The notes beneath the pieces were generated by a model. It made no database searches. It worked only from the letters and a program-made list of their open reading frames with translations, and was not told where the DNA came from. Source: Mycobacterium sp. UM_CSW (lineage in GTDB: Bacteria > Actinomycetota > Actinomycetes > Mycobacteriales > Mycobacteriaceae). Taken from it: DNA of 64,000 nucleotides. The translations under genes were made by a program, and so were the position numbers. Positions 1-64,000 of the stretch are shown here, piece after piece. The first letter of the stretch is position 1. The number at the start of each line of letters is the position of its first letter. The stretch is taken from contig NZ_AUWQ01000055.1 in NCBI RefSeq assembly GCF_000455205.1, positions 95,698 to 159,697 of the forward strand, written 5' to 3'.

Positions 1-569
1 TCGCGGTGTCCGAGCCCGAGCACGTAGTCGGCCAGCTCACGCATGGCCGCCCGGTCGTCGATGCCCACCCGGGACACTCCCGCCAGGCCCTTGGGCTGGT
101 CGACCACGACGACGGGCACGCGCCGCTGCAGCACCACCTCCAGGTAGGGGTCGTCGTTGCAGGCCGAATACACCACGAAGCCGTCGACTCCGGCCCCCAG
201 CACCGCGGCCGTGCCGTCCTCGAGGCTGCGGCTCGCGCCGACGGCGACCAGCAGCAGGCCCTGACCGAGTTCCTCGCACGACTGCGCGACCCCCGCGACG
301 AAATCCCGCGCCGCCGGGTCGGAGAAGAAATAGGTCAACGGTTCGGCCATCACCAGGCCGACCGCGCCGGCCTTGCGCGTCCGTAGCGATCGCGCCACCG
401 GGTCGGGTCCCGCATAACCCAGCCGCTTGGCCGTCGCGAGCACCCGTTCACGGAGGTCGGCGGACAGCTGATCCGGCCGGTTGAAGGCGTTCGAGATCGT
501 CGTGCGCGAAACCTTCAGTTCGTCGGCCAAAGACGCCAGAGTCGCACGCCGACGCGGTGTGGGACTCAC
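1..569 (-). CDS. LacI-family transcriptional regulator (3' end cut off by window)
   Basis: The visible 189 codons read as a LacI/GalR repressor. Residues 1-60 form the DNA-binding headpiece: the helix-turn-helix has ADELKVSRTTISNAFN, followed by hinge-type RERVLATAKRLGY. A periplasmic-binding-protein-like sensor begins near residue 70 (GLVMAEPLTYFFSDP). I chose the GTG at 569 because MSPTPRRRATL leads straight into the headpiece and no ATG lies upstream in frame. A TAGCGT -10 element lies 8 nt before it, so the transcript may be nearly leaderless. The gene diverges from the zinc transporter operon, 117 bp away. Nothing shows that it controls that operon; LacI regulators usually sense sugars or nucleosides. 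The C-terminal part of the sensor lies outside the window. Confidence 0.85.
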   Translation of the reverse strand, partial: MSPTPRRRATLASLADELKVSRTTISNAFNRPDQLSADLRERVLATAKRLGYAGPDPVARSLRTRKAGAVGLVMAEPLTYFFSDPAARDFVAGVAQSCEELGQGLLLVAVGASRSLEDGTAAVLGAGVDGFVVYSACNDDPYLEVVLQRRVPVVVVDQPKGLAGVSRVGIDDRAAMRELADYVLGLGHR

Positions 570-628
570 GCTCGGTGACGCTACAGCGGTTCGCTGTCGG
601 CGCACATGCGGCGGCGCTGCGCCACTTT

Positions 629-657
629 CTAATGGAAACGATTTTCATTAGTATTAT
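629..657 (+). promoter_or_regulatory. Zur box overlapping the znuACB promoter
   Basis: Positions 629-651 form a 23-bp inverted repeat, CTAATGGAAA and TTTCATTAG around a central CG, with one mismatched pair. The AT-rich palindrome resembles mycobacterial Zur operators (TGAAAATnnnATTTTCA type). A good -10 hexamer, TATTAT, follows at 652-657, so a bound repressor would block the promoter. The site lies 36 bp before znuA. Zinc control is inferred from site and context. Confidence 0.75.
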
Positions 658-686
658 GGCTCGGCCGCGGGCGGGAGAGGACAGGG

Positions 687-1589
687 ATGGCAGTCACGAT
701 GGGACGGCGGCTTTCGGCCGTCCTGATTGCCCTGAGCGGCTTGATCGCGCTCACCGGCTGCGCCGGTTCGACGCGCGCGCAGGCGGCCACCGTGGTGGCG
801 TCCACCGACGTGTGGGGCAGCGTGGCCAGCGCCGTCACCGGCCACCACGTCGCGGTCAAGTCCATCCTGACCGGCTCCGATACCGATCCGCACTCGTACA
901 CGGCCAGCCCGTCGGACGCCGCCGCGATCACCGACGCCGCCCTGGTCGTCTACAACGGCGGCGGTTACGACCCCTGGGTGGACCAGGTCCTCACCAGGCA
1001 TCCGCGCGTCAAATCGGTCGACGCCTACTCGTTCGTCCATGCCGCGGCCGACGGGGAGCTGCCGAACGAGCACGTCTTTTACGACCTGGGCGTCGCCAAG
1101 TCGGTGGCCTCCTCGATCGCCGACCGGATGGCCGTCATCGACCCGGCCAACGCCGCCGACTACCGGGCCAACGCCGCCGCGTTCTGCCGCGCCGCCGACG
1201 CGATCGCGAACTCCGAGCACGCCATCGCCGGCGCGTATCCCGACGCCGGAGTGATCGCGACCGAGCCAGACGTGGAGTACCTGCTGGCCGCGTCGGGCCT
1301 GGTGAACCGCACCCCGGCCGCGTTCGCCGCCGCCAGCGAGAACGAAACCGACCCGTCGCCGGCCGACATGGCCAAGGTGCTCGACATGATCAAACGCCGG
1401 CAGGTCGCGGCGCTGCTGATCAACCCGCAGACGTCCAGCTCCGCGGTGAACGGGCTTCAGGACGCAGCGCGGCGCGCGGGGGTGCCGGTCACCCAGGTGA
1501 GTGAGACGCTGCCCGACGGCACCGACTACCTGACCTGGCAGCGCAACACCGTCAACCAACTGCTGGCCGCGCTGCGGTCGGGCCGGTAA
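687..1589 (+). CDS. znuA: Zinc ABC transporter substrate-binding lipoprotein (ZnuA/TroA family)
   Basis: The 300-residue product captures metal, probably zinc, outside the membrane for the ZnuC/ZnuB transporter. A signal peptide ends in the lipobox LTGC (lipidated Cys25). The mature protein has the cluster A-I fold pattern, with candidate metal ligands His69 in DPHSYTAS and His129 in NEHVFYDL. The third ligand position, usually His, reads TEPDVEYLL here, so an acidic ligand may replace it. There is no His-rich loop. The start follows a good ribosome-binding site (GGGAGAGG). It leads an operon with znuC and znuB behind a Zur box. In M. tuberculosis I recall the matching locus (Rv2059-Rv2060) as incomplete. 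Manganese is the main alternative substrate. Confidence 0.88.
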   Translation: MAVTMGRRLSAVLIALSGLIALTGCAGSTRAQAATVVASTDVWGSVASAVTGHHVAVKSILTGSDTDPHSYTASPSDAAAITDAALVVYNGGGYDPWVDQVLTRHPRVKSVDAYSFVHAAADGELPNEHVFYDLGVAKSVASSIADRMAVIDPANAADYRANAAAFCRAADAIANSEHAIAGAYPDAGVIATEPDVEYLLAASGLVNRTPAAFAAASENETDPSPADMAKVLDMIKRRQVAALLINPQTSSSAVNGLQDAARRAGVPVTQVSETLPDGTDYLTWQRNTVNQLLAALRSGR

Positions 1590-1597
1590 GCACCCCC

Positions 1598-2422
1598 GTG
1601 ACTGTCGAAGCGGTCCCCGCCGTCCACGGCCATGCCCACACCGTCTCGCTGTCCGGCGCCCGGCTGGCGTTCGGCGACCGGGTCCTGTGGGACCACCTCG
1701 ACCTGTCAGTGCGGCCCGGCGAGTTCATCGCCGTGCTGGGCCCCAACGGCAGCGGCAAGACGTCGCTGCTCAAGGTCCTACTCGGGCAGCTGCCCCTGAG
1801 CGGTGGCGTCGCGTTGGTAGACGGACGGCCGATCACCTCCGGCCGCGGCAGCATCGGCTATGTCCCGCAACACCGCCCGATCGACCGCGAGGTGATGTTG
1901 CGCGGGCGCGACCTGGTGCGGCTGGGCATCGACGGGCAGCGGTGGGGCGCGGCGCCGCTGCGATCCGCCGAGCGGGGCCGTCGCCGTGCGGCCGTGTCCG
2001 AGGCGCTGCGTCAGGTCAACGGCGAACAGCTGGCCGGCGTCCGGGTGGGCGTCATGTCGGGCGGCGAGCTGCAGCGGGTGCGGATCGCCCAGGCGCTGGT
2101 GAGCGACCCGATGCTGCTGCTGTGCGACGAACCGCTGCTGACCCTGGACCCGGCGAACGCGAAGCTGGTGTCGGCGCTGATCGACCGACGCCGCCGCGAG
2201 GCCGGAACCACCGTCATCGTCGTCACCCACGAGATCAACACGATCCTGCCGTACGTGGACCGGGTGCTCTATCTCGTCAACGGCCGCTTCGAGGTCGGCA
2301 CCGTCGAACAGGTGATGAAAAGCGAGACGCTCTCGGCGCTGTATCGCGCCGACATTCAGGTGGTGAAGGTGCGGGACCGCTACGTGGTGGTCGGTGAGCC
2401 GGACGACGGGTGCGCTGGATGA
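1598..2422 (+). CDS. znuC: Zinc ABC transporter ATP-binding protein
   Basis: The 274-residue ATPase powers metal import with the ZnuB permease on the cytoplasmic face. The Walker A motif GPNGSGKT is at residues 48-55. The Q-loop region reads GYVPQHR, the ABC signature is MSGGELQRVRIAQAL, the Walker B reads LLLCDEP, and the switch histidine is in VVTHEIN. Length and order of motifs are typical of the ZnuC/MntB group. The GTG start lies 8 nt after the znuA stop, and the stop overlaps the znuB start as ATGA, so the genes are translationally coupled. Confidence 0.92.
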   Translation: MTVEAVPAVHGHAHTVSLSGARLAFGDRVLWDHLDLSVRPGEFIAVLGPNGSGKTSLLKVLLGQLPLSGGVALVDGRPITSGRGSIGYVPQHRPIDREVMLRGRDLVRLGIDGQRWGAAPLRSAERGRRRAAVSEALRQVNGEQLAGVRVGVMSGGELQRVRIAQALVSDPMLLLCDEPLLTLDPANAKLVSALIDRRRREAGTTVIVVTHEINTILPYVDRVLYLVNGRFEVGTVEQVMKSETLSALYRADIQVVKVRDRYVVVGEPDDGCAG

Positions 2423-3279
2423 ACCGCCGGCTCGACGACATGCTGCACCACCTGTTCTCCTTTGACCTCACCGCCGACCTGCTCCGCCACGACTTCGTCC
2501 AGCAGGCGGTGGCCGCGGGCGCGCTGCTGGGTCTGGTGGCCGGGCTGATCGGGCCGTTCATCGTGATGCGCCAGATGTCGTTTGCGGTGCACGGGTCCAG
2601 CGAATTGTCGCTGACGGGAGCGGCTTTCGCGTTGCTGGTCGGGTTCGAGGTGGGGGCCGGGGCGCTGATCGGCAGCGCCCTGGCGGCGGCGCTGTTCGGC
2701 ATTCTCGGCCAGCGGGCCCGCGAGCGCGACTCGGTGATCGGCGTGGTCCTGGCCTTCGGGATGGGCCTGGCGGTGCTGTTCATCCATCTTTACCCCGGGC
2801 GGACCGGGACCGCCTTCGCGCTGCTGACCGGCCAGATCGTCGGCGTCGGCTACACCGGCCTGACCATGCTGGCCCTGGTCTGCCTGCTCGTCGTCGCCGC
2901 GCTCGGCACGTGCTACCGGCCCCTGTTGTTCGCCACCGTCGACCCCGACGTCGCGGCCGCGCGCGGTGTCCCGGTCCGCGTGCTGGGCATCGTGTTCGCC
3001 GCGCTGGTCGGCGTCGTGGCCGCCCAGGCCGTGCAGATCGTCGGGGCGCTGCTGGTGATGTCATTGCTCATCACCCCGGCGGCCGCGGCGGCGCGGGTGA
3101 TCGCGTCGCCGGCGGCGGCGATCGTGGCCTCGGTGGCCTTCGCCGAGGTCGCGGCCGTCGGGGGCATCGTGCTGTCGCTGGCGCCGGGCGTGCCGGTGTC
3201 GGTGTTCGTCGCAGCGATTTCCTTTGTCATCTACCTGTTTTGTTGGCTCCTCGGGCGACGCCGCGAGGTCCCCGCCTGA
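2419..3279 (+). CDS. znuB: Zinc ABC transporter permease (ABC-3 family)
   Basis: The 286-residue protein is a multi-spanning ABC-3 family permease with about eight hydrophobic segments, for example GALLGLVAGLIGPFIVM near the N-terminus and VQIVGALLVMSLLITPAAAA in the second half. The latter carries the conserved GxLLVxxLLxxPAxxA family motif. It forms the membrane channel for the ZnuA/ZnuC system. I prefer the ATG at 2419, which overlaps the znuC stop as ATGA; a GTG at 2410 is also in frame. It ends the zinc operon, with 21 bp to the next gene. Confidence 0.9.
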   Translation: MNRRLDDMLHHLFSFDLTADLLRHDFVQQAVAAGALLGLVAGLIGPFIVMRQMSFAVHGSSELSLTGAAFALLVGFEVGAGALIGSALAAALFGILGQRARERDSVIGVVLAFGMGLAVLFIHLYPGRTGTAFALLTGQIVGVGYTGLTMLALVCLLVVAALGTCYRPLLFATVDPDVAAARGVPVRVLGIVFAALVGVVAAQAVQIVGALLVMSLLITPAAAAARVIASPAAAIVASVAFAEVAAVGGIVLSLAPGVPVSVFVAAISFVIYLFCWLLGRRREVPA

Positions 3280-3300
3280 CGCCACCCATAAGCTGGGCGG

Positions 3301-4059
3301 GTGGCCGCTATCGACCTCAACGCCGACCTGGGCGAGGGCTTTGGCGTCTGGAGCCTGGGCGACGACGACGCCATGCTCGGGATCGTCAGCAGCGCCAACG
3401 TGGCATGCGGATTCCATGCCGGGGACCCCGCCGGCCTGTTGCGGGTGTGCCGGTCGGCCGCCGAGCGCGGCGTGCGCATCGGCGCTCAGGTGAGCTACCG
3501 CGACCTGGCCGGGTTCGGCCGACGCTTCATCGACGTCGCCCCCGACGACCTAGTCGCCGACGTGGTGTATCAGATCGGCGCGTTGCAGGCGATCGCGCGG
3601 GCGTCCGGCTCGGCGGTGTCCTACGTCAAACCCCATGGCGCGCTGTACAACACGATCGTGACCAACCGAGAACAGGCGGCGGCTGTCGCGGCGGCGGTGC
3701 ACCTGGTGGACGCGGCGCTGCCGGTGCTGGGCATGGGGGGTTCGGCGTTTTTCGAGGAGGCCGGCCGCCTTGGCTTACGCACGGTGGCCGAGGCGTTCGC
3801 GGACCGCGCGTACCGGCCCGACGGCCAATTGGTCTCGCGTCGCGAACCCGGCGCGGTGCTGCACGATCCTGCGGCGATCGCCGAGCGCGTGCTGGCCATG
3901 GTGTCCTCGGGGCGGGTCACCGCGACCGACGGCACACAAATCAGCGTCAGCGTGGAATCGGTTTGCGTGCATGGTGATTCGCCCGGCGCGGTGCGGATCG
4001 CGACCGCGGTGCGCGATCGGCTGGAGGCGGCCGGCGCCGAGATCGGGGCGTTCTGCTGA
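3301..4059 (+). CDS. pxpA: 5-oxoprolinase subunit A (LamB/YcsF family)
   Basis: The 252-residue product matches the LamB/YcsF (PxpA) family. It begins with the family hallmark DLNADLGEGFGVW, then has VACGFHAGDP, VSYRDLAGFGRR and VKPHGALYN. In bacteria PxpA works with PxpB and PxpC to cleave 5-oxoproline to glutamate using ATP. Neither partner is next to it here, so they must be elsewhere or absent. The GTG start at 3301 is preceded by TAAGCT six nt upstream and by no ribosome-binding site, which suggests a leaderless transcript separate from the zinc operon. The stop overlaps the following start as TGATG. Confidence 0.9.
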   Translation: MAAIDLNADLGEGFGVWSLGDDDAMLGIVSSANVACGFHAGDPAGLLRVCRSAAERGVRIGAQVSYRDLAGFGRRFIDVAPDDLVADVVYQIGALQAIARASGSAVSYVKPHGALYNTIVTNREQAAAVAAAVHLVDAALPVLGMGGSAFFEEAGRLGLRTVAEAFADRAYRPDGQLVSRREPGAVLHDPAAIAERVLAMVSSGRVTATDGTQISVSVESVCVHGDSPGAVRIATAVRDRLEAAGAEIGAFC

Positions 4060-4979
4060 TGCGGGCCAAGCTCGGCCGCCCCGACCTGGCGCGGTACGCG
4101 GACCGGTTCGACGTGCCATTGGCGGGACCCGATGCGGCGCTCGCGGCGACCTGGATGGGTGTGGCGACATTGCTGCTCGACGACGGGTCGTCGGCGCTGC
4201 TGACCGACGGTTACTTCTCGCGCCCCAGCCTGGCGCGGGTGGCCGCCGGCAAGGTGTCGCCGTCACCGGCGCGCGTGGACGGCTGCCTGGCCCGCGCCAA
4301 GGTCTCCCGGCTGGAGGCGGTCATCCCGGTGCACACCCACATCGACCACGTGCTGGACTCCGCGCTGGTCGCCGACCGCACCGGCGCGCGGCTGGTCGGC
4401 GGCGAGTCGGCCGCCAACGTCGGCCGCGGATACGGACTGCCCGGGGACCGCATCGTCGTCGCGACGCCGGGTGAGCCGATTCGCCTGGGCGCCTTCGACG
4501 TAACGCTGGTGCAATCCCATCACTGCCCGCCGGACCGGTTTCCCGGGACGATCGACGAGCCGCTGACCCCACCGGTGCGGGCGTCGGCCTACCGCTGCGG
4601 TGAAGCCTGGTCGACGCTGGTGCACCATCTACCGTCGGACCGGCGGCTGCTGATCCAGGGCAGCGCCGGTTTCGTCAAGGGTGCACTGGAGGGGCGGCGC
4701 GCCGAAGCCGTCTATCTGTCCGTCGGACAGCTGGGCCTGCGGCCGCGGTCCTACATCCACGACTACTGGGCCGAGACCGTGCGCGCCGTCGGGGCGCGCC
4801 GGGTGATCCTGATCCATTGGGACGACTTCTTCAGCCCGCTTTCAAAGCCGTTGCGGGCCTTGCCGTATGCGGGCGACGACCTGGACGTGTCGATCGGGGT
4901 CCTGGACGAGCTGGCCGCACACGACGGTGTCGCGCTGCACATGCCGACCGTGTGGCGACGCGAAAACCCCTGGGCGTGA
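4059..4979 (+). CDS. MBL-fold metallo-hydrolase
   Basis: The 306-residue protein has the metallo-beta-lactamase fold signature HTHIDHVLDSA near residue 92, with later metal-site candidates (QSHHCPPDR, and IHWDDFF near the C-terminus). This is a two-metal hydrolase core of the kind used on lactones, thioesters or phosphoesters; the substrate cannot be told from sequence. There is no signal peptide, so it should be cytoplasmic. Its start overlaps the pxpA stop, so the two are co-translated and may act on related compounds, for example opening a cyclic amide or lactone. That link is inference from gene order. Confidence 0.8.
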   Translation: MRAKLGRPDLARYADRFDVPLAGPDAALAATWMGVATLLLDDGSSALLTDGYFSRPSLARVAAGKVSPSPARVDGCLARAKVSRLEAVIPVHTHIDHVLDSALVADRTGARLVGGESAANVGRGYGLPGDRIVVATPGEPIRLGAFDVTLVQSHHCPPDRFPGTIDEPLTPPVRASAYRCGEAWSTLVHHLPSDRRLLIQGSAGFVKGALEGRRAEAVYLSVGQLGLRPRSYIHDYWAETVRAVGARRVILIHWDDFFSPLSKPLRALPYAGDDLDVSIGVLDELAAHDGVALHMPTVWRRENPWA

Positions 4980-4992
4980 AGCGGTTTAGACG

Positions 4993-6234
4993 TTGGATTT
5001 GACCGCCGCGCTGTTGTTGCTTGCTGCCGTGCTCGTGTTCGCGGTCGTCCGCCCAAGGGGTTGGCCGGAGGCGGTGGCGGCGGTCCCGGCGGCGCTCATC
5101 GTGATCGCGGTCGGCGCGATATCGGTGCATCAGGCGGCCCAGGAGGTGGCCGGGCTGTCCGGAGTGGTCGCCTTCCTCGGCGCGGTCCTGGTGCTGGCCA
5201 AGCTGTGCGACGACGAGGGGCTGTTCGAAGCGGCGGGCGCGGCGATCGCGCGGGGGCGCGTCTCGTCGGGCGGCCTACTGCGGCGGGTGTTCGTCGTCGC
5301 CTCCCTGATCACCGCCGTGCTGAGCCTGGACGCCGCCGTGGTGTTGCTGACCCCGGTGGTCCTGGCCGCGGTCCGCCGGCTGCACACCCCGCCGCGGCCC
5401 TACGCCTATGCCACCGCTCACCTGGCCAACGGCGCCTCCCTGCTGCTGCCGGTGTCGAACCTGACCAACCTGCTGGCGTTCCACACCGCCCACCTCTCAT
5501 TCACCCGGTTCACCGTGCTGATGGCGTTGCCGTGGCTGGGCGCGGTGGCGGTGATCTACGCGATCTTTCGCTGGTTTTTCGCCGGTGACCTGCGCGTCCA
5601 GCCCGACGCCGAGGAGATCGGCCCGGCGCCGCGCCCCCCGGTGTTCGTGCTGGTGGTCGTGGGGCTGACCCTCGCCGGGTTCGCGGTCGGCCAGTCCGTC
5701 GGGGTCGCCCCCGCGTGGGTGGCGGCCGCCGGTGCCGCGGTGCTCGCGGTGCGCAGCCTGAGCCGCGGACACACCTCCGTGGCCGAGATCGCGCGCTCGG
5801 TGCACGTCTCGTTCCTGGTGTTCGTGCTGGCGCTGGGAGTCGTGGTCCGGGCGGTCATGCTCAACGGCATGGACAGGGCCATGTCCGCGGTGCTGCCGTC
5901 AGGTTCGCGTCTGCCCGCGCTGCTCGCGATCGCCGCGATAGCCGCCGTGCTGGCCAACGTCGTCAACAACCTGCCCGCCACGCTGGTGCTGCTCCCGCTG
6001 GTCGCGCCCGGCGGTCCGGTGGCCATTCTGGCGGTGCTGATCGGGGTGAACGTCGGCCCCAACCTGACCTATGTGGGTTCGCTGTCGAACCTGTTGTGGC
6101 GCCGCGTTCTTCGCCGACATGACGTCGACGCCGGCGTCGGCGAGTACACCCGACTCGGGTTGTGCACGGTGCCCATCGCGCTGGTGGTCGCCGTGGTCGC
6201 GCTGTGGGCGTCCACACGGCTACTGGGCGTGTGA
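4993..6234 (+). CDS. SLC13/ArsB-type membrane permease
   Basis: The 413-residue product is almost all hydrophobic, with about 10-11 membrane segments. It follows the ion-transporter superfamily pattern (ArsB/NhaD/SLC13): GVVAFLGAVLVLAKLCDDEG early, the helix-breaking LLLPVSNLTNLLAF in the middle, and its pseudo-repeat NVVNNLPATLVLLPL plus GVNVGPNLTYVGSL at the end. The two Asn-rich re-entrant motifs are typical of ion binding. The ion (arsenite, sodium or an organic anion) cannot be assigned. The TTG start at 4993 is the first possible one, 14 nt after the MBL gene; no ATG lies near. No ars regulator or reductase is nearby, so arsenic resistance is not supported by context. Confidence 0.8.
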   Translation: MDLTAALLLLAAVLVFAVVRPRGWPEAVAAVPAALIVIAVGAISVHQAAQEVAGLSGVVAFLGAVLVLAKLCDDEGLFEAAGAAIARGRVSSGGLLRRVFVVASLITAVLSLDAAVVLLTPVVLAAVRRLHTPPRPYAYATAHLANGASLLLPVSNLTNLLAFHTAHLSFTRFTVLMALPWLGAVAVIYAIFRWFFAGDLRVQPDAEEIGPAPRPPVFVLVVVGLTLAGFAVGQSVGVAPAWVAAAGAAVLAVRSLSRGHTSVAEIARSVHVSFLVFVLALGVVVRAVMLNGMDRAMSAVLPSGSRLPALLAIAAIAAVLANVVNNLPATLVLLPLVAPGGPVAILAVLIGVNVGPNLTYVGSLSNLLWRRVLRRHDVDAGVGEYTRLGLCTVPIALVVAVVALWASTRLLGV

Positions 6235-6245
6235 GGCGCGCGGGT

Positions 6246-6557
6246 TCAGCCGACCGCCTCCCTGAACGCCACGCCCTGCTGCAGCGCCTGCGCGGCCTCC
6301 GCGATGTCGAGGACGGGATAGATCTGGTAATCCAGGATGGTGGCGAATTGGCTTGTGGTCTCGACTAAGTCGGCCGGATTGTCGGTCTCGACCACGGCGA
6401 ATCCGCCACCGCCGTCGACGCGCCCGACGAACTGGTGATACGTGGTGCTCTGCGGCGGCGACCACTTCGAGTAGGCGGCCAACCCCCGTCGCAAGCTTTC
6501 GTCGTTCTCCGCGGCCGTGCCGTTCAGGCGGTAAGTCCAAGACACTACGTACTTCAT
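6246..6557 (-). CDS. DUF3303 domain-containing protein
   Basis: The 103-residue protein matches the DUF3303 family, small alpha/beta-barrel (ferredoxin-like) proteins of unknown role. It opens with MKYVVSWTYR and contains SKWSPP, HQFVGRVDGGGGFAVVETD and a hydrophobic C-terminal half. A strong ribosome-binding site (AAAAGGAG) precedes the ATG. It converges with the permease gene, with 11 bp between the two stops. A 16-bp site at 6629-6644, also found beside the LuxR gene, lies 71 bp upstream. This suggests control by that regulator. Confidence 0.8.
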   Translation of the reverse strand: MKYVVSWTYRLNGTAAENDESLRRGLAAYSKWSPPQSTTYHQFVGRVDGGGGFAVVETDNPADLVETTSQFATILDYQIYPVLDIAEAAQALQQGVAFREAVG

Positions 6558-6628
6558 CGCTCACTCCTTTTCTGGTCGGGCCAACTCGGCTCTGCAGGCA
6601 CGCTACGGCCGACCTGACGCGCCCGAAC

Positions 6629-6644
6629 GAGTAGCCGAGTACTC
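6629..6644. promoter_or_regulatory. Putative LuxR operator, copy 1
   Basis: GAGTAGCCGAGTACTC lies upstream of the DUF3303 gene. It matches 13 of 16 bases with a site at 9370-9385 between the LuxR gene and the FAD gene. Both share the core GTAGCCGA, then C or G, then TAC. An embedded perfect palindrome CGAGTACTCG runs from 6636 to 6645. The role is inferred from sharing and position. Confidence 0.45.
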
Positions 6645-6669
6645 GACTTTCAGCCGCGGCGCGCGGGGG

Positions 6670-9282
6670 CTACCCGCCGCCCGGTCCCGATCGCACGATC
6701 GAGGCCAGCTCCTCGCGCGATTGGGCCCCCACCCGCTGGCAGGCCCGGTAGATGTGGCCCTCCACGGTGCGCACCGACATCACCAGCTTCTCGGCGATCT
6801 GGCGGTTGGACAGACCGGCGACGACGAGTTCGACGACGTCGCGCTGGCGACCCGACAGCTTGATTCCCTCCGGGGTTCGCAGGGCCGGTGTGCAAAGGCC
6901 GCCGCACTCGTCGGCCAGTTCCCTCGCCAGCGCGGCGGCATACAGCGCGCGCTTGTGCTGCTGGCTTGCGGCGAATGCGGCGGAGGCCTGCGCCGCGGCG
7001 TCGGCGGCCACGGCCTTGTCACCGATCGCCCGGTAGGCCGCCGAGGCGGCCAGCAGGCCCTCGCCGTCGCCGCCGAGCAGAGCCTTCGCGTGCAGCGCGA
7101 TCGCGTCGGCCAGCGGCAGCGACAACGCCTCGGCCAGCTCCGCCGCGCGGGCCGCCCCAAACGCGTCGCCCCACTGCGCCGCGGCCTGGATGCACGCCAA
7201 CTCGTGGGTGGGCTGGCCGCGGTCGCGGGCAAGTTGTGCCGCTTCCCGCACGGCGGCGACGGCCTCGCCGAGGCGACCGCTTGCCGCCATCGCCCACCCG
7301 TCGGCCAGCGACAAGGCGGTGTGCATGAACAGGTAGTCGGCCGGCACCGCCGAGCGCGCCCCGGCCGCCGCGTCGTTCGCTTCGGCGGCCTGGCCGAGCT
7401 TGGCGTGCGCCTCGGCCAGCGCAAAGTAGCTGGCCGCACGCAAACCCGTCGTGACGGAGTGCATTTGCACTCTGGCAACCGCCTCGTGCAGCAACCGGGC
7501 CGCGTCGGTTACAGCGCCGCGGACCAGGTCGGCGTTGCCGAGCAGCAGGGCCAGGTTCGCGTAGGCCAGGCCGGGGATGTCCCGGGCCGAATCGGCCAAT
7601 TGCTTTGCGGTGCCGACGAATTCGTCGATGCGCCCGGTCAGACGGCAGGCCCGGCCGTACACGGCGCCGAACCAGAACCGCAACTGCGACGCCTGAAACG
7701 ACGTGGTCGCGCGCCGCAACGCCTGCTCGGCGACGCCAGGGAGGCCGTCAACCTCACCGAGTGCCCCCATCGCCATGATCAACGCGAGCGCGGCCAGCAA
7801 GGCGTGCAGGTCCGGCAGGGCAGCGAAGGCCAAGGCGCTCCGCGCCCTTTCGGCCGCCGGCTCGCAGCGCGCCGATATCGCGTCCAGGCACGCCTGCACC
7901 GCAAGGCGTTCGGCGACCTGCGCCTCGGTCTCGGGACCCGCAGCAAGTCCGTCCAAGATCACGCCCGCATCGGCGGGCTTGCTGAGGATCCACATCAGGT
8001 TGATCGCCCGGATCGTCGCCCAGTGGTGACCATCGGGGCCGTCGACCAAATCACGCAGCGCCGCCTCGGCCTGCTCGCCGCGTCCGAGCAGCACCAGGTT
8101 CATCGCCCGCACCCCGGCCGCCCCGGGCGCCCCGGCCCGCGCGGCGGCCGTCGCGAACCGGTCGGCCAGGTCCAGATCCAGCAGCGTCATGGCGTGCCGC
8201 GCCGCTTCCAGATACAGCTCGGGTTCGGGCTCGAGATCCGATTCGAGGTGCAGCAGCGTGCGGCGAACGGTGGCCTGCATGTCGGTGTCAGCGTTTTTGG
8301 CCAGCCGGCAAGCGAGCCTGCCCCGGAGCGACGACAAGTACATCTCGCCGGCGCTCGCGCGGCGCAGCTCGCCGAACAGGGGATGCGCCAGCCGGGCCAT
8401 CAACCCGCCGGCCGTGCGTTCGACGCTCACCAGGCCCATGCTTTCGGCGACCGCCAGGTCCCGGCGGGGCACCAAGTCGCACAGCACATCGACCGCGAGT
8501 GGCTCGCACTGAGACAGCATGTCGACGACCAGCGCCGGCTTGGGGCTGAGCCGATCCAGCTGGCGGCCGACCGTGTCGGACAGGCTCGGCGACACCGCGA
8601 CGTCGCCGTCCCATATCCATACCCCGGCGACCTGCCGCATCTGGCCCGCCGCGACCTGATCGGACAGCAACTGCCGGAGGAACAGCGTGTTTCCGCCGGT
8701 CAGTTTCCGGAACCGGGCCGCGCACCGCGCGTCGATGGGACCGCCCAGCGTGCTCTCGATCACCTCGCGCGTGGCCGCGGCCGAAAGCGGTTCGAGATCC
8801 AGGCGAGCCAGCAATCCCTCCTTCCACAACGCCGTCACCGCATCCGGTTCGTCGCTGCCGGTGCGGATCGTGACCACCAGCCGCACCCCGCCCGACTGGG
8901 CCAGCTCGTGGACGACGAGGGCGGACAAGCCGTCCAGCAGGTGCGCGTCGTCAACCCCGACCACAACCCGACCGCGCCGCTGTTGTGCGACAAACGAATT
9001 GATCACCCGCCGCACGTTCGTCAGCGGGTCCGACATCGCCTCGCCCAGCAGGCCGATAAACGCCCCGAGCGGCAGAGCCCGCGCGGATTCGGTGCCGACG
9101 AGCCACTGCGTGCGCTCACCGGAAGCCTCCGCGCGCCGCAGCGCTTCGCGGGCCAGCCAGGTTTTGCCCACACCGGCCGCTCCGGCGATCAATACGCCGG
9201 AGTGGTTGCCAGCCCCGCCCAGGGCGCGACGGACGAGCGCAAGTTCGCTGTCGCGCCCGGTCAGCGGTTTACCGCTGATCAC
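6670..9282 (-). CDS. LuxR-family transcriptional regulator with ATPase domain (LAL type)
   Basis: The 870-residue protein is a large ATP-binding LuxR regulator of the MalT type. An AAA/STAND ATPase occupies the N-terminal third, with Walker A GAAGVGKT at residues 34-41 and Walker B VVVGVDDAH near 106-114. An alanine-rich helical-repeat (TPR-like) sensor fills the middle, with a LuxR/GerE helix-turn-helix in the last 65 residues (LSGRQRDVVELVVAGLSNRQIAEKL is the start of it, shown here only by its first 20 or so positions). The family couples an unknown ligand and ATP to transcription activation. It is divergent from the FAD monooxygenase gene, with a 16-bp inverted-repeat site between them. 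The ATG at 9282 gives a natural N-terminus (MISGKPLTGRDSEL). Confidence 0.9.
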   Translation of the reverse strand: MISGKPLTGRDSELALVRRALGGAGNHSGVLIAGAAGVGKTWLAREALRRAEASGERTQWLVGTESARALPLGAFIGLLGEAMSDPLTNVRRVINSFVAQQRRGRVVVGVDDAHLLDGLSALVVHELAQSGGVRLVVTIRTGSDEPDAVTALWKEGLLARLDLEPLSAAATREVIESTLGGPIDARCAARFRKLTGGNTLFLRQLLSDQVAAGQMRQVAGVWIWDGDVAVSPSLSDTVGRQLDRLSPKPALVVDMLSQCEPLAVDVLCDLVPRRDLAVAESMGLVSVERTAGGLMARLAHPLFGELRRASAGEMYLSSLRGRLACRLAKNADTDMQATVRRTLLHLESDLEPEPELYLEAARHAMTLLDLDLADRFATAAARAGAPGAAGVRAMNLVLLGRGEQAEAALRDLVDGPDGHHWATIRAINLMWILSKPADAGVILDGLAAGPETEAQVAERLAVQACLDAISARCEPAAERARSALAFAALPDLHALLAALALIMAMGALGEVDGLPGVAEQALRRATTSFQASQLRFWFGAVYGRACRLTGRIDEFVGTAKQLADSARDIPGLAYANLALLLGNADLVRGAVTDAARLLHEAVARVQMHSVTTGLRAASYFALAEAHAKLGQAAEANDAAAGARSAVPADYLFMHTALSLADGWAMAASGRLGEAVAAVREAAQLARDRGQPTHELACIQAAAQWGDAFGAARAAELAEALSLPLADAIALHAKALLGGDGEGLLAASAAYRAIGDKAVAADAAAQASAAFAASQQHKRALYAAALARELADECGGLCTPALRTPEGIKLSGRQRDVVELVVAGLSNRQIAEKLVMSVRTVEGHIYRACQRVGAQSREELASIVRSGPGGG

Positions 9283-9369
9283 TCGGCGACTATAACCGGT
9301 TGTCTCCGCGCCTAACAGGCCATTTCATCCGCGTTTCGGTGCCGGATCCGCGATGCCGGCGGCGAAGTT

Positions 9370-9385
9370 GCGTAGCCGACTACGC
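9370..9385. promoter_or_regulatory. Putative LuxR operator, copy 2
   Basis: GCGTAGCCGACTACGC has arms GCGTAG and CTACGC around CCGA. It sits in the 170-bp gap between the divergent LuxR gene and the FAD monooxygenase gene, 67 bp before the latter's start. It matches 13 of 16 bases with the site at 6629-6644. It could serve autoregulation, activation of the FAD gene, or both. Confidence 0.5.
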
Positions 9386-9452
9386 TATCGGCCCCCACGG
9401 TTTGCTGTGAGCATCGCTTTCGTCAGCTGGCGGATCGGCGAAGGCGGTAAGC

Positions 9453-10871
9453 ATGATCAAGATCGGCAGTAACGCGGTGGTACTGGGAGCGAGCATGGCC
9501 GGTCTGCTGACCGCGCGGTCGCTCGCCGATTTCTTCGACACGGTGACGGTGGTGGAGCGCGACCCGCTGCCCGACGACGACGCCGGTCGACGGGGCGTTC
9601 CCCAGGGGCGGCACCTGCACGCCCTGTTGCCCCGCGGCGCCCAGGTGATCGAGGAATTCTTCCCCGGCGTGCTCGACGAGTTGGTTCTCGACGGCGCGCA
9701 GTACTTCGACGGGCGCGATCTGTCGCGGCTCCACTACAACGTGGGCGGGCATCTGCTGGCGCAAAGCGGCAGCGCCACGTCTTTTACGGCCTACTGCGCG
9801 ACACGGCCCTTCGTGGAGGGGCATGTGCGTCGGCGGGTGCGCGAGATCCCCAACGTCGTGGTGCTGGACGAGCACAACATCGTCGGCCTGACCGCGACGC
9901 CCGATCGCCGTCGTGTCACGGGGGCGAGGGTGGTCAGCCGCCGCACCGGCGAATGCGCCGTGTTGAAGGCCGATTTGGTGGTCGACGCCACCGGCCGTGC
10001 CGCGCACACCCCGGGGTGGCTAGAAGGTCTGGGATACGACCGCCCGTCCGAGGATCGTGTGGTGGTGCACTTGACCTACGCGAGCCAGCGCCTGCGCATG
10101 GCCGCGGATACGCCGCACGAACTGGGTTTCCTGGTCGGCATCGTGCCGGGCACCCCCAGAGGCGTCGGCTTGCTGCACTGCGAGAACGACACGTGGATCT
10201 TCACGGTGATCGGCATCGCCGGTCAAGAGCCCGGGGGCGACCTTGAGGCGATGTGCGATTTCGTGGCCGATTGCGCGCCCGCCCACTTGCTCGACGCGGT
10301 GCGGCGTGCCGAACCGATCGGCGAGCCGGTGCGCCACAAAATGCCGTGCAGCCAATGGCGCCGTTACGACAAATTGCGCCGTTTCCCGGAGGGCCTGCTG
10401 GTCACCGGCGACGCGGTCTGCAGCTTCAACCCGGTCTACGGCCAGGGCATGACCGTGGCGGCGCTCGAGGCGCGGGCGCTGCGTGACTGCTTGTCAAGCG
10501 GCACGGAGGATTTGGCGCGGCGCTTCTTCCGCGCTGCGGCGGTCCCCATCCGCCAGGCCTGGCAGCTGTCGACCAACCCCGACCTTGCGCTGCCCGAGAT
10601 CGAGGGCACCCCACCGCTGTCCGCCCGGCTGCTGAATGGGTACCTGGATCGCGTGCTCAAGGCGGCGGAAACCGACGTCGCCGCGGTGGATCAGTTCGTC
10701 CGGGTGACTTCGCTGGTCGACCCCGCGACGAAGCTGCTGCGCCCAGGGATGATCTGGCGAGCCGTCCGTGCGCGCCGACGGGCGGCCGAACAGCGGGACG
10801 GCGCCGTCAGCGTTGTTACGGAAGCGCACAGCCCGACGGATGCGGCCGATTACAGCATCCGTTCCTGGTGA
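9453..10871 (+). CDS. FAD-dependent monooxygenase/oxidoreductase
   Basis: The 472-residue protein has an N-terminal Rossmann FAD-binding motif (AVVLGASMAGLLTARSLADF, residues 8-27). A later DG-type motif reads DLVVDATGRAAHTP, and a GD-type FAD motif reads GLLVTGDAVCSFNPVYGQGM. This is the layout of flavin hydroxylases and geranylgeranyl-reductase-like enzymes. No membrane segment or signal peptide is seen. The substrate is unknown. The start is the ATG at 9453. The gene lies between the LuxR regulator (divergent) and the cyclase gene (19 bp downstream), so it is probably the regulator's main target. Confidence 0.82.
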   Translation: MIKIGSNAVVLGASMAGLLTARSLADFFDTVTVVERDPLPDDDAGRRGVPQGRHLHALLPRGAQVIEEFFPGVLDELVLDGAQYFDGRDLSRLHYNVGGHLLAQSGSATSFTAYCATRPFVEGHVRRRVREIPNVVVLDEHNIVGLTATPDRRRVTGARVVSRRTGECAVLKADLVVDATGRAAHTPGWLEGLGYDRPSEDRVVVHLTYASQRLRMAADTPHELGFLVGIVPGTPRGVGLLHCENDTWIFTVIGIAGQEPGGDLEAMCDFVADCAPAHLLDAVRRAEPIGEPVRHKMPCSQWRRYDKLRRFPEGLLVTGDAVCSFNPVYGQGMTVAALEARALRDCLSSGTEDLARRFFRAAAVPIRQAWQLSTNPDLALPEIEGTPPLSARLLNGYLDRVLKAAETDVAAVDQFVRVTSLVDPATKLLRPGMIWRAVRARRRAAEQRDGAVSVVTEAHSPTDAADYSIRSW

Positions 10872-10890
10872 GCGCCCTATCGTAAGGCGC

Positions 10891-13800
10891 ATGACGGCCC
10901 CCTTGGCATGCCCGAGGTGCGCCGCCGAACTGCGGCCGAGGGCCAAGTTCTGCGACGAATGCGGCTCGCCGACCGCAGTCACGAGCGCGCCGGCGGAGTA
11001 CAAGCAAGTCACGGTGTTGTTCGCCGACGTCGTGCACTCGATGGACATCGCCGCGGCGGTGGGCGTGGAGCGGCTGCGCGAGATCATGACCGCGCTCGTG
11101 ACGCGGGCCGCGGCCGTGGTGCAGCGGTACGGCGGCACGGTGGACAAGTTCACCGGCGACGGCATCATGGCTTTGTTTGGGGCACCCGCAGCATTGGAGG
11201 ACCACGCGCTGCGCGCCTGTTTGGCAGCGCTGGGCATTCAGGAGCAGGTCACCCGCTTGGCCACGGAGGTTGGGCGCCGCGACAATATCGAACTGAGGCT
11301 ACGCGTCGGGCTGAATTCCGGCGAGGTTATTGCCGGTGAGATCGGTTCGGCCGCAATGGGTTACACGGCTATCGGCGAACAGGTAGGGATGGCGCAGCGG
11401 ATGGAATCGGTCGCGCCACCCGGGGGTGTGATGCTCAGCGAGTCGACGGCCCGGCTCGTCGACGGCTCCGCCGTCCTGGATGCGCCACAACTGGTGCGCA
11501 TCAAGGGCGTCGAGAACGCAATACCCGTGCGGCGGCTGCTCGGCGTGGCCGAGGGGCGGGGTGCTTCTTCGTATACGCCGTTGGTTGGCCGCGAGTGGGA
11601 AGTGACCACGCTGATTGCAATGCTCGACCGGGCGCTTGCGGGGCGCGGTTCGGTGGTCGCAGTGGTCGGCCCGCCCGGGATCGGCAAGACGCGGCTCACC
11701 GCCGAAGCCGCCAGGATCGCGAAAAACTCTGGGGTCGAAGTCTTTTCCACCTTCTGCGAAGCTCATGCCGTTGATGTCCCGTTCCACGCCGTGGCGCGTC
11801 TGCTGCGCGTAACCGGGCGGTTGAGTGGTCTGGATGACCAGAGCGCGCGGGGCCGGGTGCGGGAGCAGTTTCCGGACGCCGATCCGCAGGATTTGCTGCT
11901 GCTCGATGACTTGGTGGGCATCGCCAATCCCGAGGTGGGACTGCCCAAGATTGACCCGGATGCGCGGCGCCGGCGGTTGACGACACTGCTCAACTCGGCG
12001 CAGCTCGCTCGCACCGCACCCGCGGTCTTCGTGGTGGAGGACGCGCACTGGATCGACGAGGTCAGCGAATCGATGATCGCCGACTTTCTGGCGGTGATCC
12101 CCCAGACCCCGTCACTGGTGCTGATCACCTATCGTCCCGAATATCACGGGACCCTGGCCCGAGTCGGCGGAGCGCAGACCATCGGCCTGGCTCCCCTGAC
12201 CGCTGCGGAAACTGCAACGCTGGTCACCGAGCTGTTGGGCGGCGATCAGACCGTGTGCCAGGTCGGCGAGATGATTGCCGAACGCGCAGGCGGCAACCCG
12301 TTCTTCGCCGAAGAGATCACCCGCGATCTTGCGGAACGCGGCGTACTCGTCGGCGAAAGCGGTCGCTATACGTGCGATGTCGACGTGGCCAACGTCAGCG
12401 TGCCCGCGACGCTTCAGGCAACGATCGCCGCCCGCATCGATAGGCTCGGCGCCCCCGCCAAACACACGCTTGCCGCCGCATCGGTCATCGGGGCTCGCTT
12501 CAACCGTGACCTGCTGGCCAGCCTGGACGTCGATCCGGCTATCGGCGAGCTGATGGCCGCCGAACTCGTCGACCAGGTGCGGTTCACGCCGCAGGCCGAA
12601 TACGCGTTCCGACATCCGCTGATCCGCACCGTGGCCTACGAATCACAACTTAAGTCGCATCGCGCACTGCTGCACCGCCGACTGGCCGCCGCGATCGAAG
12701 CCGACGATCCGGAATCGACTCAGCAGAACGCCGCGATGATCGCCGAACACCTGGAGGCGGCCGGGGACCTTCCCGCCGCCTATGGCTGGCACATGCGGGC
12801 GGCAACCTGGGCAACCAACCGCGACATCAACGCGGCGCGACTCAGCTGGGAGCGCGCCATGAGTATTGCCGACGCCCTACCCGACGATTCCCCGGACCGG
12901 TTGGCCATGCGAATCGCTTCACGTACGTTGTTGTGCGGGACGGCCTTTCGTGTCCATGCGAATGTTGGCGACGCGCGATTCGAGGAATTGCGCCAGCTCT
13001 GCACCGCCGCCGGCGACAAGGCGTCGCTGGCTGTCGCGATGGTGGGGCGTTTGGCCGAGCATGCATACCGGGGCCGGGCGCGGGAGGCCTCGCGGCTGGC
13101 AGCCGAAGCCTGGACCCTCATCGAGTCGGTCGACGATCCGACACTCACCGTGGGCCTCTCATCCGTGCCGATCTACGCGAAGATGGAGGCCGCGGACTAC
13201 TCTGACGTGCTGCTGTGGTCGCAACGGGTGGTTGACCTGGCCGACGGTGATTCGTCGCGGGGCGACTTCATTCACGGATCTCCGTTAGCCCTCGCCCTCA
13301 CCAGCCGAGCGCTTGGCCGGTTTTGCCTCGGTCGTCCTGGTTGGCGCGATGACATTCGGGACGGCATTGCCATGGCGCGCGACGGCGACCCCTTGACACA
13401 CGCCGCGACCGTCACCTACGCCTACGGCACGACAATCCCGACTGGAGTGCTGAACCCCGATGATTTCGTGATGCACGAGATCGAAGACGCCCTACACGGC
13501 GCGGAACGATCCGGAGACGATTTCGCGCTGGCCCACGCCCAGGTGACGCTGGCGATTGCGCTGGTCCACCGTCCAACAGTTGCCGAGCGTCACCGCGGCG
13601 AGCAGCTCTTAGCGGATGTTCACGACACCTTCTTGCGCGATCAACACCACTTAGGCGATTTGGCTGTAGTTGACGCATATTTGGCACGTGAAATGGCTCG
13701 ACGTGGCGACCACCATCGCGCGATACCACTAATGCGCGACACCACCGAAAACGTCATCCGTGACGGACAGCTGCTGGGATGGGGCATCGTTACGACCGGG

Positions 13801-14058
13801 GTTCTGGTGGAGACCTTGCTCGACCGCGGGACCGACGGCGACTTGGTGGAAGCCGAGGACGCGACCGATCGATTGGCGGCGGCGCCCTTCGACGACCGCC
13901 ATGCGTTGCGCGATATCCTGCTCCTTCGGTTGCGCGCCCTGCTGGCCCGGGCTCGCGGCGACGACGCGACCTATACCGAATTCAGAGATCGTTATCGCAA
14001 GATGGCGAGAACTCTTGGCTTCGAAGGGCATATCGTCTGGGCAGACGCGATGCCGTGA
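10891..14058 (+). CDS. Zinc-ribbon / class III nucleotide cyclase / AAA-TPR signalling protein
   Basis: The 1055-residue protein starts with a zinc ribbon (Cys7, Cys10, Cys21, Cys24). A class III cyclase domain spans about residues 35-200, followed by an ATPase with Walker A GPPGIGKT at 260-267 and a long helical-repeat tail. Both metal-binding aspartates are present (Asp46 in LFADVVHS, Asp90 in FTGDG), as is Lys86. The transition-state Asn of the usual VNxAxR motif is replaced by glycine (VGMAQR, Gly166), while Arg170 is kept. The second base-selecting position is Glu163. Activity may be weak or altered. The ATG at 10891 is chosen because TATCGT lies seven nt upstream (leaderless promoter) and the zinc ribbon begins at once. 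An in-frame upstream extension to 10768 overlaps the previous gene and is unlikely. Confidence 0.88.
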   Translation: MTAPLACPRCAAELRPRAKFCDECGSPTAVTSAPAEYKQVTVLFADVVHSMDIAAAVGVERLREIMTALVTRAAAVVQRYGGTVDKFTGDGIMALFGAPAALEDHALRACLAALGIQEQVTRLATEVGRRDNIELRLRVGLNSGEVIAGEIGSAAMGYTAIGEQVGMAQRMESVAPPGGVMLSESTARLVDGSAVLDAPQLVRIKGVENAIPVRRLLGVAEGRGASSYTPLVGREWEVTTLIAMLDRALAGRGSVVAVVGPPGIGKTRLTAEAARIAKNSGVEVFSTFCEAHAVDVPFHAVARLLRVTGRLSGLDDQSARGRVREQFPDADPQDLLLLDDLVGIANPEVGLPKIDPDARRRRLTTLLNSAQLARTAPAVFVVEDAHWIDEVSESMIADFLAVIPQTPSLVLITYRPEYHGTLARVGGAQTIGLAPLTAAETATLVTELLGGDQTVCQVGEMIAERAGGNPFFAEEITRDLAERGVLVGESGRYTCDVDVANVSVPATLQATIAARIDRLGAPAKHTLAAASVIGARFNRDLLASLDVDPAIGELMAAELVDQVRFTPQAEYAFRHPLIRTVAYESQLKSHRALLHRRLAAAIEADDPESTQQNAAMIAEHLEAAGDLPAAYGWHMRAATWATNRDINAARLSWERAMSIADALPDDSPDRLAMRIASRTLLCGTAFRVHANVGDARFEELRQLCTAAGDKASLAVAMVGRLAEHAYRGRAREASRLAAEAWTLIESVDDPTLTVGLSSVPIYAKMEAADYSDVLLWSQRVVDLADGDSSRGDFIHGSPLALALTSRALGRFCLGRPGWRDDIRDGIAMARDGDPLTHAATVTYAYGTTIPTGVLNPDDFVMHEIEDALHGAERSGDDFALAHAQVTLAIALVHRPTVAERHRGEQLLADVHDTFLRDQHHLGDLAVVDAYLAREMARRGDHHRAIPLMRDTTENVIRDGQLLGWGIVTTGVLVETLLDRGTDGDLVEAEDATDRLAAAPFDDRHALRDILLLRLRALLARARGDDATYTEFRDRYRKMARTLGFEGHIVWADAMP

Positions 14059-14063
14059 CCGCA

Positions 14064-15023
14064 TTAAGCGTGAGGGTAGGCCGGCGGCAGCGGCATCCCG
14101 AGCGCGGCCATGACGGCGCGCGCCCGCGTCGGGAAGTCGGTGATGATGCCGTCTACGCCGTATCCGATCTGGGCGCGCATGGCGTCGGCGTCGTTGACCG
14201 TCCACGGAATCACCTCGAGCCCCAACGAATGCGCGTGATCGACGTAGGGCTTTCCGGTGACCAGCGCATAGTTTGGCGAGACGGCGTTGGCGCCGACCAG
14301 CAGCGCCCCGAGCATCGGGTCGCCGACGGCGCCGGCGTCGACGCCGTTCAGCCACGGCGAGCCCGGCACCCAGGTCTCCTCGTTGTACAAGGCCACCAAC
14401 GGGATTGACGGCTCGGCCCGGTGCACCATGGGCAGGGTTCGCCAGTCGAAGCTCTGGATCTCCACGCGATCGACCTTGCGGCCGGCGCGAACCGCGGCCA
14501 GTATCACGTCGACGAATTCCTGCGGTTCGGCCGACGAGCCCGGGTGGTCGGCTTCGACCTTGGTTTCGACGTTGTAGCGCACGCCCGCCCGGTACGAGTC
14601 GGCGAGCGCGAAGACCTCCGGCAGCGTCGCGATCTTGTTGCCGCGCACCACCTCCGCGTCGGGGAACTCGGCGAGCCGCTTGCCGCAATCGAGCGTGCGG
14701 ATCTGCACCAGGGTGAGCTCGTGCACCAACTTACCGACGTAGGGGTAAGCCGGGTCGCCGGCGAACGCCGGCCCGGTGTCGGAGCACTTATCCGCCTGGA
14801 TCGTCGGGTCGTGCCACACCAGCGGCTGGCTGTCCTTGGACAGGACGATGTCCAGTTCCAGTGTGCTGACGCCAAGTTCGAGCGATTTGGCGAATGCCCG
14901 CAGCGATTCCTCGGTCGTCTCGCCCCGCCCGCCGCGGTGTGCCTGCAGGTCGAATTTGGGCGCTTCCGCGGAAGCCGGCCCGGCAAGCAGCACCGTCAGC
15001 GAAAGCAGCACCACGGCCCACAT
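14064..15023 (-). CDS. Secreted glycerophosphodiester phosphodiesterase family protein
   Basis: The 319-residue protein has a signal peptide (residues 1-19, ending GPASA) and then a GDPD TIM barrel. The catalytic HRG motif is at His29-Arg30, metal ligands Glu56 and Asp58 sit in TLELDIV, and His71 is in VWHDPT. The family hydrolyses glycerophosphodiesters to glycerol-3-phosphate and an alcohol, here outside the cytoplasmic membrane. It is related to but distinct from M. tuberculosis GlpQ1. It lies tail to tail with the cyclase gene, 5 bp apart, and a terminator separates it from the rlmB operon upstream. Confidence 0.88.
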   Translation of the reverse strand: MWAVVLLSLTVLLAGPASAEAPKFDLQAHRGGRGETTEESLRAFAKSLELGVSTLELDIVLSKDSQPLVWHDPTIQADKCSDTGPAFAGDPAYPYVGKLVHELTLVQIRTLDCGKRLAEFPDAEVVRGNKIATLPEVFALADSYRAGVRYNVETKVEADHPGSSAEPQEFVDVILAAVRAGRKVDRVEIQSFDWRTLPMVHRAEPSIPLVALYNEETWVPGSPWLNGVDAGAVGDPMLGALLVGANAVSPNYALVTGKPYVDHAHSLGLEVIPWTVNDADAMRAQIGYGVDGIITDFPTRARAVMAALGMPLPPAYPHA

Positions 15024-15035
15024 TCGCGAGCAGAC

Positions 15036-15075
15036 GCAAAAGCCCCCAAATCTTCGGCGTGTCGGGGGCTTTTGC
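15036..15075 (-). terminator. Intrinsic terminator after the carD-ispD-ispF-cysS-rlmB block
   Basis: A perfect 12-bp stem (GCAAAAGCCCCC at 15036-15047 with GGGGGCTTTTGC at 15064-15075) encloses a 16-nt loop. It lies 43 bp beyond the rlmB stop and just before the glycerophosphodiesterase start, so it insulates the two units. The T-run is inside the stem rather than after it. Confidence 0.75.
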
Positions 15076-15101
15076 TGGGGGCACCTCCCGCTTGCGGGGG
15101 A
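15076..15101. repeat. Short palindromic interspersed repeat, copy 1
   Basis: This 26-bp element has TGGGGG on the left and the imperfect hairpin CCTCCCGCTTGCGGGGGA on the right. A second copy at 49585-49610 matches 24 of 26 bases. Here it is intergenic and abuts the terminator; the other copy is inside a coding region. Confidence 0.6.
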
Positions 15102-15118
15102 CTGCTCGGCCAGAGGAC

Positions 15119-16048
15119 TCAGCCCCTGCGCTGGCGGGCGATTTCGGCCAACACCACCCCGGCGGCCACCGAGGCGTTCAGCGATTCGGTTCGGCCCGCC
15201 ATGGGAATCGAGACGACCTGGTCACAGGTCTGCCGCACCAACCGGGACAGCCCCTTGCCCTCCGAGCCGACGACCACCACCAGCGGGTCGGTGCCGTCCA
15301 GGTCGTCGAGCGTGGTGTCGCCGTCGGCGTCCAGCCCGATGACGCGCAACCCGCCGTCGGCCCAACCCTTAAGCGCCCGAGTCAGATTCGGTGCCCGCGC
15401 CACCCGCAGCCGCGCCGCCGCCCCGGCGCTGGTGCGCCAGGCCACCGCCGTCACCGACGCCGATCGCCGCTGCGGGATCAGCACGCCGTGACCGCCGAAC
15501 GCCGCGACCGAGCGAACAATGGCGCCGAGGTTGCGGGGATCGGAGATGTTGTCCAGCGCGACCAGCAGCGCGGGCGGCGATCCGGCCGCGGCCGCGAGCA
15601 GGTCGTCCGGGTGGGCGTAGTCGTACGGCGGCACCTGCAGCGCGATGCCCTGATGCAGGTGATTCGTGGTCATCCGGTCCAGGTCGGTGCGCGGCACCTC
15701 GAGGATCGCGATGCCCAGATCCGCTGCGCGGGAAACGGATTCGGTGAGTCGCTCGTCGGCCTCGGTGCCCAGCGCCACGTAGAGCGCGGTCGCGGGGACG
15801 CCGGCGCGCAGGCACTCCAGCACCGGGTTGCGGCCCAGCACCGTTTCGGTCTCATCGGTGCGCTTGGTGGGTCGGCGCGGCTGCGACTGGGCGCGCCTGG
15901 CGGCGGGATGGTTGGGGCGCAGGTGCGCCGGCGGGGTGGGACCGCGGCCCTCCAGCCCGCGGCGGCGCTGGCCGCCCGAGCCGACGGTCGGGCCCTTCTT
16001 GGTGCCGGATTTGCGTACCGCCCCGCGGCGCCGCGAGTTGCCGGCCAT
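15119..16048 (-). CDS. rlmB: 23S rRNA (guanosine-2'-O)-methyltransferase, TrmH/SPOUT family
   Basis: The 309-residue protein is a SpoU/TrmH-family methyltransferase that methylates a ribose 2'-OH in rRNA. Residues 1-70 are a basic, disordered tail (many Arg, Gly and Pro). A substrate-binding domain starts at [11 protein letters not shown], and the knotted SPOUT domain has the three family motifs [28 protein letters not shown] and [13 protein letters not shown]. It equals Rv3579c by context. The stop of cysS and the start of this gene are adjacent (16049 and 16048), so they are co-transcribed. RlmB is the best specific call; another SpoU target cannot be excluded. Confidence 0.9.
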
Positions 16049-17452
<1,404 letters not shown>

Positions 17453-17455
<3 letters not shown>

Positions 17456-17469
17456 GACGTGCCAGCTTA
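17453..17469 (-). promoter_or_regulatory. Leaderless promoter of cysS (shared 17-mer)
   Basis: Read on the minus strand, TAAGCTGGCACGTCGTG gives a TANNNT -10 hexamer (17464-17469), eight spacer bases and the GTG start codon. The identical 17-mer precedes lysS at 45971-45987. The inner CACG-T-CGTG is nearly self-complementary, so it might also bind a regulator. Confidence 0.6.
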
Positions 17470-17504
17470 CCGGGTACTTCGGGGCGCCCGGCCGAGCGCG
17501 TGGC

Positions 17505-17996
17505 CTACAGGACGCTCACTCGATTGCGCACGACGAGCGCGGTCGCGATCGCGGCCAACCCTTCGCCGCGCCCGGTCAGACCCAGCCCGTCGGTCGTCGT
17601 CGCCGACACCGAGACCGGCGCCCCCACCAGACGCGACAGGACCTCCTGCGCCTCGGCGCGCCGCGGGCCTACCTTGGGGCGGTTGCCGATCACCTGCACG
17701 GCGGCGTTGCCGACCCGGTAGCCCTGGCGGGAGACGAGCGCGACGACGTGGCGCAGCATGTCGGCGCCGGTGATGCCTTTGACGCGCGGGTCATCGACGC
17801 CGAACACCGCCCCAACATCGCCCAACCCGCCGGCCGACAACAGCGCATCGCACAGCGCGTGCGCGCCCACGTCGCCGTCGGAGTGGCCGGCGCAGCCGTC
17901 GTCGTCGGGAAACAGGAGCCCCAGCAGCCAGCACGGCCGCCCGGGTTCGATCGGGTGCACGTCGGTGCCCACGCCGACCCGCGGCAGCTCGGTCAC
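17505..17996 (-). CDS. ispF: 2-C-methyl-D-erythritol 2,4-cyclodiphosphate synthase
   Basis: The 163-residue enzyme makes methylerythritol cyclodiphosphate in the non-mevalonate isoprenoid pathway. The N-terminal motif GVGTDVHP carries the zinc Asp and His, [14 protein letters not shown] follows, and [11 protein letters not shown] comes later. Trimeric cytoplasmic enzyme in known relatives. Its start overlaps the ispD stop by 4 bp, so the two successive pathway enzymes (IspE, the step between, is elsewhere) are coupled. Equivalent of Rv3581c. Confidence 0.96.
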
Positions 17997-18679
17997 CGCC
18001 GCACGACCGTTTGCGCCAGCAACAGATCCAGCCGGGTGGTGATCTTGAAGGCGAGCGGGTCGCCGTCGACCACCTGGACCTGGCCGCCGACCTGTTCGAC
18101 CAGCGACGCGTCGTCGGTGAAATCGGCGGTCCCCGCGCGCTCGTAGGCGCGCAGCAGCAGATCGGTGGCGAAGCCCTGCGGCGTCTGCACGGCGCGCAGG
18201 CCGGCCCGCTCCGGCGTGCCCAGGACCACCCCGTTGGCATCCACGGCCTTGATGGTGTCAGACAGCGGCAGCGCGGGCACGACGGCCGCGTGGCCGGACC
18301 GCAACGCGTCGACCACCCGCACGATCAGCCCGGGCGGCGTCAACGCCCGGGCTGCGTCGTGCACGAGGACGAATTCCGGAGACGTGGGCAGGGCGGACAG
18401 CGCCAGGCGCACCGATTCGGTGCGCTCGGCGCCGCCTGCGACGACGACGGCCCGGTCACCCAGCAGCTGCCCGGCCTGGTCGATGCGGTCGGCGGGCACG
18501 GCCACCACGACGTGGTCGACGGCGCCGGAATCCAGCAGCCCGGCGACGGCGCACTCCAGCAGGGTGCGCCCGTCGAGTTCGCAGAACGCTTTCGGGATGC
18601 CGGCGGCCAGCCGTTGACCCGACCCGGCGGCCGGGACGATTGCAACTACTTTGCCCGGGACGCCGGTTTCGTCGGCCAC
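17993..18679 (-). CDS. ispD: 2-C-methyl-D-erythritol 4-phosphate cytidylyltransferase
   Basis: The 228-residue enzyme joins methylerythritol phosphate to CTP. The nucleotide-binding loop [17 protein letters not shown] is at residues 15-31, with [13 protein letters not shown] in the middle and the C-terminal [21 protein letters not shown] typical of the family (only partly conserved motif residues listed). It lies 16 bp after carD and overlaps ispF. Equivalent of Rv3582c. Confidence 0.96.
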
Positions 18680-18695
18680 CAGAGCGTCAGGGCCT

Positions 18696-19474
<779 letters not shown>

Positions 19475-19993
19475 GTGAACCGCTTCGCCGTCGTCGGTCT
19501 GGTCGCCCTGGTCGCCGCCCTGCTCAGCGGTTGCGGAGCCGGCCAGATCTCCCAGATGGCCACCCAGGAACCGGCAGTCAACGGCAACAAGGTCACGGTC
19601 AACAACGTGGCGCTGCGCGACGTCCGGATGCAAGCCGTCCAGACCGGCGACTTCCTGCAGCCGGGCAAGACGGTGGACCTGGTGGCGGTCGCCGTCAACC
19701 AGTCACCCGACGTCCCGGACCGGCTCGTGAGCATCACCAGTGACGTCGGCGCCGTGACGATCGGCGGCGACGGCCGGCTGCCCGCGGGCGGCATGCTGTT
19801 CATCGGCACGCCCGACGGCCCGAAGGTGGCGCCGGGCCCGATCGAGTCCAACAACGCGGTCAAGGCGACGGTGGCACTGGCCAAGCCCATCAGCAACGGC
19901 CTGACCTACAGCTTCACCTTCAACTTCGAGAAGGCCGGGCCGGCCACCTTGCTGGTCCCGATTTCGGCGGGAGTGGGCGCACAACCCGCCTGA
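19475..19993 (+). CDS. lpqE: Conserved lipoprotein LpqE
   Basis: The 172-residue lipoprotein has a signal peptide with lipobox LLSGC (Cys20). The mature part is beta-rich and resembles PCuAC-like periplasmic copper-chaperone folds in general pattern (paired strands, [21 protein letters not shown] at the end). No clear Met/His copper motif is visible, so function stays open. A GTG start follows a GAGGAGG-type site (AGGAGGCTTTGA). Equivalent of Rv3584 by position between carD and radA. Confidence 0.9.
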
Positions 19994-20043
19994 CTCGGCC
20001 TGTCTTTCCGGGGCTTGTCACACCGGCCCGATACCGTCATGAC

Positions 20044-22541
<2,498 letters not shown>

Positions 22542-22547
22542 GCTCGG

Positions 22548-23387
22548 TCAGCCCGCGGGAGACGGGCCCGGGGCGGCCCCCGGCGGCCCCTCCGGCGGCG
22601 GCGCCATGGCCGGCTGACCCGGCTGACCCGGCACCGGCCCAGGCGGCGGTGGCGGCTGATTCAGGATGAACGGCACCGGCATCGAGCGCAGGTTGCCCAG
22701 CTGCACGACGAGGTTGTAGGTCCCGGCCCCGATCGCGGGCCGCGGCAGCGGGCAGTGCGGCGCCGACCCCATGCCGGTCCACGTCACCGCCGTCGTCACC
22801 TGCTCGCCCGGCGTGAAGGTCTTCACCAGGGTCTCGTTGGACGGCGCACAGTCGAGGTTCGACCACAGCCGCTTGTTGTCCAGCGAGTACACGTAGGCCG
22901 CCAGCACCGCGGCCCCGACGTCGCGCTTGCAGGCAACCAGGCCGATGTTGGTGACGACCATGGTGAACTTCGGCTGGTCGCCGATGAAGTATTGGGGCGC
23001 GTTGGTCAGGCCCTTGACGGCCAGCGTCGAATCGGGGCAGTCATCGCCCTCCTTCAGCACCGGCGGCGGCTGCACCGCGGCGGTGGGCGTGACCGACTCG
23101 GGGTTCTGTCCCGGCGGCGCCACCGGGGTGACGCCCTCCTGCCCCGCGGGGGGAGGCGCCTGGGCCGGCGGTGCGGCCGGCTTGCTCTCGGCAGTGCCCG
23201 GCTTGCCCACGCTGGCGGGTTTGGCGCCGGTGCTGTGGCTCATGAAGGCGATGATCGTGGCGACCACGACCCCGATCACGACGACCGCGATGCCCAGGGC
23301 CAGGCCCCTGCGCCGCCAATAGATCTCGGTGGGTAGCGGGCCACGCGGTTCCAGATCCAGCACGATCACACCGTAGGCCCAGGTCAC
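22548..23387 (-). CDS. Membrane-anchored conserved protein (Rv3587c-like)
   Basis: The 279-residue protein has one membrane segment near residues 29-50 (LALGIAVVVIGVVVATIIAF). A Pro/Ala-rich linker to about residue 120 follows, then a beta-rich extracytoplasmic domain with three or four cysteines (DDCPDSTLAV, LVACKRDVG, LDCAPSNE, PHCPLP), and a Pro-rich tail. The domain, with TMVVTNIG and GTYNLVVQLGN, looks like an immunoglobulin-type fold. No enzyme motif is seen. It matches the M. tuberculosis gene next to disA, whose role I do not know. The last 6 bp separate its stop from that of disA. Confidence 0.85.
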   Translation of the reverse strand: MTWAYGVIVLDLEPRGPLPTEIYWRRRGLALGIAVVVIGVVVATIIAFMSHSTGAKPASVGKPGTAESKPAAPPAQAPPPAGQEGVTPVAPPGQNPESVTPTAAVQPPPVLKEGDDCPDSTLAVKGLTNAPQYFIGDQPKFTMVVTNIGLVACKRDVGAAVLAAYVYSLDNKRLWSNLDCAPSNETLVKTFTPGEQVTTAVTWTGMGSAPHCPLPRPAIGAGTYNLVVQLGNLRSMPVPFILNQPPPPPGPVPGQPGQPAMAPPPEGPPGAAPGPSPAG

Positions 23388-23581
23388 GCCAATTTGTTAT
23401 ATCCGGCCCGGCGTGTCGCGATGTTTGCTGGCCGACCGCCGTGCTAGTGGGCACCTTTCAGCGTGCGCCCTGGGCGTTGCGCGTGCGGCCAGGGTGACGA
23501 CACGCCGAGGCACTGCACCGCCAGCGCAGTCTCAACGCCGCCGCCGCACACAAAATGCCGGCGGGTCGCGGAATCCCGCGG

Positions 23582-24199
23582 TTATTCGCCGATATCCCCG
23601 ACATGGTCGACCAGCGCCGCCTTGCCGTCGGCGAGGTGATAGGTGACGCCCGCGATGCCCACCGTGCCCGCGGCCACCCGCTCGGCGATGGCCGAGGAAC
23701 GCGCGACGAGTTGTGCGAGCGTCTCTTTGACGTGGCGTTCCTCGAACTCGTCGACGCGGGTCAGGCCGTCGCGTCGGCCCATCAGGATCGACGGCGCGAC
23801 CCGCTCCACGACGTCGCGCACGAAACCTGGGGGTATTGCGCCGTCCTGAATCGCCGCTAGGGCCGCCTTGACGGCGCCGCAGCTGTTGTGGCCGAGAACG
23901 ACGATGAGCGGCACGTCGAGCACCGTCACCGCGAACTCGATGGAGCCGAGCACCGCGGAGTCGATGACCTGCCCGGCGGTGCGGACCACGAACATGTCGC
24001 CCAAACCCTGGTCGAAGATGAGCTCGGCGGCCACCCGGCTGTCCGAACAGCCGAACACGACCGCGGTGGGCTTTTGACCGGCGGCCAGGCTGGCGCGGTG
24101 ATCGACGCTTTGGCTGGGATGCTGCGGCTTGCCGGCAACGAATCGCTCGTTACCCTCTTTGAGTGCTTTCCACGCGGTTATCGGGCTGGTGTTCGGCAT
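23582..24199 (-). CDS. canB: Beta-class carbonic anhydrase
   Basis: The 205-residue enzyme interconverts CO2 and bicarbonate. Zinc-binding motifs of the beta class are present: FGCSDSRV (Cys, Asp-Arg pair) and LGHNSCGAV (His and Cys). It starts MPNTSPITAWKALKEGN; the ATG at 24199 is chosen because the family begins here. In-frame upstream codons run into mutY. Equivalent of Rv3588c. The start is only 10 bp from that of the divergent mutY, so each promoter must lie inside the other gene. Confidence 0.94.
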   Translation of the reverse strand: MPNTSPITAWKALKEGNERFVAGKPQHPSQSVDHRASLAAGQKPTAVVFGCSDSRVAAELIFDQGLGDMFVVRTAGQVIDSAVLGSIEFAVTVLDVPLIVVLGHNSCGAVKAALAAIQDGAIPPGFVRDVVERVAPSILMGRRDGLTRVDEFEERHVKETLAQLVARSSAIAERVAAGTVGIAGVTYHLADGKAALVDHVGDIGE

Positions 24200-24209
24200 G
24201 GCCCATATC

Positions 24210-25097
24210 ATGCCGCACCCGCACATGAACGTCAGCCCGGGCGAGCTCATCGATTGGTACGAGCGGTCCCGCCGTGACTTGCCTTGGCGGGAGCCGGATG
24301 TCAGCGCGTGGCAGATCCTGGTCAGCGAGTTCATGCTGCAGCAGACACCGGTGACCCGGGTGCTGTCGATCTGGCCGGACTGGGTGCGGCGCTGGCCCAC
24401 CGCGTCGGCGACCGCCGCGGCCAGCGCGGCCGATGTGCTGCGGGCGTGGGGCAAGCTCGGCTACCCGAGGCGCGCCAAAAACTTGCACGAATGCGCCACC
24501 GTCATCGCGCGCGACCACGGCGACGTGGTCCCCGACGACATCGAAGTGCTGCTGACGCTGCCCGGCGTCGGCAGCTACACCGCGCGCGCCGTCGCGTGCT
24601 TCGCCTACCGTCGACCGGTGCCGGTGGTCGACACCAACGTGCGGCGCGTGATCGCCCGCGCCGTGCACGGCCTGGCCGACTCCGGGCCGCCGTCCGCGTC
24701 GCGCGACCACGCGGACGTCTCGGCATTGCTGCCCGATGACGAACGGGCGCCGACGTTTTCGGTGGCGCTCATGGAGTTGGGCGCGATCGTGTGCACCGCC
24801 CGGTCCCCGCGCTGCGGGCTGTGCCCGCTTGCCGAGTGCGCGTGGCGGCGCGCCGGCTATCCCCCCGCCCAAGGGCCGGCCCGCCGCGTCCAGACCTATG
24901 CGGGAACCGACCGCCAGGTGCGCGGACGATTGCTGGATGTGCTGCGCGCCAAGGACTCTCCCGTCACCCGGGCGGAACTCGACGTGGCCTGGCTGAGCGA
25001 CACGCAGCAGCGTGACCGGGCGCTGGATTCGCTTCTTGCCGACGGACTGGTGACACGGACGGTCGACGGCCGGTTCGCGCTGCTGGGCGAGGGCTAG
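24210..25097 (+). CDS. mutY: A/G-specific adenine glycosylase MutY
   Basis: The 295-residue glycosylase removes adenine paired with 8-oxoguanine. The catalytic Glu lies in SEFMLQQTP, the helix-hairpin-helix is LPGVGSYTARAV followed by PVVDTNVRRV, which holds the catalytic Asp, and a [4Fe-4S] loop follows (CTARSPRC, CGLC, CPLAEC: spacing x6, x2, x4). The third spacing is one shorter than in E. coli, as in other mycobacteria. The C-terminal NUDIX-like recognition domain seen in E. coli MutY is missing; a short winged-helix-like tail replaces it. Start choice among ATGs at 24198, 24210 and 24225 is uncertain. Confidence 0.93.
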   Translation: MPHPHMNVSPGELIDWYERSRRDLPWREPDVSAWQILVSEFMLQQTPVTRVLSIWPDWVRRWPTASATAAASAADVLRAWGKLGYPRRAKNLHECATVIARDHGDVVPDDIEVLLTLPGVGSYTARAVACFAYRRPVPVVDTNVRRVIARAVHGLADSGPPSASRDHADVSALLPDDERAPTFSVALMELGAIVCTARSPRCGLCPLAECAWRRAGYPPAQGPARRVQTYAGTDRQVRGRLLDVLRAKDSPVTRAELDVAWLSDTQQRDRALDSLLADGLVTRTVDGRFALLGEG

Positions 25098-25112
25098 GGC
25101 CCTCAGAGGTCC

Positions 25113-26591
25113 TCAGAGATCATTGCCCGCGTACGACTGATTGAAGCTTTTGTTGACCAGCGGGAAGTCGGGGACGATGGTGTCGGCCATCGCGACGGGC
25201 AGCGCGGGCCAGTTGAACCAGGACGGGTCGACGATCTTCGCGCGCGTGATCCGGTCGGCGGCAGCGGTTTCGACGCGGTGCACGATGGTGCCGCGCCAGC
25301 CTTCGACGATGCCGATGCCACTTCGGGGCCCGTGTGAGGCGGGCGCGGCCTCGACGTATTCGATTGGGCCACTGTGCGACTCGATCAGATGACACGCCAG
25401 CTCGGCGCTCGCCGCGAACTCGTCACGCCGCACCGTGTAGCGGGCCAGCACGTCACCCGCGGTGACCCCGACCTCGCTGACGGGCAGCGCGGTTGTGGGA
25501 TGTTCGATTCGCGCGTCGGTGCGCATACCGCTGGCGCGCGCCACATAGCCCAGACACCCGAGTGCCTCGGCGTCTTCCTTGCCCAGGACGGCCGTCCCGG
25601 CGAAGCGGTCGTACACCACGGCGTTGTGCAGCGTCAGCTCAGCGATCTCGGCGACGTCCGCGGCAATCCGCCGCAACGCGTTGGCATCCGGCAGCGCCCG
25701 CAGCGCGACCGCGCCCGGGCGGATCGCGCCGCGCAGCAGCCGATGTCCGGTGACGGACGCGTTGAGTCGCAACAGCTCCTCGCGCACGCGTTGCGCGTGC
25801 GCGTGGGCGATGCCGAAGCCGACGTCGTTGGCCAGCGCGCCCAGGTCCGCGGAGTGGTTGTACAGCCGTTCGAGTTCGACGAGCAGCGCCCGCAGTCGGT
25901 GCGCCTCGTCGGGAAGTTCAATCCCGAGCGCATCCTCGACGGCGAGGCAGTGGGCGAGCGCGTGCGCGGCGGAGGTGTCACCGCTGGCGCGTTCGGCCAA
26001 GTCGACCGCGCCGCCGCTTGGGCGGCCCTCGAAGAGCTTTTCCAGGCCCCGGTGGACGAACCACAGTCGGGCCTTGAGCCGCAGCACGGTTTCGCCGGCG
26101 ACAGAGAAGCGGAAGTGACCGGGCTCGATCAACCCCGCGTGCACGGGACCCACCGGGATCTCGTACACCCCCGGCCCCTCGACAGTGACGAACGGAAAAT
26201 GGCCGCTGCCATCGAATTTGGGGGCGGTGGGCGCGGCGCTGCGCATCGGATACCACTCCTCCGGCCAGTGGGCGTGGCGCACCAGCCGTCGCGGCTTGGG
26301 ATGCCCGAGCGGCCGGATTCCGTACAGGTCCGCTATCTCGCGCTCGAACCGGCCGGCCACAAACGACAGATACGCCAGCGATCTGATCTCCGGATTATCC
26401 TTCGGGACAACGCATTCCAATTCGACGCGGCGATCGGGCCAGCCGGCCAGGAAGAGATAGACGACGCGAAAGGCGCCGCCGTCGTCGTGGGCGGCCATCA
26501 GGGCCAAACGAAAGCCCCTGTCCAGCAGCATTTCCGTCGTCTCCGCCAGATTGGGTTGGGATACCCGGTGACGCACCCAGTCACGGCTCAT
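25113..26591 (-). CDS. hycE: HycE-like large subunit lacking Ni-Fe ligands (Ehr-type)
   Basis: The 492-residue protein fuses a NuoC-like 30-kDa domain (residues 1-120, with REIADLYGIRPLGHP) to a NuoD/hydrogenase large-subunit domain. In true [NiFe] hydrogenases four Cys bind the metals in RxCGxC and DPCxxC. Here these read ERASGDTSAAH (Ser203, Thr206) and DPSWFNW (Ser457, Asn460), so no Ni-Fe site can form. It ends without the C-terminal cleavage peptide of hydrogenases. It is the equivalent of Rv0087, often named formate hydrogenase. The start overlaps the hycQ stop (ATGA). Likely role: the quinone- or substrate-facing part of an energy-converting complex; the substrate is unknown. Confidence 0.9.
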   Translation of the reverse strand: MSRDWVRHRVSQPNLAETTEMLLDRGFRLALMAAHDDGGAFRVVYLFLAGWPDRRVELECVVPKDNPEIRSLAYLSFVAGRFEREIADLYGIRPLGHPKPRRLVRHAHWPEEWYPMRSAAPTAPKFDGSGHFPFVTVEGPGVYEIPVGPVHAGLIEPGHFRFSVAGETVLRLKARLWFVHRGLEKLFEGRPSGGAVDLAERASGDTSAAHALAHCLAVEDALGIELPDEAHRLRALLVELERLYNHSADLGALANDVGFGIAHAHAQRVREELLRLNASVTGHRLLRGAIRPGAVALRALPDANALRRIAADVAEIAELTLHNAVVYDRFAGTAVLGKEDAEALGCLGYVARASGMRTDARIEHPTTALPVSEVGVTAGDVLARYTVRRDEFAASAELACHLIESHSGPIEYVEAAPASHGPRSGIGIVEGWRGTIVHRVETAAADRITRAKIVDPSWFNWPALPVAMADTIVPDFPLVNKSFNQSYAGNDL

Positions 26592-28057
26592 CGCGGGGCC
26601 CCGACCTCGCTGGCGGCGGTGGTGAACAAGCCGGTGAGCGGGCCCGCGGTGACACCGAGCGCCGCCGACGCGGCGACCCCGACGACCAACGCCGCCGCGA
26701 CCGTCCGCGGCACCGTGATCGCCGGCGCGTCAGCGCGGCTGTCCCCCAACAGGACTCGGCCGAAGTTGCGCGCCAGCGCGGCGAAGGCGATCGCAACCAA
26801 CAGCAGGCCCGCCCCAATGGCCCACGTGAGCCTGGCATCGGCGAGCGAGCGCACAATGGCCAACTCGCTGGCGAACATCGCGAACGGCGGCAGCCCGAGC
26901 AGCACGACCACACCGGCCGCGAGCGCTACACCGACCAGACGGGAGCGCCGCAACACGGCGCTCATGTCGGCGATCGCGGTGGAGCGGTGCGCGGCCTGCA
27001 GCTGGCCGCTCGCCAGGAAGAGGACCGTCTTGCCGATTCCGTGGGCCAGCACATGCAGCAGCAGCGCGGCGACGGCCAGCGTGGTTCCCGCGGCCGCGGC
27101 GATCGCGATCAGGCCCATGTTCTCCATCGAGGAGTAGGCGAGCATGCGCTTGAGGTCGGGGGTCACCGTCAGCATCAGGGCCGCCACCACCAGGGTGGCC
27201 AGCCCGATCACCAGTAGCCAGGACCGCATGAAGGTGGGCCCGGTGGCCGCGTCGATGATCGGCTTGAGTCGGATCAGCACCGAGAAGGCCACCGACAGCA
27301 GCACCCCGCTCATCAGCGCGGAAACCGGTGCCGGGGCCTGGCTGTGCGCGTCGGCCAACCAGGTGTGGAACGGAAACAGCCCGACCTTCGCGCCGTAGCC
27401 GATGAGCAGCAGTCCGCCCGCGAGCCGGGCGATGTCGGGATTCAGCGTGCCCGCATGCGCCGCCAGCACGTCGAGGTTCAGCGCGGCCGCGGCCGGCGCG
27501 CCGGCGTGCTCGGCCGCGTAATACAACAGCACCGTGCCGAGGAAGGCGACCGCGATTCCTACCGAGCAGATCACCACGTACTTCCACGTCGCCTCCAGCG
27601 CGCCACGGGTGCGGCGGTGCCCGACCAGGAAGGCGGTGATGACGGTGGTGGCTTCGACGGCGATCCAGATGACCCCGATGTTGTTGGCGCACACCGCCAC
27701 CACCATCGCCGCCAGGAAGGCCGACGTCAGCGCGCCGTAGATTCGGGCGCCGCGCGCGTCGGTGTGGCCGTGCGCGAGCTCGGTGTCGAGGTAGCCGATG
27801 CTTGCCCAGGTAGCCAGTGCGGCAACGATTCCGATGACGATCAGCATGGTGACGGTGAGCGCGTCGACGCGCAGCAATCCGCCCAGCGCGAACTGCGTCC
27901 CCGATCCGACCCGCAACCCCAGCGCCGCACCGCATCCGAGCACCGTCATCGCCGACAAGGCGATCAGCGTCGCCGTCGCCCGGCGCCAGCCGGCGATCAG
28001 TGTGGCGACCGACGCGCCGACCGGCGCGAGGATCGCGGTGAGCAGCAGAGCGGTCAT
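26588..28057 (-). CDS. hycQ: HycQ, NuoN/HyfF-like proton-pumping membrane subunit
   Basis: The 489-residue protein has about 13-14 membrane helices and is a Mrp/NuoN-type antiporter-like subunit. The key lysine motif GYGAKVGLFPFHTWLADAH and its partner VSALMSGVLL are kept, as is the second channel lysine region DLKRMLAYSSMENMG. These features mark a working proton channel. The ATG at 28057 overlaps the hycP stop; longer in-frame sequence upstream lies in hycP and is noise. Equivalent of Rv0086. Confidence 0.92.
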   Translation of the reverse strand: MTALLLTAILAPVGASVATLIAGWRRATATLIALSAMTVLGCGAALGLRVGSGTQFALGGLLRVDALTVTMLIVIGIVAALATWASIGYLDTELAHGHTDARGARIYGALTSAFLAAMVVAVCANNIGVIWIAVEATTVITAFLVGHRRTRGALEATWKYVVICSVGIAVAFLGTVLLYYAAEHAGAPAAAALNLDVLAAHAGTLNPDIARLAGGLLLIGYGAKVGLFPFHTWLADAHSQAPAPVSALMSGVLLSVAFSVLIRLKPIIDAATGPTFMRSWLLVIGLATLVVAALMLTVTPDLKRMLAYSSMENMGLIAIAAAAGTTLAVAALLLHVLAHGIGKTVLFLASGQLQAAHRSTAIADMSAVLRRSRLVGVALAAGVVVLLGLPPFAMFASELAIVRSLADARLTWAIGAGLLLVAIAFAALARNFGRVLLGDSRADAPAITVPRTVAAALVVGVAASAALGVTAGPLTGLFTTAASEVGAPR

Positions 28058-28719
28058 CAGTCGTGCAGCTCCTGCAGCCGGTCCAGGTCGGCACCCCCGA
28101 ACGCACGAGACAGCCGACCGGTCAGCACGCCGATCACGATGACCGCGAACAGCACGTCCAGCGACGCGCCGAGCTCGACGATCATGGGCACCCCGGCCGT
28201 GAGCAGGAACGCGGTGGCGGCGATTCCGTTGTCCAGCATCAGGAATCCCGCCGCCTGCGAGACCGCATGGCGCCGTGTCACCATCACGAGCAGCGCGATG
28301 AGGACGACCGCGGTGGCGGCCGGGACGGCAGTCGTCGTGGCCGCCGGTTGCAAATTCACCAGCGGCCGGGTGGCCGCGAAGGCGGCCAGCGTCAGCGCGG
28401 CAGTTATCAGCAGTGACGTGGCGGTGTTCACGAGCGGGGTGGCTTCGCGATGCGACTGCGGTCCGGACCCGACGGCGCGGGACAGCAGCCGCGGCAACAC
28501 CACGGCGCGCAACACGAAAACCGCGGCGCCGACACCGATCAGCGCGCCGTCGCCGTCGTACATTCCGCGCAGCACGGGGATGGCCGCCAGCGCTGCGCCC
28601 TGCATCGCCAGCAGGCGGACGATGGCGATCAGGTCGCGGCGCCACACGATCAGCACCGCGCCCAGGAGCAGTCCGCCGGCGGCGAGGTCGACGAGAACCG
28701 CGAAGTTATCGGGCGTCAT
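28057..28719 (-). CDS. hycP: HycP, HyfE-like membrane subunit
   Basis: The 220-residue protein has about six or seven membrane helices and resembles HyfE/NuoK-like subunits. Features include a short polar loop with [18 protein letters not shown] and the C-terminal [20 protein letters not shown], which carries an acidic residue in a helix as NuoK does. The ATG at 28719 overlaps the hycD stop (ATGA), which settles the start. Equivalent of Rv0085. It contributes to the membrane arm of the complex. Confidence 0.88.
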
Positions 28720-29675
28720 GCCGGCACCGCGAAGAAGTTGGCGGCGACCACCGCGAGCAACGCCAGCAGGAAAGACCCGGAAAGCAACTCCGGGACCCGG
28801 AACAGCCGCAGCTTCGCGACGAAGACCTCGACGGTGGCCAGCAGCCCTGCGAGCACAGCGACCTTGGCCACCACCGCCGCCAGGCCGGCGAGCACGCCCA
28901 GCGCGGTGGGCTGGGTGCCGGCGATGCCCCACGGCGCGAACAGGTTCGCCAGCAGCGCCAAGAGCACGGTGAGTCGCATGCCGGCGGCCCACTCGACCAG
29001 CGCCAGCCGCGGCCCGGCGTATTCGAGGATCATCGCCTCGTGGACCATCGTCAGCTCGAGGTGGGTCGCCGGATTGTCCACCGGCAGCCGGCCGGTCTCG
29101 GCGACGATGACGATCACCAGCGCGGCGAACGCCAGCACCGCGGCCAGCGACACCACCTGCCCGGGATGGTCGATCGTATGTTCCACCAGGGCACCGAGAT
29201 TGGCCGACCCCGCTGGCATCGACAGGGCGAAGACCGCCAGCAGGATGGTGGGCTCGACCAGCGCGGCGATGGTGATCTCGCGGCTGGCGCCCATGCCACC
29301 GAACGAGGTGCTGGTGTCAATGCCGGCCAGGGTCAGCGCGACTGTGCCCACGAACAGCAGGCCGACGACGGCGAACAAGTCGGCGCTAGCGTCCAGCGGC
29401 GAGCCGGTGGCGACTAGCGGCGCGATCGCGGCGATCAGCAACGCGGACCCGGCGACGACCGCCGGCGCGGCCGCGAACACCACCGTCGTGCCGCGCGGCG
29501 TGACCTGTTGCTTGCCAAGCTGTTTGACGATGTCCCGCCAGGGCTGCAGGAGGCCGCCCCCGACGCGGCCCTCCCAGCGCGCCCGTACCTGGCGGGTGAG
29601 GCCGACCACCAGCGGTGCCCCGGCCATCACGCCGCCGATCTGCGCGGCGCCCGCGACGTAGGACCAGACGTTCAT
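28716..29675 (-). CDS. hycD: HycD, NuoH-like membrane subunit
   Basis: The 319-residue protein has about eight membrane helices and matches HycD/HyfC/NuoH, which couples the soluble arm to the membrane arm. The conserved acidic loop reads [19 protein letters not shown] (19 residues), followed by [18 protein letters not shown]. An intact Glu-rich loop suggests retained energy coupling. The start overlaps the preceding stop by 4 bp. Equivalent of Rv0084. Confidence 0.93.
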
Positions 29676-31648
29676 CGGGCGACCACCAACACGGTCAGGA
29701 CGCCCAGGGCACCGTACGCCAGATACAGGTGCACACTGCCGGTGTGGGCGCGCCGTACCAACACCGCCGCCGACGAAATCGCTTGGAGCACCGGCATGTA
29801 GAAACGCTCCTCGATCGCATCGCCGATGCTGCTGCGATAGGTGATCTTGTCGGCCAGGTACCGCGACCCGGCGTTGGGCACGACTTCGATGTTGGTGTCC
29901 GGGCGCAAGACGTCATCGAAGACGCGCTGCAGCGGCTCGGCGAACGACGTGGCGGTGTACTGCATGCGTGCCGTGAGATCCTCCGCGCCACAGGCCCATA
30001 GCGGCAACGTGGCGGGTTGGGGGCGCTGCGTCCGGCGCCACCGAGCCAGGACGGCGACGGTTAGCGCGGCCACGACGACACCGGCGGCGATCACGCCGGG
30101 AGCGATCGATCCCTGCAGGCCCGGGAGTCGCACCACGGCGCCGAGGTCGGTGAATTGCTCCGCCCGCGCCGCCGGCAGCGCGGCGACCGTCCGGCGCAGT
30201 GCGGGCGCGACGACCGAGGGCGCCACAGCGAGCACCACACAGGCGACCCCTGCGACGGCCATCCCCGCCAGCATGCTGCCCGGCGCTTCGCTGGCCTCGG
30301 CGGCCCGCGCCGAGCGCGGCCGGGCCAGGAATCCGATCCCGAACGCCTTGACCATCGCCGCCACGCCCAGGCCCGTAGTGAGCGCGACGGCGCCCACCGC
30401 CAGCGGCGTGGTCAGCGCCAACACCGTCACGTGTTGCGGGGCCGTGTGAATCAGCGACTGGACCAGCAGCCACTCGCTGACGAAGCCGGCACCCAGCGGC
30501 AGCCCGCACGCCCCGAGCGCCGCCACCCCGAACAGCGTGGTGGTCGCCGGCATCCGGCGGGCCAGACCGCCCAGCCGGTCGAGGTCGCGCAGCCCGGTCG
30601 CCGCCAGCACCGACCCCGCGGCCAGGAACCCGAGGCTCTTGAACGCCGCGTGCGCGATCAGGTGCAGCATGGCCGCGACCGCGGCGATCGTCGCCGGCCC
30701 GTTCGCACCGGCGGCAGCGAACAGGGTGGCCGCACCCAGCGCCAGCGCGATCAACCCGAGGTTCTCGGTGGTCGAATAGGCAAGCAGCCGTTTGAGATCC
30801 GTGGCCACCGAGGCCTGCACCACGCCGTAGAGCGCCGATACCCCGCCGACCAGCATCAGGGTGAGACCCCACCAGCGCGGACCCGGGCCGAGCAGCTGCA
30901 TGTCGATACGGCAGATGCCGTAGACACCGAGGTTGACCATCGCCGCGCTCATCAGAGCCGACACCGGGCTGGGCGCCTCGGGATGGGCGCGCGGCAACCA
31001 GGCGTGCAGCGGCACCAGCCCGGCCTTGGACCCGAATCCCGCCACCGTCAAGACGAATACCGCGGTGCGCGCGCCCTGCGGTATGCGGTGCAGGTCGGCG
31101 AACCGGTCGGCGCCGCCGGCCGCGGACAGCACCATGAGCCCGACCAGGATCGCGACGAACCCCAACTGGGTCATCACCGCGTACGCCAATGCGGCCGAAC
31201 GAACCTGTGGGCGAGTGTGTTCGGCCAGCACCAACACCAGCGACGCGAGCGCCATCAGTTCCCATGCCAACAGGAAGCTGGTGACCGACGCCGCCGCCGG
31301 TACCAGCAGCATCACCGCGACGAACAGCGGCAACACCGCCAGCGCCGTCCCGCCGAGATGCTCGCGGCGCGCATAACCGATCGTGTACGGCCCGACGACG
31401 ACGGCGACCGCCCCAACGAGCGCGATGAAGAACCCGCCGAGCGGGTCGAGGCCCAGCTGCACCCCCGACAGCGGCAGCAACCATCCGATGCGCACGTCGC
31501 GCGCCGAACCGAACATCCCGATCGTGCCCGCCCATACCCCGCCGGCCCCGAGCAGTGACGTCAGCGCACCCGCGAGTGCGGGACGGAAGTCCCTGCGGGC
31601 CAAGAGGTTTGGCGCGGCCACCGGACGCGTCGCCAGTTCCGCGGTCAC
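29672..31648 (-). CDS. HyfB/HycC-like proton-translocating membrane subunit
   Basis: The 658-residue protein has about 15-16 membrane helices and belongs to the NuoL/NuoM/HyfB family. The pump lysine motif GFGSKAGLVPLHAWLPRAH and VSALMSAAMVNLGVYG are conserved, with DLKRLLAYSTTENLG as the second channel signature. A C-terminal soluble stretch (about residues 600-645) contains LWACGAEDLTARMQYTA, common in HyfB proteins. The start overlaps the NuoB-like gene stop. Equivalent of Rv0083. With HycQ, the complex would have two antiporter-like modules. Confidence 0.93.
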   Translation of the reverse strand: MTAELATRPVAAPNLLARRDFRPALAGALTSLLGAGGVWAGTIGMFGSARDVRIGWLLPLSGVQLGLDPLGGFFIALVGAVAVVVGPYTIGYARREHLGGTALAVLPLFVAVMLLVPAAASVTSFLLAWELMALASLVLVLAEHTRPQVRSAALAYAVMTQLGFVAILVGLMVLSAAGGADRFADLHRIPQGARTAVFVLTVAGFGSKAGLVPLHAWLPRAHPEAPSPVSALMSAAMVNLGVYGICRIDMQLLGPGPRWWGLTLMLVGGVSALYGVVQASVATDLKRLLAYSTTENLGLIALALGAATLFAAAGANGPATIAAVAAMLHLIAHAAFKSLGFLAAGSVLAATGLRDLDRLGGLARRMPATTTLFGVAALGACGLPLGAGFVSEWLLVQSLIHTAPQHVTVLALTTPLAVGAVALTTGLGVAAMVKAFGIGFLARPRSARAAEASEAPGSMLAGMAVAGVACVVLAVAPSVVAPALRRTVAALPAARAEQFTDLGAVVRLPGLQGSIAPGVIAAGVVVAALTVAVLARWRRTQRPQPATLPLWACGAEDLTARMQYTATSFAEPLQRVFDDVLRPDTNIEVVPNAGSRYLADKITYRSSIGDAIEERFYMPVLQAISSAAVLVRRAHTGSVHLYLAYGALGVLTVLVVAR

Positions 31649-32124
31649 TTGCCGGTCACCGATCTGAGCGCCTCGACGATCTGACCCGGGGTCGGCGGGC
31701 AGCCCGGAATCTCGACGTCGACGGGCACCAGCTCACCCACCGCGCCGACCACGCCGTACGCGTTCGCAAAAACCCCGCGGTTCAGCGCGCAGTCCCCGCA
31801 TGCGATCACCCGGCGCGGCAGCGGGGTGGCTTCGAGCGTCGCGGCCAACGGGCCCGCCATGTTGCGCGTCACGACGCCGGTCACCAGCAGCGCGTCGGCG
31901 TGGCGCGGGGAGGCCACCAACCGCGCACCAAACCGCTCGGCGTCGTAGACCGGTCCGAACGCCCCGGCGATCTCCACCTCGCATCCGTTGCAGGAACCCG
32001 CGTCGACGTGGCGGATCTGAAGCGAACCACGCACCCCGGCAAGCGGTTTCACCACCGGTCGCGGAGCGGGTGTAGCGGGTTCGGCGATCCGGCCGACCCG
32101 GAACGCTTTGCGGATCCAGCCCAT
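31645..32124 (-). CDS. HycG/NuoB-like iron-sulfur subunit
   Basis: The 159-residue subunit keeps a full proximal [4Fe-4S] site: Cys45 and Cys48 (GSCNGCE), Cys112 (GDCA) and Cys142 (PGCPPTP); Cys109 is extra. So electrons can still reach the large subunit although that lacks Ni-Fe. Equivalent of Rv0082. It lies 3 bp from the ArsR gene stop and overlaps the next gene. No ferredoxin-like (HycB/HycF/NuoI) partner follows, so the electron donor must be encoded elsewhere or the site is fed directly. Confidence 0.93.
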   Translation of the reverse strand: MGWIRKAFRVGRIAEPATPAPRPVVKPLAGVRGSLQIRHVDAGSCNGCEVEIAGAFGPVYDAERFGARLVASPRHADALLVTGVVTRNMAGPLAATLEATPLPRRVIACGDCALNRGVFANAYGVVGAVGELVPVDVEIPGCPPTPGQIVEALRSVTGK

Positions 32125-32127
32125 GCG

Positions 32128-32463
32128 CTACCCCGCACCGCCGGCGCGCAGGTCCTCCAACACCGCCACGCGGTCGCTGAGCACCCCGGTGAGAACCTTG
32201 CGCGCAACCAACAGCAGCTCGGCGATGTCCGGCGAGGCGATCGAATAGATCATTGTGTTGCCGTCCCGGTGCGCGTCGACCACGCCCGCGCGGCGCAAAA
32301 CGCCCAGCTGCTGCGACAGGTTCGACGACTCCAGGCCCACCTCGGGCAGCAGTTCGGCGACAGACTTATCCCCGGTGACGAGGAGCTCGAGAACCCTGAT
32401 CCGCGCCGGGTGTCCCAATGTCTTGAAGAACTCGGCCTTGACCTTGTACAGCGGCACCGACAC
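32128..32463 (-). CDS. ArsR-family transcriptional regulator (Rv0081-like)
   Basis: The 111-residue protein is a winged-helix ArsR/SmtB regulator. The recognition helix region reads GLESSNLSQQLGVLRRAGVV. The metal-binding ELCVCDL motif is absent, so a metal is not the obvious signal. In M. tuberculosis Rv0081 is a hypoxia-linked hub that controls this same cluster. The GTG start has a good site (AGGAGAGC). It heads the operon, and the AT-rich palindrome upstream is a plausible autoregulatory operator. Confidence 0.93.
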   Translation of the reverse strand: MSVPLYKVKAEFFKTLGHPARIRVLELLVTGDKSVAELLPEVGLESSNLSQQLGVLRRAGVVDAHRDGNTMIYSIASPDIAELLLVARKVLTGVLSDRVAVLEDLRAGGAG

Positions 32464-32489
32464 GGCAGCTCTCCTGAAGACTCCACGTT

Positions 32490-32515
32490 TCCTATATTCG
32501 AATGATTGAAGAATT
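32490..32515. promoter_or_regulatory. AT-rich palindromic operator/promoter of the hyc-like operon
   Basis: This island of low GC stands out from its surroundings and lies 27-52 bp upstream of the ArsR gene. ATTCGAAT at 32496-32503 is a perfect 8-bp palindrome, and TTC/GAA half sites continue on both sides (GATTGAAGAA). ArsR proteins bind such imperfect AT-rich inverted repeats. Binding by this regulator is inference. Confidence 0.5.
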
Positions 32516-32689
32516 TATCAAATTGTGCCGCGATCCGCACCGCGGGGTCCGGCTTCGGGCCCCGTCCGGGAGTGGGACGGCGAGCCGGAAGTGCCGGGCG
32601 TTATCCCACAAGCCCCTTCCCGCGCAACGCGACACGCCGCTCGGTCCGCGTTCCACGTCAGACTCATATCCGCGTCATACCCTGCCGAT

Positions 32690-33478
32690 GTGCCCAGCGA
32701 GGAGGCCGGCCAGGGATCCCGCTTGCCGCCGGTGTCCCGGCGCGCGGTGCTCGGCGGCCTGAGCCTGCTGCCCCTGGCCGCCGCCATGGGGGGCGCCGTG
32801 CCCGTCGCGTCGGCCGACCCGGGCTACCGCTTCCTGACCCAGCACCAGGCCGCGGTGCTCGACGCCGCCACCCGCCGCCTGATCCCCGGGCCGCAGGACT
32901 GCCCGGTCGAGTTCGGTCCCGGGGCGCACGAGGCGAACGTTGTCAACTACCTGGACCGGATGCTGTCGGTCTTCGACGTCACGCCCGCCGACGTGCACGC
33001 CGGCGGGCCGTGGAGCAATCGCGCCGGCGGCTCGCAGGACTACATGGCCACCTTCGTGCCGCTCAACCGCGCCCAGGCCTACGCGTGGCAGCAGCGCCTG
33101 ACGCAGCTGCGCGACCAATACAGCAGCGGCATCGCGTTACTCGACCAGCAGGCCGGCGGCGACTTCACCGCGATCCCGGGGGTGAAGCAAGACCTCATCC
33201 TGGCTCACGGTCCGGCGGCGACGTTCGCCGGCGTGCTGTTCGGTCACACCATCGAGGCGATGTACAGCGTCCCCGAGTACGGCGGCAACGCGAACCTGGT
33301 GGGCTGGAAGGACATCAAGTACCCCGGGGACTCGCAGCCGCGCGGATACACCCCCGCCGAGGTGGAGGCGGTTCAGTGGGACGTGGTCGTCCTCAGCGAC
33401 ATCATCAACCGCCTGCGCCGCGGTGGCTGGGAACAGGTCATCGGCAAACTGGGCGGAAGGGGCGGCGTGAGTGCCTAA
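32690..33478 (+). CDS. Tat-exported gluconate 2-dehydrogenase subunit 3-like protein
   Basis: The 262-residue protein starts with a twin-arginine signal (SRRAVLGGLSLLPLAAAM, cleavage near ASA-DPG) and then matches the gluconate 2-dehydrogenase subunit 3 family, helper subunits of FAD dehydrogenases. I choose the GTG at 32690: TACCCT lies six nt upstream (leaderless), and the Tat signal begins shortly after. A longer in-frame ORF back to 32525 looks non-coding. The stop overlaps the start of the GMC oxidoreductase gene. By known analogues, the small subunit carries the folded catalytic partner through the Tat pore. Confidence 0.85.
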   Translation: MPSEEAGQGSRLPPVSRRAVLGGLSLLPLAAAMGGAVPVASADPGYRFLTQHQAAVLDAATRRLIPGPQDCPVEFGPGAHEANVVNYLDRMLSVFDVTPADVHAGGPWSNRAGGSQDYMATFVPLNRAQAYAWQQRLTQLRDQYSSGIALLDQQAGGDFTAIPGVKQDLILAHGPAATFAGVLFGHTIEAMYSVPEYGGNANLVGWKDIKYPGDSQPRGYTPAEVEAVQWDVVVLSDIINRLRRGGWEQVIGKLGGRGGVSA

Positions 33479-35168
33479 GGCGGTCATCGTCGGCTCCGGC
33501 GCCGGCGGGTCGACGGTGGCGATGGAACTCGCCGAAAACGGTTGGGATGTGGTGATATTCGAGAAGGGATCGAATTACTTCACCAACCTGGATGGCACCG
33601 GTCCGCTCGGGACGACATTCGCCAACGACGAACTCAAGTCGCTGTACCGCTACTTCGAGCAGCCGGACCCGCTCGCCTACCCGCGCACCTATCGGCACAA
33701 CGCCTCCCAGGCCGCCGGCTACGTCGGCCCGGTCAACGAGCTTCCGGTGACCGTCGGCGGCGGAACCGTGCACTGGGACGCCAAGGTGCCGCGGTTCTGG
33801 GACATCGACTTCAAGGGGCTGTCGATGCTCGGCCCGCAACCGGGCGCGGACGTGCAGGACTGGCCGTTCGAATACAGCGAGATCGCACCGTATTACGACA
33901 TCGTCGAGGTGCTGCTCGGGACGCAGGGCGACGTCGGGACGATTCCCGCGCTCTCGTTGAAGCACGCGCCGCGCTCGCGGCAATATCCGATGCCGCCCGG
34001 ACCGCAGCAGCGCTCGTCGACGCTGATCGCCAAGGGGGCCAAGCGAATCGGGCTTCATCCGTATCCGTTCCCGACCGCGATCAATTCGGTCGAGTACGAC
34101 GGCCGCCCGGCGTGCAACAACTGCGGTTTCTGCAGCAACTACGGTTGCCCGATCTCGGCCCGGGTGGGCGCGCTCGCCCCGCTGCGGCTGGCGCTGCGGA
34201 CCGGGCGGGCGCAGTTACGTCCCGAAACGACCGTCACCAAGGTGAATTTCGCCGGCCGGCGGGCCACCGGCGTCTCCTATCTCGACCCGCGGGGCAGCCC
34301 CGGCGGGGAAAGCGCGGACCTGGTGGTGCTCGCCGCGTCGGCGATCGAGACCGCGCGCCTGGCGCTGCTGTCCGGCCTGCCCGACGCCAGCGGGCGGATC
34401 GGCGCGCGGCTGATGTTCCACAACTTCGTCGACGGGTTCGGCATCTACCTCGACCAGCGAGTGCACGCCTACCGCGGCCGCTCGATCACGCAGTGCATGG
34501 AGGATTTCTGCGACCCCAACTTCCCCGGGGCCCGACTCGCGGCGAAGCTGGCCGGGCTGCCCTACATCCGCGGCGGCCTGTGCGAACTCGGCGGCAGCCA
34601 GGACCCGATCACCGAGGGCAAGTTCTACCAGGAGATCCTCGGATTCCTGCCCGGGGTGCAGCTGTTCGGCAGCCCGTTCAAGGACCTGATGCGCGCCTCG
34701 CTGCTGCGCGACCGGCTCGCCGGCGTGAACTTCATCGGCACCGATCTGCCGTACCTGACCAACAACGTCACCCTCGACCCGACGGTCACGGACCTCAACG
34801 GCCAACCGGTGGCTCGCGTGACCTGGGCGCCGGGCAGGCACGAGGCGGTGGCACAGACGTTCTACCTGGTGCCCATCACCGCGATGATGGCGGCGGCCGG
34901 CGCGCAGCTGTTCGCCGCCGTCCCGGACGGCCTGGAGCGAAAGTTGGGCGGCGGCACGCCGCCGAACACCAAGCACGTCATGGGCGGGATGCAGATGGGC
35001 GTGTCCCCGGCGACCAGCGTCGTCGACCCCAACGGGCGAATGCACCAGATGGACAACGTTTTTGTCGCCGACGGCAGCGTGTTCGTCACGTCCGGTTGCC
35101 AGAACCCGACCAACACGCTCATGGCGGTGGCGCTGCGCACCGCGCGCGGGATCACCGGCCGGCGGTGA
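33471..35168 (+). CDS. GMC-family FAD oxidoreductase
   Basis: The 565-residue protein has the FAD-binding Rossmann motif VIVGSGAGGSTVAMELAENG and FEKG, then the GMC core. It ends with the active-site region (HVMGGMQMG, and a C-terminal CQNPTNTLMAVALR). A cysteine cluster, CNNCGFCSNYGCP near residue 205, matches iron-sulfur-bearing FAD dehydrogenases rather than cytosolic GMC oxidases. It has no signal peptide, so it probably rides out with the Tat-tagged partner encoded just upstream (8-bp overlap). The sugar or alcohol substrate is unknown. The cytochrome subunit of the three-part enzymes is not nearby. Confidence 0.88.
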   Translation: MPKAVIVGSGAGGSTVAMELAENGWDVVIFEKGSNYFTNLDGTGPLGTTFANDELKSLYRYFEQPDPLAYPRTYRHNASQAAGYVGPVNELPVTVGGGTVHWDAKVPRFWDIDFKGLSMLGPQPGADVQDWPFEYSEIAPYYDIVEVLLGTQGDVGTIPALSLKHAPRSRQYPMPPGPQQRSSTLIAKGAKRIGLHPYPFPTAINSVEYDGRPACNNCGFCSNYGCPISARVGALAPLRLALRTGRAQLRPETTVTKVNFAGRRATGVSYLDPRGSPGGESADLVVLAASAIETARLALLSGLPDASGRIGARLMFHNFVDGFGIYLDQRVHAYRGRSITQCMEDFCDPNFPGARLAAKLAGLPYIRGGLCELGGSQDPITEGKFYQEILGFLPGVQLFGSPFKDLMRASLLRDRLAGVNFIGTDLPYLTNNVTLDPTVTDLNGQPVARVTWAPGRHEAVAQTFYLVPITAMMAAAGAQLFAAVPDGLERKLGGGTPPNTKHVMGGMQMGVSPATSVVDPNGRMHQMDNVFVADGSVFVTSGCQNPTNTLMAVALRTARGITGRR

Positions 35169-35919
35169 CCGCCAGAAACGACTCCACGGCCTCGCGATAT
35201 ACCTGCGGAGCCTCGTCGTGGATCAGGTGGCCGGCCTGCGGTACGTGCAGATATGTTGTCGGGGAAGGTGTTTCGGCCATCGCGCGCATCTGGCCCGGCG
35301 GGGTTACGGAGTTGCCGGCCTCGATCAGCAGCGCCGGGGCCCGCACGGCTGCCCACTGTGCCCAGTAGTCCCGGGTCCCCCATTCGGCCGCGATCTCGAT
35401 CCAGCGCGGGGTGTGCCCGTGCAGGCGCCACCCGCGTTCGGTGCGGTCGAAGGCGTCCAGGAAATATTGCCCGGCGACGGGCCCGAACTCGTCGAATACT
35501 TGCTCGGCAGAGTCGAATTCGACCGGAAGGGCGTGCAGCCAGGGCTCCCACGGCCCGGTGGTGCGGCCGCGGAAGTCCGGCGCCATGTCCTCGATCACCA
35601 GCGCCGAGACCAGATCCGGGCGCTCCGCGGCGAGGCACCACGAGTGCAGGGCCCCCATCGAATGCCCGACCATCCTGGCCGCCGTTCCCAGGGAGCCGAC
35701 CGCGTCGGCCAGATCGGCGACGAAGCGTTCGGTGCTGATCGGGTGTGGGTCGTCGACGTCACGGCCCCGGTGCCAGGGGGCGTCGTAGGTGTAGACGGTG
35801 CCCAACCGCGCCAGCCACGGCAGCTGGCGCGACCAGGTGGTGCCGCGGCCCATCAGGCCGTGCACCAGCACCAACGGCTCACCCCGGCCGCCGCGGCAGG
35901 TCAACAGGTCGCTGGGCAT
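35152..35919 (-). CDS. Alpha/beta hydrolase (Rv3591c-like)
   Basis: The 255-residue protein is an alpha/beta-fold hydrolase. The oxyanion region reads LVHGLMGRGTTW, the nucleophile elbow GHSMGA has Ser87, and the catalytic His probably lies in GHLIHDEAP near the C-terminus. There is no signal peptide. The substrate is not evident. It converges with the GMC gene, their ends overlapping by 17 bp. Equivalent of Rv3591c. Confidence 0.88.
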   Translation of the reverse strand: MPSDLLTCRGGRGEPLVLVHGLMGRGTTWSRQLPWLARLGTVYTYDAPWHRGRDVDDPHPISTERFVADLADAVGSLGTAARMVGHSMGALHSWCLAAERPDLVSALVIEDMAPDFRGRTTGPWEPWLHALPVEFDSAEQVFDEFGPVAGQYFLDAFDRTERGWRLHGHTPRWIEIAAEWGTRDYWAQWAAVRAPALLIEAGNSVTPPGQMRAMAETPSPTTYLHVPQAGHLIHDEAPQVYREAVESFLAVTAGR

Positions 35920-35982
35920 ATCACCATCTTGCGTGGCCCGCCCGGGAGTCGGTTAAGGCGGGCGGCGCGGTAGCCTAGCGGA

Positions 35983-36303
35983 ATGCCGCAAGTGGTGAAG
36001 ATCAATGCAATCGAGGTGCCCGCAGATGCCGGCCCCGAGCTGGAGAAGCGGTTCGCCCACCGCGCGCACGCGGTGGACAACCAGCCCGGTTTCCTCGGCT
36101 TCCAGTTGCTGCGCCCGATCAAGGGCGAGAACCGCTACTTCGTGGTAACGCATTGGGAGTCCGAAGACGCCTTCCAGGCCTGGGCGAAGGGGCCCGCCAT
36201 CGAGGCTCATGCCGGCGAGCGGGCCAACCCGGTGGCGACCGGGGCATCTTTGCTGGAATTCGAGGTCGTGATGGACGTTGCCGGCAGCAAGCAGGGTAAT
36301 TAG
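35983..36303 (+). CDS. mhuD: Heme-degrading monooxygenase MhuD
   Basis: The 106-residue IsdG-type enzyme opens heme to release iron, producing mycobilin in M. tuberculosis. The family's Asn, Trp and His are placed as in MhuD: INAIEVP at the start, HWESEDAFQAW with the Trp, and EAHAGERANP with the heme-ligand His. Length is standard. TAGCCT six nt before the ATG suggests a leaderless transcript. No IdeR iron box is visible. Equivalent of Rv3592. Confidence 0.96.
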   Translation: MPQVVKINAIEVPADAGPELEKRFAHRAHAVDNQPGFLGFQLLRPIKGENRYFVVTHWESEDAFQAWAKGPAIEAHAGERANPVATGASLLEFEVVMDVAGSKQGN

Positions 36304-37642
36304 CGACCGATCGGCTCGGCGCCGCGCGGCGGCGTTGGGCGCCGCGGCGGCGCTGGTGGTCACCCTGGCGCCGGGTTGCGCCCCCTCCCCCTCCCCGCAG
36401 GCGAACGCGGCGAACCCGGGCCGGCAGATCGACACCCGGACGCCTCCCGGCATCCGCGCGCAGCAGACGTTGGACATGCTGAACTCGGACTGGCCCATCG
36501 GCCCGGTCGGGGTGGGCACCCTGGCCGCGCCCGAGAAGGTCGAGTCGGTAGAGACCACCATGGAGGGGCTGTGGTGGGATCGCCCCTTCACCCTTGGCGC
36601 CGTCGACCTCGGCGCCAGTGTCGCCACCCTGCACCTGGTCACGTCGTACGGCGCACGGCAAGACATTCGGATACACACCGACGACGAGGGCCGGGTCGAC
36701 CGGTTCGACGTCGACACCCAGCCGCCGAAGATCAACTCCTGGCGCGACGTCGACGCCGTGCTGAGCAAGACGGGCGCCCGCTACTCCTACCAGGCCGCCA
36801 AGGTCGACAACGGTCACTGTGACCCCGTCGCCGGCACCAACACCGCCGAATCACTACCGCTGGCATCGATTTTCAAGTTGTACGTGCTGCACGCGGTCGC
36901 GAGCGCCGTCCGAAACGGCACAGTGTCGTGGGACGATCAGCTCACCGTCACCGAGAAGGGCCGAGCGGTCGGCTCGTCTGGGTTGGAACTGCCTGTGGGG
37001 GCACAGGTTTCGGTGCGCACGGCCGCCGAGAAGATGATCGCCACCAGCGACAACATGGCCACCGACCTGCTGATCGGAAGACTGGGAACGCACGCCATCG
37101 AGGAGGCGCTGGCCACCGCGGGGCATCACGACCCGGGCAGCATGACGCCGTTCCCCACGATGTATGAGCTGTTCTCCGTCGGCTGGGGCAAACCGGATCT
37201 GCGGGACCAGTGGAAGCAGGGCTCCAAGCAGGTGCGCGCCCAGCTGCTGGCGCAGGCGGATTCGACTCCCTACCAACCGGATCCGGCCCATGCCCACACC
37301 CCGGCGTCGGCCTACGGCGCGGAGTGGTACGGCAGCGCCGAGGACATCTGCCGGGTGCACGTGGCGCTGCAAGCCGACGCGGTCGGCCCGGCCGCACCGG
37401 TCAGGCAGATCCTTTCCGCGGTGGCCGGCATCCAGTTGGACCGCAACATCTGGCCGTATATCGGCGCGAAAGCCGGTGGGCTGCCGGGGGATCTGACGTT
37501 CAGCTGGTACGCCGTCGACAAGAACCAGCAGCCGTGGGTGGTCAGCTTTCAGCTCAACTGGCCCCGCGATCACGGCCCCCGGGTGACCGGTTGGATGCTG
37601 CAGGTCGCCAGGCAGGCCTTCGCGCTGATCGCGCCCAAGTAG
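36278..37642 (+). CDS. lpqF: LpqF, serine beta-lactamase-like lipoprotein
   Basis: The 454-residue protein has an N-terminal signal with Cys34 (LAPGC) as the probable lipid site. A linker domain comes next, then a class A beta-lactamase/D-Ala-D-Ala peptidase-like domain: SxxK as SIFK, SDN as TSDNMA, and the third motif as KAG (usually KTG). The change at the third motif suggests it is not a standard penicillinase. Mycobacterial LpqF is known to be needed for full envelope functions in some species. The TTG start at 36278 overlaps mhuD; a GTG may also serve. Equivalent of Rv3593. Confidence 0.88.
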   Translation: MPAASRVISDRSARRRAAALGAAAALVVTLAPGCAPSPSPQANAANPGRQIDTRTPPGIRAQQTLDMLNSDWPIGPVGVGTLAAPEKVESVETTMEGLWWDRPFTLGAVDLGASVATLHLVTSYGARQDIRIHTDDEGRVDRFDVDTQPPKINSWRDVDAVLSKTGARYSYQAAKVDNGHCDPVAGTNTAESLPLASIFKLYVLHAVASAVRNGTVSWDDQLTVTEKGRAVGSSGLELPVGAQVSVRTAAEKMIATSDNMATDLLIGRLGTHAIEEALATAGHHDPGSMTPFPTMYELFSVGWGKPDLRDQWKQGSKQVRAQLLAQADSTPYQPDPAHAHTPASAYGAEWYGSAEDICRVHVALQADAVGPAAPVRQILSAVAGIQLDRNIWPYIGAKAGGLPGDLTFSWYAVDKNQQPWVVSFQLNWPRDHGPRVTGWMLQVARQAFALIAPK

Positions 37643-37646
37643 CCGG

Positions 37647-38360
37647 GTGAGCGCTCGCGAGTCGCTGCTGGACACCTTTCCGGGGCGGCTGTTCATCGAG
37701 GACATGCGCTCCCGCGGTGGGCTCGCCGTACCCGTAAGGCTGATCCGGGCCGCGACCTGGGCCATCAGCGGTTATCTCTACTCCGATCGCTACCTGGAGG
37801 TCGCGGACCTCGACGTGAACGATGCGGAGCTGCGCAGCTACGACGTCGCCGGCCTCGCGGCCCTCACGGGGCTGAACACCTTCGGCTCGCCGCAGATCCA
37901 TCAGGGCGACCCGATCGGCGAATTGCGCGCACCCCGCATCGGCAATCGGGACCCGTTGAGCGCGTTGCCAGCCGGCGCGTTCTGGACCTCGACGCCGATC
38001 ACGGAGGCCGAGGACACGTGGACGCTCTGCGGCGAGAATGTCAAGCCCGAAATGCCGCGCTGGGAAGTGCATTTCGACCTCGCCCGGGTTCGCGTGGCGC
38101 GGATCGATTCGGCCCGTGATTGGGCCGACTTGATCGACGCGAACAGCGTGATGGCGGGCGGCTGCGAGTACCCGGACTGGCCGGCGATCGCGGAGTCCTG
38201 GGATGCCGTACACCTGTCAGCGGCGGGACTGCTGCTGGCACATCCCAAGATCTCGACGAGCAGGTTCGGCTCTTATGTCGGCGTCGGGGAGTGGTCGACG
38301 GTCTCCACGGCGTGGCTGCGCGAACCACCGGACGTGGAGATCAGACCCGCAGGGGTTTGA
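37647..38360 (+). CDS. Conserved hypothetical protein
   Basis: I do not recognise this 237-residue protein. It starts with a GTG 4 bp after lpqF, so it is probably in the same transcript. It has no signal peptide or membrane helix. Tryptophan-rich aromatic patches (EDTWTLCGENV, WEVHFDLARVRV, YPDWPAIAESWDAVHLSAAG) suggest a compact enzyme-like fold, and GEWSTVSTAWLREP near the end resembles RES- or ADP-ribosylation-type folds only loosely. No function is proposed. Confidence 0.75.
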   Translation: MSARESLLDTFPGRLFIEDMRSRGGLAVPVRLIRAATWAISGYLYSDRYLEVADLDVNDAELRSYDVAGLAALTGLNTFGSPQIHQGDPIGELRAPRIGNRDPLSALPAGAFWTSTPITEAEDTWTLCGENVKPEMPRWEVHFDLARVRVARIDSARDWADLIDANSVMAGGCEYPDWPAIAESWDAVHLSAAGLLLAHPKISTSRFGSYVGVGEWSTVSTAWLREPPDVEIRPAGV

Positions 38361-38424
38361 CCGAGGTCGATGAGTTCCGCCGCCCGGCCGAGTCTGTACT
38401 TGCAACTCGGAAGGCGGAGGAATC

Positions 38425-39018
38425 ATGGGACGGCTGATTGTTTCGGCCTGTACGACGGTTGATCTGGTCATCGATCCGTTGGAGGGCTGGTTCGAACCCG
38501 ACGGCGACCCGGACGGCATCGCACAATTGCGTGCCGCCGACGCGCTCGTACTGGGCCGCAAGACCTACGAAGGCCTCGCCAAATATTGGCCCGACGCGAG
38601 CGGTGGATACGCCGATCTGATCAATCCGATGCCGAAGTACGTCGCCTCACGGACATTGAGCGAGCCGCTGACGTGGAACTCGCAACTGCTCGGCGCCGAC
38701 CTGGCCGCCGATGTGCGCGCCGCGAAGGCCCGCCACTCGGGCGACCTGATCGTCTACGGCTGCGGCGAATTGGCCTACGACCTAGCGCGTTTGGGTTTGG
38801 TCGACGAGGTGCGGTTCTGGATGTTCCCGTGGGTGTGGGGCGAGGGAACCCGAGCGTTCCAGGAGGGCAGCCCGCCGGTTCGGATGCAACTGCTCTCGAC
38901 GGTGACGTACCCGTCGGGTGTCGTCAGGCTGGCCTACCAACCGCTGTCTATCCGCCAAGATCCGATTGAGTCAGGACATAGCGACTCGCGCAATCCGCAT
39001 GACCTGGATAGCGGCTAG
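38425..39018 (+). CDS. Dihydrofolate reductase-like (RibD C-terminal) protein
   Basis: The 197-residue protein begins MGRLIVSACTTVDLVI and has ADALVLGRKTYEGL and GDLIVYGCGELAYDL, the NADPH-binding signatures of the RibD_C/YyaP-type dihydrofolate-reductase fold. These proteins reduce folate- or deazaflavin-like substrates; most lack a known role. A ribosome-binding site (GGAGGAAT) precedes the ATG. It is unlikely to be the main DHFR (DfrA). It converges with the phosphatase gene. Confidence 0.85.
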   Translation: MGRLIVSACTTVDLVIDPLEGWFEPDGDPDGIAQLRAADALVLGRKTYEGLAKYWPDASGGYADLINPMPKYVASRTLSEPLTWNSQLLGADLAADVRAAKARHSGDLIVYGCGELAYDLARLGLVDEVRFWMFPWVWGEGTRAFQEGSPPVRMQLLSTVTYPSGVVRLAYQPLSIRQDPIESGHSDSRNPHDLDSG

Positions 39019-39022
39019 GAAC

Positions 39023-39574
39023 TCACAAACGCAGCGTCCAGCGGCCGCTTCGGAAATGCAGCACGGTGCGACTGGCCGGCGCAATATCGATGCGCCAGAA
39101 CGACTTCGGCGGTGCATCCAGGCCACGCAGGATGGCGGCGCGGATCACCGCGGGGTGCGTCACCGCCACCGCGGGCGACGCGTCGCCGGTCAGGGACTCC
39201 AGCCAACCGGCCACCCGATCCATCAGGGCGACGATCGACTCGCCGCCGTGCGGCGCGCCCGTCGGATCGGTCAGCCACGTCTCGAGATCGGCGGGGCCGA
39301 CGGCGCGCAGGGTCTGCCCGCACCACCCGCCGCAATCGAGGTCGGCCAGCCGCGGCTCGACCGTGGCGTGCAGGCCCAGCAGCTGGGCGGTTTGGCAGGC
39401 GCGCCGCTCGGGTCCCGTGAGCTGGCGTGTGGTCCCATCCACCTCAAGGCGCCCAGCCTTTTTGGCCTGCCTGAGGCCGAGGCCGTTGAGGGGCTCGTCC
39501 GCGGGGAAGCGCCCGTCGGCCATGGCGTCGGTCATCGCGTGCGACACCAGGGTCAGGCGGACGACGTCGGTCAT
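39023..39574 (-). CDS. Histidine phosphatase superfamily protein (CobC-like)
   Basis: The 183-residue protein has the phosphoglycerate-mutase-like fold, with LGLRQAKKAG and the second catalytic His region VAVTHPAVIRAAIL. The usual RHG catalytic motif reads SHA (Ser11-His12-Ala13), losing the first Arg but keeping the phosphorylated His. The start overlaps the cbtA stop, placing it in the cobalamin-riboswitch operon. CobC, the alpha-ribazole phosphatase of B12 synthesis, belongs to this superfamily, so a B12-related role is the best guess. The motif change leaves catalysis in doubt. Confidence 0.83.
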   Translation of the reverse strand: MTDVVRLTLVSHAMTDAMADGRFPADEPLNGLGLRQAKKAGRLEVDGTTRQLTGPERRACQTAQLLGLHATVEPRLADLDCGGWCGQTLRAVGPADLETWLTDPTGAPHGGESIVALMDRVAGWLESLTGDASPAVAVTHPAVIRAAILRGLDAPPKSFWRIDIAPASRTVLHFRSGRWTLRL

Positions 39575-40362
39575 GTCGCGGCGCTCGGTTCCCGTCCGCT
39601 GTCGGCGCGCTCACCCAGCAGCCGGCCCGCCAGCGTCGCGAAGACCACACCGATGGCCGCCCACAACACCAATTGCGCCCCCAGCGAAAGGAGTCTGAAT
39701 TCGTAGAGCACATCGGCCGGAAAGCCGGGATAGACGATCGCGCCCGAGGCGTCGCGCAACGGCGCCGGCGTCTCGTCGACGACAGGAAGCAGCACCGCCA
39801 GCACCGCGATCGCCAGCACATAGGCCAGCGCCGCGACCAGGCCCGCATTCCACGCGCCGAGCCCAGCGGCGAGCCGCCGGGCCAGCCACACCGCGGCGAT
39901 CGTCAGCGCCACCGAGGCCGCCACCATCACCAGATACCAGCCGGTGCGGGCCCCGATCGTGTCCGCCTGACCGACCGCAGGCGGGTTCGGGGGGTACTTC
40001 AGGAACGGCACGAGGTATACCGCTACGAACGCGCCCGCCGCCAGCAGAGCCGAAAGCGGCCGCGGCCCAATGGCTCTCGCGCGCACGGCGACGACGCAAA
40101 ACGCCACGGCGAACAGCGCCCCCATCGCGAGGCCGAAAATCAATACGCCGAAACCCAATCCGGCGTTGGCCTGCACGCCTCGGGTGAACAACTCGGCGCC
40201 GTGCTCGTGCACGCCATGAGCGTCCAGGGCGTCGCTTCGCCCGTCCTCAAAAGCAATCGCGCGGGCGATGACCGGCTCGGCGCACACGCGGGCGAAGAGG
40301 AAGGCCAGCACCGCGCCGACGGCCCCCGCGAGGAGACCGCGTGCGATCAGCCGCTTCTCCAC
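39571..40362 (-). CDS. cbtA: CbtA-family putative cobalt transporter
   Basis: The 263-residue membrane protein has about six hydrophobic segments and matches the CbtA family, a predicted cobalt transporter component named from its link to B12 riboswitches. The N-terminal helix LIARGLLAGAVGAVLAFLFA and VFEFRLLSLGAQLVL-like C-terminal part are characteristic. Histidines cluster in the loop DALDAHGVHEHG. It follows cbtB by 20 bp and overlaps the phosphatase gene. Confidence 0.87.
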   Translation of the reverse strand: MEKRLIARGLLAGAVGAVLAFLFARVCAEPVIARAIAFEDGRSDALDAHGVHEHGAELFTRGVQANAGLGFGVLIFGLAMGALFAVAFCVVAVRARAIGPRPLSALLAAGAFVAVYLVPFLKYPPNPPAVGQADTIGARTGWYLVMVAASVALTIAAVWLARRLAAGLGAWNAGLVAALAYVLAIAVLAVLLPVVDETPAPLRDASGAIVYPGFPADVLYEFRLLSLGAQLVLWAAIGVVFATLAGRLLGERADSGREPSAAT

Positions 40363-40382
40363 GCTGCCGCGTCTATCCCGGT

Positions 40383-40598
40383 CTAATGGCAGGGGAAGCC
40401 GAGCAAATGGCGCGCGTCGTGGACCAACTCGTGCACATGGGAGTCGCTGCCGAACAGCGACACCGCGCCCTGATCGACCCCGACGAAGTACAGCGCCAAG
40501 AGCGCCAGGAAGGCGGTCGCCGCCAACCAGAGCGCGGCACTTGCCGCCGACAGATCGACCGCCCGAGTACGTGCACCGGCTTTCTCGAGATTTGCCAC
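40383..40598 (-). CDS. cbtB: CbtB-family small membrane protein with metal-binding tail
   Basis: The 71-residue protein has one membrane helix (LWLAATAFLALLALYFVGV) and a His-rich C-terminus with SHVHELVHDARHLLGFPCH, four His in alternation plus a final Cys-His. This is the CbtB pattern; the tail is thought to bind cobalt. The ATG follows GGAAGGAG. It is the first gene after the cobalamin riboswitch. Confidence 0.9.
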   Translation of the reverse strand: MANLEKAGARTRAVDLSAASAALWLAATAFLALLALYFVGVDQGAVSLFGSDSHVHELVHDARHLLGFPCH

Positions 40599-40602
40599 GG
40601 GT

Positions 40603-40709
40603 TCTCCTTCCGGGGATTGCGCGTCCCCGCTGCGGATGACGGGCTACGGGTCTGACTTTCGACAGTGGCGCGACCGTTCTGGAATTTCACCAGATTCCGT
40701 GTCCCGTCA
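40603..40709 (-). ncRNA. Cobalamin riboswitch (compact type) with expression-platform hairpin
   Basis: On the minus strand the aptamer (40709 to 40637) is closed by a 7-bp stem TGACGGG/CCCGTCA. Inside it has the B12 riboswitch hallmarks GGTGAAATTCC and the B12 box GCCACTGTCG (around 40660-40669), then AGTCAGACC and GTAGCCC. Beyond it a 6-bp hairpin CGGGGA/TCCCCG (40611-40629) lies just before the GGAAGGAG site of cbtB. This suggests control of translation start by adenosyl- or hydroxocobalamin. Confidence 0.9.
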
Positions 40710-40735
40710 GGACAGCTGTCAGTGTAGACCGCGCG

Positions 40736-41116
40736 TCAATGCTGGGGAGCCGCGGCGCCGTAGCCGAGCTGGCCGGCGGTGTACTTGGCACCCTCGGTGA
40801 CCGGGACCGCCTGGACCGCCGTGCCGTAGGCGCAGATCTCGGTCCACACGTCGCCGATCTCGGTGGTGTCGAAGCGCATCGCGACGATTGCGTTGCCGCC
40901 CCGGTTGCGCGCTTCGGCGATCAGCCGTCCCATCGCCTCGTTCCGGCTGTCGGAGAGATTCTTGGTCATCCCCTGCAGCTCGCCGCCGAACATCGCCTTG
41001 AAGCCGGCACCCATCTGGGAGAACGCATTTCGCGAGCGAACGGTCAGCCCGAACACTTCGCCGCACACGCGCTGGATCTCCCAGCCCGGAAGGTCATTGG
41101 TTGTCACGATCAGCAC
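40736..41116 (-). CDS. YbjQ family (UPF0145) protein
   Basis: The 126-residue protein opens MLIVTTNDLPGWEIQRVCG and contains FGGELQGMTKNLSDSRNEAM and GGNAIVAMRFDTTEI, the signatures of the UPF0145/YbjQ family of homopentameric heavy-metal-binding domain proteins. The role is unknown. There is a TGA/TCA-free gap of 137 bp between it and cbtB that holds the riboswitch. It ends 26 bp from the riboswitch's outer stem. Confidence 0.88.
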   Translation of the reverse strand: MLIVTTNDLPGWEIQRVCGEVFGLTVRSRNAFSQMGAGFKAMFGGELQGMTKNLSDSRNEAMGRLIAEARNRGGNAIVAMRFDTTEIGDVWTEICAYGTAVQAVPVTEGAKYTAGQLGYGAAAPQH

Positions 41117-41141
41117 GGCGAGTCCTTCTCTTGAGCAAACA

Positions 41142-41182
41142 AAAACGGGCGGTAGTCCCGTCAGAGACTAGCCGCCCGTTTT
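41142..41182 (-). terminator. Intrinsic terminator of clpC1
   Basis: A long stem (AAAACGGGCGG with TAGTC, against GACTA with GCCGCCCGTTTT, one bulged base) starts just 10 bp beyond the clpC1 stop. On the minus strand it is followed by TTTTTGTTTG, a true U-tract. The stem is AT-flanked and GC-cored. Confidence 0.9.
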
Positions 41183-41191
41183 CGGTACTGA

Positions 41192-43726
<2,535 letters not shown>

Positions 43727-44024
43727 CGGTGCTTACCTGCTCTCCCTCACATCGGTACAGACCTCTTGATGGCCAATTGCCGGCCCCTGGGGGCCGGAAC
43801 CGCGTACCTGCTCTCCACTGTAATGGTCGGCCCGCCGGGGTTCCTAACGTTGCGGTTGCTGGCCGTCCCGGCCGCATACCCCCGTGGGCGCACAGCCGTA
43901 CCAGGTAAACGAGGAAAAACACCAAAGCGTTTCCCGAGCGGGCCGGCGAGCGTTGCGCCGCCAGCGAAATTGAAAACAACCGGCGCCCGGGCCTTGCGGA
44001 CCCGGGCGCCGGTAAGCGCTTCGC
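43727..44024. promoter_or_regulatory. clpC1 leader region with hairpin, direct repeat and ClgR-like site
   Basis: The 298-bp gap between clpC1 and lsr2 has no gene. It contains a perfect hairpin CCGGCCCC/GGGGCCGG (43780-43797, 2-nt loop), a 12-bp direct repeat TACCTGCTCTCC at 43734-43745 and 43805-43816, and a TTCGC/GCGnAA-type inverted repeat (43953-43968) like ClgR operators. The lsr2 terminator follows. The hairpin and repeats lie within the likely clpC1 leader. Confidence 0.5.
43980..44012 (-). terminator. Intrinsic terminator of lsr2
   Basis: A perfect 12-bp GC-rich stem CCGGCGCCCGGG/CCCGGGCGCCGG with a 9-nt loop lies 13 bp past the lsr2 stop. On the minus strand the tail reads TTGTTTTCAATTT, U-rich. 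This is a textbook rho-independent terminator. Confidence 0.92.
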
Positions 44025-44363
44025 TTAGGTCGCCGCGTGGAACGCGTCGATGACGTCCGCCGGGATGCGGCCGCGCGTCGACACGTTGTGCCCGTTGCGG
44101 CGGGCCCATTCGCGGATCGCGGCGCTTTGCTCGCGGTCGATGGCGCCGCGGCCACGACCCGAGCCCGAACGCCCGCGCCGGCGACCGCCGACGCGGCGGC
44201 CCGCTGCGACCCATTGCTTCAAATCGTTGCGCAGTTTCGCAGCATTCTTGGACGAAAGGTCAATCTCGTAGGTCACCCCGTCAAGCCCGAATTCAACCGT
44301 TTCGTCGGCCGCGCCCGCACCGTCGAAATCATCGACCAAGGTGACGGTCACTTTTTTCGCCAT
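44025..44363 (-). CDS. lsr2: Histone-like nucleoid-associated protein Lsr2
   Basis: The 112-residue protein silences AT-rich, often acquired, DNA and bridges DNA, like H-NS. The N-terminal oligomerisation half opens [20 protein letters not shown]. The C-terminal DNA-binding part has [19 protein letters not shown], with the minor-groove RGR, and then [19 protein letters not shown]. The Arg/Gly linker between them is typical. Its upstream region (44364-44476) is AT-rich in places and probably holds its own promoter. Equivalent of Rv3597c. Confidence 0.98.
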
Positions 44364-44476
44364 TAGCTTACCCTCGCGTTTCGTCCTGAGCAGTTGCTGA
44401 GCAGTTTGGATTCACTCCCCAAGTCACCAATCTGCCATAACAACGCAGGATACTCAATCCGGACGCAACGGGTAAC

Positions 44477-45973
44477 TCAGGAGTGCGGCCGAACAATCGG
44501 GAACAAAACTGTCTCTCGAATTGACAGGCCGGTCAAAGACATCAACAACCGATCGATACCCATTCCGGTTCCGGTGCACGGCGGCATCCCATACTCGAGC
44601 GCGGCGAGAAAATCTTCGTCCAGCACCATCGCCTCGTCGTCGCCGGCGGCCGCGGCGCGCGCCTGCGCGGCGAACCGCTCCCGCTGCACGACGGGATCGT
44701 TCAACTCGGAATACCCGGTGGCCAGTTCAATCCCGCGAAGGTAGAGGTCCCACTTCTCGGTCACGCCCGGAATGCTGCGGTGCTGTCGCGTCAAAGGTGT
44801 TGTCTCCACTGGGAAATCCTTGACGAAGGTGGGCGCGGTCAGGGAATTGCCCACCGTGTGCTCCCACAGCTCCTCAACGAGTTTGCCGTGCCCGTAGCCG
44901 CGGTCGGCGGGGATCTCCACACCAAGCCGATCGGCGATCGCCCACAGCCGCTCGACCGTCGTCTCGGGCGTGATCTCCTCACCAAGTGCCACCGACAGCG
45001 ACGGGTACATTTGTATAGTCGCCCATTCTCCGTCGATGTCGTACACGCTGCCGTCCGGGAACGGCAGTTGTCGGGTTCCGATCGCCTCGTCGGCGACCTC
45101 TTGAATAAGCTCACGCGTGACGATCGCCGAATCGTCGTAGGTTCCGTACGTTTGGTATGTCTCGAGCATGGAGAATTCCGGAGAATGCGTCGAATCGGCT
45201 CCTTCGTTTCGGAACACCCGATTTAGCTCGAAGACCTTGTCGAAACCGCCGACGATGCAGCGCTTGAGGAACAGTTCCGGCGCGATCCGCAGGTAGAGAT
45301 CGATGTCGAGCGCATTGGAATGCGTGATGAACGGCCGGGCCGCGGCACCGCCGGCCAGCGTCTGCAAGATAGGGGTTTCGACTTCGAGAAAGCCGCGCCG
45401 TTCCAGCGCATTGCGGATCGCCCGGATCACGGCGATTCGCTGCCGGGCCACCGTGCGGGCCTGGGGGCGGACGATCAGGTCGACGTAGCGCTGCCGCACC
45501 CGCGACTCCTCGCTCATCTCCTTGTGAGCGACGGGCAGCGGCCGCAGCGACTTGGCCGCCATCCGCCAGGAGTCGGCCAGCACGGACAATTCGCCGCGCC
45601 GTGAGCTGATCACGTTGCCGTGCACGTAGACGATGTCGCCTAGGTCGACGTCGGCCTTCCACGCGTCGAGCGACTCCCGGCCGACCTTGTCGAGGCTGAC
45701 CATCACCTGCAGCGTGGTGCCGTCGCCGTCCTGGAGTGTCGCAAAGCACAGTTTTCCCGAGTTGCGCGCGAAGATGACCCGGCCCGCCACGCCGACGATG
45801 TCGTCGGTGGCGGTGTCGGTGGGCAGGTCTGGGTGGGCGGCGCGGACCTCGGCCAGGGTGTGGGTGCGCTCGATCGCAACGGGGTAGGGGTCGGATCCCT
45901 CGGCCAGCAGCCGAGCGCGCTTGTCCCGGCGGATCCGGAACTGCTCGGGAAGGTCGGGGGCGGCGTCACTCAC
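44477..45973 (-). CDS. lysS: Lysyl-tRNA synthetase (class II)
   Basis: The 498-residue enzyme charges tRNA-Lys. An N-terminal OB-fold ([19 protein letters not shown]) is followed by class II motifs: motif 2 around [18 protein letters not shown] and motif 3 in [16 protein letters not shown] choose the GTG at 45973 ([12 protein letters not shown]); it is preceded by TAAGCT eight nt upstream, identical to cysS. The longer in-frame extension to 46048 has no family similarity. Equivalent of Rv3598c; the MprF-fused paralogue LysX is elsewhere. Confidence 0.97.
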
Positions 45974-45987
45974 GACGTGCCAGCTTA
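45971..45987 (-). promoter_or_regulatory. Leaderless promoter of lysS (shared 17-mer)
   Basis: The sequence TAAGCTGGCACGTCGTG, ending in the GTG start, is identical to the cysS promoter site at 17453-17469. The -10 hexamer is at 45982-45987. Sharing by two aminoacyl-tRNA synthetase genes may mean co-regulation or recent copying of a strong promoter. Confidence 0.6.
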
Positions 45988-46016
45988 AAGGACGCTCAAG
46001 CGGGCCTAAGAAGGCA

Positions 46017-46103
46017 TCAGAAGGCATCAGCAGGCACTGCGTGTGCATTCAGGGCTTTGCGTGTTGCACCTGGGCGAAAAATTCGGCGCAATCGCTGCGA
46101 CAT
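46017..46103 (-). CDS. Possible short ORF between lysS and coaX (28 residues)
   Basis: An ATG-started frame of 28 codons ([16 protein letters not shown] is its basic N-terminal part) sits where I recall the annotated short M. tuberculosis ORF Rv3599c. It is Arg-rich with no recognisable domain. No clear ribosome-binding site is seen. Its 3' end contains a 10-bp tandem repeat (AAGGCATCAG at 46011-46020 and 46021-46030). It may be a leader peptide of lysS or no gene at all. Confidence 0.3.
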
Positions 46104-46150
46104 TTCACACCCAACGCCGTGGATTCACGCTGACCGCCGGCGAAGGCGAC

Positions 46151-46966
46151 TTAACGCGCCGTCTTCAGCCGGCCGCGCTCCGCGTCGCGGTTGCGTTCGA
46201 AGACCAGCTGCAGGCCATGCAACGTCAGGTGCTGGTCGTAGTGGTTGACGGTGTGCAGTTCGGGCAGCAGCAGCGGCGCGGTGTGGCCGGTCGCCACGAC
46301 GGCCACGTCATCGCCGGCGAAGCCGTCCACGTCGTCGCGGATGCGCCGGACCAACCCGTCGACCAGACCGGCGAAGCCGAAAACGGCACCGGCCTGCATG
46401 CATTCGACGGTGTTCTTGCCGACCACCGACCGGGGCCGGGTCAGCTCGACGCGGCGCAGCGCCGCGGAGCGGGCGGCGGCGGCATCGGACGAAACCTGCA
46501 CACCCGGGGCGATGGCGCCGCCGAGAAACTCGCCCTTGGCCGACACCACGTCCACACAGATCGACGACCCGAAATCGACGACGATGGCCGCCTTGCGGTA
46601 CTTGTGAAATGCCGCCAGGCAGTTGACGATCCGGTCCGCGCCCACCTCTTTCGGATTGTCGACCAGCAGCGGGATCCCGGTGCGTACCCCCGGCTCGATG
46701 AGCACGTTGGGCACCGACGGCCAGTACTGGTCGAGCATGACCCGCACCTCGTGCAGCACCGACGGGACGGTCGACAGCGCGGCGGCGCCGGTGAGGCGCT
46801 CGGAATCGTCACCGATCAGGCCGTCGATGGTCAGCGCGAGCTCGTCCGCGGTGACCTCGGACTCGGTGCGAATGCGCCACTGCTGCACGACCTTTGCGTG
46901 CTCTTTGGATCCCGACAGCAGTCCGACGACGGTGTGCGTGTTGCGGACGTCGATGGCCAGCAGCAC
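46151..46966 (-). CDS. coaX: Type III pantothenate kinase
   Basis: The 271-residue protein is a CoaX-type ASKHA kinase. Phosphate 1 motif is [18 protein letters not shown] (residues 2-19), with [12 protein letters not shown] and GGAIAPGV further on. Type III enzymes phosphorylate pantothenate in CoA synthesis; in mycobacteria the CoaA type is the proven essential kinase, so CoaX activity may be minor. It follows panD by 2 bp, completing a panC-panD-coaX unit. Equivalent of Rv3600c. Confidence 0.94.
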
Positions 46967-46968
46967 GG

Positions 46969-47388
46969 CTAACTCGCGACTATCCGGGGGTCGAGCAGCT
47001 CCGCCGCATCAGCGGGCACGAAGGCGGGGTCGTCGCCGAGGTCGATCGGCTTGTTGTCGGCGTCGACGAACACGATCCGCGGCCGGTAGGCGCGCGCCTC
47101 CGCGTCTTCCATCGTCCCGTAGGCGATCAGGATCACCAGGTCGCCCGGGTGCACTAGATGCGCTGCGGCGCCGTTGATTCCGATCACGCCGCTGCCGCGT
47201 TCGCCGGTGATCGCGTAGGTGACCAGGCGGGCGCCGTTGTCGATGTCCACGATGGTCACCTGCTCGCCCTCGAGCAGGTCCGCGGCGTCCATCAGGTCGG
47301 CGTCGATGGTCACCGAGCCGACGTAGTGCAGGTCGGCCTGCGTCACCGTGGCGCGGTGGATCTTCGACTTCAGCATGGTCCGTAACAT
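46969..47388 (-). CDS. panD: Aspartate 1-decarboxylase
   Basis: The 139-residue proenzyme makes beta-alanine for pantothenate. It self-cleaves between Gly24 and Ser25 ([10 protein letters not shown]) to form the pyruvoyl group. The ATG at 47388 is right: the upstream GGAGGA is its ribosome-binding site, so the in-frame TTG at 47400 is not a start. The stop of panC overlaps the start (TGATG). C-terminal tail residues, a site of pyrazinoic acid resistance in M. tuberculosis, are present. Equivalent of Rv3601c. Confidence 0.97.
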
Positions 47389-48317
47389 CAATTCCTCCAA
47401 TGTGATTCGAGGGCGTCCCGATAAGCGTCCGGCCCCGAGGGTGCCGGCGGTGTTGCTCCTATTTCGATGGCGATGTTGTCCAGCAGTCGGGTGGTGCCCA
47501 GGCGGGCCGCGATCAGCAGCCGGCCAGGCGCGCCGGGCCGCAGCGGGCCGAGGTTCGCGTCGCGCAATTCCAGGTAGTCGACGCTGATCGCCGGGACGGC
47601 GTCCAGCACGGCGTTAGCGGCGTCCAGCGCGGCCTGCGCGCCCGTGGGCGCGGCGTGCGCCGCCGCCGTCAGCGCGGCCGAAAGGGTGCCGGCCAGCTCG
47701 CGTTGCGCCGGGTCCAGGTAGCGGTTGCGCGACGACATCGCCAGGCCGTCGTATTCGCGCACGGTGGGCACGCCGACCACCGCCACGTCGATGTTGAGGT
47801 CCGTCACCATCTGGCGGATCAGGACCAGCTGCTGGTAATCCTTCTCGCCGAAGAAAATCCGGTCCGGGTGCACGATCTGCAGCAGCTTGCACACGACGGT
47901 GAGCACGCCGGCGAAATGGGTGGGACGCGCGCCGCCCTCGAGTTCGGCGGCCAGCGGGCCGGGGTGCACGGTGGTGCGCAGGCCGTCGGGGTACATCGCC
48001 GCCGCGGTGGGCGCGAACACGATCTCGACGTCCTCGCCGCGCAGCAACGCGACGTCCTCGTCGAGGGTCCGGGGGTAGGCGTCCAGGTCTTCCCCGACCC
48101 CGAACTGCAGCGGGTTGACGAAGATCGAGACCACGACCACCGAGCCGGGGACCCGCTTGGCGGCCCGCACCAGCGCGAGGTGCCCGTCGTGCAGGGCGCC
48201 CATGGTAGGCACCAGCATCACGCGCCGGCCGGTGTGGCGCAGCGCTCGGCTGACGTCGGCGACGTCGCGCGGCGCCGAGTAGACGTTGAGTTCGCCGGGC
48301 TTGAAGGTGGGCGTCAT
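47388..48317 (-). CDS. panC: Pantoate-beta-alanine ligase (pantothenate synthetase)
   Basis: The 309-residue enzyme joins pantoate and beta-alanine with ATP. It has the nucleotidyltransferase HIGH-like motif [11 protein letters not shown] (near residue 37), [10 protein letters not shown] and the KMSKS-like AMSSRNRYL. It overlaps the preceding Rossmann-fold gene by 4 bp and panD by 3 bp. Equivalent of Rv3602c. Confidence 0.97.
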
Positions 48318-49225
48318 CGCGCCAGCACCTCGAGGACGTCGGCGGGAGCATGGGCGCGCTGGGCCGTCCGCAACGCATTGACCCGGTACGCCTGGGCCAG
48401 GTCGGGGTCGACGTCGGCCAGCGCGGCCAGGTGCTCGGCGACGGCGGCGGCGTCACCGCGGGCGACCGGCCCGGTGAGGGCGCCCTGCCCGCGCCGCAGG
48501 GTGTTCTCCAGCGCCGCCCGGGCCAGCGGCCCGACGATGCGCTCGGCGAGACCGCCGGGCTGGTCGTCGACGCTCTGTTGGCCGAGCAGTTCGCTGCCGC
48601 GCAGCGCGGCCCGCAACGCCTCGATCGCGTCGGCGAGCACCGTCACGATGTGGTTGCCCGCGTGTGCCAGCGCGGCGTGATAGAGCACTCTGGCTTGCTC
48701 GGGGACGCAGAACGGCTCCCCGCCCATCTCGAGGACCAGCGACTGCGCGATGGCGTACCCGACCTCGTCGGCCGCGGTAATCCCGAAGCAGGTGTCGGGC
48801 AGCCGGCTGATGTCCTCGTCGGAGCCGGTGAACGTCATCGCGGGGTGAATGGCCAACGGGATGCAGCCGTCGTGGCTCAGCGGCCCCAGGATCCCGACCC
48901 CGTTGGCTCCGGAGGTGTGCGCGACGATCGTGCCGGGGCGCACGGCCGCGGTCGCCGCCAGCCCGGACACCAGGCCGGCGAGTTCGCTGTCGGGAACCGC
49001 CAACAGCAGCAGCTCGGCGTTGGCGGCCACGTCCGGCGGCGATGCCACCGTCGTGTCGGGCAACCGGTGTTGCGCCCGCTGGCGCGATGCGTGCGAGACC
49101 GCGCTGCACGCCACGACGACATGGTCGGCACGCTCCAGTGCGACACCGAGCGCGGAGCCCACGCGCCCGGCGGAGATGATTCCCACCTTGAGCCGGGCCG
49201 GGCGCAGTCCGTCGAACTGCTTCAT
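48314..49225 (-). CDS. Rossmann-like/DUF2520 domain protein (Rv3603c-like)
   Basis: The protein has an N-terminal NAD(P)-binding fold ([19 protein letters not shown]) and a C-terminal DUF2520 helical domain ([20 protein letters not shown]), an arrangement like ketopantoate reductase or pyrroline reductase-type enzymes. Located directly before panC, it might serve as the missing panE reductase; that is inference. The ATG at 49225 gives 303 residues, the length I recall for Rv3603c, with GAGG nine nt upstream. Further starts at 49240, 49267 and 49288 are in frame. Confidence 0.88.
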
Positions 49226-49339
49226 CGCAGACGACCTCATAGCTTTCTTGGTTCGTTCCAGTCCCATGCGCGGGTACCGGACGGTCACTAAGACTTTAGT
49301 CGATTCTCAGTGCAGGCCCAATGTGAGGAAGCTCCCAGC

Positions 49340-50587
49340 TCAGCCGTCGCGGCGACGGCGGCGACCACCGCCGGAGGGCTCGACCTGCAGCCGCGCCAGC
49401 AGTTCGGCCACGGACTGGCCGCCGCTGGGCGTGCTGTCGTCCGCACCATCCGAGCCCCGCGCCAGGGGGTCGGTGCCGCGATGCCTGGGCGCGGCCTCGG
49501 CATGTGGCGGAGGGGCCATCTGCGGTGGTGGCGGCGGCGGTCCCGGTTGCGGTGGGGGCGGCGGCGCGGGCTCGTTCGTCGCCGTGGGGGTACCGCCCGC
49601 TTGCGGGGGAAAGTTGCTCACGCCGTAGTCGCGATATTCCGCCGAGTGGCGCGACCGCGCACGCCGGCCAGTCTCGCCGTAGGGCGGTGCCTGCGGATGC
49701 TCGAAAGGCGAGCCATCCAGGGTTTCCTCGGCGCCGTAATGACGGGCGCGCCGCCCGCCCGGCGACTCGGCACCCGCGGCGGGGGGCTGCCACTCCGGCA
49801 TCTGCGGCTGCGGCTGCGCTTGTGGCGGGGGCGGCGGCTGGCGTTGTTCGTATCGCGGCTGCTCCGGCGCCGGCGGCGGCGTCATGTAGGGCGGCTCCTG
49901 GGAGACGACGTACCGCGCGTCTTGGCGGACGTCGTACTGGAACCGCTCGCGCGGGGGTGGCGGCTGCCGGGGCGGCAGCAGGGGTTCCTCGGGCACGTCG
50001 ATGATCGCGGCTTCGTCCGGGTTGTCCCGTGCGACCGACGCGACGCGATCGCTGGGCACCCAATCCGGGTTGCTCTCGCCGATGCGTTCCCACTCGCTGT
50101 ACGCCCGGCCGCGGGGCGCCTCGGTCTCGTGGGTCTCGATCGCGGGGCGCTGCTGTAGGTCGGTGTCGAACAGGATCTCGAGACTGGTCCGCAAGGCGCT
50201 CAGTTCGGCGCGCAACGCCGCCAGGTCGTCCTCGGCCTGGGCGCGCAGCTCGGATGCCAGCTCGCGGCGCAGCTGCGACTCCACGGTCAGCTCGTATTCG
50301 CGGCGGGCCGAGATTTCCCGGTCCAGCTGCAGGTCGTAGACCAGCTTCAGGTCCCGGACGCGGGACTGGTCCGCATCGCTTTGGCGGCGGTAGAGCACCG
50401 AAACGAAGGCGCCGGCGACTGCGGCCCACAGCGCCAGGATTACAGCGAGCTTGAGCAGTTCCACCCGATTGGTGAAAACCAGTGCGGAACTGGCTCCCAT
50501 CGCGAGGACCAGCAACGCCGTCAAGAGCACCCACCCCGGCCTGCGGCCGCCGCGCCGAACCCGGGCGCCGCGGGACAGAACGGTCAT
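49340..50587 (-). CDS. Membrane protein with coiled coil and Pro-rich tail (DUF6779, Rv3604c-like)
   Basis: The 415-residue protein has two N-terminal membrane segments (WVLLTALLVLAMGASSALVF and LLKLAVILALWAAVAGAFV). A charged coiled-coil (about residues 65-150, REYELTVESQLRRELASELR) follows. The remaining half is Pro/Gln-rich, ending in SVAELLARLQVEPSGGGRRRRRDG-like sequence where a conserved SVAELLARL helix closes the protein. It may tie to cell-envelope assembly through its charged tail, but no function is known. A 26-bp palindromic repeat lies inside the coding region at 49585-49610. The ATG at 50587 is chosen; longer in-frame sequence upstream overlaps the DUF3180 gene. Confidence 0.85.
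   Translation of the reverse strand: MTVLSRGARVRRGGRRPGWVLLTALLVLAMGASSALVFTNRVELLKLAVILALWAAVAGAFVSVLYRRQSDADQSRVRDLKLVYDLQLDREISARREYELTVESQLRRELASELRAQAEDDLAALRAELSALRTSLEILFDTDLQQRPAIETHETEAPRGRAYSEWERIGESNPDWVPSDRVASVARDNPDEAAIIDVPEEPLLPPRQPPPPRERFQYDVRQDARYVVSQEPPYMTPPPAPEQPRYEQRQPPPPPQAQPQPQMPEWQPPAAGAESPGGRRARHYGAEETLDGSPFEHPQAPPYGETGRRARSRHSAEYRDYGVSNFPPQAGGTPTATNEPAPPPPPQPGPPPPPPQMAPPPHAEAAPRHRGTDPLARGSDGADDSTPSGGQSVAELLARLQVEPSGGGRRRRRDG
49585..49610. repeat. Short palindromic interspersed repeat, copy 2
   Basis: This copy matches the element at 15076-15101 in 24 of 26 bases: TGGGGG, then TACCG in place of CACCT, then CCCGCTTGCGGGGGA. It encodes the residues PPQAGGTP in the Pro-rich tail of the DUF6779 protein. 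Insertion into a tolerant coding region is likely. Confidence 0.6.
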
Positions 50588-50675
50588 GGCCTGAGAGTAC
50601 CTGCGCGAGGTCACTCCGCGTGTCGCGCGGCACCGGCGATTCCCAACCCCGTTGATCGCCGGGCCGCCGGGAGCG

Positions 50676-51152
50676 TCAGGTTTCCGCACCCTCGCCGTGC
50701 TCGGTCGGATCCTGCGGGGACTTGCAGCAATGCTGCAGCCACAGCGCGGCGACGACCAACGCCAGCGCGCTGACGGCGGCCACCACCGTGCCGGGGGTGT
50801 CGTGCTCAGCCGCCCGCAACCACGACCGCCGCGGCAGGAAGTACACCAGCACCCCGACCCACCAGCCCAGCACCAGTGCGCCCACCCAGGCGGACGCCTT
50901 GGCCACCACCACACTGCGCGCCACCGCCAGCGGGTGCAGCCAACCGGGTCCGGCGCCGATTTCCCCGTCGTTGATCTTGACCCGCACATAACGCGCCCAC
51001 AGCGCCTCGGCGATGGCCACACCGAGCAGCGGCAGCCCGGTCAACACCGTGATGGGCGGAAACCAGCGATACAGCGAGACCACCAGCAGGTAGCCCAACA
51101 CCGCAGCGCCGACCACCGCGGCCGTCAGGTCACGCTTGCGGGTCGGGCCCAT
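50676..51152 (-). CDS. DUF3180 membrane protein (Rv3605c-like)
   Basis: The 158-residue protein has four membrane helices (LTAAVVGAAVLGYLLVVSL, ITVLTGLPLLGVAIAEAL, SAWVGALVLGWWVGVLVYFL, VVAAVSALALVVAALWL). It belongs to the DUF3180 family of actinobacteria, usually found behind folK as here. Its ATG overlaps the folK stop (ATGA). Function unknown; a role linked to folate metabolites is only suggested by linkage. Confidence 0.88.
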   Translation of the reverse strand: MGPTRKRDLTAAVVGAAVLGYLLVVSLYRWFPPITVLTGLPLLGVAIAEALWARYVRVKINDGEIGAGPGWLHPLAVARSVVVAKASAWVGALVLGWWVGVLVYFLPRRSWLRAAEHDTPGTVVAAVSALALVVAALWLQHCCKSPQDPTEHGEGAET

Positions 51153-51694
51153 CAGGCGTCCGATTCCGGGTTTCTGCCGAGTTCGAGCGTCAGGTTGGAC
51201 AGCCGAACGCCGGCCCGGTCGGCCGGGTCGAGCTCGGCGAGCAACTGCGCGACGGGGCGCCGCCCCTCGGCCACCGTCAGGCGCGCGTCCGGCTCGATGG
51301 CCAGCCACGGCACCATCACGAAGGCGCGCAGGTGGGCCAGCGGGTGCGGCAGCGTCAGGTTGGGCTCGCGGGTGATCACTTCCGTGTCACCGTCGGCGTA
51401 ACAGGCAACCAGGTCGACGTCGAGGGAGCGCGGGCCCCAGCGCTCGCCGCGGACCCGTCCCGCCGCCCGCTCGAATTCCTGCGCCCGGCTCAGCCAGGCC
51501 TGCCCGTCGCACGCGGGGTCGTCGGCGACGAGCACCGCGTTGAGAAACGGGGCCTGATCCACCCGGCCCCAGGGATCCGTCTCGTAGATGGGAGACACCG
51601 TGACGACGGCGTTGCCGAGCCCGTCGACGACCGACTGCAGCCGCGCCAACCGGTCGCCCAGGTTGGACCCGATGGACAGCACGACGCGACTCAC
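51152..51694 (-). CDS. folK: 2-amino-4-hydroxy-6-hydroxymethyldihydropteridine pyrophosphokinase
   Basis: The 180-residue HPPK transfers pyrophosphate from ATP to the pterin alcohol made by FolB. It has SIGSNLGDR near the start, the pterin-binding [11 protein letters not shown], and the family signature [13 protein letters not shown], followed by [16 protein letters not shown]. Its GTG start overlaps the folB stop. Equivalent of Rv3606c. Confidence 0.96.
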
Positions 51695-52092
51695 ACTGCT
51701 CCACCGGCCGGGATCACCGAACCGCGACCGCCGCGCCGCGACCGCCGCACCACGACGGCCACATCGGCGAACTGTTGCGGGATGGGGGCCTGCGGCTTGT
51801 GCACGACCACCTCGACGGCGTGCACGCGCCCGTCGTCCATCACCCGGTCGGCGATCTCGGCGCCGACCGTTTCGATCAGCTTGCGCGCCGGACCGCCGAC
51901 GATGTCGGCGGCCAGCTGCGCCAGCGCGCCGTAGTCGTACGTGTCGGACAGGTCGTCGCTCGCGGCGGCGTCAGCCAGGTCGATCCACACGGTGATGTCG
52001 ACGACGAAATCCTGGCCGGTGGCGCGCTCGTGTTCGAAGACCCCGTGCCGGCCGCGAACGGCCAAGCCGCGCAACTCGATTCGATCAGCCAT
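51691..52092 (-). CDS. folB: Dihydroneopterin aldolase
   Basis: The 133-residue enzyme converts dihydroneopterin to the pterin alcohol and glycolaldehyde. It starts [20 protein letters not shown], with the active-site Glu in GVFEHE, and has [13 protein letters not shown] with the catalytic Lys near residue 100. The ATG at 52092 sits inside the end of folP (8-bp overlap) and gives the standard length. Equivalent of Rv3607c. Confidence 0.96.
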
Positions 52093-52909
52093 TCTGAGTC
52101 CAGGCCTCGACGACCTTGAGGGCATCGACGGAGGCGCGCACGTCGTGCACCCGCACGCCCCACGCCCCGTGCAGGGCGGCCAGCGCGGAGATCACCGCGG
52201 TCGCGGTCTCGCGCCCGTCGGGCGGTCGCGGCGACCCGTCGGGTCCGGCCAGCAAGGTGCCGAGAAACCGCTTGCGGGACGCGCCCAACAGGACCGGAAT
52301 CCCGGTGGCCACGAGCTGCGGCAGCGCGTGCAGCAGCGCCCAATTGTGTTGCCCCGTCTTGGCGAATCCCAGGCCGGGGTCGATCACCAGCTTGTCGGGA
52401 TCGACACCGGCGGCCACCGCGTCGTCGACGGTGGCGAGCAGTTCACCGCGCACCTCGGCCACCACGTCGCGGTAGTGCGGGGCCTCGTGCGGGCGCTCGG
52501 GCGATACCGGCCGCCAGTGCATCAACACCCACGGCACGCCGGCCTCGGCGAGCAGTGGGGCCATCGCCGGGTCGGCGCGACCACCCGACACGTCGTTGAC
52601 GATCCGCGCGCCGCTCTGCAGCGCGGCCCGCGCGACGTCGGCGTGCATTGTGTCGATGCTGACGGTAATGCGTTGCGCGGCAAGTTCTTTGACGACGGGC
52701 ACCACTCGCGACGCCTCGACCCGCGGGTCGACGCGAACGGCGCCCGGCCGGGTCGACTCGCCTCCGACGTCGACGATGCAGGCACCCTCGGCGACCATCG
52801 CCAGGCCATGGGCGACCGCGTCGTCGGCATCGAGGTAGCGCCCGCCGTCCGAGAACGAATCGTCGGTGACGTTGAGGACTCCCATCACCTGCACGGGCGC
52901 CGGGCTCAC
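52085..52909 (-). CDS. folP1: Dihydropteroate synthase
   Basis: The 274-residue enzyme joins para-aminobenzoate to the pterin pyrophosphate and is the sulfonamide target. The first loop reads [16 protein letters not shown], then [32 protein letters not shown] and the phosphate-site GASRKRFLG. The start is the GTG at 52909, overlapping the folE stop as GTGA; longer frames upstream are noise. Equivalent of Rv3608c. Confidence 0.97.
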
Positions 52910-53538
52910 TTGCGCAGGATGAGATCGAGCGCTTCGGCCCGGGAGGCGGGACTGGTCTTGAAGATGCCGCGGACCGCCGAGGTCGTGGTGACGGCGCCGG
53001 GCTTGCGGACGCCGCGCATCGCCATGCACAGGTGCTCCGCCTCGACAACGACGATCGCCCCGCGCGGATCGAGCTTGTTCACCAGGGCGTCGGCGATCTG
53101 GCTGGTGAGCCGCTCCTGAACCTGGGGCCGCTTGGCGTACAGGTCCACCAGCCGGGCGATCTTGGACAGGCCCGTCACCCTGCCGTCCCGGCCGGGGATG
53201 TAGCCGACGTGGGCCACCCCGTGAAACGAGACCAGGTGATGCTCGCAGGTCGAGTACAGCGGGATCTCCTTGACGATCACCATCTCGTCGTGGTCCTCGT
53301 CGAACATGGTGTTCAGGACGCTGTCGGGGTCCGTGTAAAGCCCGGCGAACATCTCCCGGTATGCGCGCGCGACGCGGGCGGGGGTGTCCTGCAAGCCATT
53401 TCGATCGGGGTCTTCCCCAATGGCATATAGCAGCTCGCGGACCGCCGCCTCGGCGCGTTGCTGGTCGAACGCCCGGATGCGCGGAGTCGCCTGGCGGGTA
53501 TCCGGCCCTAAATCGGGCTCCAAATCCGGGAGAGCCAT
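52906..53538 (-). CDS. folE: GTP cyclohydrolase I
   Basis: The 210-residue enzyme opens GTP to dihydroneopterin triphosphate, the first folate step. Zinc ligands appear as Cys in [13 protein letters not shown] and Cys in [12 protein letters not shown]. It has [14 protein letters not shown] of the catalytic core and a slightly longer N-terminus than M. tuberculosis FolE (about eight residues). It lies 16 bp after ftsH. Equivalent of Rv3609c. Confidence 0.97.
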
Positions 53539-53554
53539 CGAATCCTCCGTTTCG

Positions 53555-55930
<2,376 letters not shown>

Positions 55931-56149
55931 CAATCATCGGCCTCGTCGGCCAGGTCCTTCCCCGATACACGAAGCTGCAAATGTCCAGGCTACCGCTAGC
56001 GGCTGCTGCCAGGCCCGGCAGAGCCGGGAGGCAGCGGCACGCCACCGTCTTCACGAATCAACGAGCGGCAGTTCCCGAATGTCACGCGAGCGTGGCTCTG
56101 GACGGCCACAGTCGCGCTGGCGTGACGCTCGGCCCACCCACCCGAGCCG
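55931..56149. promoter_or_regulatory. Upstream region of ftsH with nested inverted repeat
   Basis: The 219-bp gap holds no gene. It contains a nested inverted repeat: outer arms GTCACGC (56081-56087) and GCGTGAC (56120-56126), inner arms GTGGC (56092-56096) and GCCAC (56105-56109). It may end the VOC transcript or be an intergenic repeat. The ftsH promoter should lie nearer its start; no confident -10 was picked. Confidence 0.4.
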
Positions 56150-56557
56150 TCACTCGTAGTAGCGGGCCTCGACGACGTTGCCGTCCGGGTCGGCGAAGTA
56201 GTACGTCTGCGGCGACCACCCTCGGGCCCCGAAGCTGTGGGTGAGCCGCGCGCCGGTGTCCACGCCGGCGGCTTGCAGGCGCGCATCCAACGCGTCGTAT
56301 TCGGCTTTCGTCAACGCGAGGCAGACGTGGTTGACGGGGTGGCCGGCACTTCCCTCGGCCACCGCGGACGAGGCCATCTCAACCGGCATCAGATCGATGA
56401 TGGAGTCGTCGCACACCCGCACACTCGGGAACGGCGCCTCGCCGGCCTCGAACTCCGCGAAACGTTCCGGCGTCAGCCCAACCACTCTCGTGTAGAAATC
56501 CATCGCCGCGCGCGCGTCCCTCGTCCAAAGAACCACGTGGTCCAATCGCATGTCCAA
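56150..56557 (-). CDS. VOC-family (glyoxalase/dioxygenase fold) protein
   Basis: The 135-residue protein has two beta-alpha-beta-beta-beta modules of the vicinal oxygen chelate fold: DHVVLWTRDARAAMDFYTRV first, and NHVCLALTKAEYDAL second, ending YFADPDGNVVEARYYE, where the family metal Glu lies. The first His (RLDHVVL) and the final Glu are kept, so it probably binds a metal. Substrate unknown. It replaces the espACD region expected between ftsH and ephA. Confidence 0.87.
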   Translation of the reverse strand: MDMRLDHVVLWTRDARAAMDFYTRVVGLTPERFAEFEAGEAPFPSVRVCDDSIIDLMPVEMASSAVAEGSAGHPVNHVCLALTKAEYDALDARLQAAGVDTGARLTHSFGARGWSPQTYYFADPDGNVVEARYYE

Positions 56558-56629
56558 ATTATGGGGCGGACTACACAGGCGATAAAGAAAGGCCTTCTCT
56601 GCCCGGTGTCCTTGTGATTTGGTGAAACC

Positions 56630-57595
56630 GTGCTTTCGTCAACCCAGCGGTTAGTAGACACAAATGGCGTGCAATTGCGGGTGACCGAGGCGGGAGATCG
56701 CGGCGCGCCCGTGGTGATCCTGGCCCATGGCTTTCCCGAGTTGGCCTATTCATGGCGCCACCAGATACCGGTCCTCGCCGAGGCCGGCTATCACGTGCTG
56801 GCACCCGATCAGCGCGGCTACGGTGGATCGTCGCGCCCGGACCCGATCGAGGCGTACAACATTCACGAGTTGACCGCCGACCTGGTCGGATTGCTCGACG
56901 ACGTCGGCGCCGAGCGCGCCGTGTGGATCGGACACGACTGGGGCGCGCCCGTCGTGTGGCATGCGCCGCTGTTGCACCCCGCCCGGGTCGCGGCGGTCGC
57001 CGCGCTCAGCGTTCCGGCGTTGCCCCGCTCGCAGGTGGCGCCGACGCGGGCGTGGCGCAAGCTGTTCGGTGAGAACTTCTTTTACATCCTCTACTTCCAG
57101 GAGCCCGGCGTCGCCGACGCCGAACTCGGGGGCGACACCGCCCGCACCATGCGACGGATGATGGGCGGCCTCAACGGTTCCGGCGGCGCGGACGCGCTGC
57201 TGCGGATGGCCGCCCCCGGGCCCGAAGGCTTCATCGATCGGCTTGCCGAGCCGGACGGGTTGCCGGATTGGATCAGTCAGGACGAGCTCGACCATTACAT
57301 CGCAGAGTTCTCCCGTACGGGATTCACCGGCGGCCTGAACTGGTACCGAAATTTCGACCGCAACTGGGAGACCACGGCCGATCTCGACGGCGCGAAGATT
57401 GGCGTGCCGTGCCTCTTTATGGCCGGAACCGGCGACCCGGTGCTGTCCTTCACCAGTCGCGACCGCGTTTCGGAGGTGATCTCCGGCCCATACCGCGAGG
57501 TGCTGATCGAAGGGGCCGGCCATTGGCTGCAGCAAGAACGGCCCGACGAGGTCAACGCGGCACTGCTCGAGTTCCTCAAAGGAGTGGAATGGTAA
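56630..57595 (+). CDS. ephA: Epoxide hydrolase EphA
   Basis: The 321-residue alpha/beta hydrolase opens epoxides to diols. It has the oxyanion motif HGFPE (33-37), the nucleophile Asp103 in GHDWGAPVVW, and the catalytic His in GAGHWLQQERP. A Tyr pair for epoxide activation is likely in FFYILYFQEPG and NWYRNFDRNW. It matches Rv3617. The GTG at 56630 gives the family start. Its stop overlaps the next gene as TAATG. Confidence 0.94.
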   Translation: MLSSTQRLVDTNGVQLRVTEAGDRGAPVVILAHGFPELAYSWRHQIPVLAEAGYHVLAPDQRGYGGSSRPDPIEAYNIHELTADLVGLLDDVGAERAVWIGHDWGAPVVWHAPLLHPARVAAVAALSVPALPRSQVAPTRAWRKLFGENFFYILYFQEPGVADAELGGDTARTMRRMMGGLNGSGGADALLRMAAPGPEGFIDRLAEPDGLPDWISQDELDHYIAEFSRTGFTGGLNWYRNFDRNWETTADLDGAKIGVPCLFMAGTGDPVLSFTSRDRVSEVISGPYREVLIEGAGHWLQQERPDEVNAALLEFLKGVEW

Positions 57596-58785
57596 TGGGC
57601 GTCCCGCTGCGTTTCGGCGTCTTCATCACGCCTTTTCATCCGACCGGCCAATCCCCTACGGTCGCTTTGGAATACGACATGGAGCGCGTCGTCGCGCTGG
57701 ACCGCCTCGGCTTCGACGAAGCCTGGTTCGGCGAACACCACTCGGGTGGCTACGAGCTGATCGCCTGCCCGGAAGTGTTCATCGCCGCCGCGGCGGAGCG
57801 CACGAAGCACATCCGGCTGGGCACCGGAGTGGTGTCGCTGCCCTACCACCACCCGCTGATGGTGGCCGACCGTTGGGTGCTGCTGGACCACCTGACCCGC
57901 GGCCGGGTCATGTTCGGCACCGGGCCCGGCGCGCTGCCGTCGGACGCGTACATGATGGGCATCGACCCGGTCGATCAGCGACACATGATGCAGGAATCCC
58001 TCGAGGCGATCCTGGCGCTGTTTCGCGCGGGCCCGTCCGAACGGGTCGACCGGCACACCGACTGGTTCACGCTGCGCGACGCCCAGTTGCACATCCGCCC
58101 CTTCACCTGGCCGTATCCCGAGATATCCACGGCGGCAATGATTTCCCCGTCCGGCCCGCGGCTGGCCGGCGCGCTGGGCACGTCGCTGCTCTCGCTGTCG
58201 ATGTCGGTGCCGGGCGGTTACGCCGCGCTGGAGAACACCTGGGAGGTGGTGCGCGAGCAGGCCGCCAAGGTCGGCCGCGACGAGCCAGACCGGACTTCAT
58301 GGCGCGTCTTGAGCATCATGCACATTGCCGACAGCCGTGAGCAGGCCATCGAGGATTGCACGTACGGGCTACAGGATTTCGCGAACTACTTCGGCGCGGC
58401 GGGCTTCGTGCCGCTGTCCAACGAGGTCGACGGCGAGGCGCAGACGCCGTATGAGTTCGTGGCGGACTATGCGGCCAAGGGAAATTGCTGCATCGGCACG
58501 CCGGACGACGCGATCGCGCACATCGAAGACCTGCTCGAACGGTCGGGCGGTTTCGGGACATTGCTGATGCTCGGACACGACTGGGCCTCACCGGAAGCGA
58601 CCTACCACTGTTATGACCTGATGGCCCGCAAGGTGATTCCCTACTTCAAGGGACAGCTCGAGGCGTCGCGGTCGTCGCACGACTGGGCCAGGGGCATGCG
58701 CGACCAATTGATCGGGCGCGCCGGCGATGCCATTGTCAAGGCCATCACCGAGCATGTCGACGAACAGAAAGGCGTGGAAAGCTGA
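57595..58785 (+). CDS. LLM-class flavin-dependent oxidoreductase (Rv3618-like)
   Basis: The 396-residue protein is a luciferase-like monooxygenase with a TIM barrel: LRFGVFITPFHPTGQSP at the start, DEAWFGEHHSGG, RLGTGVVSLPYHHPL and GRVMFGTGPGALPSDAYM. It should use FMN (or F420) supplied by a reductase. The second half has CTYGLQDFANYFG and GTPDDAIAHIEDLLERSGG. The ATG at 57595 overlaps the ephA stop; an ATG at 57589 is also in frame. It sits in an ephA-LLM-ADH operon, likely a lipid- or terpene-type catabolic module; that is inference. Confidence 0.9.
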   Translation: MGVPLRFGVFITPFHPTGQSPTVALEYDMERVVALDRLGFDEAWFGEHHSGGYELIACPEVFIAAAAERTKHIRLGTGVVSLPYHHPLMVADRWVLLDHLTRGRVMFGTGPGALPSDAYMMGIDPVDQRHMMQESLEAILALFRAGPSERVDRHTDWFTLRDAQLHIRPFTWPYPEISTAAMISPSGPRLAGALGTSLLSLSMSVPGGYAALENTWEVVREQAAKVGRDEPDRTSWRVLSIMHIADSREQAIEDCTYGLQDFANYFGAAGFVPLSNEVDGEAQTPYEFVADYAAKGNCCIGTPDDAIAHIEDLLERSGGFGTLLMLGHDWASPEATYHCYDLMARKVIPYFKGQLEASRSSHDWARGMRDQLIGRAGDAIVKAITEHVDEQKGVES

Positions 58786-59798
58786 TGCGCGCTGCGGTGT
58801 TACGAGACGGACGGATGGTCTACCGCGATGACGTGCCCGAACCGGTGCCCGGCCCGGGTCAGGTGCTGGTCGGCGTGCGGGCGTGTGGAATCTGCGGCTC
58901 CGACTTGCATTTCGCTGCCCACGGCGACGAGGTGATGGAGATGACGGCCCAAGTGGCCGCCGACGCCGGCGGCATGGGCGTCGACCTGAACAGCGACGTC
59001 TACATGGGTCACGAGTTCAGCGCCGAGGTGCTCGAAGCCGGACCGGATACCGACACCCATCCGCCGGGGACCATGGTCACCTCGATTCCGGTTCTGTTGT
59101 CTCCGAAGGGCGTCGAGCCGATCGTCTACAGCAACAGCACGATCGGCGGCTACGCCGAACGGATGCTGCTCTCGGCGCCGCTGCTGTTGCCCATCCCCAA
59201 CGGCCTCGATTACAAGCATGCCGCGTTGACCGAACCCATGGCGGTGGGATTGCACGCCGTCAATAAGTCCAACATCACGCCGGGCGAGACCGCCCTGGTG
59301 CTCGGTTGCGGTCCGATCGGGATCGCGATCATCGCCGCCCTTCGAGCGCGCGGCGTGGAAACCATTGTGGCATGCGACTTTTCCCCGAAGCGACGCGAGC
59401 TGGCCACCGCGATGGGCGCGCACCGGACGCTGGACGCGGCCCAGGGATCACCCTTCGACTCCGTCAAGGCCGCGGTCGTGTTCGAGGCGATCGGTGTCCC
59501 GGGAATCATCGATGACGTGCTGCGCCGCGCGCGGCCCGGCACCCGCCTGGTTGTCGCGGGGGTGTGCATGCAGGCCGACACCGTGCATCCCTTCTTCGCG
59601 ATCGCCAAGGAGATCAGCGTGCAGTTCGTCCTCGCCTACAACCCGGAGGAGTTCGGCGACTCGCTGCGCGCGCTGGCCGAGGGCGAGATCGACGTCACGC
59701 CGGTGATCACCGGGGAGGTCGGGCTGGACGGCGTCGGCCAGGCCTTCGACGACCTGGCCGACCCCGAGCGGCACTGCAAGATTCTCGTTACGCCTTAG
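58785..59798 (+). CDS. Zinc-dependent alcohol dehydrogenase family protein
   Basis: The 337-residue MDR enzyme has the catalytic zinc site Cys37 (CGICGSDLH) and His76-Glu77 (MGHEFSA), and an NAD(P) Rossmann motif VLGCGPIGIAI. The four-Cys structural zinc lobe of classical alcohol dehydrogenases is absent. Its ATG overlaps the previous stop as TGATG, so it is coupled to the epoxide hydrolase and monooxygenase genes and may oxidise the diol they produce. Confidence 0.9.
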   Translation: MRAAVLRDGRMVYRDDVPEPVPGPGQVLVGVRACGICGSDLHFAAHGDEVMEMTAQVAADAGGMGVDLNSDVYMGHEFSAEVLEAGPDTDTHPPGTMVTSIPVLLSPKGVEPIVYSNSTIGGYAERMLLSAPLLLPIPNGLDYKHAALTEPMAVGLHAVNKSNITPGETALVLGCGPIGIAIIAALRARGVETIVACDFSPKRRELATAMGAHRTLDAAQGSPFDSVKAAVVFEAIGVPGIIDDVLRRARPGTRLVVAGVCMQADTVHPFFAIAKEISVQFVLAYNPEEFGDSLRALAEGEIDVTPVITGEVGLDGVGQAFDDLADPERHCKILVTP

Positions 59799-59849
59799 GC
59801 CGATGGTGGCGACCCGCCGCGCCCGGCTCCGCCGCGCTTGCGATCGCCA

Positions 59850-60134
59850 CTAAGCCCAGCTGGATCCGACCGTGCTGTCGGTGCTGGCCATGTTGCTTCC
59901 GGCCGCCTGCACCTTCTGGCCGTGGGCGTTGGCCTGCTCGTAGATCACCTGGAAGTTGCGGCCCAGCTCGGTGACGAACTGCTGGCAGGCCGTCGAGCCG
60001 GCGCCTCCCCAAAAGTCCCCGGCGGCAAGCACATCGCGAACGATGGCCTGGTGTTCGGCTTCCAGTGACGCGGCCTGCGCGCGGATGGTGGCGCCGTGCG
60101 CGTCGACATCACCGAATTGATAGTTGATGGTCAT
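59850..60134 (-). CDS. esxV: ESAT-6-like WXG100 protein (EsxV/EsxN type)
   Basis: The 94-residue protein starts MTINYQFGDVDAHGATIRAQ and has the WXG turn (DFWGGAGSTACQQFV) and the C-terminal TDSTVGSSWA typical of the Mtb9.9 (EsxI/N/V) group, exported by ESX-5. It pairs with the EsxW-like protein just upstream. ATG at 60134, with an AGGAGAG site. Equivalent of Rv3619c by order. Confidence 0.93.
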   Translation of the reverse strand: MTINYQFGDVDAHGATIRAQAASLEAEHQAIVRDVLAAGDFWGGAGSTACQQFVTELGRNFQVIYEQANAHGQKVQAAGSNMASTDSTVGSSWA

Positions 60135-60163
60135 TCGAGTCTCTCCTGCTCTTGATCGGTTGG

Positions 60164-60502
<339 letters not shown>

Positions 60503-60538
60503 TTATCGGTGAACTGCGTAACCGCTCCCTCCCTCCGG

Positions 60539-61657
60539 TCATCCGACCACGCGAGGGAGCACGCTGACGCGTGGCAATTCGGCGGCACCGGATGCACGCA
60601 TCTCCATGCCGGCGACCGTGGTGGCGGGAAGGCCGCGGGCCATCATCGGCGACGCCGCAGGGGCGCCCGATATCGGTGACACGGCCGGCGCCTCGGCGGC
60701 CGGAGCCGACGCCGGCGTCCAGCCCGAGGGCACCGACAGACCGCCGACCGAACTGGCCTGGCCCATCGCCGCCGCCGGCGCCAGGTGGGCGGGAACCCGC
60801 ATCTCCGGCATCACGCGCATCGTCGGCACGGCGGGCGTCGCGGGCATGAACGCCGGCCGCACGGTCGGGGCGGGCGCGACCGTCGGCGCCATAACGCCCG
60901 GGTTCGGCGTCGTCGCTCCCGGCGTCCCCGCGCCCTGGCCGAGCGGCGCGCTGAGCAGCTGCGCGAATTCGCCTATGCCGGACTGGAAGCCACTTATCAG
61001 CGATGGCCCGGCGGCGTTGAGTTCCGACGGAATCGCCGACAGCCCCATGAGCGCTTGGCTGGCCAGGCCCTGCGCTGCGCCCTCCAGATTGCTGACGGCC
61101 GTTCCGGTGGCGCCGCCGGCCAGGCCCACCAGGTTCGTGGTGACCGGTGCCGTCGCCATCGGGGCCAGCGCGGACGCCGTCGTCGACGACGCGGCGTAGG
61201 CGTACATCGCCGCGGCGTCTTGGGCCCACATCTCGGCGTACTGCGCCTCGGTCGCGGCGATCGCCGGGGTGTTGATGCCCAGGAAGTTGGTCGCGACCAG
61301 GGTCATCAGCATGGCGCGGTTGGCGGCGACCAGCGGCGGCGGGACGGTGGCGGCAAAGGCCGCTTCGTGCGCGGCAGCCGCAGCGGCTGCCTGCATCCCG
61401 GCCTGCTCGGCCTGCGCGGCGGTGCTGTGCATCCACGCCACATATGGCGCGGCGGCGCCGGCCATCGCGACCGATGACGGGCCCTGCCAACCGGCGTCGG
61501 CAAGCTCCAAGATCGCCGACCCGTAACTGGTTGCGGCCGAACGCAACTCGGCGGCCAAACCGTCCCAGGCCGCCGACGCGGCAAGCATCGGCGCCGAACC
61601 CGGGCCCGCATACATCAGCGCGGAGTTGATCTCCGGAGGCAACGCGGCGAAGTCCAT
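60539..61657 (-). CDS. PPE65: PPE family protein (PPE-SVP subfamily)
   Basis: The 372-residue protein begins [20 protein letters not shown], the PPE motif at residues 7-9. The 180-residue PPE domain is alpha-helical with an EspG-binding tip; the C-terminal half is Ala/Pro-rich and carries the SVP motif ([12 protein letters not shown]). It is paired with the PE gene directly upstream (30 bp), as secreted PE-PPE pairs are. The ATG at 61657 follows AAAGAAGG. Equivalent of PPE65 by order with the esxW and esxV genes. Confidence 0.92.
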
Positions 61658-61686
61658 AGGTAGATCCCTTCTTTGAGTGGTTGTTG

Positions 61687-62484
61687 CTAGGCGCGCGCCG
61701 GCAAGGCCTGGGTGGGGCCGGCGGGTGACGGGTTGGCGGGCACGTAGCGCTCGGGGTGAACGGTCCCCGGGTAATTCGGAGTGGGCTGCACGGTCACGGG
61801 TTGAGCGGGCATCGCCGGCGCGGTCGCCGGGCTGAGAGGCGTGGCGCGAGCATGCTGAGTCGGTGCCGGGCGGACGGGCGCCGCGGGCGCTGGGTGGGCG
61901 GGAGCAGGGTGGGCCGGCGCAGCGGGCGCCGCATGGGCGCCGTAGCTGAAGCGCGCATAGGGGTCCACGCGACCGCCGCCGTAGTTGCCGCGGGCGTAAC
62001 CGCCGTAACCGCCGCCATAGTTGCCGCCGCCGTAACCGCCGCCATACGACGCCCGACCCGCGGGTGCAGCGCCATAGACCGGGGTGGCCGGCGGCGTGGG
62101 GGCGGGCCGAGGGGGCGCGACGTGCGTCATGCGGGCGGGGGTAGTCGGCGCCATGCGAGGAGGCGCCACGTGCGCCACCCGGACACCTCCGGCCTGCCCG
62201 GCGTTCGCCGCCTCGGTGGCGGCATACGCGTTGGCGGCGAGGCCCAGCGCGTGGACGAACTCCTCGTGGATCAAGGCCGCCTCGGAGCTGATCGCCTGGT
62301 AGAGCTGGCCGTAACCGGAGAAGGCCGCCGCCGTCACCGCCGAGACCTCGTCGGCCGCGGCCGGGATGACGCCCGTGATCGGGAATGCGGCGGCCACGTT
62401 GGCCGCGCTGACGGCAGAGCCGATAACGTGCAGCCGGCCGGCCGCCGCTTCCAGCAGCTCCGGCACGGTGACGACAAACGACAT
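61687..62484 (-). CDS. PE32: PE family protein with extended Pro/Ala and Gly/Tyr-rich tail
   Basis: The 265-residue protein begins [20 protein letters not shown] (PE motif at 8-9), a normal PE domain to about residue 100. A long low-complexity tail follows: Pro/Ala/Thr-rich, then a Gly/Tyr run ([18 protein letters not shown], 18 residues) and [10 protein letters not shown] repeats. PE32 of M. tuberculosis is only about 99 residues as I recall, so the tail is an addition. It may be surface exposed. ATG has AGGAGGAA before it. Confidence 0.9.
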
Positions 62485-62666
62485 GTGGTGTTCCTCCTGA
62501 TGCGAACCGCGGTGCCGAAGTCCGGCACTGGCTGACGTTGTGGGGACACTGTGTCATAAATTATGAATCTCTGTCTAGGCTTATGCGGATAATTCTTGAA
62601 ACCTGTCTATAACTCGCAGTTCAGGACGGTTTGACCGCGTTTTGGCATCCGGTTACTCTGGGAGGC
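62485..62666. promoter_or_regulatory. AT-rich divergent promoter region upstream of the PE operon and HTH gene
   Basis: The 182-bp gap is notably AT-rich around 62550-62620 (ATAAATTATGAATCT and GATAATTCTTGAAACC), the kind of DNA Lsr2 or EspR binds. The PE-PPE-esx operon promoter should lie here. On the plus strand TACTCT (62654-62659) gives a leaderless promoter for the HTH gene. Confidence 0.5.
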
Positions 62667-63035
62667 ATGCCGAGAACCAACGCCGCCGGATGGGGGCTGA
62701 AGCGCCTGCTCGAGGCGACGCTGAATCGCGACATCACCATCGAGCAGTTGCGCGACGCCTGTGGCGTCACGAAGGGCCGGTGGTACGGCGGCGTCGGGCG
62801 GGCGAACGCCGACGACTTTCCGGACGCCGAGGAGGCCCGGCGCGCGGCACATGCCTTCGGGCTGAGCGCCACGTGGCTGCAGGTAGAACTCGGCCTCATC
62901 ACGCTCGACGACGTGCGCGGGGCCCTGGATGAGTCGAGGTCCCTGGACCCGTTCCAGGTGACCACCCGTCAGCGCGTGCTGCAGGTCCCCAATCCGCCGG
63001 CGGAGCCGCCGCGCGACCAGCTAGACAAGCGGTAG
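62667..63035 (+). CDS. Small helix-turn-helix-type conserved protein
   Basis: The 122-residue protein is helical, with an apparent DNA-binding element (ITIEQLRDACGVTKGRWYGG) in which the turn resembles XRE or phage immunity-repressor proteins. LSATWLQVELGLITLDDV then follows. The start at the ATG 62667 comes seven nt after TACTCT, with no usable ribosome-binding spacing, so a leaderless transcript is likely. It is divergent from the PE operon and could regulate it; that is inference. Confidence 0.75.
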   Translation: MPRTNAAGWGLKRLLEATLNRDITIEQLRDACGVTKGRWYGGVGRANADDFPDAEEARRAAHAFGLSATWLQVELGLITLDDVRGALDESRSLDPFQVTTRQRVLQVPNPPAEPPRDQLDKR

Positions 63036-63108
63036 CGTCATTGTCACTGGTTGGGCTGTCGAGTTACTGGCACGCCGAGCACCCGGCGTGATGTGACGGG
63101 AGGAAACC

Positions 63109-63399
63109 ATGAAGCACTGCATCGTCGGCGGCCTGGCTGTGGTGCTGATGGCCGGGGGGCTGATCGCGTCGGCGCCGCCGGCCAGCGCCGGCTGCGTGTA
63201 CGGGGGACCCGTTATCAGCAAGTGCGACGACCCCATCCAGCCCGACGGCACCTGGCAACGTTGTGTCACCTTCACCCATCTCATACCCAGCGGCGCCAGT
63301 TCCTTCCTGGTGCCCGAAAGGCGCTGCGATCTGATGGGGCCCGGTCAGAATCCCGGGGGTTTCGGCTTCGCCGACCCGCCGACCCACCTCGACGGCTGA
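63109..63399 (+). CDS. Secreted CDGP-like small cysteine protein
   Basis: The 96-residue protein has a signal peptide (residues 1-26, ending PASAG) and a Cys-rich mature part with four Cys. CDDPIQPDGTWQRC matches the CDGP-type mycobacterial secreted family (CDGPIQPDGxWxRC), though the family tripeptide reads CDD here. Two disulfides are likely. Function unknown. It has a GGGAGG site before the ATG. Confidence 0.85.
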   Translation: MKHCIVGGLAVVLMAGGLIASAPPASAGCVYGGPVISKCDDPIQPDGTWQRCVTFTHLIPSGASSFLVPERRCDLMGPGQNPGGFGFADPPTHLDG

Positions 63400-63414
63400 T
63401 ACTCCGCTCCGGCG

Positions 63415-64000
63415 TCATCCGCCGACCGACGGGGCAGGCACCACCGTCGGCTTGAATCCGTATCGGGGAGCGGCGAAGTGCGCGACGCCGCGGCCGCCCC
63501 CACTACCCATCAGCGGCACACCGCCAAGGGCGCTGGTGGCGGGCTCGGCGGCAGCGGCGGCCCCGAGGCCGTTGAGCGTGACGACGGCCGGGCTGGCCGG
63601 GGGAGCCACGCCGGCCCAGGACGCCGGGACCGACAGTCCCCCAACCGAAGTCGCCCTGCCGATGGTTCCGGCGGCGCCGCCCACGGCGCCGGAAACGGCG
63701 TGTGGCACCGACTCGACGGCCTTGGCGGCGCCCTCGGCGGCCTTGGCGGCCTGCGGCATCGCCGCCTGGGCCAGGCCCTGGATGTCCTTGAATGCCGTGG
63801 TGAAAAGCCTTGTGGGAGAGATTAATCGAATGAAGGCGTCGAAGCCCGAGCTGGCATCGACGGTCGCCGAACCGGTCAGGCCCTCGACCAGGTCCCCCAG
63901 CGCTCCGGCCACGATGATGCCGTCGCCGTTGCTGTTCCAGGCGTGCCCGGTCAGGCCGAGCGCGGCGGCGGGGTTGACCAGCCAGGGCGGCGAATTCGTC
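63415..64000 (-). CDS. PPE family protein, C-terminal part (5' end cut off by window)
   Basis: The visible 195 codons are the C-terminus of a PPE-SVP protein. WLVNPAAALGLTGHAWNSNG opens the visible part, then a helical stretch and the SVP motif (VGGLSVPASWAG). It ends VPAPSVGG. The N-terminal PPE domain lies beyond 64000. It is tail to tail with the CDGP-like gene, with 15 bp between. Confidence 0.88.
   Translation of the reverse strand, partial: TNSPPWLVNPAAALGLTGHAWNSNGDGIIVAGALGDLVEGLTGSATVDASSGFDAFIRLISPTRLFTTAFKDIQGLAQAAMPQAAKAAEGAAKAVESVPHAVSGAVGGAAGTIGRATSVGGLSVPASWAGVAPPASPAVVTLNGLGAAAAAEPATSALGGVPLMGSGGGRGVAHFAAPRYGFKPTVVPAPSVGG

What the first reader, a model, noticed from the sequence alone, without database searches (positions are those of the whole stretch)
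25113..32463. Complete six-subunit proton-pumping complex with no electron-input subunit
Pump lysines (two antiporter-like subunits), the HycD acidic loop and the [4Fe-4S] subunit are intact, but no ferredoxin, formate dehydrogenase or maturation gene is present. Energy coupling appears alive while donor and acceptor are unknown. It may be an undescribed respiratory or reverse-electron-flow device used in hypoxia.
Basis: inference. Interest (0 to 1): 0.85.

Follow-up and report, generated by a model that had tools for sequence, protein, structure and literature searches.

The report
Hydrogenase-like pump lacking its hydrogenase site
This is a six-protein membrane complex, annotated in relatives as making hydrogen gas, that has lost the metal site for that job; some relatives have lost almost every electron-carrying part yet keep their ion-pump residues, which suggests its basic job may need no electrons.

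Summary
The operon is real: six open genes plus an ArsR-type regulator in a mycobacterium, with no electron-input subunit, formate dehydrogenase or maturation gene found in the window. All four Ni-Fe cysteines are replaced (S203, T206, S486, G489), as in 88 of 89 sampled relatives. It is not a formate hydrogenlyase but an energy-converting-hydrogenase-related (Ehr) complex, a class in print with unknown function.

New here: the [4Fe-4S] ligands, intact in the window, have decayed to one or none of four in two separate lineages (Patescibacteria plus an actinobacterial family nested with them; Agromyces-type Microbacteriaceae). The ion-path residues there stay nearly unchanged, and all six genes look under purifying selection (dN/dS 0.03-0.20 where dS is measurable). 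The cassette also sits on plasmids, and no ferredoxin or formate dehydrogenase recurs beside it.

Best reading: a redox-independent ion-translocating core, with the mycobacterial cluster an optional gate or electron entry. Main rival: a redox pump fed by a borrowed carrier. All 50 scored rows with intact ligands come from genomes with a NuoI/HycF-like protein, while 16 of 20 degraded rows do not, but this is only two independent contrasts.

The parts
25113..26591 (-). HycE/EhrL-like large subunit, NuoC + NuoD fused, 492 aa; Ni-Fe Cys replaced by S203, T206, S486, G489; canopy Asp is N484; stop codon falls at the end of the mature hydrogenase
26588..28060 (-). HyfF-like antiporter subunit with E136, K225, K304, K344, E399
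28057..28716 (-). HyfE-like (hydrogenase 4 membrane subunit) small membrane subunit
   Evidence: NF008556 E 9e-21 (below its curated cut-off)
28716..29675 (-). HycD/NuoH-like membrane anchor with E133, E141, E193, H205, E207, E213
29672..31648 (-). HyfB/NuoL-like antiporter subunit with E130, K208, K286, K337, E392, K434
31645..32124 (-). HycG/NuoB-like small subunit; C45, C48, C112, C142 for one [4Fe-4S] cluster
32128..32463 (-). ArsR-family regulator without cysteine; the only widely recurring neighbour type of the operon (41 of 99 loci, a lower bound)
32490..32520 (-). Operator-like motif TGATAAATTCTTCAAT upstream of the regulator, close matches in L055, L080, L081 and L056
   Evidence: role inferred

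Best explanation
It is an Ehr complex: the membrane pump and peripheral arm of a formate-hydrogenlyase-like machine whose Ni-Fe site has been rebuilt into a polar cavity. SHOWN by sequence: Ni-Fe ligands gone; proton-path residues kept; no input subunit found in the window; in some relatives the [4Fe-4S] ligands are lost too while pump residues stay and the genes look under purifying selection. INFERRED: the core function of the family is redox-independent ion translocation (proton, or cation/proton exchange) through two antiporter-like channels. It would be gated by events in the former Ni-Fe cavity (H151, the SGD[T/S] loop, H246, E391, R433, D475, N484, S486 and the C-terminal GNDL) and passed on through the HycD glutamate path. 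In the window's complex the one remaining [4Fe-4S] cluster would be a redox or oxygen/NO-sensitive gate, or an optional electron entry, rather than the main engine.
For: 88 of 89 HycE relatives have no Cys at any covered ligand site; 69 of 89 read S-T/S-S-G with N484. HycG is CCCC in 63 of 73, but TCDD, TEDD, SEGD or TEGD in Patescibacteria, TCDD in one actinobacterial family, ACAS/GCAS in Agromyces-type Microbacteriaceae. In 16 loci of the window's type with one or no ligand Cys no subunit found holds a stop, and both antiporter subunits match the window's pump residues in all 15 that hold the membrane arm; L211 is cut short and HycD E133 is H in Microbacteriaceae. HycG is otherwise kept: of 43 positions conserved in 68 four-Cys rows, the 14 cluster-less rows depart mainly at ligand sites, D41, P58 and D136. 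dN/dS 0.03-0.20 in 36 values from six cluster-less pairs, 0.07-0.23 in 18 window values. Separate losses: each clade 100/100, a joint clade rejected, AU p 1e-34, on 55 of 93 rows. Plasmid cassettes carry no ferredoxin-type subunit. HypD is missing from 18 of 45 and 17 of 26 carrier genomes.
Against: The window's complex and 63 of 73 sampled relatives keep all four cluster Cys, so electrons may matter there. All 50 scored rows with intact ligands come from genomes with a NuoI/HycF-like protein, as if electrons entered through it. C48 is kept in 11 of 14 cluster-less rows, and Asp/Glu at the other sites could bind another metal. A few redox genes do recur nearby: 2-oxoacid dehydrogenase E1 in 5 loci (four of them Cryobacterium), short-chain dehydrogenase 5, P450 5, cytochrome oxidase subunit I 4, of 99. 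No transport activity is known. Patescibacteria pairs are mostly saturated for dS (3 of 24 values measurable, 0.04-0.12). One search chose relatives partly by a pattern at the old L2 site, so the sample leans to this clade.
Confidence: 0.45

Rival explanations
1. Redox-driven pump with a borrowed input: a ferredoxin-type carrier or the NuoI-bearing module of complex I docks on HycG, electrons reach the single cluster, and an unknown acceptor (quinone or other) is reduced in the rebuilt cavity. Copies in hosts without NuoI lose the cluster.
For: 63 of 73 sampled relatives keep all four cluster Cys. NuoI/HycF-like protein in 50 of 50 intact rows, absent in 16 of 20 degraded rows; the 4 exceptions are the actinobacterial family that groups with L143 at 99/99, as if acquired already degraded. 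Eight hits from seven genomes score as NuoI over the NCBIfam cut-off.
Against: Only two independent contrasts, sign test median p 0.5. G012 and G365, with DDDA/DDDS copies of another Ehr group, do have NuoI/HycF-like matches and were left out of the count. Quinone residues absent: Nqo4 H38 and Y87 align with I155 and G204. No linked ferredoxin found.
Confidence: 0.3
2. Non-redox chemistry (for example hydration or hydrolysis of a small molecule) in the former Ni-Fe cavity is coupled to ion flow.
For: A strongly kept polar cavity after loss of the ligands.
Against: No known substrate, no widely recurring enzyme neighbour, no recognised catalytic motif.
Confidence: 0.1
3. Sulfane-sulfur reductase like MBS, with the cluster itself as the catalyst.
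For: MBS also lost Ni-Fe ligands and uses its proximal cluster (PMC7684303, passages). Cryobacterium-type copies have three cluster Cys, as MBS does.
Against: MBS keeps two of the four Ni-Fe Cys and has a ferredoxin-type MbsN subunit; neither is met here. Cluster-less relatives could not do it.
Confidence: 0.05
4. Ordinary formate hydrogenlyase or hydrogenase, as the orthologue in the tubercle bacillus is annotated.
For: Overall similarity: 7z0s_E is the best PDB match.
Against: All four Ni-Fe Cys lost; no HycB, HycF, HycI or Hyp in the window; 35 of 71 carrier genomes without a HypD match, many of them drafts.
Confidence: 0.02
5. Decaying relic.
For: Patchy: 3 of 10 genomes of the genus drawn, own included.
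Against: All six genes open; dN/dS 0.07-0.23 against near relatives.
Confidence: 0.03

Closest known systems
Ehr complexes (energy-converting hydrogenase-related); Nitrospira, Sulfobacillus, CPR and Geobacter copies in print
   Same: Group-4-like architecture, no Ni-Fe CxxC motifs, function unknown (passages in PMC4378227, PMC10284858, PMC12342949, PMC7304191; subunit names in PMC7894505). Nitrospira rows fall in the same HycE tree.
   Different: The passages speak of lost Ni-Fe ligands; loss of the small-subunit [4Fe-4S] ligands in some relatives was not in the passages seen (supplements, including the CPR paper's Fig. S6, were not open to me).
M. tuberculosis Rv0081-Rv0087 (putative formate hydrogenlyase)
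   Same: Same gene set and order with the ArsR regulator, by recall; passages in PMC6901956 and PMC2799521 describe hypoxia/DosR-linked regulation and call it a putative hydrogenase.
   Different: Another chromosomal place here, by recalled synteny. The hydrogenase reading does not fit the ligand loss seen in the window copy; the tubercle bacillus copy itself was not fetched.
E. coli formate hydrogenlyase (FHL-1/FHL-2)
   Same: Homologous HycC/HyfB, HycD, HycE, HycG, HyfE, HyfF; pump and E-channel residues.
   Different: No HycB, HycF or FdhF in the locus; no Ni-Fe Cys; the protein ends where mature E. coli HycE ends.
Respiratory complex I
   Same: NuoB/C/D/H and antiporter-type subunits; fold of subunit D.
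   Different: No NuoE/F/G/I in the locus; CxxC rather than tandem Cys at the cluster; quinone H38 and Y87 absent.
Mrp antiporters
   Same: Antiporter subunits align with MrpA/MrpD-type chains.
   Different: Has a HycD/HycE/HycG arm that Mrp lacks; MrpE/F/G not searched for here.

Membership tests
Group 4 [NiFe] hydrogenase / formate hydrogenlyase | L1 and L2 CxxC motifs for Ni-Fe | tested here: not met
   S203, T206, S486, G489
Group 4 [NiFe] hydrogenase / formate hydrogenlyase | HycB/HycF-type electron conduit in the locus | tested here: not met
   none in 64 kb
Group 4 [NiFe] hydrogenase / formate hydrogenlyase | C-terminal extension removed by a maturation protease | tested here: not met
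   window L492 aligns with E. coli R537, E. coli HycE runs on to 569; cleavage site recalled
Ehr complex | group-4-like subunits without Ni-Fe ligands | tested here: met
Ehr complex | antiporter-like subunits plus NuoH-, NuoB- and NuoC/D-like subunits | tested here: met
Ehr complex | placement in a tree with the published Ehr references | not tested
   only homologues gathered here were used; Nitrospira rows are inside
Complex I | quinone-site His38 and Tyr87 of Nqo4 (residues recalled) | tested here: not met
   I155 and G204
Complex I | NuoI-type input subunit in the locus | tested here: not met
   NuoI lies on other contigs
MBS sulfane-sulfur reductase | two retained Ni-Fe Cys and three-Cys proximal cluster | tested here: not met
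   no Ni-Fe Cys and four cluster Cys in the window
Redox-independent ion translocator (proposed) | ion transport without an electron donor | not testable with these tools
   needs a transport assay

The most novel reading that the evidence does not exclude
The family is a complex-I-superfamily machine that works without redox chemistry: an ion translocator whose hydrogenase-like arm is a gate. The window's copy still carries one [4Fe-4S] cluster as a sensor or optional electron entry (perhaps from NuoI), while Patescibacteria and Agromyces-type copies run with no redox cofactor at all.
Probability: 0.4. Interest if true: 0.9.

Novelty: new variant of a known kind. Interest (0 to 1): 0.72.

Why it matters
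A natural series runs from hydrogenase, to Ni-Fe-less Ehr with a cluster, to copies with one or no cluster ligand left but an unchanged pump. If the last still move ions, they separate the coupling machinery of the complex I superfamily from electron transfer, and make the long-standing question of how the arm drives the pump directly testable. It would also correct the formate hydrogenlyase label on mycobacterial copies.

Tried and rejected
Formate hydrogenlyase: rejected on ligand loss and absent input and maturation genes. Linked donor: ORF clustering of 99 loci (simple caller, many loci from related genera, some contigs short) gave 21 clusters in 4 or more loci; representatives of 20 were scanned. 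Only the ArsR regulator is widespread (41 loci). Others: ABC ATPase 9; PEP carboxykinase, a response regulator and a protein without a family 6 each; P450, short-chain dehydrogenase, 2-oxoacid dehydrogenase E1 (two subunits), histidine kinase, YjdM and PNPase 5 each; cytochrome oxidase subunit I 4; and mycobacterial flank genes. Loci with decayed ligands share almost nothing outside the operon. Plasmid neighbours include ctaD (L075), flavin and xanthine-dehydrogenase-type genes (L077) and an acyl-CoA dehydrogenase (L079), none in the operon and none shared. Formate dehydrogenase: all 45 genomes match TIGR01591 at E 0.001, 7 over the cut-off. Three-Cys rows (CCCS/CCCN) are not counted as cluster-less, since MBS shows that three Cys can hold a cluster; their dN/dS is 0.01-0.30 in 18 values. 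L131 (PCCC) has adjacent Cys as in complex I and was scored as intact, as changed. L061, L074 and L210 (DDDA, DDDS, DADN) belong to other Ehr groups on long branches and were left out of the main counts; in L223 (the L061 gene) HycG is fused to a ferredoxin-like domain with incomplete Cys. Trees: fewest changes of ligand state 5 on 93 rows (quick), 2 on 55 rows (careful; 38 rows dropped, among them the long or open L208 and L209), 3 on 70 scored rows. In the 15-row subtree the chosen outgroup was not one side of a branch, win and L209 were long, and L209 fell among intact rows, so only its starred fork of L143 with four actinobacterial rows is used. NuoI association: two independent contrasts, sign test median p 0.5; L205's genome (weak match, E 1e-6, frame with a stop) and untested genomes were not scored; one intact genome (G742) has only E 1e-6; many genomes are drafts. 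NaN (saturated) dS values were dropped: 21 of 24 in Patescibacteria pairs and 5 in Nitrospira pairs. HycD of L119 has one stop inside. Literature: papers were read only as passages; searches of the held library (63 and 85 list 20 of 30 and 20 of 272) showed nothing on small-subunit ligand loss; most subscription papers are not held; Marreiros 2013, Coppi 2005 and He 2011 were seen only in reference lists.
Full report
What is there. The minus strand of 25113-32463 holds an ArsR-family regulator followed by six genes: a NuoB/HycG-like [4Fe-4S] subunit, a HyfB/NuoL-like antiporter subunit, HycD/NuoH, HyfE, HyfF and a HycE with fused NuoC and NuoD parts. The genome is a 6.39 Mb draft, and the nearest copies are mycobacterial, such as Mycobacterium alsense and M. 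palustre. By recall the gene set is Rv0081-Rv0087 of the tubercle bacillus. In the window, L055, L080 and L081 it lies between mutY and an alpha/beta hydrolase with mhuD; a GMC oxidoreductase pair stands in between only in the window and L055.

The pump is intact. The lysine/glutamate sites of both antiporter subunits and the HycD glutamates match E. coli Hyf or Hyc and are near-invariant in relatives: K337 77 of 77, K344 83 of 83, HycD E141 79 of 79; E133 is less kept, 60 of 79. Two E. coli loop glutamates are A203 and H205 here.

No donor found. Nothing in the window resembles a conduit or maturation protein, and no molybdopterin oxidoreductase was found. In 99 loci the only widespread neighbour is the ArsR regulator; sparser ones include 2-oxoacid dehydrogenase E1, a short-chain dehydrogenase, P450 and cytochrome oxidase subunit I, each in 4 or 5 loci. 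Plasmid copies in Rhodococcus, Burkholderia, Methylovirgula and Methylocalor are six-gene cassettes without a ferredoxin-type subunit; the Methylovirgula one lies beside an ATP synthase operon. The plasmid search found 92 records with HycE relatives, which include true hydrogenases such as E. coli hycE and hyfG.

The iron-sulfur cluster can go too. HycG keeps all four ligands in the window and in 63 of 73 relatives. Expanded searches found 8 genomes with the gene among 249 of the Agromyces family: all 8 lack the fourth cysteine and 3 keep only one of four. Among 285 genomes of the phylum of L143 (Daviesbacteria, hence Patescibacteria) there were 10 hits: four TCDD, three with no ligand cysteine (TEDD, SEGD, TEGD), one DADN of another group, and two four-Cys copies of another type. 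An actinobacterial order of 19 genomes gave six TCDD copies besides other Ehr and complex I types. In 16 loci of the window's type with one or no ligand cysteine no subunit found holds a stop, and both antiporter subunits carry the window's pump residues in the 15 that hold the membrane arm; HycD E133 is His in Microbacteriaceae. HycG stays conserved outside the ligand sites, with D41, P58 and D136 the main exceptions, and keeps C48 in 11 of 14. dN/dS is 0.03-0.20 in 36 values from six pairs, three of Agromyces type and three of the actinobacterial TCDD type; Patescibacteria pairs are mostly saturated. On 55 of 93 rows a careful tree makes each group one clade at 100/100 and rejects a single joint clade, AU p 1e-34, so the ligands decayed at least twice.

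What follows. A machine that stays under selection with almost no redox ligand left is unlikely to live by redox coupling there. The shared core is best read as ion translocation gated from the old Ni-Fe cavity. For the window's own complex, which keeps its cluster, this is an inference from relatives. The strongest counter-signal is that all 50 scored rows with intact ligands come from genomes with a NuoI/HycF-like protein, against 4 of 20 degraded rows, all four in the actinobacterial family that groups with L143; eight hits checked are NuoI. Either electrons enter through NuoI where it exists, or both traits follow lineage; two independent contrasts cannot decide.

Known and new. Ehr complexes are in print with unknown function (passages in PMC4378227, PMC10284858, PMC12342949; PMC6349859 and PMC7304191 on other lineages). 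Four searches of the held library showed no report of small-subunit ligand loss; that is not proof that none exists.

Noticed in passing
window 32525-35165: A gluconate-2-dehydrogenase-subunit-3-like protein and a GMC oxidoreductase lie divergently beside the operon; same order in L055, absent at the same site in L080 and L081.
   Followed up: partly
L154 9001-10428; L038, L040, L043-L045: Brocadia copy and an actinobacterial sister group keep CxxC at both Ni-Fe sites within the same C-terminal NKSF context: possible intermediates or unusual Ni-Fe enzymes.
   Followed up: no
L223 (G012:C46), L061: Another Ehr group in the window's own family has HycG fused to a ferredoxin-like domain in which both the HycG ligands (DDDA) and the ferredoxin cysteines are incomplete.
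   Followed up: partly
L077 2543-9105: ATP synthase operon directly beside an Ehr cassette on a Methylovirgula plasmid.
   Followed up: no
L059, L075, L076, L148, L150, L157: YjdM (PhnA-type zinc ribbon) gene near the operon in Actinomycetota and Pseudomonadota.
   Followed up: partly
L057, L059, L090, L091, L092, L118: GTP-type PEP carboxykinase gene within six genes of the operon in six loci.
   Followed up: no
L131 HycG: Adjacent cysteines (PNCC) at the cluster, as in complex I N2, instead of CxxC.
   Followed up: no
L081 14189-16640: Second, inverted mutY-HycE copy of equal identity in the M. palustre contig, perhaps an assembly artefact.
   Followed up: no
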